A stretch of 53,801 bases of DNA from an uncultured Bacilli bacterium (GTDB lineage Bacteria > Bacillota_I > Bacilli_A > RF39 > UBA660), in assembly GCA_944329425.1 (NCBI GenBank), contig CALVIG010000007.1, positions 1 to 53,801 on the forward strand, given 5' to 3'. Both the position numbers and the translations under genes were made by a program. Below are positions 1-53,801 of this stretch, piece after piece (the first letter of the stretch is position 1; each line of letters starts with the position of its first letter). The notes beneath the pieces are model-generated. The model worked only from the letters and a program-made list of their open reading frames with translations, ran no database searches and was not told the origin of the DNA.

Positions 1-27
1 GCCGGGATTTGGCTCTTTTATTGTATC

Positions 28-56
28 AAAAAAACCACACCCTTTGTGGTGCGGTT
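28..56 (-). terminator. intrinsic terminator downstream of the AAA+ gene
   Basis: The arms AACCACACC (33-41) and GGTGCGGTT (48-56) form a stem with one mismatch. On the minus strand the stem is followed by a run of T (the A run at 28-34). It would end transcription of the minus-strand AAA+ gene after the first hairpin at 73-105. Confidence 0.7.
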
Positions 57-72
57 GAAATTTCAATTTAGG

Positions 73-105
73 AAAAAAGAGAAAAAATTAATTTTTCTCT
101 TTTTT
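73..105 (-). terminator. AT-rich hairpin just after the AAA+ stop codon
   Basis: An almost perfect inverted repeat (AAAAAAGAGAAAAA against TTTTTCTCTTTTTT) lies directly after the minus-strand stop codon. It is GC-poor, so alone it would be a weak terminator; together with the hairpin at 28-56 it forms a tandem end. Confidence 0.5.
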
Positions 106-111
106 AAAATT

Positions 112-1137
112 TTAGTAATCATTTAAATCAACGTTTTCCTTCTCAATGAAATCTTTGAATTTCACTTTAAATACTTCAGCTTCTTTTTTTACGACGTCTG
201 AGTATACACTTTGACAATTCATAATTGCTTTATAAATGTGTTTAAACGTAACAAATTCACTGTTATCAAACTTTGCGTACGAAAATGCTTTGGAAAGTAA
301 TGCTAGTGCATTATCAGGATACCTTGAACCAAGTTCGTAAACCCTTTTATATTCAGAAGTCATATCAACGATGAATTTCATTATGTTTTCGATAACGAAA
401 TTTGAGTAGGCTAGTTTAACTCCTGTTTGTTTTTCTATTTTTGGATAGGACCCCATTAGTATTTTAACGGTAGTTTCGGCATCAGGTTCCGCAACATCAA
501 TTTTTTCAAAACGTCTTAGAAAAGCTTTGTCCCTAATTAAGTATTGATTATATTCATCTAAGGTAGTTGCACCTATAACTTTAATATCACCTCTTGATAA
601 AGCAGGTTTCATGGCGTTTACGAAGTCAACACCACTATTTCTAGATTCAATTACTAAAGTATGAATTTCATCAATGAATAAAATCGTGTTACTAGCTTTT
701 TCTACTTCTTTTAATAACATGTTTATTTTAAGCTCTTCGTTTCCATCTTCACCAACGTATTTTCCAAGTAGGGAAGATGTATTTACTTTTATTATGTCAT
801 AACCTTTAATGGCGTTTGGAACGTCGTTATTTTGTATTTTGTATGCTATTCCTTCAACGATTGCGGTTTTACCAATACCAGCTTTACCAACTAATATAGC
901 GGATTTATCAGGCGTTAAAATGGTAAGGATGGTTTTTTCTATTTCATCATCCCTTGCAATTGCAGGGTTAGTAATGTATTTTTTCTTACTAAGGTTTTCA
1001 CCATACATTTCAAGGATGCTTTTTTTCTTATTTACTTCTTTTTGTTCTGCACTTGCACTTTTATTTTTCTTTTCATCCGCAGGATTATCGTCTAAAGAAA
1101 TGGTTTCATCTTCAATAATATCAAACATTTCATCCAT
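112..1137 (-). CDS. stand-alone AAA+ ATPase resembling ClpA/ClpB D1
   Basis: This 341-residue protein has an acidic, Lys-rich N-terminal tail (about 1-55) and one AAA+ module. The Walker A motif GKAGIGKT is at about 84-91, the Walker B hydrophobic stretch ends in FIDE at about 154-157, a sensor-1 segment GATTLDEY is at about 189-196, and an arginine-finger RRF is at about 208-210. The spacing is that of the first AAA+ domain of ClpA/ClpB/ClpC. The Clp N-terminal repeats, the coiled-coil middle domain and the second ATPase domain are all missing, and the whole protein is less than half the usual Clp length. It should bind and hydrolyse ATP and probably form a ring. The substrate is unknown, and no peptidase gene lies beside it. 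It stands alone on the minus strand, with an AAGAAGG-type ribosome site before the ATG. The family assignment is firm; the function is open. Confidence 0.8.
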   Translation of the reverse strand: MDEMFDIIEDETISLDDNPADEKKNKSASAEQKEVNKKKSILEMYGENLSKKKYITNPAIARDDEIEKTILTILTPDKSAILVGKAGIGKTAIVEGIAYKIQNNDVPNAIKGYDIIKVNTSSLLGKYVGEDGNEELKINMLLKEVEKASNTILFIDEIHTLVIESRNSGVDFVNAMKPALSRGDIKVIGATTLDEYNQYLIRDKAFLRRFEKIDVAEPDAETTVKILMGSYPKIEKQTGVKLAYSNFVIENIMKFIVDMTSEYKRVYELGSRYPDNALALLSKAFSYAKFDNSEFVTFKHIYKAIMNCQSVYSDVVKKEAEVFKVKFKDFIEKENVDLNDY

Positions 1138-1210
1138 TTTAATACCTTCTTTCTTACTCTTCTATTATTATATCAAAAATATCATTATTTTACTATCTTA
1201 TTTAATTTAG

Positions 1211-1238
1211 TTTACTAATTTTTAAAATATGTTATACT
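1211..1238 (+). promoter_or_regulatory. sigma-A-type promoter for rsmE
   Basis: TTTACT (1211-1216) and TATACT (1233-1238) are separated by 16 bases and lie just ahead of the AGAGAGG ribosome site of rsmE. The match is partial at -35 and good at -10. Confidence 0.5.
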
Positions 1239-1267
1239 AAAATTGAATTTAAAAAGAGAGGTATATC

Positions 1268-1966
1268 ATGCAAAGATATTTCGCAAAAGATGAAAGTTTA
1301 ACCCTTAACGATTCTGATTATCATCACATAAAAAAAGTAATGAGAATGAAAACTGGTGATGTTTATGAAGTAGTTTATGATAACGTTGTTTATAAATGCA
1401 AGATAACTGATAACGATTTTTCTTACGAGATATTAGAAAAGTATAAAGTGGAATCAAGTAAACGTGAGATTATCATAGCGTTTTCGTTATTAAAAGAGCA
1501 GAAACTAGATTACGTGTTACAAAAGGGGACCGAAACTGGAGCTAGCTCGTTTATTCCTCTTATTACTAAAAGAAGCGTTATTAAGTTTGATAAAGGTAAA
1601 GAAATTTCTAAATTAAAACGTTGGAATACAATAGCAAAAGAAGCATCAGAACAATGTTTTAGACCGGATATTCCAGAAATAAAAAAGGTAATGACAATAG
1701 ATGAATTAATAAATGTTTCGGCAGATTTAAAAATTTTATTAACATTAAACGAAAAATCAAAAAATATTAAAAAAGTACTTCAAAAAAATAATAAGTGTGA
1801 TAAAATAATAATTGTTATTGGACCTGAGGGTGGGTTCGAAGACGTTGAAGAAAAAAAGCTTATCGAAAATGGTTTTGTTAGTGTTACTTTAGGTAAGAAC
1901 GTTTTAAGGGCGGAAACAGCTCCTATAGTAGCACTTAGCATGATTAATTATGAATTTATGAGGTGA
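1268..1966 (+). CDS. rsmE: 16S rRNA m3U1498 methyltransferase RsmE
   Basis: RsmE methylates N3 of U1498 in 16S rRNA using S-adenosylmethionine; it is a SPOUT-class enzyme that works as a dimer. The protein has 232 residues, slightly short of the usual 240-250. An N-terminal PUA-like part (about 1-70) is followed by the SPOUT domain with the signature GPEGGF at about 185-190 and LRAETA near residue 217. The EASEQC segment near 125-130 is also typical. The start ATG has a clear AGAGAGG site. The stop is 5 bases before the next gene, whose ribosome site overlaps the rsmE stop, so the two are probably translated from one message. In Bacillus, yqeU (rsmE) also precedes yqeV (mtaB), as here. Confidence 0.95.
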   Translation: MQRYFAKDESLTLNDSDYHHIKKVMRMKTGDVYEVVYDNVVYKCKITDNDFSYEILEKYKVESSKREIIIAFSLLKEQKLDYVLQKGTETGASSFIPLITKRSVIKFDKGKEISKLKRWNTIAKEASEQCFRPDIPEIKKVMTIDELINVSADLKILLTLNEKSKNIKKVLQKNNKCDKIIIVIGPEGGFEDVEEKKLIENGFVSVTLGKNVLRAETAPIVALSMINYEFMR

Positions 1967-1971
1967 GTAGT

Positions 1972-2559
1972 ATGAAAAATTTATTTGCAACCGTTTCCTA
2001 TTCTTTTAATAATTTTTACAATAATTTAAATACTCAGGGGCAAATGATTTTTTCATTAATAATGTTTTTAATTGGTGTTTTATGCGTTCTTCTTTTAATA
2101 ACTTATATCGTTCAAGGGTTTCAGTCAAAGTTAAGGTTAAGAAAATTAAAAGAGGAAATAACCAAAGAAGAAAAAAACGTAGTGAAAACAGAAGATAAGC
2201 CATTATATAATAACGAGAAAACCGAAATAGAAGATATAGCGGATGCCATTAAAGACGCTTTAAACGAAGAAGCACCAATAAACCTTACTAATTTTGAAGA
2301 GGATCAAGAAAAAACCGCTATAATTTCAATAGATGAATTAATGCAAAGAGCAAGAGAACTAGAACTTATTGATGATGAAGAAAATACCGGAATAAATTAT
2401 TTGGAAAAATATAATTTAGAACCTGCAGAAGTTGAAAAAGTAAGTAATTCGGTAAGTAGTGGTGAAAGTAAGGAAGAAGTAAAAGCTTTTAAGGTATCTC
2501 AGGTTATTTCACCAATTTATGGTATAAAAAAAGAAGTTATTAATAGTGATAATAAATAA
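1972..2559 (+). CDS. single-span membrane protein with acidic tail, unknown
   Basis: No family was recognised. The open frame extends upstream to a GTG at 1963, but the ATG at 1972 has GAGGTG at a good distance and is the better start, giving 195 residues. A hydrophobic segment at about 24-47 should be one transmembrane helix. It is followed by a basic stretch and then a long Glu/Lys-rich, probably disordered cytoplasmic region. The C-terminus carries a compact hydrophobic motif, VISPIYGIKKE, that looks like a short binding motif rather than part of a domain. It lies between rsmE and mtaB, in the likely rsmE operon, and is followed by a terminator. A role in cell-envelope or division scaffolding is only a guess. 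Confidence 0.75.
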   Translation: MKNLFATVSYSFNNFYNNLNTQGQMIFSLIMFLIGVLCVLLLITYIVQGFQSKLRLRKLKEEITKEEKNVVKTEDKPLYNNEKTEIEDIADAIKDALNEEAPINLTNFEEDQEKTAIISIDELMQRARELELIDDEENTGINYLEKYNLEPAEVEKVSNSVSSGESKEEVKAFKVSQVISPIYGIKKEVINSDNK

Positions 2560-2560
2560 G

Positions 2561-2587
2561 AAGCTTACGTGTAGGCTTTTTATTTTT
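2561..2587 (+). terminator. intrinsic terminator after the membrane-protein gene
   Basis: AAGCTTAC and GTAGGCTT (one G-T pair) form a stem with a 2-base loop, followed by a T-rich tract. It sits directly in front of the mtaB ribosome site, so mtaB may need readthrough or its own start. Confidence 0.65.
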
Positions 2588-2599
2588 AGAGGTGATTAG

Positions 2600-3889
2600 A
2601 TGAAAGTTTCAATATACACTTTAGGTTGTAAAGTTAATACGTATGAAAGCGAATACGTTAGTAAATTGTTTTTGAAAGAAGGCTATGAGTTAGTTGATTT
2701 TAACTGTGAAGCTGACGTTTGCGTTATAAATACGTGTACCGTTACCAATACAAGTGATGGTAAATCAAGAAAGATGATCCATCAAGCAAGAAGGAAAAAT
2801 CCAAATGCTGTTGTCGTAGCAATGGGTTGTTTTACTCAGATAATCGATAATGATGAAGATATGTTAAAATATGCAGATATAGTAATTGGAAATACCAATA
2901 AAAGTAAAATAGTAGAATTAGTAAAACAATATTTAAAAACTAGGCAAAAAATTTTATTGGTAGATGATGTAATGAAAGCTTCTTTTGAAAACATGGAGAT
3001 AAATCATTTTAATACCAGAACAAGGGCTCTTGTAAAAATAGAAGATGGTTGTGAGAATTATTGTACCTATTGTATCATCCCGTACGTAAGGGGGAAGGTA
3101 AGAAGTAAAAGGCCAGAAGACGTTATAAAAGAAGTTAAACAATTAGTAAAAAACGGTTATAGAGAAATTGTTTTAACGGGGATTCACACCGGACACTACG
3201 GAGCAGATTTAGAAAATTATGATTTTAGTGACTTGCTTTTTGAACTAGATAAAATAGAAGGATTAGAAAGAATAAGAATTTCTTCAATCGAAATAGTTGA
3301 GTTAAACGACAAGTTCATTAAGGTTTTAGAGTCTTCTAAAAAAATAGTTGACCATATTCATATTCCACTTCAGGCTGGAAGCAATCATGTTTTAAAACTT
3401 ATGAATCGTAGGTATGATAAAGAGTATTACTATGAAAGAATTGGGAAAATAAGAAACGTTAGACCATCCATTGCCATAACAACGGACGTTATTGTTGGCT
3501 TTCCTGGTGAAACTAACGATGATTTTAATGAAACAATTAGCTTTGTTAGAAAGATTAATTTTGCAGGAGGTCACGTATTTCCATATTCAGCAAGAAAAAA
3601 CACTCCTGCCGCAAAAATGAAGGGGCAGCTTACCAAAAAAGAAAAACACGAAAGATGTAAGGCCTTAATAAACGTGTTTAACGATTTAGAAAATGATTAT
3701 TACATACGTAACGTGGGTAAAGAATTAGTTGTTATTCCAGAAAATTATAAAGATGGTTTTTTAACTGGACATACGGGTAATTATTTAAAAGTGCGTTTTA
3801 AAGGTTGTAAAGAACTTATTGGAACAGACGTTAAAGTTAAGGCAAAAAGCGTAAAAGATGGTATGATTGAGGCTTCAATAATCGTATAA
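2600..3889 (+). CDS. mtaB: tRNA t6A37 methylthiotransferase MtaB
   Basis: This radical-SAM enzyme adds the 2-methylthio group to t6A at position 37 of ANN-decoding tRNAs. The 429-residue length is normal. The UPF0004 domain is N-terminal, with cysteines at C10, at about 46 in VINTCTV, and at about 80 in MGCF; these bind the auxiliary cluster. The radical-SAM motif CENYCTYC is at about 151-158, and a TRAM-like RNA-binding region lies at the C-terminus after about residue 365. The start follows GAGGTGATTAG. recD2 follows closely with its ribosome site next to the mtaB stop, so they form a pair. The family call is secure; MtaB rather than MiaB is inferred from length, sequence style and the rsmE-mtaB gene order shared with Bacillus. 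Confidence 0.93.
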   Translation: MKVSIYTLGCKVNTYESEYVSKLFLKEGYELVDFNCEADVCVINTCTVTNTSDGKSRKMIHQARRKNPNAVVVAMGCFTQIIDNDEDMLKYADIVIGNTNKSKIVELVKQYLKTRQKILLVDDVMKASFENMEINHFNTRTRALVKIEDGCENYCTYCIIPYVRGKVRSKRPEDVIKEVKQLVKNGYREIVLTGIHTGHYGADLENYDFSDLLFELDKIEGLERIRISSIEIVELNDKFIKVLESSKKIVDHIHIPLQAGSNHVLKLMNRRYDKEYYYERIGKIRNVRPSIAITTDVIVGFPGETNDDFNETISFVRKINFAGGHVFPYSARKNTPAAKMKGQLTKKEKHERCKALINVFNDLENDYYIRNVGKELVVIPENYKDGFLTGHTGNYLKVRFKGCKELIGTDVKVKAKSVKDGMIEASIIV

Positions 3890-3912
3890 TTAAGTTGATA
3901 AGGAGGATTAAA

Positions 3913-6099
3913 ATGGAAACTTACATTAAAGGTACTTTTAAAAGAAAAATTTATTCCTCCAATGATGGTTACGTTGTGGGTTTGGTTAAAATAAACGAAA
4001 CTAACGATGATGATTTAACCGAGTACGTGGGTAAGCAGTTTACTTTTACTGGTTTATTTGCAACCCTTAACATTGATGAAAATTATACTTTTTACGGCAA
4101 CGTGGTTGATAATGCACGCTACGGATTTCAATATCACGTTAATAGGTATGAAAAATTATTACCAGAAGATAAAGATGGGCTGGTTATTTTTCTATCAAGT
4201 GATATATTTCCTGGCGTAGGAGAAAAAACCGCTAAACAAATAGTAGACGTTTTAGGAAACGATTGTTTAAACTTGATTTCGAATGATTATGAGTGTTTGC
4301 TTAAAGTTCCTAAAATGACCGTAAAAAAGGCTTCTGATATACATTCTAAATTACTTAAGTATAACGAGAGTTTTGAAGTGGTTGTTTATCTAACTAACCT
4401 AGGATTTAGCATGAAAGATTCGCTTAAAATATACAACCATTATTTAGAAGATACCATAAGGGTTATTAAAAATAATCCTTATGAATTAATTGATACGGTA
4501 GATGGTATTAATTTTTTAAAAATAGATGAATTAAGAAGTAAAATTGGAATTGATGTAAATGATGAAAAAAGAATTTTAGCACTTATCTTATACGTTATGA
4601 AAAATTTGTGCTTTCAAACTGGGGATACTTATTTAAACCTAGATTTAATATATAATGCGGTGGCAAGTAATTATGATGAGGAAATAACCAAAGAAAATTT
4701 AACTTATTATTTAATACAACTTAATAGTATGGGTAAAATAATTATAGATTCTGATAAATATATTTTAATTGATTATTATAAATTTGAAAACTATGTTGCT
4801 GAGCAGGTTTATGAAATTTCTAGTAAAGAAGATGCAAAAGTAGATGACATTGAATTAAAAATTGATAAATTAGAGTCGTATTTTAACATTAATTATAATG
4901 AAGAGCAAAAAAGAGCGATTAAGCAGTCTTTAATAAAAAATTTTTCCATTATTACCGGTGGACCTGGTACTGGTAAAACAACCATAATTAAAGGAATAGT
5001 CCAACTATATAAAATAATTTCCGGTTATTCTTATGAAAAATTAGAAGAAAAGTTAGTTTTACTTGCACCTACCGGAAGGGCTGCAAAAAGAATGAGTGAA
5101 TCTTGTAATTTCCCGGCCTCCACCATTCATAGGTACCTAAGGTGGAATAAAGAGACGAACGAATTTGGTTATAATAGTAATAATAAAGCACCATGTGAAT
5201 TTGTAATAATTGATGAAACAAGCATGATCGACATTGAGCTTTTATATAATTTTTTTAAAGCCATAAAAACAAACGTTAAACTAGTTTTTATAGGAGATTA
5301 TAACCAGTTAGAAAGTGTTGGGCCAGGTAACATACTTAAAGATTTAATAGACTCCCAAATGATTAATACCATATTTTTAAAAGAAATATACAGGCAAGAT
5401 CAAAATTCGTACATAACCGAGCTAGCGTATGAAATTAATTATGGTGAATTAACGGAAAGCTTTTTAAATAAAAAAGATGATTATAATTTCATAGGGTGTG
5501 ATGACGAAAATATTTTAAAAACAACTTGTATACTTGCAAAAAAAGCGATAGATAAAGGTTATGACATTAAAAACGTTCAAGTACTTGCGCCAGTTTATAA
5601 AGGAATTAATGGTATTGATAACCTTAATAAAACTTTGCAAAAAATATTTAATCCTAAAAGTGATGAAAAAAACGAAACATATGATGGAAACGTTATTTAT
5701 AGAGAAAATGATAAGGTTTTGCAACTTGAAAACATGCCGGATGATAACGTTTTTAACGGGGACATTGGTTTTATTGAAAAAATAAATGGAAGTGAAATTA
5801 CCGTAAACTTTGACGGAAACAAGGTAAAATATACGCCAAAAGAATATAAAAGCATAAAACATGGTTATGCTATAAGTATTCATAAGGCACAAGGTAGTGA
5901 GTTTGAAATAGTATTAATGCCAATTACAAATGCTTATAAAATGATGCTTTATCGTAAAATAATATATACTGGTATAACAAGAGCTAAAAAGTCGTTGATG
6001 CTAATTGGAAATCCTAAAGCTTTTTATCAAGGTGTTTATAATAATGGAACTAAAAAAAGAAATACTTTATTAAAAGATATTTTAATTAATAAAATTTAA
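3913..6099 (+). CDS. recD2: RecD2-type ATP-dependent 5'-3' DNA helicase
   Basis: This is a superfamily 1B helicase related to RecD but acting without RecBC, involved in repair and replication-fork stability. The frame opens upstream at a TTG, but the ATG at 3913 is preceded by a perfect AAGGAGG and is taken as the start, giving 728 residues (Bacillus RecD2 is about 800). The N-terminal part contains helix-hairpin-helix-like segments (GVGEKTAKQIVDVLG at about 104-118). The motor has Walker A GGPGTGKTT at about 350-358, Walker B IIDETSMID near 432, and the UvrD-like motif IHKAQGSEF near 656. It is the second gene after mtaB. Bacillus also keeps recD2 close to alaS, which lies 3.5 kb downstream here. 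Confidence 0.92.
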   Translation: METYIKGTFKRKIYSSNDGYVVGLVKINETNDDDLTEYVGKQFTFTGLFATLNIDENYTFYGNVVDNARYGFQYHVNRYEKLLPEDKDGLVIFLSSDIFPGVGEKTAKQIVDVLGNDCLNLISNDYECLLKVPKMTVKKASDIHSKLLKYNESFEVVVYLTNLGFSMKDSLKIYNHYLEDTIRVIKNNPYELIDTVDGINFLKIDELRSKIGIDVNDEKRILALILYVMKNLCFQTGDTYLNLDLIYNAVASNYDEEITKENLTYYLIQLNSMGKIIIDSDKYILIDYYKFENYVAEQVYEISSKEDAKVDDIELKIDKLESYFNINYNEEQKRAIKQSLIKNFSIITGGPGTGKTTIIKGIVQLYKIISGYSYEKLEEKLVLLAPTGRAAKRMSESCNFPASTIHRYLRWNKETNEFGYNSNNKAPCEFVIIDETSMIDIELLYNFFKAIKTNVKLVFIGDYNQLESVGPGNILKDLIDSQMINTIFLKEIYRQDQNSYITELAYEINYGELTESFLNKKDDYNFIGCDDENILKTTCILAKKAIDKGYDIKNVQVLAPVYKGINGIDNLNKTLQKIFNPKSDEKNETYDGNVIYRENDKVLQLENMPDDNVFNGDIGFIEKINGSEITVNFDGNKVKYTPKEYKSIKHGYAISIHKAQGSEFEIVLMPITNAYKMMLYRKIIYTGITRAKKSLMLIGNPKAFYQGVYNNGTKKRNTLLKDILINKI

Positions 6100-6183
6100 G
6101 GTATATAAATAAAGCTTTATAACATAATAATAATGGCATTATTTAATATGCCACATTCATATTTTTGGTAAGAGGTGAGACAA

Positions 6184-6348
6184 ATGAAAGCATTAAATAA
6201 CCTAGGATGGATGCTTTTAGGTGTTGCTGTTGGTTCAGGAGCACTATATTGTTATAATGAATGCTCTTGCAATGGTGGAATAAAGCAAACTATTAACAAG
6301 GTTAAGAAAAACGCAGAAGAAAAACTAGAAAATATGATGGAAAAATAG
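6184..6348 (+). CDS. small 54-residue YtxH-like protein
   Basis: This short gene has a convincing AAGAGGTGAG ribosome site before ATG and ends at TAG 6346-6348. The peptide begins MKALNNLGWMLLGVAVGSGA, a short glycine-rich hydrophobic segment, then has a Cys pair (CSC) and a C-terminal amphipathic Lys/Glu helix ending KLENMMEK. This layout resembles small YtxH-like stress or envelope proteins, but similarity at this length is weak. A terminator follows. Probably a membrane-associated peptide of unknown role. Confidence 0.65.
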   Translation: MKALNNLGWMLLGVAVGSGALYCYNECSCNGGIKQTINKVKKNAEEKLENMMEK

Positions 6349-6363
6349 TTTCATTATGAAACG

Positions 6364-6392
6364 ATGGTAGACATTTTTGTTTACCATTTTTT
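6364..6392 (+). terminator. intrinsic terminator after the 54-residue gene
   Basis: ATGGTAGAC (6364-6372) and GTTTACCAT (6379-6387) pair with one mismatch and run into a T tract. A second small hairpin, GTTTCATTATGAAAC, lies just before it at 6348-6362. Confidence 0.7.
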
Positions 6393-6448
6393 ATTATTAC
6401 TTTTAGTTATTAATTAAAAATGTTATAATAACAATATGGGAGGTAATG

Positions 6449-7009
6449 ATGGAAAAAAAGATTAACAAGATGTGTAACGCATCGTTAATAATTTCTATTA
6501 TATTCGTGATAATTGGATTGTTCTTATTTATTAAACCAGATACAACAATATCAATAATATCATACGTAATAGGAGGAACTTTACTAGCTAGTGGACTTTT
6601 TTCTGGCTATAGGTATTTTACCGCTGAAGGGCTTGGAAACATCTTTAATTTTGATTTGGTGTATGGTGTTTTACTTACGATAGCGGGATGTTTTTTAATA
6701 TTTAGTCCAAACGCATTAGCAACTTTATTTCCAATAATACTTGGAATATGGATAATAATTAATAGCGTTACTAAGTTCCAGTATGCTTTAGTGTTAAAAA
6801 AAGTAAAAAACGAAGATTGGACGTATACCACAATAATTTCGTTATTAACGCTTATATGGGGAATAGTATTACTTTGTAACCCGTTTAAAAGCGCCCTTGC
6901 AATTACGCAAATAATTGGTGTATTTATAATCGTATATGCCGTTTTAGACATAATCGATAATTTTATTATCAGAAAAAACATTAAAGATATATTAAACATT
7001 TTTAAATAA
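6449..7009 (+). CDS. DUF308/HdeD-like membrane protein
   Basis: This 186-residue protein consists almost wholly of hydrophobic helices; about six membrane segments can be seen, with the regular helix pairs and glycine pattern of the HdeD/DUF308 family. Two ATGs (6446 and 6449) are possible. GGGAGG at 6438-6443 fits 6449 slightly better. A TATAAT at 6424-6429 lies upstream with a poor -35, so the gene may have its own promoter behind the terminator at 6364-6392. HdeD-type proteins are linked to acid stress in enterobacteria, but that role should not be assumed here. The large prepilin gene follows after 13 bases and may be cotranscribed. Confidence 0.75.
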   Translation: MEKKINKMCNASLIISIIFVIIGLFLFIKPDTTISIISYVIGGTLLASGLFSGYRYFTAEGLGNIFNFDLVYGVLLTIAGCFLIFSPNALATLFPIILGIWIIINSVTKFQYALVLKKVKNEDWTYTTIISLLTLIWGIVLLCNPFKSALAITQIIGVFIIVYAVLDIIDNFIIRKNIKDILNIFK

Positions 7010-7022
7010 AGTAGGTGATTTT

Positions 7023-8747
7023 ATGAAAAAGAAAAACGGGTTTACGTTAGTGGAGCTATTAGTAACGATAGCGTTAATATTAATGGTGTTAGGTATTGCA
7101 ATCGTAAGTATAATAAAAATAAGTGATACCAAAAAACAAGAAGCTTACGAACAGGTAAAAAAACAAATATTAACGGCCGCAGAGCAGTACTTGGAAACTA
7201 ACGCTTATTATAAAGAAAGTATAACAAATACTGGAAATATAAAAATATCATTAGGCTTATTAGTTAATGAAGACTATCTTAACGCCGTCACTAATCCAAT
7301 AACTGGTAAAAAATTAAATGAATGTAATTACGTAGAAGTAACTAAAAATAATTCTTCGTTAAATTATTCGTTTGTGGATGATCAAAAAGATTGCTCTTCT
7401 AATTCATACGTAGACGTATCAGAGGCGGCATCCGCGCCAAAAATAAATGCCACGATTATTGGGAAACAAGGTAATATTAAAGATAATAATCAGTATTGGT
7501 ATATTTTAGATGATCAAGGTAATACTCCTTATATTGAAATTACCGCAACTGATGAAAATTCTTCATTAAGTACGCCTATACAAATTAAAAATAATTCAGG
7601 AGAATATGCTAATTTGAATACCGAAATAGAAGAAGAAAAACAAAATTCAAATTATACAAAAATTAAGGCATACGATTATGGATCATACGCTACTTCCACT
7701 GAAAATAAAAACGTTTGTTATAAGGTAACTAATGATAACAACGTGTCTTCAGAAACATGTGTTCAGTATAGTGTTGATGTTGATTTACCGGTTTGCGATT
7801 TTAAAATTACAGGAATTATTAAGGAAACAGGGTCTTTATATAACACTTATTATCAGTTAGGAACAATTGATTTAATTTCGATTGGACCGTTGTTAAGATT
7901 AAATGCAAGTGATGAAATAAGTGGTATTAATGAAGAAAAAACAAAAGCAATATCTCCTTCAAATAATGAATATAAATATAGCGGAATGATTCATTCAACT
8001 GGAATTTCTATATATAACACGAATGGAAAAGCTGTTACGTGGAAAGCAAATGTATTTGATAATGCTGGCAATCAAAATGCGTGTTCAAAGCAACTTAAGA
8101 TAGATCCGTATGGGTTCAAAGATTTTTTTGATAAATATAAAAAAACAGTTACCTGTGGCAACACAACGGGTGAGTCAACAAAGTGGACTAATACATATAG
8201 AACAATAACCCAAGAATTTATTATTGAACAAGATGGCAAAAAAACAACGAAAAATGTAACAAAGACCTTCAACACCTCTACTAAAGTAGGGAATGTAACC
8301 TATTTTGATGGAACCACTATATTTTCGTGTCCTGTAAATGTTTATGTAGATAAAGAGCCGCCTGTGATTACTAACAGTGGTGGAGGAAGAGTAAGCTGTA
8401 AGAAAAATTCAAGCTCATCTTATTATAATACATGGGGATATTCGATATCTTATTATGATGAATTAAGTGGAGCAACAGCATATTTAACCTCTTATTATTC
8501 TAGTAGTAATTGTAAGTCATTTTATTGGGCAAACAGTGGGCTTTCTCAAAAAAATGCATCTTCTGCAGCTAAAACATTTAGTGTTTTTGCAGGATGTAGT
8601 AATAATACTAGTCCTCAAGCTAAATTTAAGGTGGTTGATGGTGCTGGTAATGTTAGTTATGCTAATGTTACTGCAAATACATCTAATATAAACAGTTCAA
8701 ATACTAATGTATGTAATTCTTCTTCATGGTATACATCTAATAGGTAA
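7023..8747 (+). CDS. giant prepilin with adhesin-like Ig-type repeats
   Basis: The N-terminus is a textbook class III/type IV prepilin signal: MKKKNG, then FTLVELL with Glu at +5 and a roughly 25-residue hydrophobic helix (7-30). It should be cut after Gly6 by the prepilin peptidase at 36500. Typical pilins have 120-200 residues; this one has 574. After a pilin-sized head (to about 135) come Ser/Asn/Thr/Tyr-rich segments with at least two repeats of an extracellular Ig-like type. Each opens with a VDxxxP element (VDLPVCDF near 256, VDKEPPVI near 442) and ends with an Asp-x-Ala-Gly-Asn loop (FDNAGN near 347, VDGAGN near 538). Cysteines occur in pairs, suggesting disulfides outside the cell. 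The likely role is a tip pilin or adhesin (inference). Codon choice in the second half differs from the first half and from neighbouring genes, as described in the findings. Confidence 0.85.
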   Translation: MKKKNGFTLVELLVTIALILMVLGIAIVSIIKISDTKKQEAYEQVKKQILTAAEQYLETNAYYKESITNTGNIKISLGLLVNEDYLNAVTNPITGKKLNECNYVEVTKNNSSLNYSFVDDQKDCSSNSYVDVSEAASAPKINATIIGKQGNIKDNNQYWYILDDQGNTPYIEITATDENSSLSTPIQIKNNSGEYANLNTEIEEEKQNSNYTKIKAYDYGSYATSTENKNVCYKVTNDNNVSSETCVQYSVDVDLPVCDFKITGIIKETGSLYNTYYQLGTIDLISIGPLLRLNASDEISGINEEKTKAISPSNNEYKYSGMIHSTGISIYNTNGKAVTWKANVFDNAGNQNACSKQLKIDPYGFKDFFDKYKKTVTCGNTTGESTKWTNTYRTITQEFIIEQDGKKTTKNVTKTFNTSTKVGNVTYFDGTTIFSCPVNVYVDKEPPVITNSGGGRVSCKKNSSSSYYNTWGYSISYYDELSGATAYLTSYYSSSNCKSFYWANSGLSQKNASSAAKTFSVFAGCSNNTSPQAKFKVVDGAGNVSYANVTANTSNINSSNTNVCNSSSWYTSNR

Positions 8748-8783
8748 ATGTGTTAATATATGGATTTTTTAAAAAATAGTTGT

Positions 8784-8789
8784 TATAAT
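8784..8789 (+). promoter_or_regulatory. probable -10 box of the alaS T-box transcript
   Basis: A TGTTATAATA element (TATAAT at 8784-8789) lies about 20 bases before the first T-box stem. Seventeen bases upstream only TGGATT is found, so the -35 box is weak. Confidence 0.45.
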
Positions 8790-8805
8790 ACTAATATATT
8801 TAAAT

Positions 8806-9006
8806 TGTCGATGAAAAATTAGTAAGTAAAAATAATCTTCAAAGAGAGCTGGTGTTTGGTGTAAACCAGTAAGATGTTTTTGCTGAAGCTATTTTCGGAA
8901 TGCAGTAAAAAACTGCCGGTTAAAAACCGTTATGTAAAATTAAGTATAAAATAGGATGGTACCACGAGCCTTTCGTTCCTAATGAGGGGAGTGGTGCCTT
9001 TTTATA
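8806..9006 (+). promoter_or_regulatory. alanine T-box riboswitch
   Basis: The leader carries all landmarks of a T-box. Stem I has an AGTA-type motif and the distal GAGAGCTGG...AAACCAG element. A specifier loop shows GAAGCTA, with Ala codon GCT at 8888-8890. The T-box sequence AGGATGGTACCACG is at 8953-8966. Its TGGT can pair with an ACCA tRNA end, which fits the A discriminator of tRNA-Ala. A terminator stem (GGTACCAC with GTGGTGCC, 8958-8998) and T run follow, overlapping the antiterminator. Uncharged tRNA-Ala should allow readthrough into the genes at 9020 and 9575 (alaS). Confidence 0.93.
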
Positions 9007-9019
9007 TGGGAGGGATAAA

Positions 9020-9574
9020 ATGGAATTAAGTAAAAAAGATGTAAAAATATTCATAACTGCCGGCAAGGCTAATTCGGGTAAAGATACAACCTGTGAGTTA
9101 ATTGATAATTATTTCAAATTAAAGGGTAAAAAAATCGTTAATTTGCAGTTTTCTTCTTACATAAAAATGTATGCTAAAACCCTATCAGGTTGGAATGGTG
9201 ATGAAGATACCAAGCCAAGAAGTTTGCTTCAGGAACTTGGTACTGAAATAATTAGAAAAAAAATTGACAATGATTTTTTCATAAAAAGAATAATTGGGGA
9301 TATTGAGGTTTATTCTTATTATTGTGATGCTATAACGATAAGTGATGCAAGACTCCCAGAGGAACTTGATAGTATTAAAAAAAGTTTTAAAAACGTGTAT
9401 AAAATTAAAATAGAAAGACCAAACTATGAAAACAATTTAAATGATACAGAAAGAAAGCACATCACCGAAACTGCTTTAGATAATTATGATGATTATGATT
9501 ATGTTTTGGTAAATGATGGAAGTATAGAAGAATTAAATGAAAAAGTAATTAAAATAATTGATGAGGTGATATAA
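9020..9574 (+). CDS. deoxynucleoside monophosphate kinase-like P-loop protein
   Basis: This 184-residue protein has a P-loop GKANSGKDTT at about 15-24, a segment LLQELGTEIIRKK near 75-87, and a SDARLPEE segment near 113-120 that matches the conserved DVRFPNE-type motif of dNMP kinases (phage T4 gene 1 and relatives). It would phosphorylate dNMPs with ATP, but the substrate is not certain and other small P-loop kinases are possible. The start has GGGAGGGAT. It is the first gene after the alanine T-box; its stop codon is immediately followed by the alaS ATG, so its expression should follow that of alaS. This placement is unusual, as in most Firmicutes the T-box is directly followed by the synthetase. 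Confidence 0.75.
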   Translation: MELSKKDVKIFITAGKANSGKDTTCELIDNYFKLKGKKIVNLQFSSYIKMYAKTLSGWNGDEDTKPRSLLQELGTEIIRKKIDNDFFIKRIIGDIEVYSYYCDAITISDARLPEELDSIKKSFKNVYKIKIERPNYENNLNDTERKHITETALDNYDDYDYVLVNDGSIEELNEKVIKIIDEVI

Positions 9575-12298
9575 ATGAAAAAATTAAATAGTAAAGAACT
9601 TAGAAACCTATGGATAAAATTTTATGAAGAACGAGGGCATAAAAACATAGGAGCAGTATCTTTAATTGGTGATGGAACAACAGGCGTTTTATTTAACGTA
9701 GCAGGAATGCAACCTTTAATGCCATATCTTTTAGGTAAACCTCATCCTTTAGGAAAAAGGTTATGTAACGTTCAAGGGTGTGTAAGAACGAATGATATAG
9801 ATTCTGTAGGTGACGCTTCACACGCTACGTTTTTTGAAATGATGGGTAGCTGGAGTTTAGGAGATTACTTTAAAGAAGAAAGAATTAAATGGAGTTATGA
9901 TTTATTTACAAAGGTGCTTGAAATTCCAAGAGAAAGACTTGCTACAACTTGTTTTGAAGGAGACGAAAACGCCCCAAGGGATGATGAAGCTGCAATTATT
10001 AAAGAAAAAGTTGGATTTAAAAAGGAAAATATTTATTTCTTGCCAAAAAGTGATAACTGGTGGGAAATAGAATCTGGTCCATGTGGCCCTGATAGCGAAT
10101 ATTTTTATATAACAGATAAGCCAGCATGTTCAGAAAAATGTAACCCATCTTGTGATTGTGGGCACTTTATTGAAATAGGTAATGACGTATTTATGCAATA
10201 CGAAAAAATAGATAAAGATAAGTACGTCCCGTTAAAAAATAAAAACGTAGATACAGGTTGGGGATTCGAAAGAATACTTGCGTTTTTAAACACGGAAGAT
10301 GGGGATATTTATAAAACCGATTTATATACTGGTGTAATGAATATTTTAGAAGAAAAACTTGGTGTTAAATATAATACTAGCGAAGACATAGATAGATCAA
10401 TTAGGATCATTCTTGATCATACTAGAACTGCTACCATGCTTTTAGGAGATGAAAAACATTTAACACCATCTAACGTTGGTGCGGGTTATATTTTAAGAAG
10501 ACTTATTAGAAGGGCAATTAGGCACACTAAAAAGCTTAATTTAGAACCTACCATATTGATTGATATTGCTAAATATTTTATTGAAAAAGTATATGATGAA
10601 AGTTATCCTAATTTATTGAAATCACAAGATTTTATACTAAATGAAATAAAAAAAGAAACAAATAATTTTTTAAAAACGTTATCTAACGGTTTAAAAGAGT
10701 TAGAAAAAATGATTGATAAAAACATAACTGATGATAACAGAAAATTAGATTCATCTTTATGTTTTAAGCTATATGATACTTACGGATTTCCTTTTGAATT
10801 AACTAGTGAAATACTAAAAGAAAAAAACATAATTGCATCAAAGGAAGAATTTGATAAATACATGGAACATCAAAAGAATTTAGCTAGACAAAACGTTAAA
10901 AAAATAGATGATTTAAAGGTTCTTGGTGATATCAAAAACTTTAAAGAAGAAAGTACGTTCACTGGTTATGATGAGCTAGAAACAAAAGCTAAAGTAATAT
11001 TTGTTGGAGATTTAGAAGGTAACGTTGCAAATATTTATTCAGAAGGAATTTTAATTTTTGATAAAACTCCATTTTATGCAACCATGGGAGGACAAGTAGG
11101 AGATACCGGTTACGTAATTGGTAAAGATTTAGAAGCTGAGGTTTTAAAAACCGAGAAAGCTCCTAACGGTCAAAACATGTGCTACGTAAGATTACTAGAA
11201 GGAGACGTAAAAGTTGGTGAAGAAGTACTTTTAAAAGTAGATAAAGAAAAACGCTTTACTACTTGTCAAAACCATTCTGCAACGCATTTATTGCAAAGGG
11301 CTTTGCAAGATGTTTTAGGTGGCGAAGTTACTCAAGCTGGTAGCTTTGTAGATAATGAAACGCTTAGATTTGATTTTAAATTCACTGACAAAATAACCGA
11401 TGAGGATGTAATAAGAGTAGAAAACAAAGTTAATGAGATGATTAAAGAAAACATTCCAGCTATAATTACCGAAATGAGTATAGAAGATGCTAAAAAACTA
11501 GGTGCAATGGCTCTTTTTGAAGAAAAATACGGTGATGTTGTTAGGGTTGTTAAGTTTGGTTCTTCGGTAGAATTATGTGGAGGAACCCATGTTACTAATA
11601 CCGGTAACATTAGAAGTTTTGCCATTAAATCGATAGAGTCTAAAGGGCTTAACGTGTATAGAATAGAAGCTGTTTGTGATACTAATTTGGAAACCGAAGT
11701 TTTTGAAATGATAAAACCATATAATGATGAGATGATTTTATTATTAAAAAAAGCAAAAAAAATAATAGAGGAAGCAGAAAAAGATGAAATAAAGTTAAAC
11801 TTTAGTCCTCAAATATCAAACGAAAGGCCAAAATGCTATAAAGATATTTTAGAAAATAAATTAGAGGTAACTAATTTACGTAAAGAAGTAAATGAATTAG
11901 AAAAAGAATATAAACAGGAACTTATAAAAAAAGAATTATCTAAAACTGATGAATACGTGTCTAATAAAATAACTGGCAAATATGGTGATGTAGTTATTTT
12001 AAGTCTTCATGATCATGATATGGAAACGATAAAATCCTTAGTAGGTTCTATATTAAATAAACTAAATAATGGTATAGTATTTATTTCCAACGTAAAAGAA
12101 GGAGCAATAAACTTTGTATGTAAAGCAAATGAAAATTTAAAAGGATTAGTAAATTCTGGAGAATTAGTAAAAGACGTTTCTAAAATAGCGGAAGGAAATG
12201 GTGGCGGAAGCCCAACTTTTGCTCAAGGTGGGGGAACAAGACCTGATAAACTTGATATTATTGAAAGTTACGTTAAATCTAAGTTAGTTGAAGAATAA
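9575..12298 (+). CDS. alaS: alanine--tRNA ligase
   Basis: AlaRS charges tRNA-Ala and hydrolyses mischarged Ser/Gly-tRNA. The 907-residue length is normal. The class II catalytic domain fills about 1-240. The editing domain has the zinc-binding HSATHLL (about 567-573) and CGGTH (about 668-672) motifs. The C-Ala domain ends with the glycine-rich GGGSPTFAQGGG stretch. An insert with CNPSCDCGH around 189-197 is Cys-rich and could bind a metal. It is translated directly after the dNMP-kinase-like gene and controlled by the upstream T-box. mltG follows after 12 bases without a visible terminator and is probably in the same transcript. Confidence 0.97.
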   Translation: MKKLNSKELRNLWIKFYEERGHKNIGAVSLIGDGTTGVLFNVAGMQPLMPYLLGKPHPLGKRLCNVQGCVRTNDIDSVGDASHATFFEMMGSWSLGDYFKEERIKWSYDLFTKVLEIPRERLATTCFEGDENAPRDDEAAIIKEKVGFKKENIYFLPKSDNWWEIESGPCGPDSEYFYITDKPACSEKCNPSCDCGHFIEIGNDVFMQYEKIDKDKYVPLKNKNVDTGWGFERILAFLNTEDGDIYKTDLYTGVMNILEEKLGVKYNTSEDIDRSIRIILDHTRTATMLLGDEKHLTPSNVGAGYILRRLIRRAIRHTKKLNLEPTILIDIAKYFIEKVYDESYPNLLKSQDFILNEIKKETNNFLKTLSNGLKELEKMIDKNITDDNRKLDSSLCFKLYDTYGFPFELTSEILKEKNIIASKEEFDKYMEHQKNLARQNVKKIDDLKVLGDIKNFKEESTFTGYDELETKAKVIFVGDLEGNVANIYSEGILIFDKTPFYATMGGQVGDTGYVIGKDLEAEVLKTEKAPNGQNMCYVRLLEGDVKVGEEVLLKVDKEKRFTTCQNHSATHLLQRALQDVLGGEVTQAGSFVDNETLRFDFKFTDKITDEDVIRVENKVNEMIKENIPAIITEMSIEDAKKLGAMALFEEKYGDVVRVVKFGSSVELCGGTHVTNTGNIRSFAIKSIESKGLNVYRIEAVCDTNLETEVFEMIKPYNDEMILLLKKAKKIIEEAEKDEIKLNFSPQISNERPKCYKDILENKLEVTNLRKEVNELEKEYKQELIKKELSKTDEYVSNKITGKYGDVVILSLHDHDMETIKSLVGSILNKLNNGIVFISNVKEGAINFVCKANENLKGLVNSGELVKDVSKIAEGNGGGSPTFAQGGGTRPDKLDIIESYVKSKLVEE

Positions 12299-12310
12299 AG
12301 AGGTAAAGTT

Positions 12311-13417
12311 ATGGATGAAGTAAATAAGAAGCATAAAAAAAGAAAGCTAAAAAAGCCAATAAAAATGGCGCTTATATTAATTATGTTAATCATTTTTGTT
12401 ATATTAGCTGCTACGATTACGTTTAACATTATGTTGTCACCCGTTTCATCAAAAAGTGAAGAGGTATTATTTAAAATAGAAAATGGTTTATCAGTTTATA
12501 ACGTTGGTAAAAAGTTAGAAGATGAAGGCGTTATAAGAAGCAACGTTGCTTATAAAATTTACGTTAAATTGTTAGGCGTAAATAATTATAAAGCTGGTAC
12601 CTATAAGCTAGATAAAAGTTATTCCACCAAAAAAATAATAAAAATATTAACAGGTGGTGATTATGATAAAAGCGGGATTAACATAACCTTTAAAGAAGGA
12701 AAAACAATAAGACAAGTAGCTAAAGAAATTTCAAATAAAACAAATATTAGTGAAGATGAGTTTTTTGATAAGTTAAATGATGAAGCTTATATTGATTCAT
12801 TAATTGATAAATATTGGTTTTTGACCGATGATGTTAAAAATAAAGATATATATTATCCTTTAGAGGGTTATTTGTTCCCGGATACGTATAACTTTAACGA
12901 AGAAGTTACTGTAGAAGTCATCATTGAAACAATGCTTAATCAAACGGATAAAATATTTTCTAAATATAAGAATTTAATTAATTCTAGTTCACTAAACATT
13001 CACCAATTAGTAACATTAGCATCAATCGTTGAATCAGAAGGTATTTATGATGCTGATAGAAAAATGATCGCGGGAGTTTTTTATAATCGTTTGAATAAAG
13101 GTATGTCTTTAGGTAGTGACGTTACTACTTATTACGCTTTTAAAGTTGATTTAGGTACCAGGGATTTAACTTCTGAAGAAATTAATACATATAACCCTTA
13201 CAATACAAGAGGTCCTTTAATGGCAGGTAAATTACCTGTTGGCCCAGTTTCAAATTTTGGAGAGTCATCTTTTGTAGCGGTTCTTGAGCCAACAGCTAGC
13301 GATTATTATTACTTTGTTGCGGATAAATCTGGTAAAACTCATTTTACAAAGACGTATGAGGAGCATCAAGAAGTTATTAAAGAGCTAAAAGAAGCACAAA
13401 ACTGGATAGAGTGGTAA
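12311..13417 (+). CDS. mltG: endolytic murein transglycosylase MltG
   Basis: MltG (YceG/YrrL) cuts nascent glycan strands at the membrane and so ends peptidoglycan polymerisation. The 368-residue protein has a Lys-rich cytoplasmic start, one transmembrane helix at about 18-42, a LysM-like part, and the YceG catalytic domain. The catalytic Glu lies in LASIVESEG near residue 241. The PYNTRGPLMAGKLPVGPVSN region near 300-318 is also typical. The start has AGAGGTAAAG. In Bacillus the same gene (yrrL) sits between yrzB and yrrM; here it has moved next to alaS. A terminator overlaps its last codons. Confidence 0.95.
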   Translation: MDEVNKKHKKRKLKKPIKMALILIMLIIFVILAATITFNIMLSPVSSKSEEVLFKIENGLSVYNVGKKLEDEGVIRSNVAYKIYVKLLGVNNYKAGTYKLDKSYSTKKIIKILTGGDYDKSGINITFKEGKTIRQVAKEISNKTNISEDEFFDKLNDEAYIDSLIDKYWFLTDDVKNKDIYYPLEGYLFPDTYNFNEEVTVEVIIETMLNQTDKIFSKYKNLINSSSLNIHQLVTLASIVESEGIYDADRKMIAGVFYNRLNKGMSLGSDVTTYYAFKVDLGTRDLTSEEINTYNPYNTRGPLMAGKLPVGPVSNFGESSFVAVLEPTASDYYYFVADKSGKTHFTKTYEEHQEVIKELKEAQNWIEW

Positions 13418-13433
13418 CTTTATCTAGTTTTTT
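13400..13433 (+). terminator. intrinsic terminator overlapping the mltG stop
   Basis: AACTGGATA within the last codons of mltG pairs with TATCTAGTT (13421-13429, one G-T pair) and is followed by six T. It should close the T-box/alaS/mltG transcript. Confidence 0.7.
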
Positions 13434-13473
13434 AAATTTATTATGATATAATATTCAACCAGGAAGTGAGAGT

Positions 13474-14460
13474 ATGTCAAACAATGTTTTTTGCTCTTTA
13501 GATGAATCTAGTAGAAATAAATTAAAAAATGATTTACATGATTTTTATATTCCATACCGAAAAACACTTAATTTACCCTCTATAGTAACTTTTGGAACCG
13601 AAATAGAATTTAAACACCCAAAATATAATGATAATTATATATCAGGTTTTATGGACTTCGATAATGCTGCTAGAATTTTGTTAGAAGATATGAATTTTGA
13701 TTTTAATGATTGGAAAATTGAAAACGAAATAAATAATCATATTGAAGTTATTAGCCCTGTTTTAACTGATGGTAAAACAACATGGCAAGAGCTCGATAAT
13801 GTTTTGACGTTTTTAAAAAATAATGGTTGTTATTACTCAAAAGAATGTGGTGCCCATATTCATATTGGAAAAGCGATATTTAATAAAAACCCATTAGGAT
13901 GGATTAATTTTTTTAAGATGTGGTATGTATTTGAAGACTTTATTTTCTTATTTTCAAATGGTGAAGAATATAACACAAGACAAAATGCTAATTCTAAAGC
14001 TAAAAAAATTCCGCAAATTTGTAAAAATATAATTAATGATTATAATTATTTTTCTATAATTGATTCTTCATATTTATCTGATGTTAAAATTTATTGTATT
14101 AGATTTACAAGTAGTTTTAATGGCGTAAAATATCAAACCGATTTAAATACAACAGTTACTAATTATACTGATAATGATAAAGAAAAAACCATAGAATTTA
14201 GAAATCCTAACGGAACGCTTAATAAGGTGATATGGCAAAATAACGTTAATTTTTTTGCTAAATTGCTATTATCGTGTGCAAATGAAAATTTTGATAATGA
14301 AAAATTAGATTATCTATATGTTAATAAATCTTTAGCAAGCGAATTTGATTTATGTGACTTTGTTTTTGATAATGATTTTGATAAATTATGTTTTCTAAGA
14401 CAATATTATAAGGATTTTGAAGAAAATGGTATGGGTTACTCTAAAAAATTTTGGAAATAA
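13474..14460 (+). CDS. putative amidoligase-family (ATP-grasp-like/GCS fold) protein
   Basis: This 328-residue protein carries the marks of the putative amidoligase family: FGTEIEF at about 40-46, a conserved ENEINNHIEVISP stretch at 83-95, CGAHIHIG at 125-132, and EFRNPNGTL at 241-249. These acidic and histidine residues are the metal- and ATP-binding set in glutamine-synthetase/GCS-fold ligases. Such enzymes join amino groups to carboxylates in peptides or cell-wall and capsule precursors; the substrate here is unknown. The gene has GGAAGTGAG before ATG and TATAAT at 13447-13452. It stands between two strong boundaries, the mltG terminator and the ireB promoter, so it is a single-gene unit. 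It does not belong to this block in Bacillus, so it is probably an insertion. Confidence 0.75.
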   Translation: MSNNVFCSLDESSRNKLKNDLHDFYIPYRKTLNLPSIVTFGTEIEFKHPKYNDNYISGFMDFDNAARILLEDMNFDFNDWKIENEINNHIEVISPVLTDGKTTWQELDNVLTFLKNNGCYYSKECGAHIHIGKAIFNKNPLGWINFFKMWYVFEDFIFLFSNGEEYNTRQNANSKAKKIPQICKNIINDYNYFSIIDSSYLSDVKIYCIRFTSSFNGVKYQTDLNTTVTNYTDNDKEKTIEFRNPNGTLNKVIWQNNVNFFAKLLLSCANENFDNEKLDYLYVNKSLASEFDLCDFVFDNDFDKLCFLRQYYKDFEENGMGYSKKFWK

Positions 14461-14489
14461 TTGATATTTATTTTAATAAATGATAAAAT
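14461..14489 (+). promoter_or_regulatory. sigma-A promoter for ireB-ruvX-yrzB
   Basis: TTGATA (14461-14466) directly follows the stop of the amidoligase gene and is 17 bases from TAAAAT (14484-14489). This is close to consensus and well placed for ireB. Confidence 0.7.
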
Positions 14490-14521
14490 ATATGTATCAT
14501 ATTAATGATAGGAGTGATAAA

Positions 14522-14764
14522 ATGTCTTCAACTACTTACTTATTCAATATCGAAAATATAAATGAAGCGTTAGTTAAAGAAACGATTAAGGAAGTTTGTG
14601 AAGCTTTAGAGGAAAGAGGATATAACCCGGTGAACCAATTAGTTGGGTATTTAATGAGTGGTGATCCTGGATACATATCAAATCATAAGGAGGCTAGAAA
14701 TAAAATACTAAAAATAGACCGCAGTAAAATTCTGGAAATATTGATTAAGGAATATTTAAATTAA
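14522..14764 (+). CDS. ireB: IreB-family regulatory phosphoprotein
   Basis: IreB (UPF0297/DUF965, YrzL in Bacillus) is a small cytoplasmic protein; in enterococci it is phosphorylated by the Ser/Thr kinase IreK and restrains cephalosporin resistance. The frame opens at 14480, but the ATG at 14522 with GGAGTG seven bases upstream gives the normal 80 residues. The sequence shows the family's TYLFN start (with SS-T-T residues that could be phosphorylated), the EALEERGYNPVNQLVGYL core and the SGDPGYI segment. Its stop overlaps the ruvX start by one base. The order ireB-ruvX-yrzB is the standard Firmicutes one. Confidence 0.93.
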   Translation: MSSTTYLFNIENINEALVKETIKEVCEALEERGYNPVNQLVGYLMSGDPGYISNHKEARNKILKIDRSKILEILIKEYLN

Positions 14765-15198
14765 TGAGAATATTAGGTTTAGATTTAGGAGTTAAAACAC
14801 TTGGAGTATCGGTAAGTGATGCAACTGAAACGGTGGCAAGTGGTATTGCCACACTTAGGTTTAGTGAGAATAAACCCGAAGAATGTTTAGAGGATTTACG
14901 TAAAATAATTAACGAATATAGCGTTAAATTAATTGTTTTAGGTTTACCAAAAAACATGAATAATTCGCTAGGATTTGCTGCAAAACGTAGTGAAGATTTT
15001 AAGGCGTTACTTGAGAATAACTTTAATATTGAGGTTTGCTTTCAAGACGAAAGGCTTACGTCAGTTACCGCTAATAACGTTTTACTCCAAGCTGATGTAT
15101 CAAGAAAAAAAAGGAAAGCTAAAGTAGACACGGTAGCAGCTATAATAATTTTACAAAATTATTTAGATATAAGAAAGGGAAAAAAAGATGGAAAATAA
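14764..15198 (+). CDS. ruvX: Holliday junction resolvase-like YqgF/RuvX
   Basis: The YqgF/RuvX protein has an RNase H fold and is linked to 16S rRNA 5' end maturation or Holliday junction resolution. The 144-residue length is normal. The catalytic acidic residue is in LGLDLGVKTLGVSVSD (Asp7), with LPKNMNNS near 61-68 and QDERLTSVTA near 97-106. It is translationally coupled to ireB (one-base overlap) and overlaps the next gene by 11 bases. Confidence 0.94.
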   Translation: MRILGLDLGVKTLGVSVSDATETVASGIATLRFSENKPEECLEDLRKIINEYSVKLIVLGLPKNMNNSLGFAAKRSEDFKALLENNFNIEVCFQDERLTSVTANNVLLQADVSRKKRKAKVDTVAAIIILQNYLDIRKGKKDGK

Positions 15199-15490
15199 AG
15201 AGGTAAAACAAGACAATACGTTTACTATCGTAAGTGATGATGGTAAAGAAATAAAATGTGAAATTCTTTTCACGTATGAAGATGAAAAAACAAAGAAAAA
15301 TTACATGGCTTATACGGATAATACCATTGATGAAGAGGGAAACACTAAAGTATATGCTTCGATTTTTAATCCTGAAGAGGAAAATCCGGTACTTTTACCA
15401 ATTGAAACCGATGAAGAATGGAAAATAATAGAAGGTATTTTAGCATCTTTATCAAATGAAACAGATGATGAAGACAAGAAGGCAGAATAA
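15188..15490 (+). CDS. yrzB: DUF1292 protein (YrzB family)
   Basis: This 100-residue acidic protein matches DUF1292/YrzB: a short beta-rich core with FTIVSDDGKEIKCEILFTYE, then YMAYTDN and the YASIFNPEEE stretch, and an acidic tail. The function is unknown, but the gene is fixed behind ireB-ruvX in most Firmicutes. The start has AAAGGGAAAAAAAG and overlaps ruvX. A strong terminator follows. Confidence 0.9.
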   Translation: MENKEVKQDNTFTIVSDDGKEIKCEILFTYEDEKTKKNYMAYTDNTIDEEGNTKVYASIFNPEEENPVLLPIETDEEWKIIEGILASLSNETDDEDKKAE

Positions 15491-15503
15491 TTTCTGCTTT
15501 TTT
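15482..15503 (+). terminator. intrinsic terminator after yrzB
   Basis: GCAGAA and TTCTGC form a stem with a 4-base loop and a T run. It closes the ireB operon. Confidence 0.8.
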
Positions 15504-15511
15504 ATTTTTAG

Positions 15512-15541
15512 TTGATTTTTATGCGATTATGATGATATAAT
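15512..15541 (+). promoter_or_regulatory. promoter for the yrrM-trhP1-trhP2 operon
   Basis: TTGATT (15512-15517) and TATAAT (15536-15541) are 18 bases apart, directly after the yrzB terminator. Confidence 0.65.
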
Positions 15542-15568
15542 TATTCAAGAATTTAGGTGGTGTTTTAT

Positions 15569-16183
15569 ATGGATTTAGATTACTTGATTAGAAAAATGGA
15601 AAAGTATGCTGATGAAAAGGGAATACCAATAATGGAGAAGGATGGCATTAATTTTTTATCGGAGTTTGTGAAACTAAATAAAATAAAAAATATACTTGAA
15701 ATTGGAAGTGCAATCGGGTATTCTGCCATAAACATGGCTTTAGCAAGCAACGATGTTAATATAACTACGATTGAAAGAGACAAAGATAGATACATCGAAG
15801 CGGTAAAAAACATTAAAAGTGCGAAACTGGATCACAGGATAACCCTTGTTTTAGCGGATGCACTAGATTTTAATACCGACGAAAAATTTGATTTAATTTT
15901 CATTGACGCAGCTAAAAGTCAGTATTTAAAGTTTTTTAATAAGTTTTCTAATAATTTAAAGCCAAAAGGTTACGTAGTTACTGATAACATTAAGTTTCAT
16001 GGGCTTGCTTTTTCAGATAAATCAAAGTTATCCAGAAATCTAAGACAGCTATTAACAAAATTGGAAAATTACGTTAACTTTTTAAATAACAACAAAGATT
16101 TTAAGACTAGATTTTTTGATATAGGTGATGGAATAGCAATATCAAGAAGAAGGAAAGATAAAGATGAAGAAAATATTAGTTAA
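15569..16183 (+). CDS. trmR: YrrM-type class I SAM O-methyltransferase
   Basis: The protein (204 residues from ATG 15569, which has AGGTGG at a good distance; the frame also opens at GTG 15557) is an O-methyltransferase of the COMT-like family. Motif I is ILEIGSAIGYS near 43-53, the acidic residue of the second strand is in ITTIERD, and FIDAAKSQYLKFF is near 110-122. In Bacillus, YrrM/TrmR methylates 5-hydroxyuridine at position 34 to 5-methoxyuridine. The next two genes are trhP1 and trhP2, which make that hydroxyuridine, so this tRNA role is well supported by context. It overlaps trhP1 by 20 bases. Confidence 0.88.
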   Translation: MDLDYLIRKMEKYADEKGIPIMEKDGINFLSEFVKLNKIKNILEIGSAIGYSAINMALASNDVNITTIERDKDRYIEAVKNIKSAKLDHRITLVLADALDFNTDEKFDLIFIDAAKSQYLKFFNKFSNNLKPKGYVVTDNIKFHGLAFSDKSKLSRNLRQLLTKLENYVNFLNNNKDFKTRFFDIGDGIAISRRRKDKDEENIS

Positions 16184-16994
16184 AGTAAATAATGAAGAAG
16201 AATTAACATACCCAGCTGATGGGTATGTTTTGGGTGTTACGAGATTTTGTATTTGTTTTAATAAGACGTTTAATATTAACGAAATTAATGAAATAATAAA
16301 AAAAAATAATGATAAAGAAATATACGTATCATTAAATAAGCCAGTATTTAATTTTGAAGTTGAAGAATATAAAAATTTGCTATTAAATTTGGATAAATTA
16401 GGTCTTAACGGAATAATTGTTGGCGATGTAGCAGCTCTAACTTATGATTTAAAAACCCCGATTATAATTGATCAATTACACTTAAATAATTCATCTTTAA
16501 CCGTAAAATACTTTTTAAATAACGGGGTTAAAGGTGTCTTTTTGACCAATGACATAACTTTAGATGAAATAAATAAAATTAAAGATGAAAATAAAAATGG
16601 TTTGTTATTTAAGCAAGTGTTTGGGCTTCCTCATCTTTCTTCTTCTGTTAGAAGTTTAGTTACTAATTATTTAAGTTATTTTGGTAAAAAATCAAATAGT
16701 AAAGTATATAAAATTAAAGAGCGTATTGATGATGATTCATATTTTATCGTAGAAGATTATTTTGGCACCCACATATTAGGAAGTAAACCAATTAATCTAA
16801 TAAATGAGTTAGATGCTATAAAGGTTGATTACGCTATTATAGATGGATATTTGCTAGATAAAAAAATTGATAACGTCCTTAAGGCTTTTTTAGAAAATGA
16901 CGTAACCAAGAGAAAAGAAATAGATGAAGCTTTTAATTCTAACGAAGGGTTTATAAATCGTAAAACAATTTATAAGGTGAAAAATGATGATTAA
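16164..16994 (+). CDS. trhP1: U32-family protein, TrhP1-like (tRNA ho5U34 synthesis)
   Basis: This 276-residue U32-peptidase-family protein is like Bacillus YrrN (TrhP1), the shorter partner of the pair that makes prephenate-dependent 5-hydroxyuridine at tRNA position 34. It has the TIM-barrel-like alternation of the family (IIVGDVAAL, TPIIIDQLHLNN, GVKGVFLTNDI) but lacks the Cys cluster seen in the larger partner. Divergence is considerable, so the call leans on order: yrrM, short U32, long U32. It overlaps genes on both sides, indicating coupled translation. Confidence 0.8.
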   Translation: MKKILVKVNNEEELTYPADGYVLGVTRFCICFNKTFNINEINEIIKKNNDKEIYVSLNKPVFNFEVEEYKNLLLNLDKLGLNGIIVGDVAALTYDLKTPIIIDQLHLNNSSLTVKYFLNNGVKGVFLTNDITLDEINKIKDENKNGLLFKQVFGLPHLSSSVRSLVTNYLSYFGKKSNSKVYKIKERIDDDSYFIVEDYFGTHILGSKPINLINELDAIKVDYAIIDGYLLDKKIDNVLKAFLENDVTKRKEIDEAFNSNEGFINRKTIYKVKNDD

Positions 16995-18195
16995 AAAACC
17001 AGAACTGCTAGCACCAGCAGGATCTTTAGAGAAATTAAAATGGGCAATTGATTATGGTGCGGATGCCGTATATTTAGGTGGGACTAATTATAGTTTAAGG
17101 GCAAACGCTAAAAACTTTACTTTAGAAGAAATGGAAAAAGGCGTTAAGTACGCTCATAGTAATAACGCTAAAGTATACGTAACGGTTAATATCGTGTTTC
17201 ATGATGAAGATGTTATTAATTTAGGCTCTTATTTAACGTCACTTCAAAACATAGGTGTTGATGCGATAATATTTAGTGATCCTTTGGTTATAGATGTTGC
17301 AAAAAAGTATGCCCCAAAATTAGAACTTCACCTTAGCACGCAAGCTTCGGTACTAAATAAAGATGCATGTAATTATTACGTGAATCAGGGCGTAAAAAGA
17401 GTTGTTTTAGCACGTGAATGTTCTAAAAATGATATAGCTGACATAATTAATAACACCACCGCTGAAGTGGAATGCTTTATTCATGGTGCAATGTGTACCA
17501 ATTTATCTGGAAGGTGCGTATTATCTAACTATTTTACTAATAGGGATGCAAATAGGGGTGGATGTTGTCAAGTTTGTAGGTTTAACTTTGATTTATATGA
17601 TAAAAATGATAATTTAATTTCTAAAGATAGTAATTTTTCAATCGCTCCTAAAGATTTATCACTAGCTAAATACATAAAAGGGATGATTGATATTGGAATA
17701 GATTCTTTTAAGCTAGAAGGAAGAATGAGATCCATTTATTATATCGCAACCATAGTATCAACTTATAGGAAGTTAATTGATATGTATTGTAATAAAAACG
17801 TAGATAGTGCATATATTAATAGAGCTATAAAAATATTATATAGGTGTGCTAACCGGGATGTTGCACCCCAGTTTTTTGATAAAAAAGCTGGAGTAAATGA
17901 GCAATATTATGGGGGTAGACAAGAGGATTCTAATCAAGATTTTTTAGCGGTTGTAACGGATTACGATAAACGTAATAAAGAGTTGGTATTGGAACAAAGA
18001 AATTATTTTAAAACAGGTGATAAAGTTACTGTTTTTGGCCCCGGCATGGATGATTATTCGTTTGTTATTGAAAGGATAAAAGATGAATTAGGAAATAATT
18101 TAGACGCAGCCCGCCATCCGCAAGAAATTATCCGGGTAAAATGTGATAAAATTATTCCTAAAAACGCTCTTATGCGTGTCAACTTTTTAGATTGA
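16984..18195 (+). CDS. trhP2: U32-family protein TrhP2 (tRNA ho5U34 synthesis)
   Basis: This 403-residue U32 protein matches Bacillus YrrO (TrhP2). It begins KPELLAPAGSLEKLKWAIDYGADAVY and has LHLSTQASVLN near 116-126 and the U32 signature ECFIHGAMCTNLSGRC near 158-173. The Cys-rich GGCCQVCRF segment follows near 190-198 and is the expected iron-sulfur site. Together with TrhP1 it hydroxylates U34 in tRNA using a prephenate-derived pathway. Two ATGs (16984, 16987) are possible. It overlaps trhP1 by 11 bases. The greA promoter -35 box overlaps its stop codon. The udk gene found here in Bacillus is absent. Confidence 0.9.
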   Translation: MMIKKPELLAPAGSLEKLKWAIDYGADAVYLGGTNYSLRANAKNFTLEEMEKGVKYAHSNNAKVYVTVNIVFHDEDVINLGSYLTSLQNIGVDAIIFSDPLVIDVAKKYAPKLELHLSTQASVLNKDACNYYVNQGVKRVVLARECSKNDIADIINNTTAEVECFIHGAMCTNLSGRCVLSNYFTNRDANRGGCCQVCRFNFDLYDKNDNLISKDSNFSIAPKDLSLAKYIKGMIDIGIDSFKLEGRMRSIYYIATIVSTYRKLIDMYCNKNVDSAYINRAIKILYRCANRDVAPQFFDKKAGVNEQYYGGRQEDSNQDFLAVVTDYDKRNKELVLEQRNYFKTGDKVTVFGPGMDDYSFVIERIKDELGNNLDAARHPQEIIRVKCDKIIPKNALMRVNFLD

Positions 18196-18220
18196 CAAAA
18201 TATAAAAAATATAGTATCAT
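18192..18220 (+). promoter_or_regulatory. strong sigma-A promoter for greA
   Basis: A perfect TTGACA (18192-18197) is 17 bases from TATCAT (18215-18220). The -35 box overlaps the trhP2 stop codon. Confidence 0.8.
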
Positions 18221-18250
18221 TATAGCCAGTTTGTTAAAGAGGTGTGTTAT

Positions 18251-18721
18251 ATGAAAAAAGATGAAAAAGAAATATATTTAACTAGTGAAGGCTTTTTAAA
18301 GCTTGAAGAAGAATTAAATGAAGCTAAAACGGTTAAAAGACCAGAAATAATAAATGCGATTAAGGAAGCAAGAGCATTAGGTGACTTGTCTGAAAATGCT
18401 GAGTATTCGTCTGCAAGGGAAAACCAAGCAAAATTAGAAGCTAGAATTAAAGAAATTGAATATACCTTAGAACATGCAACCATAATTGAAAATAATAATG
18501 ATGGAAAGGTTTGTGTTGGTTCTTTAGTAACAATAAGATACGATGATGGTGATGAAGAAGAATATACCATCGTGGGTACTAATGAATCAGATCCTTTTAA
18601 TAATAAGATTTCTAATGAATCACCAATAGCAAAAGCCGTAATAGGTAAAAAACAAGGTGATAAAGCTTCGGTTGATTCTCCAAACGGAAGTTTTGATATT
18701 GAAATAGTAAAGGTAGCTTAA
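18251..18721 (+). CDS. greA: transcription elongation factor GreA
   Basis: GreA rescues backtracked RNA polymerase by stimulating transcript cleavage. From the ATG at 18251 (GAGGTG upstream; an in-frame GTG at 18242 overlaps that site) it has 156 residues, the normal length. The N-terminal coiled coil contains the tip motif DLSENAEYSSARENQ near 44-58, with the acidic residues that reach the polymerase active site. The C-terminal FKBP-like domain ends with GDKASVDSPNGSFDIEIV. A terminator overlaps its stop. Confidence 0.96.
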   Translation: MKKDEKEIYLTSEGFLKLEEELNEAKTVKRPEIINAIKEARALGDLSENAEYSSARENQAKLEARIKEIEYTLEHATIIENNNDGKVCVGSLVTIRYDDGDEEEYTIVGTNESDPFNNKISNESPIAKAVIGKKQGDKASVDSPNGSFDIEIVKVA

Positions 18722-18736
18722 TAAGCTATCTTTTTA
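18711..18736 (+). terminator. intrinsic terminator at the end of greA
   Basis: AGGTAGCTTA and TAAGCTATCT pair closely with a minimal loop and are followed by T5. Confidence 0.75.
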
Positions 18737-18750
18737 TATAATATAAATAC

Positions 18751-18779
18751 TTGATAAACATACGTAAATAAGTTATAAT
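18751..18779 (+). promoter_or_regulatory. strong sigma-A promoter for tig
   Basis: TTGATA (18751-18756) and TATAAT (18774-18779) are 17 bases apart, ahead of the AGGAGG site of tig. Confidence 0.75.
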
Positions 18780-18805
18780 ACTAATTGTTTTAGGAGGAAT
18801 TATAC

Positions 18806-20071
18806 ATGGCAGAAAAAAAAGCAAAGAAAGCTAATAACGTTCATGAAGTTACTATTACAATAGATGGTGATGAATGGCAAAAAATATTAGATGATACTTT
18901 TAAAAAAGTTAATAAAACGGTTAAGATTGATGGTTTTAGACCTGGTAAGGCACCAAGAAACATTTTTGAAAAAAAATATGGTAAGGCAACGATAATATCA
19001 CAAGCAGTTGAAGACCAAATGCAAGAAGCTTATAAAAAGGCTTTAGATAAGTTTAGTGGTGATCCAATTATTCAACCTACCGTTGCAATAAAAGAGGTTA
19101 ATGATGAAAAGGTTACTTACTTGTTTACTTTTACTACTAAACCAGAAGTTAAAATTAAAAAATACACTAATTTAGGGGTTAAGAAAGATGAAGTAAAAGT
19201 AACCGCAAAAGACGTAAATGAAGAAATTGAAAAAATGAGAAAAGAATACGCTGATTTGCAAGTTAAGGATGGTAAAGCACAAAAAGGTGACACCGTTATA
19301 ATTGACTTTGAAGGGTTTGATAATGGTAAAGTGTTTGATGGCGGAAAGGCAGAAAATTACTCTTTAGAATTGGGTAGCAACTCATTTATTCCTGGGTTTG
19401 AAGATGCTTTAATTGGTACTAAAGCTGGAGATAAAAAAGATGTTAACGTAACTTTCCCAGAAGATTATCATGCTGAGGAATTAAAAGGTAAACCAGTTAC
19501 GTTTAAGGTTACCGTTCATGAAGTAAAAACAAAAGTACTTCCTGAACTTAATGAAGAGTTTTTCTTGGATTTGGGTCTTGAAGATGTTAAAACCGTAGAA
19601 GATTTAAAGAAAACAATTAAAGAAACAATGGAATCTCAGAAAGAGTATGAAGCCGAAAATAAATTTATGGATGACTTATTTGAAGCTTTATTAAAGGAAA
19701 CTACCGTAGAAATACCTCATGAGCTAATTCATGAAGAAATAGATAGAATGATTGAACAATATGCAGAAAGATTAAAAATGCAAGGAATAACGTTAGAACA
19801 GTTTTATAAATTCACTAACTCTAACGAGGATGCTTTAAGAAGTCAAATGCATGATGAGGCCGAAAAAAGGGTTAAACTAAGATTTGCTATTGATGAGATT
19901 ATTGATCTTGAAAAAATTGATGCTACCGAAGAAGAAGCTTTAAAAGACGCAGAAGAAAAAGCTAAAAAGCACTCAATGGATAAAGACGAGTACGTTAAGG
20001 CTTTTGGCGGTATAGAGATGCTTAAATACGATTTAAAAGTACAAAAAGTAGTAGATATATTAAAAAAATAA
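18806..20071 (+). CDS. tig: trigger factor
   Basis: Trigger factor is the ribosome-bound chaperone and prolyl isomerase met by new chains. The 421-residue length is normal. The ribosome-binding signature GFRPGKAPRNIF is at about 42-53. The FKBP-type isomerase domain spans about 155-245 (VIIDFEGF, FIPGFEDALIG), followed by the long helical chaperone arms. The start has AGGAGG. In Bacillus, tig is followed by clpX, lonB and lonA; here lon follows directly. The gene has its own promoter and terminator. Confidence 0.97.
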   Translation: MAEKKAKKANNVHEVTITIDGDEWQKILDDTFKKVNKTVKIDGFRPGKAPRNIFEKKYGKATIISQAVEDQMQEAYKKALDKFSGDPIIQPTVAIKEVNDEKVTYLFTFTTKPEVKIKKYTNLGVKKDEVKVTAKDVNEEIEKMRKEYADLQVKDGKAQKGDTVIIDFEGFDNGKVFDGGKAENYSLELGSNSFIPGFEDALIGTKAGDKKDVNVTFPEDYHAEELKGKPVTFKVTVHEVKTKVLPELNEEFFLDLGLEDVKTVEDLKKTIKETMESQKEYEAENKFMDDLFEALLKETTVEIPHELIHEEIDRMIEQYAERLKMQGITLEQFYKFTNSNEDALRSQMHDEAEKRVKLRFAIDEIIDLEKIDATEEEALKDAEEKAKKHSMDKDEYVKAFGGIEMLKYDLKVQKVVDILKK

Positions 20072-20074
20072 AAT

Positions 20075-20096
20075 AACACCTACATGGTGTTTTTTT
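20075..20096 (+). terminator. intrinsic terminator after tig
   Basis: AACACC and GGTGTT form a stem with a TACAT loop and a T run. Confidence 0.8.
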
Positions 20097-20177
20097 ATTG
20101 AATTTTGCTTTCTAAAATGGTATTATATTGAGCAAAAGCAATTATTAGATTAATAAAAATAAATGGTCCTATATTTC

Positions 20178-20205
20178 TTGACTTTTATTTTTCATAGATT
20201 ATAAT
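20178..20205 (+). promoter_or_regulatory. sigma-A promoter for lon
   Basis: TTGACT (20178-20183) and TATAAT (20200-20205) are 16 bases apart. No CIRCE-like inverted repeat is visible, so heat control by HrcA is not indicated. Confidence 0.65.
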
Positions 20206-20242
20206 AAAAGGTAAAATTTATGTTTGCAGAAAGGAAGATATT

Positions 20243-22579
20243 ATGAATAATAGTAGTTTACCAGTGATTTTATTAAGAGGAATAGTCGTACTTCCTTATG
20301 CGGAGTTAAAAATAGATTTAATGGATGAGTTAGATACTAAAATAATAGAGTTAGCTAGCAACAATCATGATGGTTATGTTTTACTTGTATCTCCAGAAAA
20401 TTTTCTAGAAGAAAGAATTGAAATAAATAAACTTCCAAACCTTGGAGTAATAGGTAAAATCACTAAAAAAACAACTCTTCCAAACGGATGTATCAGGGTA
20501 ACAATAGAGGGTAAAAAAAGAGCTAAGATAAATGAATACATAAGATATGATGGCTATAAAGATATATTTGCAGGAGAAGTATCAGCACCAGTTAGGTACG
20601 CGATTGACGCATCTGATGAGCAGGCGTTACTTAGAAAGTTAAAGGTTGAACTAGAAAGATACATTGATACCGTTCCGTATGCTTCAAATAGTATTTTATC
20701 CCAAATAAATGATATACAAAGCGTAAGTAAACTAGCTGATGTGGTTGCTAATTATATGCCAACTACTTTTGAAAGAAAATATGAGTTTTTAATGATGATA
20801 AATCCTCATACTAGGATTATGATGAATTTAGAAGATATTCAAAAAGAGTTGGATGTTTTTGAAATAGAAAAAAAATTAGATAACAAGTTAAAAAAAGAGT
20901 TAGATAATTCTCAAAAAGAATATATTTTAAGAGAAAAAATAAGATTGATTAAAGAAGAATTAGGGGATATAACATCAAAAGATGATGATATAAACGAAAT
21001 AAAAGAGAAATTAGAAAAGTTAAAAGCTCCAAAAAATATCATAAAGAAAATAAATCGTGAGATAAGGAAATATGAATCAACACCATCAGCATCACCAGAA
21101 GTAGGTATTATAAGAAATTATATTGATGTATTAATTAACTTACCATGGAACGTGTATACCAAAGACAACACTGATTTAAAGAAAGTAAAAGAAGTTTTAG
21201 ATTCATCACATTATGGATTAGAGGATATAAAAGAAAGAATAGTAGAATACTTGGCGGTTAAAAAAAGAAGCGTTAGCAATAAAGCACCAATAATTTGTTT
21301 GGTAGGCCCGCCTGGGGTTGGAAAAACTTCATTGGCAAAATCCATCGCGCAAGCTACTGGTCGTAAGTTTGCTAAAATTTCCGTTGGGGGAGTAAATGAT
21401 CCAGCAGAAATAATTGGTCACAGAAGAACTTATATGGGGGCTAATCCTGGAAGAATAATAAACGCACTAAGAAAGTGTGGTTCAAGTAATCCCGTGTTTT
21501 TAATTGATGAAGTTGATAAAATGACTAAGGATATCAAGGGTGATCCAGCAAGTAGTTTGCTTGAGGTATTGGATCCAGAACAAAATAGTCAGTTTTATGA
21601 TAATTACGTTGAAGAACCATACGATTTATCTAAAGTTATGTTCATATTAACCGCTAATTATATAGAACAAATTCCAGAAGAATTAAAAGATAGGCTTGAG
21701 ATAGTAAGATTATCAAGTTATACTGAGTATGAAAAACTATTTATAGCTAAAAAACATTTAATTAAGTTAGCATTAGAAGAATATGGTTTTGACGCATCGA
21801 ACATAAAGTTTAGTGATGAGATTATCTTAAAAATGATAGAGAACTATACTAAGGAAGCAGGAGTAAGGGAACTTGAAAGAGTAATAAATAAGGTTATTAG
21901 AAAATATGTTAAAAAAATGTTAGAAGAAAAGAAAGATACGTTAAACGTTAGGGTTACTGATAAAAAAATAGAAGAATATTTAGGTAAACCTAAATTCATG
22001 AATAATGAGTTTTTAACTAATGATACTTATGGTGTTGTAAATGGTCTTGCATATACTTCATATGGAGGAGATATTTTACCAATTGAAGTTGTTACGTATG
22101 AATCCAAGGATAAAATAAAATTAACCGGTAATTTAGGTGATGTAATGAAAGAAAGTGCATCAATTGCACTTGGTCATATAAAAAGTCATGCTAAAGATTA
22201 TAAAATTGACCTTCAAAAACTTGATAATCTTTGTATTCATATTAACGCGGTTGAGGCGGCCGTTCCAAAAGATGGACCTTCTGCGGGTACTGCTCTTACT
22301 ACCGCAATGATTAGTGCCTTAACTAAAACGGTTATACCATCAGTTTATGCCATGACGGGAGAAATAACTTTAACTGGTAAGGTTTTACCAATCGGTGGGT
22401 TAAAAGAAAAAGTAACCGGAGCTTATTTAGCAGGAGTTAAAACGTTTATCATTCCAAAGAAAAACGAACGTGATATTGATGATATTCCTGAAGAAGTAAG
22501 AAGTAATATAAACATAATTCTAGTTAATGATTATGGCGAAATATATAATGAATTATTTAACAAAAAGAAGAAAAGTTAA
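20243..22579 (+). CDS. lon: ATP-dependent protease Lon
   Basis: Lon degrades damaged and regulatory proteins in the cytoplasm. The 778-residue length is normal (LonA type). It has an N-terminal substrate-binding LAN domain (about 1-200), a coiled-coil region, an AAA+ domain with Walker A GPPGVGKT at about 355-362 and Walker B FLIDEVDKM near 420, and a protease domain. The Ser-Lys dyad is visible as PKDGPSAGTA (Ser near 680) and GGLKEKVTGA (Lys near 722). The start has AGAAAGGAAG. The position between tig and spoVID matches the Bacillus lonA context, with clpX, lonB and the haem genes missing from between. Confidence 0.97.
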   Translation: MNNSSLPVILLRGIVVLPYAELKIDLMDELDTKIIELASNNHDGYVLLVSPENFLEERIEINKLPNLGVIGKITKKTTLPNGCIRVTIEGKKRAKINEYIRYDGYKDIFAGEVSAPVRYAIDASDEQALLRKLKVELERYIDTVPYASNSILSQINDIQSVSKLADVVANYMPTTFERKYEFLMMINPHTRIMMNLEDIQKELDVFEIEKKLDNKLKKELDNSQKEYILREKIRLIKEELGDITSKDDDINEIKEKLEKLKAPKNIIKKINREIRKYESTPSASPEVGIIRNYIDVLINLPWNVYTKDNTDLKKVKEVLDSSHYGLEDIKERIVEYLAVKKRSVSNKAPIICLVGPPGVGKTSLAKSIAQATGRKFAKISVGGVNDPAEIIGHRRTYMGANPGRIINALRKCGSSNPVFLIDEVDKMTKDIKGDPASSLLEVLDPEQNSQFYDNYVEEPYDLSKVMFILTANYIEQIPEELKDRLEIVRLSSYTEYEKLFIAKKHLIKLALEEYGFDASNIKFSDEIILKMIENYTKEAGVRELERVINKVIRKYVKKMLEEKKDTLNVRVTDKKIEEYLGKPKFMNNEFLTNDTYGVVNGLAYTSYGGDILPIEVVTYESKDKIKLTGNLGDVMKESASIALGHIKSHAKDYKIDLQKLDNLCIHINAVEAAVPKDGPSAGTALTTAMISALTKTVIPSVYAMTGEITLTGKVLPIGGLKEKVTGAYLAGVKTFIIPKKNERDIDDIPEEVRSNINIILVNDYGEIYNELFNKKKKS

Positions 22580-22598
22580 CATTTTTCTTCTTTTTTTA
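22563..22598 (+). terminator. intrinsic terminator after lon
   Basis: AAGAAGAAAA in the last codons pairs with TTTTCTTCTT and is followed by a long T run. The stem is AT-rich. Confidence 0.6.
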
Positions 22599-22627
22599 CA
22601 TATGTTTAATTGAATGGAGATGAAATT

Positions 22628-23332
22628 ATGAAACAGATGATACCTTTTGTAAAGGATATTAGTTTAGATTCTAAAATTTCTGAAATAACTAGTATCGCCT
22701 TAGAACATAATTTAAGAATGGAAAATAACGATTCGGTTGTAGGGACGTTTACCATTAGTGGTAAATATAAAATGAATGACATTAGTATTAATGAAGAGGT
22801 TTTTGAAAAAAAGATAAATTTTGACATTACCCTTGATGATAAATATGATGCATCTAAAGTAACGATTGACGTTGATAATTTTTATTACGAGATAATAAAT
22901 GACGAGTATTTAAGGGTTCATATTGATGTTATGGTTGATAACTTAGTTTATTATAAAGATGAAAAACAAATTTTACAAGAAATAGAAAAACCTGAACTAA
23001 TAGAAATAAATGATTTAAAAGAAGAAAGAAAAAAAGATGAGGAGGAGAACATGAAAAACTCAATAACGAGTGATGAATTAAACGTTAATGAAAATGAAAA
23101 AAGGAATGATTCTTCACTAAATAATGCGGATATTGCTAAAAATTTAACTTCAGGTTTTTTATCTGATGAAGAAAGATTTAGTACTTACAAAGTTCATATC
23201 ATAAGGGAAAGCGAAACCATAGAAACGGTTATGGAAAAATATAACGTTTCGAAAGAAGAAATAGAGAAATATAATAATTTAGATAATGTTATTTTAGGTA
23301 CTAAAATCATAGTACCATTAAAAAATGAATAA
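22628..23332 (+). CDS. spoVID: SpoVID-like spore coat morphogenetic protein with LysM
   Basis: SpoVID directs encasement of the forespore by the coat. The frame opens at a TTG (22610), but ATG 22628 with TGGAGATG gives 234 residues and the typical start MKQMIPFVKDISLDSKISEI. The N-terminal domain (about 1-115) has the beta-rich SpoVID pattern with the phrase VGTFTISGKYK. A charged, poorly conserved linker follows, and the C-terminus (about 190-232) is a LysM domain (YKVHIIRESETIETVMEKYN, then NNLDNVILGTKIIVP). Bacillus SpoVID is much longer (about 575 residues) because of its linker. The next gene is ysxE-like, as in Bacillus, and the two overlap by 8 bases. Confidence 0.85.
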   Translation: MKQMIPFVKDISLDSKISEITSIALEHNLRMENNDSVVGTFTISGKYKMNDISINEEVFEKKINFDITLDDKYDASKVTIDVDNFYYEIINDEYLRVHIDVMVDNLVYYKDEKQILQEIEKPELIEINDLKEERKKDEEENMKNSITSDELNVNENEKRNDSSLNNADIAKNLTSGFLSDEERFSTYKVHIIRESETIETVMEKYNVSKEEIEKYNNLDNVILGTKIIVPLKNE

Positions 23333-24251
23333 TTCGTTAATAAGAAACGTTATAAAAAAAAGATGTACTTCTGCTAAACGGTACGAAATTAGAAAAAACG
23401 CTATCATTTACACTGATTGTGATGGTAAAAAGTATGTAGCTAAAAAAAATAATAATAACATAATAAATACATATAATTATCTTAATTCGAGGGGGTTTGG
23501 TTATTTACCAAGACTTGTATATCATGATAATGATGGCTACATTTATGAGTACGTTAATGATACGGTAACACCAAAAGAGCAAAAGATAAGTGATGTTATT
23601 AAAATGGATGCCCTTTTACATAACAAAACGGCTTATTATAAAGATGTTTCTTTAGATGAAACAAAAGAAATTTATGAAAAATTAAATAATAAAATTAATA
23701 ATGTTTTTAATTATTATGATGATTTAATCACCGCAATAGAATCTAAAATATTTCCATCACCTAGTGAGTACTTACTTTTAAGAAATTGTTCCATGATATT
23801 TTCTTGCTTGAATTTTTGTAAGAATGAGCTGGATAAGTGGTATGAAATCACGAGTAAAAAAAATAAGAAAAGAGAAGTGCTTTTACATAATAATTTAGAT
23901 CCGTCACATCTAATTCGTTGTGATGATAACATATTGATTAGTTGGGATTATTCATCTAGGGATTTACCAATATATGATTTTATAAGATTATACAAAAATA
24001 ATTATGATAAGTATGATTTTAGTGAACTTTATAAAGAATACATAAAAAGATTTCCGCTTTTAGAAGAAGAAAGATTATTGATGTTCACCATTCTTTTTAT
24101 ACCAAGAAAAATTTTTTTTGATAAGCCTGAATTAAAAACAACGATAGATGTTGCAAATTTATGTAACTATTTAGTTTCGACCGATAAATTATTTATGGAA
24201 AATGAGGCAAAAAATTCCGAAAAACAAAATCATAATATCAATGAACAATAA
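23325..24251 (+). CDS. ysxE: YsxE/CotS-like spore coat pseudokinase
   Basis: This 308-residue protein belongs to the CotS/YsxE group, which has an aminoglycoside-phosphotransferase/kinase-like fold. The lobe structure is visible: KYVAKKNNNN (Lys of the ATP site) near 43-52, a region HNNLDPSHLI near 186-195 in place of the catalytic HGDLHPxN, and SWDYSSRDLPIYDFIRLY near 204-221 in place of the DFD motif. The usual catalytic Asp of the loop is Asn, so activity is doubtful. In Bacillus the gene is paired with spoVID and is made under sporulation control. It starts inside the end of spoVID. Its 3' end is overlapped by a convergent small ORF. Confidence 0.82.
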   Translation: MNNSLIRNVIKKRCTSAKRYEIRKNAIIYTDCDGKKYVAKKNNNNIINTYNYLNSRGFGYLPRLVYHDNDGYIYEYVNDTVTPKEQKISDVIKMDALLHNKTAYYKDVSLDETKEIYEKLNNKINNVFNYYDDLITAIESKIFPSPSEYLLLRNCSMIFSCLNFCKNELDKWYEITSKKNKKREVLLHNNLDPSHLIRCDDNILISWDYSSRDLPIYDFIRLYKNNYDKYDFSELYKEYIKRFPLLEEERLLMFTILFIPRKIFFDKPELKTTIDVANLCNYLVSTDKLFMENEAKNSEKQNHNINEQ

Positions 24252-24377
24252 AAACACCTGAAACCTCGCGCATAAAATCAAAGTTAATATTGCTTGATAA
24301 AAAGTAATAAAAGAAAACGCGATTACTAAAATCACATATTTTGTTAGACAACCTCTGAAAAAGTTATTTGGACGCAT
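24189..24377 (-). CDS. small hydrophobic protein convergent to ysxE (possible)
   Basis: This minus-strand frame starts at ATG 24377 behind AAGGTGATG, an excellent ribosome site, and encodes 62 residues: a polar start MRPNNFFRGC, then nearly all hydrophobic residues that could form two membrane helices. A promoter-like pair lies upstream (see 24396-24424). The last 63 bases overlap the end of ysxE on the other strand, which is the main reason for doubt. No family was recognised. The ribosome site and the promoter argue that it is real; the antisense overlap and low-complexity composition argue for caution. Confidence 0.5.
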   Translation of the reverse strand: MRPNNFFRGCLTKYVILVIAFSFITFYQAILTLILCARFQVFLLFIDIMILFFGIFCLIFHK

Positions 24378-24395
24378 AACCATCACCTTTACAAT

Positions 24396-24424
24396 ATTAT
24401 ATGTGTGTTTTTAATTACTGCTAA
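24396..24424 (-). promoter_or_regulatory. candidate promoter for the small convergent ORF
   Basis: Reading the minus strand, TTAGCA (24424-24419) and TATAAT (24401-24396) are 17 bases apart and lead to the ribosome site of the 62-residue frame. The -35 box touches the terminator hairpin on the other strand. Confidence 0.4.
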
Positions 24425-24453
24425 CCATATTTTAAGTAAAATATGGTTTTTTT
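24423..24453 (+). terminator. intrinsic terminator of the spoVID-ysxE transcript
   Basis: AACCATATTTTA (24423-24434) and TAAAATATGGTT (24437-24448) pair perfectly over 12 bases, followed by T7. It lies about 170 bases after ysxE, so the message would run antisense through the small ORF. Confidence 0.75.
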
Positions 24454-24496
24454 ATAAAAAAAATGTTATTATATATTTAGTCTAGGAGTGATGGTT

Positions 24497-25099
24497 ATGC
24501 TTAATAATAAGGGGTTTGCCGTTTCAACAATTTTATATACCATATTAATTGCGTTTTTACTTTTTTTAGGTATTACTTTATCAATGTTTTCATCTTCTAA
24601 TAGCATTATTAGTAACGCTAATAATGATTTAGTTAACGGCACCGTTTTTAGGGCGGTGCAAGTAAAAGATAATAATAAAGAAGGTGTTTGTGGCCAAGAC
24701 TATGCATGGTTTGAGATGGATAATAATATATTAATAAAAATTAATAGTAGGTATGGTATTGTTTATTGGCCAAGGGATTTTATTAATTATGATGAATTAA
24801 AAAAAATAGAAATTACTGAAAAAGACATTTCATCAAGTGAGGATATTAATAATTTTAAAGATTTATCTCCCGAAAAAAAGTTTTTTTATAAATATTTACG
24901 AAATGGATACATAAATTTATCTGTATTAAATAATACTTATAATAATGTTAAATTTGAAATTAAGGATGGGTTTTTATTTGATATGGATGAGGATGGAATA
25001 AGTACTGATTTAAGCCTATATTCTGGTTTTGATATTACATTTGAAGATATAAAAAGTGGTGCTACTACTACTTTAACAGTTAGCGATATATGCAGTTAA
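24497..25099 (+). CDS. prepilin-like protein lacking Glu5
   Basis: From ATG 24497 (GGAGTG upstream; in-frame GTG 24488 and ATG 24491 are less likely) this 200-residue protein begins MLNNKG followed by FAVSTILYTILIAFLLFLG, a prepilin-like leader and hydrophobic helix. The +5 residue after the Gly-Phe cleavage point is Thr instead of Glu. Among pseudopilins this exception is known for GspK-type tip subunits. The rest is polar, with two cysteines (CGQDYAWF near 77 and the C-terminal DICS) that could form a disulfide. The context is spoVID-ysxE upstream and the valS T-box downstream, far from the pilus assembly genes. Assignment as a minor or tip pilin is inference; a simple membrane-anchored secreted protein is the alternative. 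Confidence 0.65.
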   Translation: MLNNKGFAVSTILYTILIAFLLFLGITLSMFSSSNSIISNANNDLVNGTVFRAVQVKDNNKEGVCGQDYAWFEMDNNILIKINSRYGIVYWPRDFINYDELKKIEITEKDISSSEDINNFKDLSPEKKFFYKYLRNGYINLSVLNNTYNNVKFEIKDGFLFDMDEDGISTDLSLYSGFDITFEDIKSGATTTLTVSDICS

Positions 25100-25105
25100 A
25101 TTTAC

Positions 25106-25134
25106 TTGTTAAAAACGATTTATTTTGATATACT
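25106..25134 (+). promoter_or_regulatory. promoter of the valS T-box transcript
   Basis: TTGTTA (25106-25111) and TATACT (25129-25134) are 17 bases apart and end about 15 bases before stem I of the T-box. Confidence 0.65.
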
Positions 25135-25149
25135 ATTATAGTATTAAAA

Positions 25150-25368
25150 AACGAAGACCAAGAAGAGTAAAGCTCATTTATTTTATAGAGAGTTAGTGAC
25201 TGGTGGAAACTAATATTTGGTGGGTTTGAAGGTAGCTTGAGAGTTTGATTTTTGAACGATAGTAGAAAATTACGTGTACCAGCGTTAATGGTTTAAGAGC
25301 ACGTTTATTGCGTGAATTAAGGTGGTACCGTGGGTTAAAACTCATCCTTTTATTGGATGGGTTTTTAT
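25150..25368 (+). promoter_or_regulatory. valine T-box riboswitch
   Basis: Stem I shows the AGTA-type motif (AGAGTAAAG) and a distal GAGAGTTAG...AACTAAT element. The specifier region near 25237-25250 contains GTT (25243-25245), a Val codon, though the loop could not be folded with certainty. The T-box AGGTGGTACCG is at 25320-25330. Its TGGT fits an ACCA tRNA end. The terminator stem AACTCATCC with GGATGGGTT (25339-25363) and T run follow. The downstream gene is valS, one gene further on. A long in-frame extension of the next ORF up to 25308 would run through this structure and is not coding. Confidence 0.9.
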
Positions 25369-25385
25369 TGTTAAGAGGTGATTAC

Positions 25386-25793
25386 GTGTCAAAAAGTTTG
25401 TGTATAGTTTCTCCTAATGATGATGCGGAAAATAATTTGTTTTATTTTAAATTATATCCTAATCAATATCATGAAGAAGTGTTATTTGAATATTGTAATA
25501 ACAAAAACCTAGCGTTTTATGACGTTATTTCAATGGCCGCTAATGGATATTTATACATTCCGATTAATGGTGATTTGTGTTTGATTTTTTCCCCTAATAA
25601 TTTAGGCAAAACTCAAAAGGAAAAATTTTTAGAATTCATGGATACATTATATGATAATAAGCCATCGTTAAAGGTTAGTGCTTGTAAAACAAATGAAAAA
25701 GGTCAAATAGTTGTTAAACCAACACAAATTAATGGTTATGACGAATTGATAGAATTTTTTAATATAAATTTAGAAGAAAGGAAGATAAAATAA
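25386..25793 (+). CDS. unknown protein between Val T-box and valS
   Basis: The start is the GTG at 25386, with AAGAGGTG at a good distance just after the T-box terminator, giving 135 residues. No family was recognised. The sequence begins [12 protein letters not shown] and looks like a small alpha/beta cytoplasmic protein: no signal peptide or membrane helix, mixed polarity, and a hydrophobic core segment [18 protein letters not shown] near 57-74. Its stop overlaps the valS start by one base, so it is made together with ValRS under tRNA-Val control. It might assist ValRS or amino-acid metabolism, but nothing in the sequence proves this. Confidence 0.75.
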
Positions 25794-28324
25794 TGCTAGA
25801 TAAAAAATATGATCATAAAAAAACTGAAGAAGGGAAATATAAAAAATGGAAGGAACGTGGGTACTTTAAATCAAACTTAAAAAGTGGCAAAAAACCTTAT
25901 AGTATAGTAATACCACCACCTAACGTAACCGGAAAATTACACTTAGGTCATGCGTATGACACTGCTATTCAAGATATCATAATTAGGTATAAAAGAATGC
26001 AAGGTTTTGACACTTTATGGTTACCTGGAATGGATCATGCTGCAATAGCTACTGAGGCTAAAGTTGTTAAAAAATTAAAAGATGAAGGAATCAATAAGTA
26101 TGAATATGGAAGGGATAATTTTTTAAAAGCTTGCTGGGATTGGACCAAAGAGTATGGTAATGCTATAAGAGAGCAATGGGGAGCACTAGGATTATCGTTA
26201 AATTATGATAAAGAAAGATTTACCATGGATGAAGGTTTAAGTAAAGCCGTAACTAAAGTTTTCGTTGATTTTTACAATGAAGGTTTAATTTATCGTGGTG
26301 AGAGGATAATAAATTGGGATCCAGTTGCTAAAACCGCATTATCAAACGAAGAAGTAATATATAAGGACGTAGAAGGTGCTTTTTATCACTTGAAATACGT
26401 TATTGATGGTACCAATGATTACCTAGACGTTGCTACGACAAGACCAGAAACTTTATTTGGAGATACCGCGGTTGCGGTAAACCCAAATGATGATAGATAT
26501 AAAAAATACGTTGGTAAAAACGTTATATTACCTATTGTAAATAAAAAAATACCAATTATTTGTGACGAACATGCTGATCCTGATTTTGGTACAGGTGTTG
26601 TTAAGATAACTCCTGCTCATGACCCAAATGATTTTGAAGTTGGTAACAGGCATAATTTACCAAGAATAGTGGTTATGAATCCAGATGCAACGATGAACGA
26701 AAACGCGGGCAAATATGAAGGTATGACAAGGGAAGAGTGCCGTAAAAAGTTACTTGAGGACTTAAAAGAAAAAGAATTATTAATTTCCATTGAACCAATG
26801 ACCCATTCAGTTGGTCACTCAGAAAGAACTAATGCCATGGTTGAACCATATTTATCTAAGCAGTGGTTTGTAAAAATGAGACCACTTGCAGATAAGGTTT
26901 TAGAAAATCAAAAAAATAAAGATTCCAAGGTTAATTTTGTTCCAAAAAGATATGAAAAAATAATGAATCATTGGATGGAAATAACATATGATTGGTGCAT
27001 ATCAAGACAACTTTGGTGGGGTCACAGAATACCTGCTTGGTATAAAGATGATAAAGTATATGTTGGACAAGAAGCTCCAAAAGAAGATGGTTGGGTTCAA
27101 GATACAGACGTATTAGACACATGGTTTTCTTCAGCTTTATGGCCTTTTGCAACTTTAGGTTGGCCTGATAATACTGATGAATTAAAAACGTATTTTCCAA
27201 ATAATTGTTTAGTTACTGGTTATGATATAATACCTTTCTGGGTAAATAGAATGACTTTTCAGTCACTTAAGTTAACTGGTAAAAGGCCATTTAAAGATTG
27301 TGTTATCCATGGTTTAATACGTGATAAGCTTGGAAGAAAGTTTTCAAAAAGTCTTGGAAATGGTATTGATCCGTTTGATATGATTGAAAAATATGGAGCA
27401 GATTCTCTAAGATATTATTTAACAACGGATGTTGCCTTAGGAACTGATTTAAGGTTTGATGAGGTAAAAATAACTAGTACTTGGAATTACATTAATAAAA
27501 TATGGAATGCCGCAAGGTTTGTTTTAATGAATATAGAGGATCTAAAAGAACTTGATTTTACGAGTTTAAAACCTGAAGATAAATGGATTTTAACTAAATA
27601 CGAAAAAACCTTAAAGAGTATAACACATCATATGGAAAAATATGAATTTAATTTAGCTAGTTCGGAATTGTATAATTTTACTTGGAATTATTTTTGTGAT
27701 TATTATATTGAAATGGCTAAATACTCGTTTGAAAGTGTTGAAACAAAGTCTACTTTATGCATGATTTTAACTGGTATTTTAAAAATGTTACATCCATTTA
27801 TGCCGTTTGTTACTGAAGAAATATATCAAAAATTACCAATAAAAGATGCTGAATCAATAATGGTTAGTTCATATCCTGTATTTGAAAAGAAGTTAGTATT
27901 TGAATTAGAGGAAGAAATAGTTGATGATGAAATAGAATTTATAAGAAATTTTAGAAACGTAAAAGCTGAAAATAACATTACCAAAGACATGCAAGTTATG
28001 TTTGATACTTCTGATAATAATGAACTAATAGTTAAAATGTTAAAGCTTGAAAATAATATTACTAATAAACCGTTAGGAATAAACGCATATAAAGTTTTTT
28101 CAAACCATGTAAAAGCTACTATTTATTTTGAAAAGAAAATGTCGCAAGAAGAAGAACAAAACAGAAAAAAACAAATTGAACAACTTAAAGCTTCTACTGA
28201 AAGAAGACAAAAGCTGCTATCAAATTCTAACTATGTAAATAAAGCTCCGAAAAACGTTGTTGAGCTTGATAAACAGAAGTTAGAAGAAGAATTAAAAAAA
28301 TTAAAAGAACTAGAAAAAAAGTAA
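25793..28324 (+). CDS. valS: valine--tRNA ligase
   Basis: This class Ia synthetase charges tRNA-Val and edits Thr. The 843-residue length is slightly short of the usual 880. The HIGH motif appears as HLGH near 47-50 in [15 protein letters not shown]. The editing domain (CP1) contains [10 protein letters not shown] and the [14 protein letters not shown] segment. The KMSKS motif appears as KFSKS near 517-521. The C-terminal coiled coil that binds the tRNA elbow is present (last 60 residues, Lys/Glu-rich). It is T-box controlled with the small upstream gene. In Bacillus folC follows valS; here it does not. Confidence 0.97.
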
Positions 28325-28331
28325 TTAGTTG

Positions 28332-28360
28332 TTGACATAAAAATTTAAATATGGTAATAT
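28332..28360 (+). promoter_or_regulatory. near-consensus sigma-A promoter
   Basis: A perfect TTGACA (28332-28337) lies 17 bases from TATAAT-like TAATAT (28355-28360), just after valS. Transcription should begin near 28367, directly at a small inverted repeat (CTTCATTT/AAATGAAG, 28366-28382). Confidence 0.8.
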
Positions 28361-28390
28361 AATATCTTCATTTGAAATGAAGTAATAATT

Positions 28391-28447
28391 ATGAAAGATG
28401 GTGGTTTTGGTGCTATCGTGTACGGAAAATTTCGAAGCAGCTGCTGA
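28391..28447 (+). promoter_or_regulatory. possible leader ORF of 18 codons
   Basis: An ATG at 28391 opens an 18-codon frame (MKDGGFGAIVYGKFRSSC) whose TGA at 28445-28447 lies within the ribosome site (GAGGAAAAG) of the next start. A 10-base palindrome, AGCAGCTGCT (28436-28445), abuts it. There is no clear ribosome site before the ATG, so translation is uncertain. It could act by translational coupling. Confidence 0.3.
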
Positions 28448-28457
28448 GGAAAAGACT

Positions 28458-28790
28458 TTGGATTATGAGTATGAATTCTATGAAACGTATTTAAAAAAAT
28501 ATGTTTGTCAAGAAAGTGAAACAGGATATATAAAAGTTGATGAGATTTCTCAAAGGTGTTTTGAAGCGTTGAAAAATGCTTATTCTTCTTCAAAATCAAA
28601 TTTATGGTCTGAAAACGGAATTGAAGATAAATTTGCAGATAGCCTTATGTTTTATATTGCAACAGGTTTAATATTTGTTGAAGGTGGTAATTATTATATT
28701 AATGTCAAAAAGTTAATGAAAATTACTACTAATTTTAGGAAGGCAAAAGAAGACTCAGGCTGTACAAAAATAAAGAGCGTACATAAGTAG
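28458..28790 (+). CDS. small unknown cytoplasmic protein
   Basis: The frame opens at ATG 28398, but that start has no ribosome site and gives an odd N-terminus. The TTG at 28458 is preceded by GAGGAAAAG and gives 110 residues starting at DYEYEFYETYLKKYV; this is preferred but not certain. No family was recognised. The protein is mostly helical and polar, with DSLMFYIATGLIFVEGGNYYINVKKL near 66-91 resembling a winged-helix-like or small helical-bundle ending. It has its own strong promoter and terminator, so it is a single-gene unit between valS and proS. Confidence 0.6.
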   Translation: MDYEYEFYETYLKKYVCQESETGYIKVDEISQRCFEALKNAYSSSKSNLWSENGIEDKFADSLMFYIATGLIFVEGGNYYINVKKLMKITTNFRKAKEDSGCTKIKSVHK

Positions 28791-28801
28791 CTCTTTTTTT
28801 C
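28773..28801 (+). terminator. intrinsic terminator after the small unknown gene
   Basis: AGAGC (28774-28778) pairs with GCTCT (28790-28794) across an 11-base loop and is followed by a long T run. Confidence 0.6.
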
Positions 28802-28849
28802 TTGCTTAAAAAAACAAATTGATATATACTCAATTATGAGGTGAACGTA

Positions 28850-30547
28850 ATGAAACTTAAACATAGTTACTTTTACACGTTAAGGGAAGAATCAAAACAA
28901 GAAGAATCAGTTTCCGGGAATTTACTTACAAGATGCGGAATGATAAAAAAAACTTCTAGCGGGGTGTACATGTATTTACCATTAGGTTATAAAGTTATAA
29001 AAAACATAGAAAAAATAATAAGAGAAGAACTTGAAAACATAGAAGCTGGAGAACTTATGATGCCAGCGTTAATACCAGAAGATGTATACGTATCTTCAGG
29101 TAGAAGGCAAGCGTTTGGAAAAGATATGTTTTCTTTAAAAGACAGGTTTGATAAAAATTATTGTTTAGCACCTACCCACGAAGAAATGTTTACTATGGCT
29201 GCAGCAGCAAAAATAAAGTCATACAAAGATCTTCCGTTTAGTATATACCAAATACAAGATAAATTTAGGGATGAACCTAGAAGTAGGTATGGCCTTATAA
29301 GGGTTAGAGAATTTTTGATGAAAGATGCATATTCATTTGATATTGATGAAAAAGGATTAAATGACTCATATAATGAAATGTATAACGCTTATAAAAAGAT
29401 TTTTACAAGATTGGGTTTAGATTACCGAATAGTAAAATCCGATACAGGCGCTATGGGTGGTTTATTATCTGAAGAATTTCAAGCAATAACGGATATTGGA
29501 GAAGATAAATTAGTAATTTGTGATCATTGTGGCTATTCTGCTAATAGTGATATAGCAAAATGTAATTTGTTAACTCCTAAAAGTGATGAGGAATTAAAAG
29601 TTAGGGAACTTATTAAAACTCCTGGTGTTGGGACCATTGATGAAGTGTCTAATTATTTAGAAGAAAGTAAAGATAAGTTTGTTAAAACATTAATTTATAA
29701 GGCAGATGATAAATTTTATGCGGTTTTAATAAAAGGTAGTAATGAAGTTAATGAAGCTAAATTAAAAAAACTCTTAAAAGTATCAGAAATATCACTTGCA
29801 GAACCTACTGACGTTGAGGATTTAACTAATGCTAAAGTTGGGTTTGCAGGGCCAATTGGTCTTAATATTCCAATAATAATAGACAATGAAGTGGCAAACA
29901 TGAAAAACTTTATTGTGGGTGCGAACAAAACGGATTATCATTATAAAAACGTTAATTTAGAAGATTTTGATTATTTAATGATTGGTGATATAAGATGTAT
30001 TACTGATTTGGACGTATGTCCAAAATGCGGGCAAAAATTAAACATAAAAAATGGTATAGAAATAGGTAATACTTTTAAGCTAGGTACTAAATATTCTGAG
30101 GCTTTGGGCCTAACGTACTTAAATAAAGAAAATCAGAGCAAATATGTATGGATGGGATGCTATGGTATTGGAATTGGAAGGTGTATGGCATCAGTTGTAG
30201 AACAAAATCATGATGATAAAGGAATAATATGGCCCGTTGAAATAGCACCTTTTAAAGTTGCCATAATCATTGTTAACACCAAGGATGAAGCACAAAATGA
30301 TGCTGCAAATTATTTATATACGGAGTTTAGAAAAAATAAAATTTCAACCATTTTAGATGATCGTGATGAAAGAGTAGGAGTTAAGTTTAATGATATGGAT
30401 TTAATTGGTATACCGATTAGAATAACGATAGGTAACAAAATCAATGATCAATTAGTAGAGGTAAAAGAAAGAAAAAAAGAATCATTTGAAGAGATATCTT
30501 TATATGATGCTTTAGCAAGAATAGAAGATATATTAGATGGGGAGTAA
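28850..30547 (+). CDS. proS: proline--tRNA ligase (bacterial type)
   Basis: ProRS is a class II synthetase. From ATG 28850 (GAGGTG upstream; a GTG at 28841 lies within that site) it has 565 residues, the length of the bacterial type with an editing insertion between motifs 2 and 3. Motif 1 is in YMYLPLGYKVIKNIEKI near residue 38, APTHEEMF is near 105, motif 2 FRDEPRSRYGLIRVREF is near 138, and the anticodon domain is C-terminal (FKVAIIIVNTKDEAQ, DDRDERVGVKFNDMDLIGIP). The insertion domain for Ala-tRNA-Pro editing (about 220-380) is complete. A terminator follows directly. Confidence 0.96.
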   Translation: MKLKHSYFYTLREESKQEESVSGNLLTRCGMIKKTSSGVYMYLPLGYKVIKNIEKIIREELENIEAGELMMPALIPEDVYVSSGRRQAFGKDMFSLKDRFDKNYCLAPTHEEMFTMAAAAKIKSYKDLPFSIYQIQDKFRDEPRSRYGLIRVREFLMKDAYSFDIDEKGLNDSYNEMYNAYKKIFTRLGLDYRIVKSDTGAMGGLLSEEFQAITDIGEDKLVICDHCGYSANSDIAKCNLLTPKSDEELKVRELIKTPGVGTIDEVSNYLEESKDKFVKTLIYKADDKFYAVLIKGSNEVNEAKLKKLLKVSEISLAEPTDVEDLTNAKVGFAGPIGLNIPIIIDNEVANMKNFIVGANKTDYHYKNVNLEDFDYLMIGDIRCITDLDVCPKCGQKLNIKNGIEIGNTFKLGTKYSEALGLTYLNKENQSKYVWMGCYGIGIGRCMASVVEQNHDDKGIIWPVEIAPFKVAIIIVNTKDEAQNDAANYLYTEFRKNKISTILDDRDERVGVKFNDMDLIGIPIRITIGNKINDQLVEVKERKKESFEEISLYDALARIEDILDGE

Positions 30548-30553
30548 AATCCT

Positions 30554-30584
30554 TAAAAAAACAGCAAAAAATGCTGTTTTTTTA
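30554..30584 (+). terminator. intrinsic terminator after proS
   Basis: AAAAAAACAGCA pairs with TGCTGTTTTTTT around a short A-rich loop and ends in T. It lies inside the spurious upstream extension of the dnaG frame. Confidence 0.75.
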
Positions 30585-30653
30585 AAGTTTTTTTATAAAA
30601 AACGCGGGTTTTTAAAAAAAATGTTGAATAATTATATTAGGAGGTATGTTTAT

Positions 30654-32396
30654 ATGGAAAAAATACCTTATGACCAAATAATAAACATACAAAGAAAAGT
30701 TAATATAGTTGACGTTATATCAGGATATTTACCCATAGAGCAAAGGGGTAAAAATTATTTTGCGATTTGCCCCTTTCATGATGATCATAATCCGAGTATG
30801 AGTATTTCTCCTGAAAAGCAAATATATACTTGTTTTGTTTGCGGAGCTTCAGGTAACGTATTTAATTTTGTAATGAACTATGAGAAAATAAGCTTTGTTG
30901 AAGCGGTTGCTAAAGTTGCTTCAATCGCTGGAATAAACTTAAGCATTAAGGCACCCCATAAAAGTAGAAATAAAGATGATACTTACTCTAAATTTTATGG
31001 GATGTACGAGCTTGCAAATAAGTATTATCAAAACAACATTAAAACATTGTATGGTAAAACCGCTATTTCTTATTTAAAAAAAAGAAACATTGATGAAAGT
31101 GTTATTAAAGAATTTGAAATAGGATTATCATTAAATGATAATAACGTTACCAAATTATTAAAAAACAAAGGTTTTAATGAAGATGACCTAATTGATATTG
31201 GAATATGTGGTAAAAAAGATGATTTCGTTTATGATGTCTTTAGAAACAGAATAATGTTTCCAATTCATGATAGTGATAATAAAGTTGTTGGTTTTTCTGG
31301 AAGAATTTATAATGGTGAATCCGAAAGCAAGTATGTTAATTCGAAAGAATCAGTGATTTTTAAAAAAGGAAAAATCTTGTATAATTACTCAAGGGCACTT
31401 AATGAAGCTAGAGAAAAAAAACAAATAATAATAGTTGAAGGCTTTATGGATGTAATTAGATTGTATACCATTGGGATAAAAAACGTTGTAGCTACCATGG
31501 GAACGGCTATTACTAAAGAACACGCTGATTTAATAAGAAGACTTTCTAAGAACGTTATTTTGTGTTTTGATGGCGATTCAGCTGGTCAAAAAGCTACCAT
31601 TAGTGCTTTACAAATGTTAGAAAACATAGGTTTAGAGCCAAAGATAATAAGGTTAGAAGACGGTTTAGACCCAGATGACTATATCATAAAAAAAGGGAAA
31701 GAAAAATTTCAAAACCACTTAATAAACGCAATGTCATCTTTACAATTCAAGTTATACGTAAATAAGGAGCATACGGATTTTAATGATTACAAGCAAATTT
31801 CAAATTACATTAATAGTGTTGCTAAGGAATTAGAAAAAATAGATGATAAGGTAGTTTATGAATTAACTATAAAAAAATTATCAAAAGAAACAGGAGTTGA
31901 TATTGATACCATTAACTCTTTATTAAAAAATATTCCAAAGAAAAAGCCTGAATTAATTACTAAACCATTAAAAGTAAAAAAAAGCAAATATGAAATGGCT
32001 GAAGAATATTTAATATATTACATGCTAAGAAGTAAGGAAGCCATACTACAATATCAAAACGATGTAGCATACCTTACAAATAAAAATCTAGCTATGATAG
32101 CAATTAAAATATTGGATTTCTATGAAAAAAAAGGTTATATAAACATTACGGATTTTACGTTGTTTTTAGAAGATAATGATGTTTTAATAAATGAAGTTTT
32201 AAGGATTGATTCATTTGATTTGCCTGATGAAGTTGATGTTAATGTAATTAAAGATTACGTAAAGACAATTGATGAGGGTATTTTAAATTCAGAAATAAAA
32301 AAAATAAAAGAACAAATAAGTGCGGAAAGTGATGTTGCAAAAAAAGTTATATTACTTGAAAAACTTGCGACGTTAAAGAAAAAGGAGTGTAAATAA
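30654..32396 (+). CDS. dnaG: DNA primase DnaG
   Basis: DnaG makes RNA primers at the fork. The frame opens upstream at 30537, but the ATG at 30654 has AGGAGG and yields the normal start [22 protein letters not shown]; the 39-codon extension would cross the proS terminator. The protein has 580 residues. The zinc finger CPFH...CFVCG lies at about 37-61, the TOPRIM core has [10 protein letters not shown] near 260 and [11 protein letters not shown] near 303-313, and the C-terminal DnaB-interacting part is helical. It is followed by rpoD with a one-base overlap, as in the classical macromolecular synthesis operon (without rpsU). Confidence 0.96.
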
Positions 32397-33487
32397 TGAA
32401 AGAAATAAAAACGTTTGAACAAAGAAAAAAAGATTTAATTACTGAAGGTAAAAGGAAGGGCTTTTTAACTTACGAAGAATTAGCTGAAGCTTTAAAGGGA
32501 CTTGAATTAGATAGTGATTCTTTAGATGATTTATATAATGTATTTCATGAAAATAACATTGATATAATCGCTGAAGATTTCGATAGTGAAGAAGAAGGAC
32601 AAGATGATGGTGGCGTTTTATCAATTGAAGATGTTGACTTACCTAAAAACGCTAACATAAATGATCCAGTTAGAATGTATCTTAAAGAAATTGGTAAAAT
32701 AAGTTTACTTAGTTTGGATGAAGAACTTGCATTATCGAAAAGGGTAGAAGAAGGTGATGAAGAAGCTAAAAGAATTTTAGCTGAATCAAACTTAAGACTT
32801 GTTGTTTCTATTGCTAAAAGATATGTTGGTAGAAACTTATCTTTCTTGGATTTAATACAGGAAGGTAACATTGGCCTTATGAAAGCGGTAGATAAGTTTG
32901 ATGCTTCTAAAGGTTATAAATTTTCAACTTACGCTACTTGGTGGATAAGACAAGCGATAACGCGTGCCATAGCGGATCAAGCAAAAACAATACGTGTACC
33001 AGTTCATATGGTTGAAACAATTAATAAGCTTAAGAGAATACAAAGACAGTTAACCCTTGAACTTAACAGGGAACCTACCGAAGCCGAGCTTGCTAAAAAA
33101 ATGGGGACTACCGAAGATAAAGTAAGGGAAATTTTTAAAATTTCTCAAGATCCACTTTCTTTAGAAACACCTATCGGCGAAGAAGATGATTCACATTTAG
33201 GAGATTTCCTTAAGGATGAAAGTTCTATGAGCCCAGAAGAATACGCAATAAACGAAGTTTTAAAAGATGAAATAGAAGAAGTTTTAAACACCTTAACACC
33301 TAGGGAAGAAGAAGTATTAAAGTTGCGTTTTGGACTTCATGGTGGAACTTGTCATACCTTAGAAGAGGTTGGTAACATGTTTGGAGTAACTCGTGAAAGA
33401 ATAAGACAGATTGAAGCTAAGGCTTTAAGAAAGTTGCGTCACCCTTCTAGATCAAGGAAGTTAAAGGATTATCTTGATGCAGCATAA
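32396..33487 (+). CDS. rpoD: primary sigma factor RpoD/SigA
   Basis: This is the housekeeping sigma factor of RNA polymerase. The 363-residue length fits Bacilli SigA. The short acidic region 1.1 is N-terminal; region 1.2 has [13 protein letters not shown] near 92. Region 2 has the core- and -10-binding segment [35 protein letters not shown] and the melting residues [13 protein letters not shown]. Region 4 ends with the helix-turn-helix [21 protein letters not shown] for the -35 box. The start overlaps dnaG and the end overlaps trmK. Promoters seen in the window are of the matching TTGACA/TATAAT kind. Confidence 0.97.
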
Positions 33488-34157
33488 ATTAAATATTTCT
33501 AAACGTTTATTAGCCATTGCAAGGATGGTAGATAAATCAAGTAGTATAATAGATGTTGGCTGTGACCATGCACTTTTAGATATATATTTATCGCAAAATA
33601 AACAAATAAAAAACGCTATTGCATCTGATATAAAGGAAGGAGCAATAAATCAAGCTAAGAAAAACGTTTTAATCTCTAACGTAAATAACGTTGACGTAAG
33701 ATTAGGAGACGGGTTAAACGTTCTTAATGAAGCGGATTTGGTTGACACCATAGTTATATCTGGAATGGGTAGCCAAAAAATAATAAGTATATTAAAAGAA
33801 AATAATACTTGGTTAAAAAAAATTAATACGATTATCATACAATCAAATAAGGATAATTATAATATTAGAAAAGCTATTACTAGTATGGGATATTATATAA
33901 AAGATGAGTCTCTAGTAGAAGAAAGACAAATCATTTATGTTATTATAAAATTTGAAAAAGGTAAATTGAAATACAGTAATAAGCAACTGCGTTACGGACC
34001 TGTTTTACTAAAAAGAAAAGATGATTTATTTATAAAAATGATAAAGGCCCAAGTAAGTAAAAATGACGTTATAATAAAGAAACTTCCGTTTAGTAAACTT
34101 TTCTTAAAAGTTTCATTAAAAATAAAAAATTTTAATTTAAAAAAAGAAATTCGTTAA
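33477..34157 (+). CDS. trmK: tRNA m1A22 methyltransferase TrmK
   Basis: TrmK (YqfN) methylates N1 of A22 in tRNA. The start is ATG 33477 within the end of rpoD; a TTG at 33474 is also in frame. It has 226 residues, normal for the family. The SAM-binding motif is [15 protein letters not shown] near 21-35, and [10 protein letters not shown] near 95-104 is the second typical motif. The dnaG-sigA-trmK order is as in Bacillus, where cccA lies between sigA and yqfN. A bidirectional terminator follows. Confidence 0.94.
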
Positions 34158-34177
34158 AGTTTAGAATTTCTTTTTTT
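34138..34177. terminator. bidirectional terminator between trmK and the yqfQ-like gene
   Basis: AGAAATT (34145-34151) and AATTTCT (34165-34171) with A-rich and T-rich flanks serve both convergent genes. The hairpin overlaps the ends of both reading frames. Confidence 0.65.
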
Positions 34178-34529
34178 ATAGAAAAAAAGTAGGTGTTGGT
34201 ATTTCTTCTTGAGTTTCGTTAGTAACATTAATATTTTCTACTTGAACATCATTATTCTTAGCTTCTATTATATCACTTTTTGGTTGTTGTGAAACATTTA
34301 CCTTAGTTAGCTCTCTTCCTATTTTGCCTAACGTTTTAATGTTATTAAATACTGGTTTTACTTGATAATATAATGGAATGGCTTGGTTTACAACGTTTAA
34401 GGTTTTTTGCGCGTTTGAAAGTAATGAAGACCAGTTTATTTTACCTAATATTGATGTTTTAGCAGCGCCCGCAACGTTACCAACTGATGGAGAAAGACCG
34501 TACATTTGATAAGGAACTTGGTTAAACAT
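34176..34529 (-). CDS. yqfQ: YqfQ/VrrA-like protein
   Basis: This 117-residue protein has a Gly/Ala/Ser start (MYGLSPSVGNVAGAAKTSILG), then a core resembling the YqfQ family: NAQKTLNVVNQAIPLYYQVKPVFNNIKTL near 39-67, comparable to the conserved Q-x-x-P-x-x-x-x-Y-x-P-x-x-x-N pattern. A disordered acidic, Asn-rich tail follows. The Bacillus gene yqfQ sits a few genes after sigA-yqfN, supporting the call; YqfQ-like proteins have been associated with the spore coat. The ribosome site is GAGGTGATATT. It lies convergent to trmK, unlike in Bacillus. Confidence 0.7.
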   Translation of the reverse strand: MFNQVPYQMYGLSPSVGNVAGAAKTSILGKINWSSLLSNAQKTLNVVNQAIPLYYQVKPVFNNIKTLGKIGRELTKVNVSQQPKSDIIEAKNNDVQVENINVTNETQEEIPTPTFFL

Positions 34530-34661
34530 AATATCACCTCTACAATAATATATGAAAATTTTATAAATGGTTTAATTAAATATTTATAAACCATTTATTT
34601 ATGTTTAATTTTTTTAAAATGTGTGATACAATATCTTATAGAATAGAAAGGTGTAAGTACA

Positions 34662-36488
34662 ATGAAAGCAATCGAGATAATTTTATTACCATTCGTCTTT
34701 ATATATAAAGGTTTTATATCAGTGTTATTAATACCTTATTATTTTGTTTTAGGAATAGTAAAATTTTTTGAACTTATATTTAAAAGTAATAATAAAACAG
34801 TTATACCAGAATTAAAAGATAATTCTAACGTAAAGGTAGTAAAAGGTGTAAGGTCGGCTTATTCTCAATCAAAAGAACAAAAGCAAGAATTAAATCCAGA
34901 TGAGTTAAAAGAAATTAAGGATAAAAACACGTTAAAGCGTCAAAAAGAGTTTGAAAGATTAGTTAAAAAAGCAAGAGAAGAAGAGGCTAAAAGAATAAAA
35001 GAACAGGAAAAATTAAGAATAGAAAGAGAAAAAAGAGAGGCCGAAAGAAAGAAAAGAGAACTTGAATTAAAAAAACGTGAAGAACAGATGGAAGCTAAGC
35101 GATTGGCTAGGGAAGAAGCTTTAAAAAATAAGGGTGAGCCAGTTACCTTTAGTGATAAGATAAAGGCTATTTATAAAAAACTTACGTTTAATAAAAAAGA
35201 AGTTTTAGAATTAGAAGCAAAAAAAGCCGTTTTAGACGAACAATTTAAGGATAAAAAGAATAATGCTTCTAGGTTTGAAAAACCCCTTGTTTTTAATTAT
35301 ATAGCAAAAAATGCTAAGGGAGAAATGGAAAAAGGAAGTATAGAAGCATTATCAAGGGTTGATGTTCATTCGTTTTTATTGGCAGAAGGTTACGAAGTAT
35401 ACGAAATAACCGCTGCTAAAGCATCCTTTGATTTGTTTGGTAGTGGTAATTACAGAATAAAGAAGAACAGATTAATATTTTATCTTTCACAACTATCTGC
35501 TTATTTAAAATCGGGTATTGCGCTTGCAGAAGCGGTTAAAATTCTTGAGGAGCAGGCTAAAAATAAGCATGAAAAAAAACTTTGGAAAGCGGTTTATTAT
35601 GATTTGTCCATGGGTGATGTTTTATCACTTGCAATGGAAAAACGTAAGGATTCTTTTCCTAAGTTACTTATTAACATGATTAAAACCGCAGAAATGACTG
35701 GTAACTTACCAGAAACATTAGATGATATGGTAGACTATTATACTGAGTCTGAAAACACTAAAAGACAAATGAAGTCCGCAATGCTTTATCCTGCGGTAGT
35801 AACGGTTTTTGCAATAATAGTTGTTACGTTTATATTAATGTGGGTTGTTCCACAATTCGTCGACATATATGCCGATTTAGGAAGCGATATACCTGCCATT
35901 ACTAAATTTGTTATAAAAATAAGTGATTTTCTAAAAAATTATCTTATTTACATACTTTTAGCAATAATCGTTTTAATTCTAATTTATTTATATATGTTTA
36001 AGAACATTAAGGCATTTAGAAAAACAATGCAAGAATTTATGATGCATTTACCTGTATTTGGTAAAATAATAATATATAATGAAGTAACTATTTTTACCAA
36101 GACTTTTGCAAATCTTATAAATCATAATGTTTTCATTACTGATTCTATAGATGTTTTAAGCAAAATAACGGATAACGAAATATATAAAAAGCTTATATTT
36201 GATACTGCTAAAAATTTAACTAAGGGAGATACTATATCAAAGGCATTTAAAGATCATTGGGCTTTCCCAAACATAGCTTATCAAATGCTTTTGACCGGAG
36301 AAAAAACTGGTAGGTTGGGCCCTATGATGGAAAAAGTGTCTGAGTATTTCCAGGAACAACACCGTAACATAATAAACCAAATGAAAACCCTAATAGAGCC
36401 GGTATTAATTGTTACTTTGGCGGTTGTCGTAGGTGGTATTTTACTTGCTGTTATAATACCAATGTATAGCATGTATGACGCTTTTTAG
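34662..36488 (+). CDS. pilC: PilC/GspF-type platform protein with N-terminal extension
   Basis: The C-terminal two-thirds is a type II secretion/type IV pilus platform protein that anchors the pilus assembly ATPase in the membrane. Two GspF repeats are visible: FYLSQLSAYLKSGIALAEAVKIL near 274 with TESENTKRQMKSAMLYPAVV near 363, and the second with VTIFTKTFANLINHNVFI near 476 and a C-terminal helix PVLIVTLAVVVGGILL. The usual length is about 400 residues; here it is 608. The extra approximately 200 residues at the N-terminus are a hydrophobic membrane segment (1-44), a linker, and a long Lys/Glu/Arg-rich coiled coil (about 80-165). The start has AAGGTGTAAG. It is followed by the prepilin peptidase. 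This could be ComGB-like, for DNA uptake. Confidence 0.88.
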   Translation: MKAIEIILLPFVFIYKGFISVLLIPYYFVLGIVKFFELIFKSNNKTVIPELKDNSNVKVVKGVRSAYSQSKEQKQELNPDELKEIKDKNTLKRQKEFERLVKKAREEEAKRIKEQEKLRIEREKREAERKKRELELKKREEQMEAKRLAREEALKNKGEPVTFSDKIKAIYKKLTFNKKEVLELEAKKAVLDEQFKDKKNNASRFEKPLVFNYIAKNAKGEMEKGSIEALSRVDVHSFLLAEGYEVYEITAAKASFDLFGSGNYRIKKNRLIFYLSQLSAYLKSGIALAEAVKILEEQAKNKHEKKLWKAVYYDLSMGDVLSLAMEKRKDSFPKLLINMIKTAEMTGNLPETLDDMVDYYTESENTKRQMKSAMLYPAVVTVFAIIVVTFILMWVVPQFVDIYADLGSDIPAITKFVIKISDFLKNYLIYILLAIIVLILIYLYMFKNIKAFRKTMQEFMMHLPVFGKIIIYNEVTIFTKTFANLINHNVFITDSIDVLSKITDNEIYKKLIFDTAKNLTKGDTISKAFKDHWAFPNIAYQMLLTGEKTGRLGPMMEKVSEYFQEQHRNIINQMKTLIEPVLIVTLAVVVGGILLAVIIPMYSMYDAF

Positions 36489-36499
36489 GAGGTAATTTT

Positions 36500-37288
36500 A
36501 TGACTTTAGAAGTACTAACTTGTATAATGATTTTTATATCAGGTTTAGTATTAGGATCATTTTATAACGTTGTGGGATATAGATTGCCGAACAATATGTC
36601 AATAATATACCCAAGGTCACATTGCCCTAATTGCAATCATGAACTTAAATTTTACGAATTAATCCCAGTAATATCTTATATATTTTTATTAGGGAAATGT
36701 AAAGTATGTAAAAAAAGGATATCAATTTTTTATCCTTTTTTTGAAATAATTACGGGGATACTATTTTTACTTTCTTATTTTGTCTTTGGGCTTAGCATGA
36801 ATTTTTTTATCTCAATAACGTTTATATCGATATTACTTATAATTAGTATAAGTGACATTAGATACTACATAATTCCTGATGAAGTAATCGTTGCAGGAAG
36901 TATTATATTATTAATAGAATTTATAATTAATTCTATAATTTTAAATACCGGAATTATAAATGGGGTAGCCATTCCTTTACTAAATGGTTTAGGATCTTTT
37001 GCCATACTTTATTTATTTAAAGCTTTTGGAGACCTCGTTTTTCAAAGGGAAAGCCTTGGCGGTGGAGACATAAAATTATTATTTGTTATAGGGCTTGTCT
37101 TAGGTTTTGACATGTCCATCGTTACGATATTTATAGCATCTTTTATTGCACTTCCGTTGTCAGTTATAAGCCTTATTAAAAATGATAACAACGTTTTACC
37201 ATTCGGACCATATATATCGATTGCAGCAATCTTGGTATTGTTAAGTAATTTAGACTTAAACATGATACTTCAATTTTTTACTAAATAA
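36500..37288 (+). CDS. pilD: prepilin peptidase (A24 family)
   Basis: PilD/ComC-type membrane aspartic peptidase that cuts prepilin leaders and often methylates the new N-terminus. The 262-residue length is normal. The N-terminal domain has the CPNC...CKVC zinc motif near 35-60 and FYELIPVISY. Catalytic aspartates are in SDIRYYIIPDE near 117-127 and GGGDIKL near 189-195. At least seven membrane helices are apparent. It lies 11 bases behind pilC and is the only prepilin peptidase in the window, so it probably serves all the prepilin-like genes seen. Confidence 0.95.
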   Translation: MTLEVLTCIMIFISGLVLGSFYNVVGYRLPNNMSIIYPRSHCPNCNHELKFYELIPVISYIFLLGKCKVCKKRISIFYPFFEIITGILFLLSYFVFGLSMNFFISITFISILLIISISDIRYYIIPDEVIVAGSIILLIEFIINSIILNTGIINGVAIPLLNGLGSFAILYLFKAFGDLVFQRESLGGGDIKLLFVIGLVLGFDMSIVTIFIASFIALPLSVISLIKNDNNVLPFGPYISIAAILVLLSNLDLNMILQFFTK

Positions 37289-37320
37289 AAAGAGCAAATA
37301 TAATAATTTTGCTCTTTTTA
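37287..37320. terminator. bidirectional terminator between pilD and pilB
   Basis: AGAGCAAA (37291-37298) pairs with TTTGCTCT (37308-37315) with A5 and T5 flanks. It serves both convergent genes. Confidence 0.8.
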
Positions 37321-38619
37321 AATGTCTAACATTTCCATATCCGAAGATATATCTTTTGGTTGATTGTTATTTGTTATTTTATTACTTATGTTAATATTAT
37401 TTTTTTCTTCTTGTTTTAACACGATTTTTGTAGATTCATCATCTAGTTCTACTAGTCGTAGTATTTCTTCAATAGTCGTAATGTTTTGAATTACTTTTTG
37501 TAACCCATCTTGCAAAAGAGTAGTGGTATCATTTGTATAAACTAGCTTTCTTAACTCTTCCTTCGGAACCCCATTAGCGATGGCATCGCGTATTTCTTGG
37601 TTTATAACCAGTACTTCATGTATCGCAATTCTTCCTTTATAACCTCCTACGCACTTATCACAACCTTCTGCGTACGCAAGTTCGGTAATATCAATTCCTA
37701 AGTTAGCTTTAATTAATTTCTTTTCATACTCAATGGCTGGTCTTTTCTTCATGCAATGAGGGCAAATTCTTCTAGCAAGTTTTTGTGAAACAATACCGTT
37801 TAAAGAACTTGCAAGCAAATACGTTTCAACGTCCATATCCCTTAAACGTTCAATCGTGTTTAACGCGTTATTTGTATGTAAAGTAGATAAAACAAGATGC
37901 CCAGTTATTGATGCTCTAACCGCTATTTTAGCGGTTTCATCATCACGAATCTCACCAATCATTATTATGTCTGGGTCTTGACGCAATATCGAACGTAATA
38001 CGTTAGCAAAAGTAAGACCAATTTCACTATTTACTTGTATTTGATTTATTCCATCGATGTTCATTTCTACCGGGTCTTCAACGGTAACTAAGTTTACTTT
38101 AGGTGTATTAAGTAGTTGTAAAAGAGAGTAAACGGTAGTCGATTTACCCGAACCAGTTGCACCAGTAACTAAAATAATACCATTAGGTTCTTTTATTAAT
38201 TCTTTCATTTTTATTAGATTTTTAGGTGAAAAGCCTAGACTTTCAAGTCCGTTTAAACTAGATGAATAATCAAGTATACGTATAACGATTTTTTCGCCTT
38301 CATTTGTAGGTAAAGAAGATACACGCATATCAAGATTGATATCTTTAATCATTGTTTTTATAGCACCATCTTGTGGTAACCTTGATTCCGTAATATCCAT
38401 TCCTGAAATGATTTTTAACCTTGCAATTAAATTTTTTCTTATGTTTTCTGGAATAATTGTATAGTCTATCAAAATACCATCGATTCTAAACCTTACTTTA
38501 ATATTTTTTTCAGAAGGATCAAAATGAATATCACTAGCTCCAGCTTGTGCAGCTGTATATATTATCTCATTAACGATTTCTGTTATTGGTAACTTATTAA
38601 AATCTATTTGTTTTAACAT
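37318..38619 (-). CDS. pilB: type IV pilus/competence assembly ATPase PilB (GspE family)
   Basis: This hexameric ATPase drives pilus extension. It has 433 residues; the MshEN N-terminal domain of full PilB (about 560) is missing, as in ComGA-like enzymes. The sequence shows GASDIHFDPSEKNIKVRFRIDG near 27-48, Walker A GATGSGKST at 153-161, the Asp box and Walker B in IIMIGEIRDDETA near 214-226, and the His box LVLSTLHTNNA near 235. The zinc motif CPHC...CDKC is near 286-322. The C-terminus is extended and Asn/Lys-rich. It lies on the opposite strand, divergent from the two prepilin genes. Confidence 0.93.
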   Translation of the reverse strand: MLKQIDFNKLPITEIVNEIIYTAAQAGASDIHFDPSEKNIKVRFRIDGILIDYTIIPENIRKNLIARLKIISGMDITESRLPQDGAIKTMIKDINLDMRVSSLPTNEGEKIVIRILDYSSSLNGLESLGFSPKNLIKMKELIKEPNGIILVTGATGSGKSTTVYSLLQLLNTPKVNLVTVEDPVEMNIDGINQIQVNSEIGLTFANVLRSILRQDPDIIMIGEIRDDETAKIAVRASITGHLVLSTLHTNNALNTIERLRDMDVETYLLASSLNGIVSQKLARRICPHCMKKRPAIEYEKKLIKANLGIDITELAYAEGCDKCVGGYKGRIAIHEVLVINQEIRDAIANGVPKEELRKLVYTNDTTTLLQDGLQKVIQNITTIEEILRLVELDDESTKIVLKQEEKNNINISNKITNNNQPKDISSDMEMLDI

Positions 38620-38758
38620 ATATATCGCTCCCTTAATATTCTTTTATCCTTTTTAAAACGTATGCACGTTATTATTCTTATCTTTACTCTAGATTTTATT
38701 ATAATAATATTATATAATATATTTTAGAAGATAGCAAGCAAAGAAAAGGTGATAAGTC
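38620..38758. promoter_or_regulatory. divergent control region of pilB and the prepilin pair
   Basis: The 139-base AT-rich gap carries the start signals of both divergent units: a GGGAGCG ribosome site for pilB and AAAAGGTG for the prepilin. Several TATAAT-like boxes occur near 38698-38720. A short inverted repeat, AACGTATGCACGTT (38659-38672), lies near the middle and could be a regulator site. No single promoter stands out. Confidence 0.4.
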
Positions 38759-39268
38759 ATGAAAAAGAATAATAAGGGTTTTTTCTTAGCAGAAACAATT
38801 GTTATGATTGCTTTGGTAACCAGTATCATGGCTTTCGTATATCCAAACGTTTCTAAATTATATGAAAATTATAAAGACAGAGCAGTTTATTATGACCAAA
38901 CTGAAGACATTTATAAATTAAAGTATGTGTATGATTATCTTCAAACTAATAAAAACATTAATGAATATATTTATTCTAAAGACCAATTAAACGAAATAAA
39001 TGATATTGATGATGTACTTAAAAAACTTAAAATTGATAAATTATATATTACGGGTTATATGACTTCTCATAAGGTTGTTGCTGATGATGAATATGATTTT
39101 AAAAGGTACATTATCAGACTGAAAAAGACCACTTACGATACTTCCTCTTATCGGTTAATAGGAATTTTTAAATATGAGGAAGATAATAAAGAATCTAAAA
39201 CTAGGTATGCTTCAATTAAAATAGATAATCAGAATTTCATTAGTACTGTAGGTGATGATAATGAATAA
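38759..39268 (+). CDS. prepilin-like protein (minor pilin)
   Basis: A type IV prepilin leader is visible: MKKNNKG then FFLAETIVMIALVTSIMAFVYP, with Glu at +5 after the Gly-Phe cleavage point. The mature part is about 162 residues, rich in Tyr, Asp and Lys, with no cysteine. It would be a ComG-type or minor pilin. It is divergent from pilB, overlaps the following prepilin gene by eight bases, and the two are translated as a pair. The start has AAAGGTGATAAGTC. Confidence 0.8.
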   Translation: MKKNNKGFFLAETIVMIALVTSIMAFVYPNVSKLYENYKDRAVYYDQTEDIYKLKYVYDYLQTNKNINEYIYSKDQLNEINDIDDVLKKLKIDKLYITGYMTSHKVVADDEYDFKRYIIRLKKTTYDTSSYRLIGIFKYEEDNKESKTRYASIKIDNQNFISTVGDDNE

Positions 39269-39632
39269 TGTTAAGAAACTTAATAATAAGGGCGTTACTT
39301 TAATAGAATTAATTGTTAGTTTTATGCTTGTTGCGGTTGCCATAATATACTTTTATCAAACTTTATATACGGTTAAAAAGCTATATACCGAATCACAAAA
39401 AGAAACTAACGAATTTGTTAAGTTTAACTACGCTTTTAGAATAGCAGATACTTATATAAGGCAAAAAGGTTTTGATAAAGACGAAATAAAAAATTTAATT
39501 AAAGAAGAAAAAGATGATGAAGTTTCTATTGAACAAGATAAAGATAATAGTGATTGTTATATAATAACCATTGATGGCAAATCACAAGAATTATGGATAT
39601 ATGACCAATCAAGTAGTAATGAAGAAAATTAA
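39261..39632 (+). CDS. prepilin-like protein (minor pilin)
   Basis: From ATG 39261 (AGGTG seven bases upstream; in-frame GTG 39252 and ATG 39255 are too close) this 123-residue protein has the leader MNNVKKLNNKG and a pilin helix VTLIELIVSFMLVAVAIIYFY, with Glu at +5. The mature part is small, charged and almost Cys-free (one Cys near 94). It overlaps the previous prepilin gene. The size and N-terminus fit a ComGE/ComGF-like pseudopilin. Confidence 0.78.
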   Translation: MNNVKKLNNKGVTLIELIVSFMLVAVAIIYFYQTLYTVKKLYTESQKETNEFVKFNYAFRIADTYIRQKGFDKDEIKNLIKEEKDDEVSIEQDKDNSDCYIITIDGKSQELWIYDQSSSNEEN

Positions 39633-40504
39633 AATAGTCTAAAAATAAAGTATTTTAAGTACTTTATTTTTTTATTTGTAATCATTGAAATGGTTTGCAT
39701 CCATATGCATAAACCACCAAAGGATAAAGTGTAATATGATAATATGAATTTCATTTTTAAATTTATATCTATCATTGATAGTTTAGTAATTCCACCAGTC
39801 ATTTCTAAAAACATGTTAATAATAGTCTCAAACGTGATACTTAAATCAAAAATGTTTCCGATAAGACTAACCAAAACGTTAAATAAAACAACAATTGCAA
39901 AAATAACAAGTAATTGTAAAGAACACGTACTTAATGTCTTTTTAAACTCATTAATAAAATTATAATGATCATTAATGTTATATATGTTTTTTTGACCTAT
40001 AAAGTTTTTTCTTAGAATAAAAGCTTTAATTAAATTTGATAACGTTAATAATATAAATAACGATATTCCAATTCTAGCACTGTTAAATATACCTATTCCT
40101 ACGGTTCCAATCACAAATAAAGGATTTATAAAGTGGGTGCAGCAAAGTAAGTTTAGGGCGTTTTTTTCGCTTATTTTATTATTATTTAAATATTCGTTTA
40201 TAAATGCTGCAGATGATGGGCTTCCACATATTAATGAAGTTATAAAAATTGATGTCATAGCATCATTAAAATTAAATAATTTATTAAATATTTTTTTTAT
40301 AAACCGGGGAATTATTTTATGCACACCTAATTTTACTAACAGTGTACCGACAATCATGGATGGTAATATTCCAGGAAGTATTTTTAATACAAACATGTTA
40401 CAACTTTTTATAACACTTTGCATAACTGTTTTTGAATTTAATAAAATAAGTACTTCAATCGTTAGCAGGAAATATATTAATATAATATCTTTTTTTGAAG
40501 TCAT
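39629..40504 (-). CDS. ylbJ: YlbJ-like sporulation/nucleoside-recognition membrane protein
   Basis: The frame opens at 40528, but the ATG at 40504 follows GGAGAT and gives MTSKKDIILIYFLL and 291 residues. The protein has about eight hydrophobic helices, with the nucleoside-recognition (Gate) type pattern: ILPGILPSMIVGTLL near 46-60 and SLICGSPSSAAFINEYL near 94-110, matching YlbJ's corresponding GYPxGAK-type loop. YlbJ is a membrane protein needed for late sporulation in Bacillus. The length is shorter than Bacillus YlbJ (about 400). It converges on the prepilin pair with a four-base overlap. Function from context only: sporulation genes are plentiful in the window. Confidence 0.6.
   Translation of the reverse strand: MTSKKDIILIYFLLTIEVLILLNSKTVMQSVIKSCNMFVLKILPGILPSMIVGTLLVKLGVHKIIPRFIKKIFNKLFNFNDAMTSIFITSLICGSPSSAAFINEYLNNNKISEKNALNLLCCTHFINPLFVIGTVGIGIFNSARIGISLFILLTLSNLIKAFILRKNFIGQKNIYNINDHYNFINEFKKTLSTCSLQLLVIFAIVVLFNVLVSLIGNIFDLSITFETIINMFLEMTGGITKLSMIDINLKMKFILSYYTLSFGGLCIWMQTISMITNKKIKYLKYFIFRLF
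39642..39676 (+). terminator. terminator for the prepilin pair, inside the ylbJ-like 3' end
   Basis: AAAATAAAGTA (39642-39652) and TACTTTATTTT (39660-39670) pair perfectly, followed by T. The hairpin is within the last codons of the convergent gene. Confidence 0.65.
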
Positions 40505-40562
40505 TTTTTGTAATCTCCATAAATACATTATTTATATAACTTATTAAAAAGGAGAAATTATT

Positions 40563-41117
40563 ATGAATAATAATTTAAGAAAATTATTGATTTTTTGTAA
40601 TGATTATGACGAAAATACATTAGGAAATTTATGCTATGTTAAATTTTTAGATGAGGATAGAAAACACGCAATATTTTATAGACCTTTAATAGCACCTAAA
40701 AATTTAAAACAATATCTAGAACAAAATAGCATTGAACAAGCTTATGAAGTTGTGTCAGATGATGTATTGAAAAAATATTATAATTGTGTATTTGTTTTTG
40801 AAAGCGAAGGCGGTGTGTATACTTTAAAAGACGAAATTCCAATAGAGAAAAAATTAGTATTATTAGTAGATAAGGGAATGGAAATAGACCTTGACTTACC
40901 AAAGTTTTTGTATCAAATAAAAGATGATACAATAATTACTAAACCATATAAAAATGGTAAAGTAAAAGAATATTGTTATGTTGCAAACGAATGTGATGTA
41001 AATGATGAGTTAAAAAGAATAATGATACCAGTAGAAGAAGTAATACCAGGAGTACTTAGCATGAGTGGTTATTCGTTTGGAGGTAAAGTAAAAAACAAAT
41101 TACCAAAACATGATTAA
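40563..41117 (+). CDS. unknown 184-residue cytoplasmic protein
   Basis: No family was recognised. The start has AAAGGAG eight bases upstream. The protein is soluble, with no signal or membrane helix, and is rich in hydrophobic and acidic residues with alternating strands (AIFYRPLIAPKNL, CVFVFESEGGVYTL, KLVLLVDKGMEIDLDLP). It ends in a Gly/Lys-rich, probably flexible tail. It is divergent from the ylbJ-like gene and followed by a terminator. Nothing in the surroundings indicates a role. Confidence 0.65.
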   Translation: MNNNLRKLLIFCNDYDENTLGNLCYVKFLDEDRKHAIFYRPLIAPKNLKQYLEQNSIEQAYEVVSDDVLKKYYNCVFVFESEGGVYTLKDEIPIEKKLVLLVDKGMEIDLDLPKFLYQIKDDTIITKPYKNGKVKEYCYVANECDVNDELKRIMIPVEEVIPGVLSMSGYSFGGKVKNKLPKHD

Positions 41118-41131
41118 TATTACTAAAAATT

Positions 41132-41155
41132 AAAAAGCTATAATGGCTTTTTTTT
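41132..41155 (+). terminator. weak intrinsic terminator before mutS
   Basis: AAAAAGC and GGCTTTTTT pair around a short loop. A TATAAT at 41167-41172 follows and may be the mutS promoter. Confidence 0.5.
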
Positions 41156-41190
41156 GTTATTTATTATATAATACTTATTAGGTGATTATC

Positions 41191-43743
41191 TTGAAAAGAA
41201 GCGAAGTAGATAGAAATAAACTTAGTCCAATGATGAGACAATACATGGAAACAAAAGATAAATATGAAAACGTTATCTTATTTTATAGAATAGGGGACTT
41301 CTATGAAATGTTTTTTGAAGATGCCCAAAATGTATCTAGGGATTTAGAGCTTACTTTAACGGGCAAAAACGCTGGTATTAGTGAAAGAATTCCAATGTGT
41401 GGTGTTCCTCACCATGCTGCCAATATATACATTGACAAGTTAATTGATAAAGGGTATAAAGTTGCAATATGTGAGCAAGTTGAAGATCCTAAAGAAGCTA
41501 AGGGAATAGTAAAAAGAGACGTAATACAAGTTGTATCAAAAGGTACGGTAATGTCTGATGAAATGCTTGATGCAAAGAATAATAATTACATTGGTGCCAT
41601 CAAGGACTTAAAACACTGTTTTTCTTTGGCTTACGCTGATTTATCTACCGGGGAATTTAACTCTGTATTAGTTGAAAATGATGATAATAAAATTATAAAT
41701 GAAATTGTTAATGATAACATTAAAGAAATAGTTATAAACGGGGATATTAACCCTAAAATACTTGATACATTAAGAACCGTATATGGCATTACTATTTCGT
41801 ATGAAGATGATGATAAAGAGTTACAAGAATATAAAAGTTTATATCAAAATATAAATGATGTAAGAATAATAACGTCGGTTTGTGTTTTGTTAAATTATTT
41901 AACGGATAGTCAAAAAAGGAGTTTAGATCATCTACAACCTGTAGTTATAAAGGATTATAAAACTTATTTAAAAATGGATGTTCATACTAAAAGAAACCTT
42001 GAACTAACTGAAAGTTTAAGGTTAAAGGAAAGGACTTATTCTTTACTATGGCTTCTTGATAAAACTAAAACCGCGATGGGCTCAAGAATGCTTAAGACGA
42101 TGATCGAAAACCCTCTTACGGATAAACAAGAAATCGAATGTAGATACGATATGGTTTCTAAATTATTAGAACAGTTTTTAATAAAAGATGAATTAAAAGA
42201 GTTATTAAACGAAGTTTATGATTTGGAAAGATTAGCGGGTAGGGTTTCTTTCGGAAACGCTAATGCAAGAGACCTATTACAACTTAAAGCTTCTATTAAA
42301 GTTTTGCCAAGAATAAAATCAATAATTAAAGAATTAGGTTTTGATTTAGTAATTGATGATTTAGATGACTTATATAAGTTTTTAGATAAAAGTATTTATG
42401 AAAATCCTCCTGTTGGGCTTAAGGAAGGCTACCTTATAAAGGAAGGTTATAATGAGGAGTTAGACGCGCTTAAAATAGCTAGACGTGGTGGTAAAGAATT
42501 CATTGCAAAAATGGAGGATGAAGAAAGAAAAAGAACCGGAATAAAGAATTTAAAAGTGGGGTATAACCGTATCTTTGGTTATTACATTGAAGTTTCAAAG
42601 GCTAATAGTAAGCAAGTTACCGATGAGTTTGGTTATGAAAGAAAGCAAACGCTAGCTAATTGCGAAAGGTTTGTGACGCCATTATTGAAAGAAAAAGAAC
42701 AAATGATACTTGGTGCGGAAGAGAAAATAATTAACCTTGAATATACTTTATTTACTGATATAAGAAACAAAGTTAAGGATTTAATTCCTGTTATACAAAT
42801 GGATGCTAAATCACTTGCAAAATTAGATGTAATGGTTTCTTTTGCTAACGTTAGTGAAGCAAATAATTATGTAAGGCCTACGCTTAACGATGAAAAAGTT
42901 GTTAAGATAAAAGATGCAAGGCATCCGGTTGTTGAAAAGGTAATTAAGGGTGAGTATGTTCCTAATGACATAATGTTTGATAATGGTACTGAACTAATGC
43001 TTATAACTGGACCTAACATGGCTGGTAAATCAACCTACATGAGGCAAATGGCAATGATTGTTATAATGGCTCAAATTGGTTGCTTTGTACCCGCTAGCAG
43101 CGCTTATTTACCAATATTTGATAAGATATTTACACGTATTGGAGCATCTGATGATTTAGTTTCTGGTGAATCTACTTTTATGGTAGAAATGATGGAAGCT
43201 AATAACGCGATATTGGGTGCTACTGATAAAAGCTTAATTTTATTTGATGAGCTTGGTCGTGGTACGGCTACGTATGATGGAATGAGCCTTGCACAAGCAA
43301 TAATTGAATACATTCATGATAACATAAGGGCAATAACGTTATTTTCAACTCACTATCATGAGTTAACAACTCTTGAAAAAAGTAAAAAGCATATAAAAAA
43401 CGTTCATGTTTCAGCGCATGAAGAAAACGGTAACATTACCTTTTTACATAAAATAAAAGAAGGAAGCGTTGATAAAAGTTATGGTATTCATGTAGCAAAG
43501 CTAGCAAATTTACCAGATTCATTGATTAAAAGAGCTGATGAAATATTAAAAACGTATGAATCAAGCAGGAATAAAAAACAAATCGTAAGTCAAATTAGTA
43601 TGAATTTTGAAGAAAATAATACAAACAATGATAAGTATGTTATAATTAGTGAGAAGTTAAAAAAAGTTAATCCTTTAGAAACATCTCCAATGGAGGCATT
43701 AAATATATTGTATGATTTAAAAAAAGAAATAGATAAAAAGTAA
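41191..43743 (+). CDS. mutS: DNA mismatch repair protein MutS
   Basis: MutS recognises mispairs and small loops and starts mismatch repair. The start is TTG 41191 with AGGTG; upstream in-frame codons overlap that site. It has 850 residues, the normal size. The mismatch-binding motif FYRIGDFYEMF is near 28-38, including the Phe-x-Glu wedge. ATPase motifs are GPNMAGKST near 609-617, FDELGRGTATYDG near 685 and STHYHEL near 719. The C-terminal helix-turn-helix dimer region is present. In Bacillus mutL follows; here it is replaced by an unrelated gene. Confidence 0.97.
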   Translation: MKRSEVDRNKLSPMMRQYMETKDKYENVILFYRIGDFYEMFFEDAQNVSRDLELTLTGKNAGISERIPMCGVPHHAANIYIDKLIDKGYKVAICEQVEDPKEAKGIVKRDVIQVVSKGTVMSDEMLDAKNNNYIGAIKDLKHCFSLAYADLSTGEFNSVLVENDDNKIINEIVNDNIKEIVINGDINPKILDTLRTVYGITISYEDDDKELQEYKSLYQNINDVRIITSVCVLLNYLTDSQKRSLDHLQPVVIKDYKTYLKMDVHTKRNLELTESLRLKERTYSLLWLLDKTKTAMGSRMLKTMIENPLTDKQEIECRYDMVSKLLEQFLIKDELKELLNEVYDLERLAGRVSFGNANARDLLQLKASIKVLPRIKSIIKELGFDLVIDDLDDLYKFLDKSIYENPPVGLKEGYLIKEGYNEELDALKIARRGGKEFIAKMEDEERKRTGIKNLKVGYNRIFGYYIEVSKANSKQVTDEFGYERKQTLANCERFVTPLLKEKEQMILGAEEKIINLEYTLFTDIRNKVKDLIPVIQMDAKSLAKLDVMVSFANVSEANNYVRPTLNDEKVVKIKDARHPVVEKVIKGEYVPNDIMFDNGTELMLITGPNMAGKSTYMRQMAMIVIMAQIGCFVPASSAYLPIFDKIFTRIGASDDLVSGESTFMVEMMEANNAILGATDKSLILFDELGRGTATYDGMSLAQAIIEYIHDNIRAITLFSTHYHELTTLEKSKKHIKNVHVSAHEENGNITFLHKIKEGSVDKSYGIHVAKLANLPDSLIKRADEILKTYESSRNKKQIVSQISMNFEENNTNNDKYVIISEKLKKVNPLETSPMEALNILYDLKKEIDKK

Positions 43744-43757
43744 GGTTGGGTGATATT

Positions 43758-44618
43758 ATGGAAGAAAATTCAAAAGACATAAAAATTCCAATAAAATCGA
43801 TAGTTGAGCAAGCAATGAATCAAAATGGTGCTAGGTACGAGGAAGATGAATTTAACTTACTTAGAAAGTATTTTATTGCATGTTTAAATCTTGGATATTT
43901 AGAACCAAAGGATTTAGTACCAATGGTTAATAAATTTGCTTCTAAAATTAAAATAATAGTATTAAATTATAATAACGTTAATAAAATGGATTACTATGTA
44001 ATTAATCAAGCTGTTTTATATATTAGTGGCGCCTTAAAAGATAATAATTCTTCGTTTTATGAAATAAATTTTTATAAAGCAGTTTCGGAAGTAATATTAA
44101 ATGCAAATGATAAACACGTTGGAATGTCTAGTGCTATTTGTGAAATGATGGCTGAAAAGATTCATAACATGGATGTTAATGGTTCTAGAATAATAATGCC
44201 AAAGACTGATGAAGAGCAAATAAGTAGTGAAAAAATACAAATAAGAGCAGGATACATGAATTATAATCTTATTATTTCTCTTGCTAAACAATTATTTATA
44301 AGTATGAATATAAACGAAAATAAGGTTATAAATAGAATGCTATTTGAAGGATTTGACAACGTTTTAAACGAATTGTTTAAAGATAATAATTCTCGGTTAT
44401 TACTTGATGTTTTAGATAAATTATGTCTAATATATATAAATAGAAAAGTACGTGGTGAAATTAATCCAAGTGAAAAAATATTGTTAGATAAATACCAGAT
44501 AATGATAAATGATTCTTTCAAAAAAATTGATCAAAATTATTTTGCTTTTTGTGCCTTAATTACTACTGATGAACTTAGAAAAAAATGCATGAGTAAACTT
44601 AACGAAATAAAGGAGTGA
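43758..44618 (+). CDS. unknown protein in the mutS-nusB block
   Basis: The start is ATG 43758 behind GGGTGATATT (a TTG at 43746 is too close to the ribosome site), giving 286 residues. No family was recognised. The protein is mostly alpha-helical with a repetitive pattern of hydrophobic residues (YFIACLNLGYL, LIISLAKQLFIS, LLDVLDKLCLIYIN), like a helical-repeat or scaffold fold. It has no signal or membrane helix. It lies 14 bases after mutS and 4 bases before nusB, in the position where Bacillus has yqhY before nusB, but it is not Asp23-like. It is probably cotranscribed with both. Confidence 0.65.
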   Translation: MEENSKDIKIPIKSIVEQAMNQNGARYEEDEFNLLRKYFIACLNLGYLEPKDLVPMVNKFASKIKIIVLNYNNVNKMDYYVINQAVLYISGALKDNNSSFYEINFYKAVSEVILNANDKHVGMSSAICEMMAEKIHNMDVNGSRIIMPKTDEEQISSEKIQIRAGYMNYNLIISLAKQLFISMNINENKVINRMLFEGFDNVLNELFKDNNSRLLLDVLDKLCLIYINRKVRGEINPSEKILLDKYQIMINDSFKKIDQNYFAFCALITTDELRKKCMSKLNEIKE

Positions 44619-44622
44619 TAGC

Positions 44623-45021
44623 GTGAATAGAACTGAGGCTAGAAACATAGTAATGACAATTCTTTACCAAATTTTTATGTATCAAGCTAATAACATAGAT
44701 TATAATAAAGACGGGGTAATAAAAGAAAATCTTCCCGTAGACAACGATTTTGTTAAGCTTATAGTTAATGGTGTTTTAGATAAAAAAAACGAATTGTTTG
44801 ATATTGCTAATAAATATTTAAAAGACTGGAAAATATCAAGATTAGGTTTTACTGATCAAGCAATTTTAAGTATGGGTATATATGAACTTTTGTATACTGA
44901 TACTCCAGATATAGTAGCAATAAACGAAGCTGTTGAACTTTCTAAAAAATATTCTGATGATAAAGTTAAAAACATGATAAACGGTGTTTTAGATAAAGTT
45001 TATCACGAAAAATTAAATTAA
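44623..45021 (+). CDS. nusB: transcription antitermination factor NusB
   Basis: NusB binds NusE (ribosomal protein S10) and boxA RNA in rRNA antitermination. The 132 residues are normal. The start is a GTG with GGAGTG upstream. The N-terminal NRTEARNIVMTILYQ boxA-binding helix and the C-terminal DTPDIVAINEAVELSKKYSDDKVKNMINGVLDKV segment are typical. It is 4 bases after the unknown gene, and a bidirectional terminator follows. xseA, which follows nusB closely in many Firmicutes, lies 3 kb downstream here. Confidence 0.94.
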   Translation: MNRTEARNIVMTILYQIFMYQANNIDYNKDGVIKENLPVDNDFVKLIVNGVLDKKNELFDIANKYLKDWKISRLGFTDQAILSMGIYELLYTDTPDIVAINEAVELSKKYSDDKVKNMINGVLDKVYHEKLN

Positions 45022-45053
45022 AAAAATAACCTAAAAATTAGGTTATTTTTTTA
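45021..45053. terminator. bidirectional terminator between nusB and the methyltransferase
   Basis: AATAACCTAA and TTAGGTTATT with A-rich and T-rich flanks lie between the convergent genes. Confidence 0.8.
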
Positions 45054-45819
45054 CTATATCTAAAACATGTGATGAAGCTCCCAATAATTCCGTTCTTTCG
45101 CAAGTAGATAAATGATATTTTATATATTCATCAAAGGTTTTTTCATCCATTTTATTTATTATAGGCCTTATATAATCAGTAGGGCCATCTTGAGCTAATA
45201 TTTTTATTCTTTTTAGCCTAATTAAGTAATTTAGTTCATCAATATCTTCTAACCTTACCATGCTATATAAATCATCTTTTCGTGGTGTTATGTGGTAATT
45301 TTTATCTACTTCATTATTTTTTATCGCATCAAGTATGTGGTTATCTTTAAAGCCATGTGTTATAATTGCGTATTCGTTCATGTAATAACTTATTAATATT
45401 ATTCCATCTTTTTTTACCAATCTTTTAGCTTCTTTTAAAGCCTTTAGTTTATCTTCTTTACTAATCAAATGATATAATGGCCCAAATAGAAGCACCATAT
45501 CAAAAGAATCATCATCAAACATAGAAAGATTAGTAGCATTACCTAAGCAGGCTTTAACAGGGCTATTTTTGGCCTTTAAAGTCATTAAATTATGTTTTAT
45601 TAATTCTACCGCGGTTACATCATAACCTTCATTAGCTAGCGGTACCGAATATGCCCCGGTTCCTGCACCTATATCTATAATTTTAGGATTTGTCATTTTA
45701 TGTAATAATTGATGAATATAAGTCATAGCGGTAGTATACTCAACAATACCGTGCCTTCTAGTAAGCCTTTTATCTTCGTTAAATTTATTATAATATTTAT
45801 CTAGATTTTCTTCGTTCAT
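45043..45819 (-). CDS. class I SAM-dependent methyltransferase
   Basis: From ATG 45819 (TGGTGATT upstream; the frame extends to 45864 without a ribosome site) the protein has 258 residues. Motif I is IIDIGAGTGAYSVPLANEGYDVTAVE near 37-61; LFGPLYHL near 104-111 and LKEAKRLVKKDGIILISY near 119-136 are the post-motifs. This is a Methyltransf_11/25-like small-molecule methyltransferase; its substrate cannot be told. It is a single gene convergent to nusB and divergent from the next gene. Confidence 0.85.
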   Translation of the reverse strand: MNEENLDKYYNKFNEDKRLTRRHGIVEYTTAMTYIHQLLHKMTNPKIIDIGAGTGAYSVPLANEGYDVTAVELIKHNLMTLKAKNSPVKACLGNATNLSMFDDDSFDMVLLFGPLYHLISKEDKLKALKEAKRLVKKDGIILISYYMNEYAIITHGFKDNHILDAIKNNEVDKNYHITPRKDDLYSMVRLEDIDELNYLIRLKRIKILAQDGPTDYIRPIINKMDEKTFDEYIKYHLSTCERTELLGASSHVLDIVKK

Positions 45820-45897
45820 TTTAATCACCATAAAAATAATATTATAATATTTTAAAAAATGCAAATTTAATATATAATTAATAATAAGAGGTGTCTT

Positions 45898-47052
45898 ATG
45901 TCAATAATTGAAAATAATTTTGATGGTAGAAGTGAAATAATACAAAATTATAAATTTAAAATAAATGATAAGTTAATGGGAAAAATCAATAAAGTTTTGG
46001 GATATACAATAAATTATGAATATTATGATGAATATAAGCGAGATAACGTATTTTACATGGATTTAACTGATATGAAAAATTTATTTAAAAAAATTTGTGA
46101 ATGTTATGATTCTATTTTAGAATTTAATAAACCACTTGGAATAAATGAAGAAGAATATTTGCATTTTTTAAATCGCCATAATAGATACATAAAATTACTT
46201 AATAAGTATTTTAATAATGGTAGGTGTTTATTTAGCATTAAAGATATTTTTCATAAAGACGGCTTTACTTTTGAAGATGTAGAAAAAATCGTGTTAATTT
46301 TTAATGAAATACAAGATAATAAAGAAAATATGTATAGTTTTAGAGAATTTAAAAATGTAATGAAAGACGTGATAGATAGTTTATCTTATATTTTAACTGA
46401 TGAAGAATTAAACATCATAAAAGATGAGTATATGAAGCTTTTAACTAATCCCAATAACCTTGAAGCATTAAAAAATCTCGTTGAAAAAACAAATCAAATA
46501 ACAAAACAAGATTTTATAAAAAAATTAAGCAATCTAGAAAATATAAATGAAGAAAATTTCAGTTTTGTGGTTCATAGCATCAAAACGAATGAATGGAACG
46601 GAAAATTTTATGATCCACTAGTTTCAGCTAGTTTAATAAATAATGATGTAAGAGATTTATATAGTTATCCGGTTGGTTTTATCCTTGATCCGTCCAGCAT
46701 GATTTGTGCTAACACAGAAGATTCTTATACTTCTAATTCAATGAACTTAAACACGTTTTCGTATGCTGGTAATTTACCAATTATATATTCTTATGACAAA
46801 ATAATAAACGATTGTAAGAAAAGAAAAACTGAAAATAAAAATAATAATGCGTATAATGAAATCGTATTAACCGAGTTTAAACCGTTAGCGATATTTTATT
46901 ATCCAGATAAAGAAAATCTTAATAAGGATCTAGCAATTAATCTAAAAAGGCAAGTAGAAGAATTTTATCCCAATTTACAAATTATAGAAATTGGATCTAA
47001 GGTTAAATTATTAAGAGGTTTAGAAGATAATTTTGAAGCACATATTAAATAA
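45898..47052 (+). CDS. unknown 384-residue protein, possible ADP-ribosyltransferase-like end
   Basis: No clear family was found. The start has AGAGGTGTC. The first two-thirds is helical and acidic. The final third is more structured and hydrophobic: WNGKFYDPLVSASLI, GFILDPSSMICANTEDSYTSNSM and AYNEIVLTEFKPLAIFYYPD. The last segment is reminiscent of the final strand of ADP-ribosyltransferase-like folds, where an x-Glu precedes a hydrophobic strand, but no R-S-E or H-Y-E triad can be assigned with confidence. There is no signal peptide. It is divergent from the methyltransferase and followed by the small acetyltransferase gene. Confidence 0.6.
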   Translation: MSIIENNFDGRSEIIQNYKFKINDKLMGKINKVLGYTINYEYYDEYKRDNVFYMDLTDMKNLFKKICECYDSILEFNKPLGINEEEYLHFLNRHNRYIKLLNKYFNNGRCLFSIKDIFHKDGFTFEDVEKIVLIFNEIQDNKENMYSFREFKNVMKDVIDSLSYILTDEELNIIKDEYMKLLTNPNNLEALKNLVEKTNQITKQDFIKKLSNLENINEENFSFVVHSIKTNEWNGKFYDPLVSASLINNDVRDLYSYPVGFILDPSSMICANTEDSYTSNSMNLNTFSYAGNLPIIYSYDKIINDCKKRKTENKNNNAYNEIVLTEFKPLAIFYYPDKENLNKDLAINLKRQVEEFYPNLQIIEIGSKVKLLRGLEDNFEAHIK

Positions 47053-47087
47053 AATTTTGTATTATGTTTAAATAGAAAGGGAATTTT

Positions 47088-47330
47088 ATGATAGAGTTAC
47101 TAAATAATAAAATAGTTTATAAATTAAATAATAATGAAGTAGGTTATATATTGTTCAGTAAGAATAATGATAATGAAATTAGCATTGATAAGGTATTTGT
47201 TAAAGAAGAACAAAGAGGTAATGGCATAGCCAGTAAGATGCTTGAGTTTGCGTATGATTATTTTACTAGTAAAAACATGAAGATTATTTATGAATGTTCT
47301 TATTCAAAGAAATGGAAAAATAATAGGTAA
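47088..47330 (+). CDS. small GNAT-family acetyltransferase (YjdJ-like)
   Basis: This 80-residue protein is a minimal GNAT of the YjdJ type. It has a VFVKEEQRGNGIASKML acetyl-CoA loop near 33-49 and the C-terminal ending CSYSKKW near 71-77, which is typical of this family. Its substrate is unknown. The start has AAAGGGAA. It follows the 384-residue gene, with no terminator between them. Confidence 0.8.
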   Translation: MIELLNNKIVYKLNNNEVGYILFSKNNDNEISIDKVFVKEEQRGNGIASKMLEFAYDYFTSKNMKIIYECSYSKKWKNNR

Positions 47331-47423
47331 AAGCTTATTATTTTTTATTTTATAAATTTTTCTTAAAAAAATTAAATTAAATGCTATAATATTTGTATTT
47401 AAAAAATTAAAGGAGTTGTAGAA

Positions 47424-47930
47424 GTGGAACAAAAAACAGAAGAAACTTTAAAAAACATTATTAATTTATTAAAGGTAGGTATTACCATGGAAAATGGTCA
47501 AACAAGACCATTTGATATAATTGATTATATGTTTATTAGTGCTTTAAGTTTTGATCAATTATTAGAAAAAGCAAGTAAACATTTAGATTATTTTGAATTA
47601 TTATTACTTAAACGCTTTATTTATGATAACGTTGATATGGTTCCGTTAAAAAGGTGTGACATAATGGAAATTTTAAATACGTATAATGAGGTGAATTCGA
47701 AGCTAGATAATTCTGGCATTCCAATTAAAGGTACTGGTAGACTAATTGAGCCAGAAGATAAAGTAAAAGTAATGAAATTTATCGTGGGGAACCATATTCC
47801 TTTAACCATGAGTACTTATCAAGCGGCATTTAGAAGATTAATAATTGGCGGGTTAGATGTACAAAAAGTGTATTATGATGAACAAATCAAAATAGAAGAA
47901 GATCCCTGCTATGATTTTTGTAAAAGATAG
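47424..47930 (+). CDS. unknown 168-residue protein
   Basis: No family was recognised. The start is GTG 47424 behind AAAGGAG. A TGCTATAAT extended -10 box is upstream near 47381-47389, so the gene is probably its own unit. The protein is helical and soluble, with DIIDYMFISALSFDQLLEKASKHL near 29-52 and a final Asp/Cys-rich end (DPCYDFCKR). The position just before xseA-xseB is the only context. A terminator follows. Confidence 0.65.
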   Translation: MEQKTEETLKNIINLLKVGITMENGQTRPFDIIDYMFISALSFDQLLEKASKHLDYFELLLLKRFIYDNVDMVPLKRCDIMEILNTYNEVNSKLDNSGIPIKGTGRLIEPEDKVKVMKFIVGNHIPLTMSTYQAAFRRLIIGGLDVQKVYYDEQIKIEEDPCYDFCKR

Positions 47931-47949
47931 TTTTAATACTATCTTTTTA
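47922..47949 (+). terminator. intrinsic terminator before xseA
   Basis: AAAAGATAGT and ACTATCTTTT pair perfectly around a TTTAAT-type loop and run into T. Confidence 0.75.
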
Positions 47950-47960
47950 TAATGTAATAA

Positions 47961-47989
47961 TTGACCTTCTAATTATAAAATGTTATTAT
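47961..47989 (+). promoter_or_regulatory. sigma-A promoter for xseA-xseB
   Basis: TTGACC (47961-47966) and TATTAT (47984-47989) are 17 bases apart. Confidence 0.65.
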
Positions 47990-48013
47990 AAATACATAAA
48001 AATAGGTGATGTT

Positions 48014-49282
48014 ATGGATGATAAATACTTAAGTGTTACGGCACTTACTAGATATATTAAATACAAAATAGATAATGATATTCATTTACAAGAAGTCTAT
48101 TTAAGGGGAGAAATATCAAATTTTAAAGCACATACCAGGGGTCATTATTATTTTACCATTAAGGATGAAACTTCTCGCATAAGTGCCATTATGTTTAGTT
48201 TTAACGCATCAAAATTAAAGTTTTTACCAGAAGATGGAATGAAAATATTAGTTAAGGGAAAAATTAGTGTATTTGAGTCTACTGGTAATTATCAAATATA
48301 CGTTGAAGAGATGATGGAAGACGGTATTGGAAATCTTCACATAGCCTTTGAACAACTTAAAAAAAAGTTAGAAGATGAAGGTTTATTTGATCAGAAACAT
48401 AAAAAACCGATACCTAAAATTCCTATGAAAGTTGGTATTATTACTGCATCAACAGGAGCGGCGGTTAAAGACATATTATCTACCATAAAAAGAAGGTTTC
48501 CAATTTGTAAAACGATTCTTTTCCCTTGCTTGGTTCAAGGAGAATTTGCTAAGGATGACATAGTAAAAAAACTTGATATCGCCGATAATTATGGATTAGA
48601 CGTAATAATTTTAGGTCGTGGTGGTGGTTCGATAGAAGATTTATGGCCTTTTAATGAAGAAATAGTGGCTCGTAAAGTTTTTTCTTGTAAAACACCAATA
48701 ATAAGTGGCGTTGGACACCAAATCGATTTTACTATTTGTGATTTTGTAGCGGATGTAAGAGCTGAAACTCCAACGGGAGCAGCGGAAAGAGCGGTTCCAA
48801 AGTTAAGCGATCTGTTACTTGAAATAAATAATTTTGAAATAAGGTGTACTAATAACATAAAGCGAATTTTAGATAACAACAAGTTGAGATTAAAAAAACT
48901 AAAGGAAAGTTATGTATTAAAAAATCCTTTAGGTATGTACGAAATAAAAGAACAAAAGCTAGATAACATCATTGATAAATTAAATACCATAATTAACACT
49001 ATTATATATACTAATAAATCAAAATTAGAAATAATAGAAGGTAGCATAATATTTAAGGATCCAGAAGTTTTATATAGCGATAAATTAAAGAAAACCAATC
49101 ACTTAATTGAAAAGTTAGAAATACTAAATCCCTTAAACGCATTAAAAAGAGGTTATTCAATAGCTAAAAAAGATGATAAATGCATAAATAGTATTAAAGG
49201 TTTAAAAAAAGATGATAATATAAATATAATAATAAAAGATGGTGAAGTAAAAGCTAGAGTAATGGAGGTAAAAAATGGCTAA
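48014..49282 (+). CDS. xseA: exodeoxyribonuclease VII large subunit
   Basis: XseA is the catalytic subunit of exonuclease VII, which degrades single-stranded DNA. The 422-residue length is normal. It has an N-terminal OB-fold (LRGEISNFKAHTRGHYYFTIKDE near 30-52) and the catalytic core with TASTGAAVKDIL near 145-156, GRGGGSIEDLWPFNEE near 200-215 and SGVGHQIDFTICDFVADVRAETPTGAAE near 229-256. A long C-terminal helical arm follows. The end overlaps xseB by 8 bases, so both subunits are coupled. Confidence 0.96.
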   Translation: MDDKYLSVTALTRYIKYKIDNDIHLQEVYLRGEISNFKAHTRGHYYFTIKDETSRISAIMFSFNASKLKFLPEDGMKILVKGKISVFESTGNYQIYVEEMMEDGIGNLHIAFEQLKKKLEDEGLFDQKHKKPIPKIPMKVGIITASTGAAVKDILSTIKRRFPICKTILFPCLVQGEFAKDDIVKKLDIADNYGLDVIILGRGGGSIEDLWPFNEEIVARKVFSCKTPIISGVGHQIDFTICDFVADVRAETPTGAAERAVPKLSDLLLEINNFEIRCTNNIKRILDNNKLRLKKLKESYVLKNPLGMYEIKEQKLDNIIDKLNTIINTIIYTNKSKLEIIEGSIIFKDPEVLYSDKLKKTNHLIEKLEILNPLNALKRGYSIAKKDDKCINSIKGLKKDDNINIIIKDGEVKARVMEVKNG

Positions 49283-49493
49283 AGAAGAAAAATTTGAAGA
49301 AAAGTTAACTGAACTTGAAAAAATGGTAAATGAATTAGAAAAAGGAGACGTTGATCTAGATGATGCAATAGATAAATACACTAAAGCAATGAAACTTGCT
49401 AAAGAATGCTCTGATAAATTAAAAACCGCAGAAGAAAACGTAAATAAAATACTAACCGAAAATGGTAAAGAAGAAGATTTTAAAGTGGAGTAG
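49275..49493 (+). CDS. xseB: exodeoxyribonuclease VII small subunit
   Basis: This 72-residue helical protein has the family signature FEEKLTELEKMVNELEKGDVDLDDAIDKYTKAMKL. It binds XseA and keeps the enzyme soluble. The start lies inside the end of xseA with GGAGGT upstream. In Bacillus, ispA (yqiD) follows; here an unknown gene does. Confidence 0.95.
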   Translation: MAKEEKFEEKLTELEKMVNELEKGDVDLDDAIDKYTKAMKLAKECSDKLKTAEENVNKILTENGKEEDFKVE

Positions 49494-49499
49494 GATAAT

Positions 49500-49901
49500 A
49501 TGAAAAATAAATATTATGTTATATTATTAGTTTTATTTTCAATTATAAGCATTATTTTTATTACAACGAAAATTGATACGAATAATAATAGTTATACAAA
49601 ATTATATTATAAAATTAATTCAGTAGATTCAAACTATAAACAGCTTAAGTTAACAAAAGAAGAACTAACTAAAATAAATAATTATTTAAAGAAAGAAAAA
49701 TTTGATAAATTAAGTGATACCTATAAATGTATGCCAATTGGAGAATATAAAATTATATTTAGTGATAATGAATTAGTTTTTGATGGTGATGATAGTTGTG
49801 TCGCTTATCTAAAAGAAGGTAAAAGTAAGGAAAGACAAGTTATGATTAACGATGATTTTAGGTCATATGTAAATAATTTAGTAAAAGAGAAAGGAGAATA
49901 A
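49500..49901 (+). CDS. unknown N-terminally anchored extracytoplasmic protein
   Basis: This 133-residue protein has a basic start (MKNKYY), a hydrophobic segment (about 6-22) without a lipobox, and a polar mature part with two Cys (CMPIG near 77 and SCVAYL near 97). It is probably anchored to the membrane with its domain outside. No family was recognised. It is closely placed between xseB and the nucleotidyltransferase gene. Confidence 0.7.
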   Translation: MKNKYYVILLVLFSIISIIFITTKIDTNNNSYTKLYYKINSVDSNYKQLKLTKEELTKINNYLKKEKFDKLSDTYKCMPIGEYKIIFSDNELVFDGDDSCVAYLKEGKSKERQVMINDDFRSYVNNLVKEKGE

Positions 49902-49902
49902 T

Positions 49903-50805
49903 ATGACGTTAGTAATTATGGCAGCAGGAATGGGATCAAGGTTTGGTGGATTAAAGCAAGTAGAGCCAGTAGGGCCAAATGGAGAATTCATTTTAGACTA
50001 TTCAGTATACGATGCAATTAAGGCTGGTTATGATAAAGTGGTTTTTATCATAAAGGAAGAAAACTATGACTTATTTAGGGAAACGATAGGAAAAAGAATA
50101 GAATCCAAAATAAAGGTAGAGTACGTTTTTCAAGACATAAAGGATGTTCCAAAAGGCGTAAAAATTCCAGAAACAAGGGTAAAACCATGGGGCACATCAC
50201 ACGCTATATTATCATGTAAAAACGTGGTTAACGAACCATTTGCGGTTATAAACGCTGATGATTTTTATGGATTTCAACCATACTTAAAAATGAAACAATT
50301 TTTTAGCAAAAAAAGAAATGATAATGAGTATGCTATGATTGGATATATAGCAAAGAACACGATGACTGAAAATGGTGCTGTAAAGCGTGGTGTTTGTAAG
50401 AAAGATAGTAATGATTATTTAACCCAATTAATCGAGTCTTCAATTGAGAAAAAAGGTAATAAAATCATTGCAACACCATTAGAGGATGAACAAAATCCTT
50501 TTGAAATTAATGAGAATACTTTGGTATCTATGAATTTTTTCGGTTTTAATCCTTCAATATTTAAGTATTTAGAAGATGAAATGATTGAATTTTTCGAAAA
50601 AAACAAAAATAACTTAGATAAGTGTGAGTTTTTAATACCATCAAGTGTTTTTAAAAGAATAAATGAAAGTAAAATATCGGTTAAAGTGCTTGATACAAAC
50701 GAAAAATGGTTTGGGGTAACATATAAAGAAGATAAAAAAGATTTGGTAAATGCAATTAACAAAATGATTACGGACGGTAAATATCCTAAGAATTTATGGA
50801 GCTAA
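49903..50805 (+). CDS. sugar-phosphate nucleotidyltransferase family protein
   Basis: This 300-residue protein has the nucleotidyltransferase fold. It starts VIMAAGMGSRFGGLKQVEPVGPNGE (about 4-28), the NTP-binding glycine-rich loop and Lys of the family; AVINADDFYG near 117-126 carries the metal-binding Asp. It is related to UTP- and dTTP-sugar-1-phosphate enzymes but belongs to a distinct long family; which sugar and nucleotide it uses is not clear. The start has AAAGGAG. The terminator behind it ends the xseA-xseB group. Confidence 0.85.
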   Translation: MTLVIMAAGMGSRFGGLKQVEPVGPNGEFILDYSVYDAIKAGYDKVVFIIKEENYDLFRETIGKRIESKIKVEYVFQDIKDVPKGVKIPETRVKPWGTSHAILSCKNVVNEPFAVINADDFYGFQPYLKMKQFFSKKRNDNEYAMIGYIAKNTMTENGAVKRGVCKKDSNDYLTQLIESSIEKKGNKIIATPLEDEQNPFEINENTLVSMNFFGFNPSIFKYLEDEMIEFFEKNKNNLDKCEFLIPSSVFKRINESKISVKVLDTNEKWFGVTYKEDKKDLVNAINKMITDGKYPKNLWS

Positions 50806-50821
50806 TTTTTAGCTCTTTTTA
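50799..50821 (+). terminator. intrinsic terminator after the nucleotidyltransferase gene
   Basis: GAGCTA (50799-50804) and TAGCTC (50810-50815) pair around a T-rich loop and run into T6. Confidence 0.8.
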
Positions 50822-50856
50822 TTTCCAGTTTTTATCACTTATTATTAACTTTAAAA

Positions 50857-50886
50857 ATTACATAATAATAATGTAATTCGAATTAC
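50857..50886 (+). promoter_or_regulatory. palindromic array before spoIVB (candidate operator)
   Basis: ATTACAT (50857-50863) and ATGTAAT (50871-50877) are perfect inverted arms with a 7-base spacer. They merge into a second perfect palindrome, GTAATTCGAATTAC (50873-50886), just before the AAAGGAG site. Three copies of GTAAT/ATTAC in register suggest cooperative binding of a dimeric regulator. Confidence 0.4.
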
Positions 50887-50901
50887 AAAAGGAGCATAAA
50901 A

Positions 50902-51888
50902 ATGTTTAAAAAATTAAAAAGTTTTATAGCAATATTTTTAATTGCTACATTTATTATGCCACAAAGCATACTAGCTTATTCCAAATATATAGTTGCGGGC
51001 GGAGAAAACATAGGACTCCAAATTAATAATGATGGAATAATTGTCGCTGGTTTTTATAAAGTTGCTGAAACTTATCCAGGGAAAGATGCTTCTTTACAAA
51101 AAGGAGATACAATAATAAAAGCTGATAATACTACTATCGAATCTATAGATGATTTTATAGCGGCAATTAAAAATAGTAATCAGCAAAGTTTAAAATTAGT
51201 TTATTTAAGGAATAATAATAAGCAAACAACCAATTTAAATTTAATAGTAGATGATGGCGTTATTAAAACTGGTTTATACGTTAAAGATATGGTTTCTGGA
51301 ATTGGTACGCTTACATTTATAGATCCAAACACAAAGTTATACGGAGCATTAGGGCATGAAGTTATTGAATCCCAATCTGGTACGATGGTAAACGTAAAAG
51401 ACGGGCAAATTTATAATTCGACGGTAACAGGTATAGATAAATCAACCAGGGGAGATCCGGGCTCTAAAAGTGCAAATATTAATTCTAATGATTCATATGG
51501 AAATATAATTGAAAATACAACATCGGGTGTGTTTGGTAATTATACTAAAGAAATAAAAAATGATAACCTATACGAAGTTGCAACATATGAAGATATAAAA
51601 ACAGGTTCAGCAAAAATAATAACCGTTCTTGAAGGAAGTGAAAAAAAAGAATACGACATTAATATATTAAAGGTTAATAATAATAAAAATGATAATAAAA
51701 ACATACTTTTCGAAGTTACTGATGAAGAACTAATTAATAAAACCGGAGGAATTATTCAAGGAATGAGTGGGTCACCAATTATACAGGATAATAAGATTAT
51801 TGGTGCGGTAACCAACGTGGTAGTTAATAACCCAAAAAGAGGATACGGTATTTTAATAACATCTATGTTAGAAGAAGCGGAAAATTAG
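50902..51888 (+). CDS. spoIVB: SpoIVB-type S55 peptidase with PDZ domain
   Basis: SpoIVB is the signalling peptidase made in the forespore that activates the SpoIVFB protease and so pro-sigma-K processing. It has 328 residues (Bacillus about 426). A signal segment (1-25), a PDZ domain (about 35-110; LQINNDGIIVAGF, SLQKGDTIIKADN) and the S55 peptidase domain are visible. GALGHEV has the putative catalytic His152, and GMSGSPI has Ser289. The start has AAAGGAG. In Bacillus spo0A follows spoIVB; here it does not. The upstream palindromes may be a regulator site. Confidence 0.92.
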   Translation: MFKKLKSFIAIFLIATFIMPQSILAYSKYIVAGGENIGLQINNDGIIVAGFYKVAETYPGKDASLQKGDTIIKADNTTIESIDDFIAAIKNSNQQSLKLVYLRNNNKQTTNLNLIVDDGVIKTGLYVKDMVSGIGTLTFIDPNTKLYGALGHEVIESQSGTMVNVKDGQIYNSTVTGIDKSTRGDPGSKSANINSNDSYGNIIENTTSGVFGNYTKEIKNDNLYEVATYEDIKTGSAKIITVLEGSEKKEYDINILKVNNNKNDNKNILFEVTDEELINKTGGIIQGMSGSPIIQDNKIIGAVTNVVVNNPKRGYGILITSMLEEAEN

Positions 51889-51905
51889 GATATTTCCTTT
51901 TTTTC
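51880..51905 (+). terminator. intrinsic terminator after spoIVB
   Basis: GGAAA in the last codons pairs with TTTCC (51894-51898 region) and is followed by a T-rich tract. The stem is short and AT-rich. Confidence 0.5.
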
Positions 51906-51944
51906 CTTTTTGTGATAGAATATTTTAAATTGTTGGAGGAAGTT

Positions 51945-52364
51945 ATGAAATATTCTTATGAATCATTAATCAGTTTTTTTAAAGAAATTAAATTATATGA
52001 TGAAGAAAAATTTAAACAAATTGAAAGAAGAACGAAAACAGTGCCTCGTTCTTATGAAATGAATAATCTTTATGGAGTTTTTCCAAAAATTAATAAAAAT
52101 GGAATACTAGAAGATTTTTGCATATGTATACCTGATTTTTCCGACCCAAATACATATTTAATTAACTTAAAAAAAATTGTACAAGCGTTACAATTAACCG
52201 AAAATTTAAATAAAAAATTTGAAATCAGTTGTATGGATGAAACTTATCCAAAAGTAATTGAAAAAATATATTTAACTATTCATGAAAGAAGTCTTCCCAT
52301 TAAACCATATAAAGATGAAGATATTATAACTAAAAAAACTGATATTAAACAAGTAACTAAGTAA
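51945..52364 (+). CDS. unknown 139-residue protein
   Basis: The start is ATG 51945 with TTGGAGGAAG (the frame opens earlier without a ribosome site). No family was recognised. It is soluble, with an N-terminal helix-rich part, a NNLYGVFPKINKNGILEDFCICIPDFSDP region near 35-64, and a basic C-terminal tail (YKDEDIITKK). It lies between spoIVB and spoIIM but on its own. A terminator in the opposite gene's 3' end serves it. Confidence 0.65.
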   Translation: MKYSYESLISFFKEIKLYDEEKFKQIERRTKTVPRSYEMNNLYGVFPKINKNGILEDFCICIPDFSDPNTYLINLKKIVQALQLTENLNKKFEISCMDETYPKVIEKIYLTIHERSLPIKPYKDEDIITKKTDIKQVTK

Positions 52365-52377
52365 TATTTAATAAACT

Positions 52378-52779
52378 TTAAAAGTCTTCAGTTTCTGCTA
52401 CCGTATAATTTTTATTACGGTAGTTTTTAATTATTACGTAAAAACCGATAAAGGCAGAAATAAGCGCTAAAAAAGATGCTTGAGCCTGAAGTAATAAATC
52501 CTTTGAATCTTTATTTTGTGTTTTAGAAATAAGGTATTGGTTATAATTTATGTATAAAAATAATATAGCGATTATTAAAATTAGTGTAGATTGGAATAAC
52601 GAAAGATTTTGACTATTTTTTTCACTTAATATTTTTTCTTTATTTTGTAATGATAACGTTTCATTATAAGTTAAAATAAAGGATATTATAAGTGCAATTA
52701 TAAATCCTATGGTTAATAACAAGCTTAAATTAAGTAAAGAAATTACTTTCTCATCATATTTATTTATTTTGTTATTCAT
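52378..52779 (-). CDS. small membrane protein, unknown
   Basis: This 133-residue protein has three hydrophobic segments (about 17-37, 61-79 and 97-113) and charged loops rich in Lys, Asn and Gln. It has no recognised family. No good AGGAGG-type ribosome site precedes the ATG. It is preceded on the minus strand by the 43-residue gene and its terminator, so it probably has its own promoter. Confidence 0.6.
   Translation of the reverse strand: MNNKINKYDEKVISLLNLSLLLTIGFIIALIISFILTYNETLSLQNKEKILSEKNSQNLSLFQSTLILIIAILFLYINYNQYLISKTQNKDSKDLLLQAQASFLALISAFIGFYVIIKNYRNKNYTVAETEDF
52398..52428 (+). terminator. plus-strand terminator inside the convergent membrane gene
   Basis: CTACCGTA (52398-52405) and TACGGTAG (52416-52423) pair perfectly and are followed by T5 on the plus strand. 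It should end the 139-residue gene's message within the 3' coding end of the opposite gene. Confidence 0.65.
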
Positions 52780-52798
52780 AATAAATTATATTAAATAA

Positions 52799-52821
52799 AA
52801 AAAAGAATACCACTGTATTCT
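52799..52821 (-). terminator. intrinsic terminator after the 43-residue gene
   Basis: On the minus strand, AGAATAC and GTATTCT pair around a 4-base loop, followed by T. It overlaps the stop codon of the short gene. Confidence 0.7.
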
Positions 52822-52951
52822 AATTATAAAATAAAGGTGATAGTATCGCTGCAAACGCAGAACCAATCATTGCTATTAAAGCTATCCAAACAAATATTTT
52901 ACTCCAATTTATTTTTATTTTTTTCCTTTTATTTTTATTTTTTTTGCTCAT
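52820..52951 (-). CDS. 43-residue basic single-span membrane peptide
   Basis: This short minus-strand gene starts at ATG 52951 behind GAGGTGGATTATTA and stops at 52822-52820. The peptide has a strongly basic N-terminus (MSKKNKNKRKKIKIN), then WSKIFVWIALIAMIGSAFAAIL, a single membrane helix, and ends SPLFYN. The layout resembles DUF4044-like small membrane proteins of Firmicutes; similarity at this size is weak. A good terminator directly follows. Confidence 0.7.
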   Translation of the reverse strand: MSKKNKNKRKKIKINWSKIFVWIALIAMIGSAFAAILSPLFYN

Positions 52952-53048
52952 TAATAATCCACCTCAACGTAATTATAATACAAAAAAGAAAAAAATTAAA
53001 GTAATAATTTTAAAGTTAAGATAATATAGTTAACCAAAGGAGAAAAAA

Positions 53049-53681
53049 ATGAAAAAAATAATAAAATATTTAAATGAAACAATAAAAAAAGAAAAAAACA
53101 TATTAATTTTTATACTAATTACTTTTTTCTTAGGGTTAATTTTAGGATCTTTATTTATTAACTTTATAACTGAGGATGATAAAAAATTACTAATAGAACA
53201 GCTTGAGTTATTTCTTTCAAACGTTAAAAATTTAAAAAAAGATGTATTTGGTATTAAAGTATTTTCTGGAGAAATTTTAAATAATGGATTTCAACTATTT
53301 ATAATATTTGTACTTGGAATATCTATGATTGGTCTTCCGGTTGTAATTATTATTATGTTTTTTAAAGGTTTTATGCTTGGTACTACGTTAGCAACAATTA
53401 TATTAAAATATCAATTTAAGGGGATTATAGGTTCTTTTTTATACGTTTTTCCGTGTTACATATTTAATATCATTATATATATATTTATCTCTTTTTTTGC
53501 GGTGCACGCATCAATAAAATTCTTAAAAGCTTTATTAAAAAAAGATAACTTGAACTTTAAAAGCTTTTTTGGTAGATATTTACTTTCTTTTATAATTAGT
53601 ATGTTTTTCATGTTCATTGTGTGCCTTTTAGATGCTTATTTAACGCCCGTATTATTAAAATTATTTACTTATATTATATAA
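53049..53681 (+). CDS. spoIIM: stage II sporulation protein M
   Basis: SpoIIM is a membrane component of the SpoIID-SpoIIM-SpoIIP complex that drives engulfment of the forespore. The 210-residue length matches Bacillus SpoIIM (about 214). About five membrane helices are visible. The family segment MFFKGFMLGTTLATIILKYQFKG near 98-120 with VFPCYIFNIIIYI is present. The start has AAAGGAG. In Bacillus spoIIM lies elsewhere, near dacF/spoIIA-type genes. A weak terminator follows before the window ends. Confidence 0.88.
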   Translation: MKKIIKYLNETIKKEKNILIFILITFFLGLILGSLFINFITEDDKKLLIEQLELFLSNVKNLKKDVFGIKVFSGEILNNGFQLFIIFVLGISMIGLPVVIIIMFFKGFMLGTTLATIILKYQFKGIIGSFLYVFPCYIFNIIIYIFISFFAVHASIKFLKALLKKDNLNFKSFFGRYLLSFIISMFFMFIVCLLDAYLTPVLLKLFTYII

Positions 53682-53739
53682 ATATATATTTTAATTATAT
53701 ATTTTAAATTTAACGACAATAATATGACTTTCTAAGTTT

Positions 53740-53766
53740 TTACAAGTAGTTTTTGTAATTTTTTTT
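53740..53766 (+). terminator. possible terminator after spoIIM
   Basis: TTACAA (53740-53745) and TTGTAA (53753-53758) pair around a 7-base loop and are followed by T8. The stem has low GC. The remaining sequence to 53801 shows nothing else. Confidence 0.4.
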
Positions 53767-53801
53767 AAAAATGTTGTGATTTTGGATGAATTTGTAGTTT
53801 A

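Follow-up and report, generated by a model that had tools for sequence, protein, structure and literature searches.

A large type IV prepilin with a chain of variable outer modules, probably surface-binding, in an uncultured Bacilli bacterium

We found that an uncultured Bacilli bacterium encodes a 574-residue prepilin, P0001, which is probably a modular minor type IV pilin that binds surfaces and is diversified by module exchange. Its gene lies in the window, by which we mean the whole stretch of 53,801 nucleotides that was analysed; the window is contig C7 of an 18-contig genome of 1.11 Mb (G000; completeness 95.8). P0001 begins 13 nt past the stop codon of the DUF308 gene upstream (Table 1). 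The N-terminus reads MKKKNG|FTLVELLVTIALILMVLGIAIVSI, with predicted cleavage at G6|F7 and the Glu at +5 being E11. In a profile search, N_methyl (PF07963) reached 30.9 bits against a cut-off of 21.2, TIGR02532 was also above its cut-off, and G6, F7 and E11 show no variation across 32 homologues, which bears out the original prediction of a prepilin N-terminus cleaved after MKKKNG. This leader is retained in the homologues, 31 of the 32 being matched by N_methyl at E≤0.05; its absence from them, named beforehand as an outcome that would speak against a pilus tip adhesin, did not arise. P0001 carries the class III signal peptide with Glu at +5 and the hydrophobic alpha-1 segment of a modular type IV pilin, while its C-terminus, which reads ...NVCNSSSWYTSNR, has neither an LPXTG-type sorting signal nor a terminal hydrophobic helix. 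The unusual length that had been remarked upon also held: eight prepilins of the genome, P0001 included, score above the N_methyl cut-off, and P0001 is about four times as long as most of the others, which read out mostly at 127–169 aa, plus one of 273 aa.

Table 1. Positions, within the window, of P0001, its modules, the borders of its slot and the pilus genes.
Feature	Position	Strand	Evidence or remark
Gene for a DUF308/HdeD-like membrane protein, bounding the slot upstream	6446..7009	+	Family search, synteny
Ribosome-binding site AGGTGA, ahead of the P0001 start	7013..7018	+	Sequence read
P0001, large modular prepilin, 574 aa	7023..8747	+	ATG start; N_methyl PF07963 E 1.8e-7
Pilin module, residues 1-126	7023..7400	+	Leader MKKKNG|F; long alpha-1 helix (9-59), then a small sheet; C101 and C124 conserved
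Module D1, residues 127-251, Ig-like beta sandwich	7401..7775	+	AlphaFold2 pLDDT mostly 86-95; Ig structural matches
Module D2, residues 252-363, PKD/Ig-like	7776..8111	+	VDVDLP opening, DNAGN loop 346-350; Vibrio PKD1 match
Module D3, residues 364-441, small all-beta	8112..8345	+	C378, G405, C436 nearly invariant
Module D4, residues 442-574	8346..8744	+	VDKEPP opening, DGAGN loop; matches last module of paralogue L075_9498
T-box leader, downstream border of the slot, leads into kinase-alaS genes	8799..8983	+	Rfam RF00230, 104.5 bits
Nucleotide-kinase-like gene ('dCK', named by reading) and alaS	9020..12298	+	Downstream border genes, conserved in relatives
PilC/GspF-type inner-membrane platform protein	34662..36488	+	GspF model E 2e-83
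PilD-like prepilin peptidase	36500..37288	+	By reading of sequence; no NCBIfam match
GspE/PilB/ComGA-type assembly ATPase	37318..38619	-	Family search of window
Small prepilin, 169 aa	38759..39268	+	Sequence, family match
Small prepilin-like protein, 126 aa	39252..39632	+	PF07963 above cut-off at 39282

We modelled P0001 with AlphaFold2 on an alignment of 32 family sequences (mean pLDDT 80.4). In the model a helix (9–59) and a small sheet make up the pilin part, and beta modules follow at about 136–252, 252–363, 374–443 and 447–551, the last with a loop of pLDDT <50. Residues 1–126 match the genome's small pilins in size and share 40% identity, in a 99-residue alignment, with one of ~135 aa; as modelled, they are a complete pilin module ahead of four beta-rich modules. 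The predicted tail is made of several beta modules; a single non-Ig domain common to ordinary pilins was not obtained. Folds were compared by running VIA-align 2 on Foldseek hits. Residues 252–363 superimposed on the Vibrio PKD1 domain 6aem (Z 8.6, rmsd 2.1, 84/84 residues) and on 4l9d, also Vibrio PKD1 (Z 8.1), and residues 136–253 on PD-L1 and Fab/butyrophilin Ig domains (Z 7.7–8.6 over 91–98 residues). Residues 375–557 matched PD-L1 loosely (Z 7.8, rmsd 6.6), and the modelled strands beyond residue 363 are Ig-compatible. Ig-type folds are widespread, so these matches tell the fold only. No Pfam family other than N_methyl is above its cut-off in P0001, the extra modules being assigned by fold alone; Pfam Ig models stay below threshold, those that match relatives of P0001 (Big_3_2, Big_13, Big_3_3) are all under cut-off, and the Pfam search recognised no ligand-binding family. 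PDB sequence searches returned no convincing relative of the outer part, and by BLAST D3 is shared with three orthologues only. On the model, the extra modules are domains not specific to pilus biology, with Ig/PKD-like folds at 136–363. The predicted Ig-type tail therefore stands for at least two modules as a fold and does not extend to recognised Pfam Ig families. The sequence marks on which it had been based were located: VDxxxP openings at residues 251–256 (VDVDLP, in which D252 and P256 are invariant across the family) and 442–447 (VDKEPP), and loops at 346–350 (DNAGN) and 539–543 (DGAGN).

P0001 contains 12 cysteines, two of which, C101 and C124 within the pilin core, are invariant. The cysteine count is even in 30 of 32 full-length homologues (binomial p 1.2e-7, an optimistic value since the homologues are related and not fully independent). 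This supports the earlier suggestion of paired cysteines, apparently beyond chance, and is consistent with extracellular disulphides, among which C101–C124 and C378–C436 are predicted pairs. Counting against a disulphide-rich reading, no BdbD-type thiol oxidase (PF13462, Thioredoxin_4) was found in the genome of the window.

We then compared the position and number of such genes among relatives, which are metagenome-assembled genomes (MAGs) of uncultured Bacilli, several with isolate names containing 'Lapin' (probably rabbit). At least the pilin core was matched in 54 of 99 related genomes, and in none of 39 genomes from other families of the class. The large prepilins of the genus measure 446–877 aa and occur mostly in one slot, running from DUF308 (or recD2) to kinase-alaS. 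The slot holds one large prepilin in the genome of the window, G016 and G011, two in tandem in G012, G015, G010, G001, G004 and G002, and three in G003 and G014. It is vacant in G013, G009 and G008, which have their copies at other sites, and is interrupted by contig ends in G005, G006, G007 and G017. No large prepilin was matched in G017, whose slot runs off the contig; this and the three empty slots indicate that the slot copy is not essential. Extra copies outside the slot adjoin pilus genes (L077, L093) or trmR (L097). In G003 (L082, 1403–6440), recD2 is in two halves, and the ORF between them, for a reverse transcriptase of 646 aa, probably belongs to a group II intron.

The family varies mainly outside its pilin core. 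Between genomes, the core is on average 50% identical, the first module 30% and the remainder 29%, against shuffled-sequence baselines of 22% for the core and 26% for the tail; paralogues within one genome are 59% identical in the core and 30% in the tail. In a tree of the core, P0001 clusters with copy 1 of G012, G015, G016 and G010, and copy 2 of G012 and that of G015 fall in a separate lineage. Module by module, with one genome per species compared, D1–D3 of P0001 align with orthologues at z 41, 33 and 18, whereas its D4 (441–574) is unrelated to that of three orthologues (z 2.0, 1.3 and 0.8), which have a different D4 in common (z 13.5–35 among themselves). The D4 of P0001 instead matches the terminal module of L075_9498, the second copy of G015 (z 33.6, 45% identity, E 4.5e-30), and this type is found in two genomes only among the 18 of the genus. 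Variability had been anticipated at the C-terminus, and it is there, by these identities and module z values, that the variation outside the core is strongest. We considered whether a chimeric assembly had produced the D4 mismatch; this is unlikely, since even the nearest match of D4 is only 45% identical to it and the ORF is single and intact inside a 53.8 kb contig. Breaks of the same kind are seen between tandem copies. In G004 the two copies are 97–100% identical in nucleotides at positions 840–960, then drop sharply to background, and past the break copy 1 matches a G002 gene, mostly at 73–85%. In G014, two copies are 92–100% identical over the first 180 nt and divergent afterwards. This shows that modules are exchanged between copies and lineages, making the outer modules mosaic. 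The swap signal shows diversification by module replacement, not by point change alone.

TSP1 modules occur on sister pilins. In L085_6060, L086_1038 and L088_8962 they are above Pfam cut-offs, with the pattern WSxCSxxCGGG-R; in L082_7428 and L092_853 they are recognised by pattern, genome scan or weak match, and a 980-aa prepilin outside the genus, L139, has one above cut-off. A profile of the TSP1 segments matches complement C6 (2.2e-8) and thrombospondin-1 (2.6e-8). Six relatives out of 59 have a TSP_1 match above cut-off, as does one genome in a sample of 295 from the phylum; none of 14 controls does. All these matches lie inside large prepilins, with the exception of L140, which loses its N-terminus at a contig end and whose Ig-like module before TSP1 belongs to the P0001 family. 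Foldseek with a TSP1-bearing fragment returned nothing below E 0.001, properdin and C5b6 TSP1 chains matching weakly, so the TSP1 assignment rests on sequence profiles. P0001 itself has no TSP_1 or TSP1_ADAMTS match above the Pfam cut-off. The stretch 'CGNTTGES..W' (378–388) was considered as a decayed TSP1 and rejected: it has neither the CGGG-R pattern nor a Pfam match, and it aligns with the D3 module common to three orthologues, not with TSP1. Full-text searching of the literature turned up no title or abstract reporting TSP1 on pilins. Another long prepilin, of 1374 aa, was seen in another genus (L101, 930–5054, in G032); its repeat of ~216 aa, with the pattern ID-x-x-G/T-P, holds fibronectin type III domains.

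Divergent outer domains could also arise if the extra modules were a structural stalk or a surface coat without binding, their divergence being neutral drift or evasion of phage or antibodies. Ig-like modules are indeed frequent as spacers, and phage or immune escape would likewise yield fast-evolving, swapped outer domains. We nevertheless consider this explanation unlikely, since a single module shape would be enough for a stalk, and what is found is entire modules exchanged for unrelated ones such as TSP1 and not modules that drift. It is partly compatible with a surface-binding pilin. Against the latter, some Ig modules may be mere spacers.

The machinery for a type IV pilus is present: the window encodes PilC and the assembly ATPase and, by reading, PilD. 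The PilC-like protein has a charged N-terminal extension of ~200 residues before its GspF domain. A 203-aa protein at 24488–25099 of the window has a prepilin-like hydrophobic N-terminus (NNKGFAVSTILY) and no family match. The ATPase is the only non-Tad PF00437 protein above cut-off in the genome, and PilT was not found there; the only other PF00437 protein above cut-off was rejected as a PilT-type ATPase, being a member of a Tad locus. This Tad pilus locus (TadZ, TadA and TadB-like genes) lies at G000:C1:43267-44094 (L113) and is additional to the type IV pilus genes. At the end of the 273-aa prepilin of the same genome (L109, region of G000:C4:84163) is a dockerin type I domain (Pfam E 9.7e-12), which makes this prepilin a second modular pilin of the genome and implies that a protein with a cohesin could dock to the pilus.

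The same gene content bears on whether P0001 belongs to a competence (Com-type) pilus whose tail binds DNA and not a surface, a reading to which we give little credence. ComEC is present in the genome, the ATPase stands single and without PilT as described above, the P0001 core scores weakly with ComGE and ComGD models, and a large minor pilin, ComZ, is tied to DNA uptake elsewhere (PMC8179133). However, Com pili bind DNA via the small minor pilins ComGD and ComGF (PMC12153270). The ComG matches of P0001 are far under the NCBIfam equivalog cut-offs (24.6 bits vs 49 for ComGE, 24 vs 70 for ComGD) and due to the N-terminus, and tails that vary by species and by copy are ill-suited to a generic ligand such as DNA. 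In addition, protein or glycan is the more usual ligand of TSP1 and Ig modules. That P0001 is a pseudopilin of a secretion system and not part of an extended pilus is highly improbable: there are minor matches to GspH and GspG models and the platform protein matches GspF best, but the Gsp matches of P0001 are under cut-offs and confined to the shared N-terminus, and the lineage, to judge from its relatives being Bacilli, is monoderm and has no outer membrane.

For the surface-binding modular pilin that we favour, the following mechanism may be proposed. Prepilin peptidase would remove MKKKNG, and the alpha-1 helix would pack into a type IV filament, with the PilB/ComGA-like ATPase and PilC as the machinery that builds it. 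The Ig-like modules would form an outward-facing chain, probably at the tip, since the filament body could not easily accommodate four bulky modules. The outermost modules would be the binding part; recombination between paralogues would swap them while the pilin core stays constant, and the pilus would thereby change its hold, be it on mucus, a host glycoprotein or a neighbouring microbe. We infer both the tip location and adhesion, and regard adhesion to mucus, host or neighbours as the likeliest role of P0001; the earlier reading as a pilus tip adhesin is in this sense partly supported. From 0 to 3 gene copies in one place, with swapped outer domains, suggest an attachment device open to change, not an ordinary subunit of the pilus. 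We extend this tentatively to the large prepilins as a whole, which could form a domain-swapping system of adhesin variation, in which tandem copies in a fixed slot share a common carrier and recombination near the conserved VD-x-x-x-P linkers replaces outer modules, some of them thrombospondin-like, thereby giving the pilus new targets.

Modular pilins were described in 2021, with >1,200 proteins in 264 architectures (PMC8179133), so P0001 is of a kind already known. Among them, PilB of Streptococcus sanguinis has proven adhesion and a suggested tip position (PMC8179133). PilB and PilC of S. sanguinis (PMC8179133, PMC9934059) resemble P0001 in their class III leader, small pilin module, bulky C-terminal module(s) and monoderm host. 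They differ in that the added module is a single vWA in PilB and a lectin in PilC, whereas P0001 has four beta-rich modules, two of them Ig/PKD-like by fold, and its family shows tandem copies in relatives and exchange of modules between copies; Pfam matched in P0001 neither the vWA nor the concanavalin-like lectin module that would mark an orthologue of either. CofB of ETEC and TcpB of Vibrio cholerae are likewise large minor pilins with beta domains added past the pilin module (PMC8179133), but they belong to type IVb pili of diderm bacteria and PDB searches gave no sequence relation to P0001. The SiiE and Big-domain repeat adhesins share beta-sandwich modules and D-x-A-G-N loops with P0001 (SiiE 2yn5 fits its model with Z 7.7, and 2yn3 is a weak profile match, E 0.039); they depend on autonomous secretion or a wall anchor instead of a pilin helix, and Pfam Ig models remain under cut-off in P0001. 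TSP1-module adhesins occur in animals and apicomplexan parasites (thrombospondin, properdin, TRAP-type). They share TSP1 with L085_6060, L086_1038 and L088_8962 and differ in the carrier, here a bacterial pilin, and from P0001 in that it has no TSP1; TSP1 on type IV pilins would parallel these adhesins. What is new here is a chain of several modules, a slot of tandem genes whose copy number varies, terminal modules that are replaced, with P0001 itself as an instance, and TSP1 on sister pilins. The P0001 family offers a testable answer as to what uncultured gut Bacilli with small genomes hold on to: a fixed pilus carrier with exchangeable outer modules.
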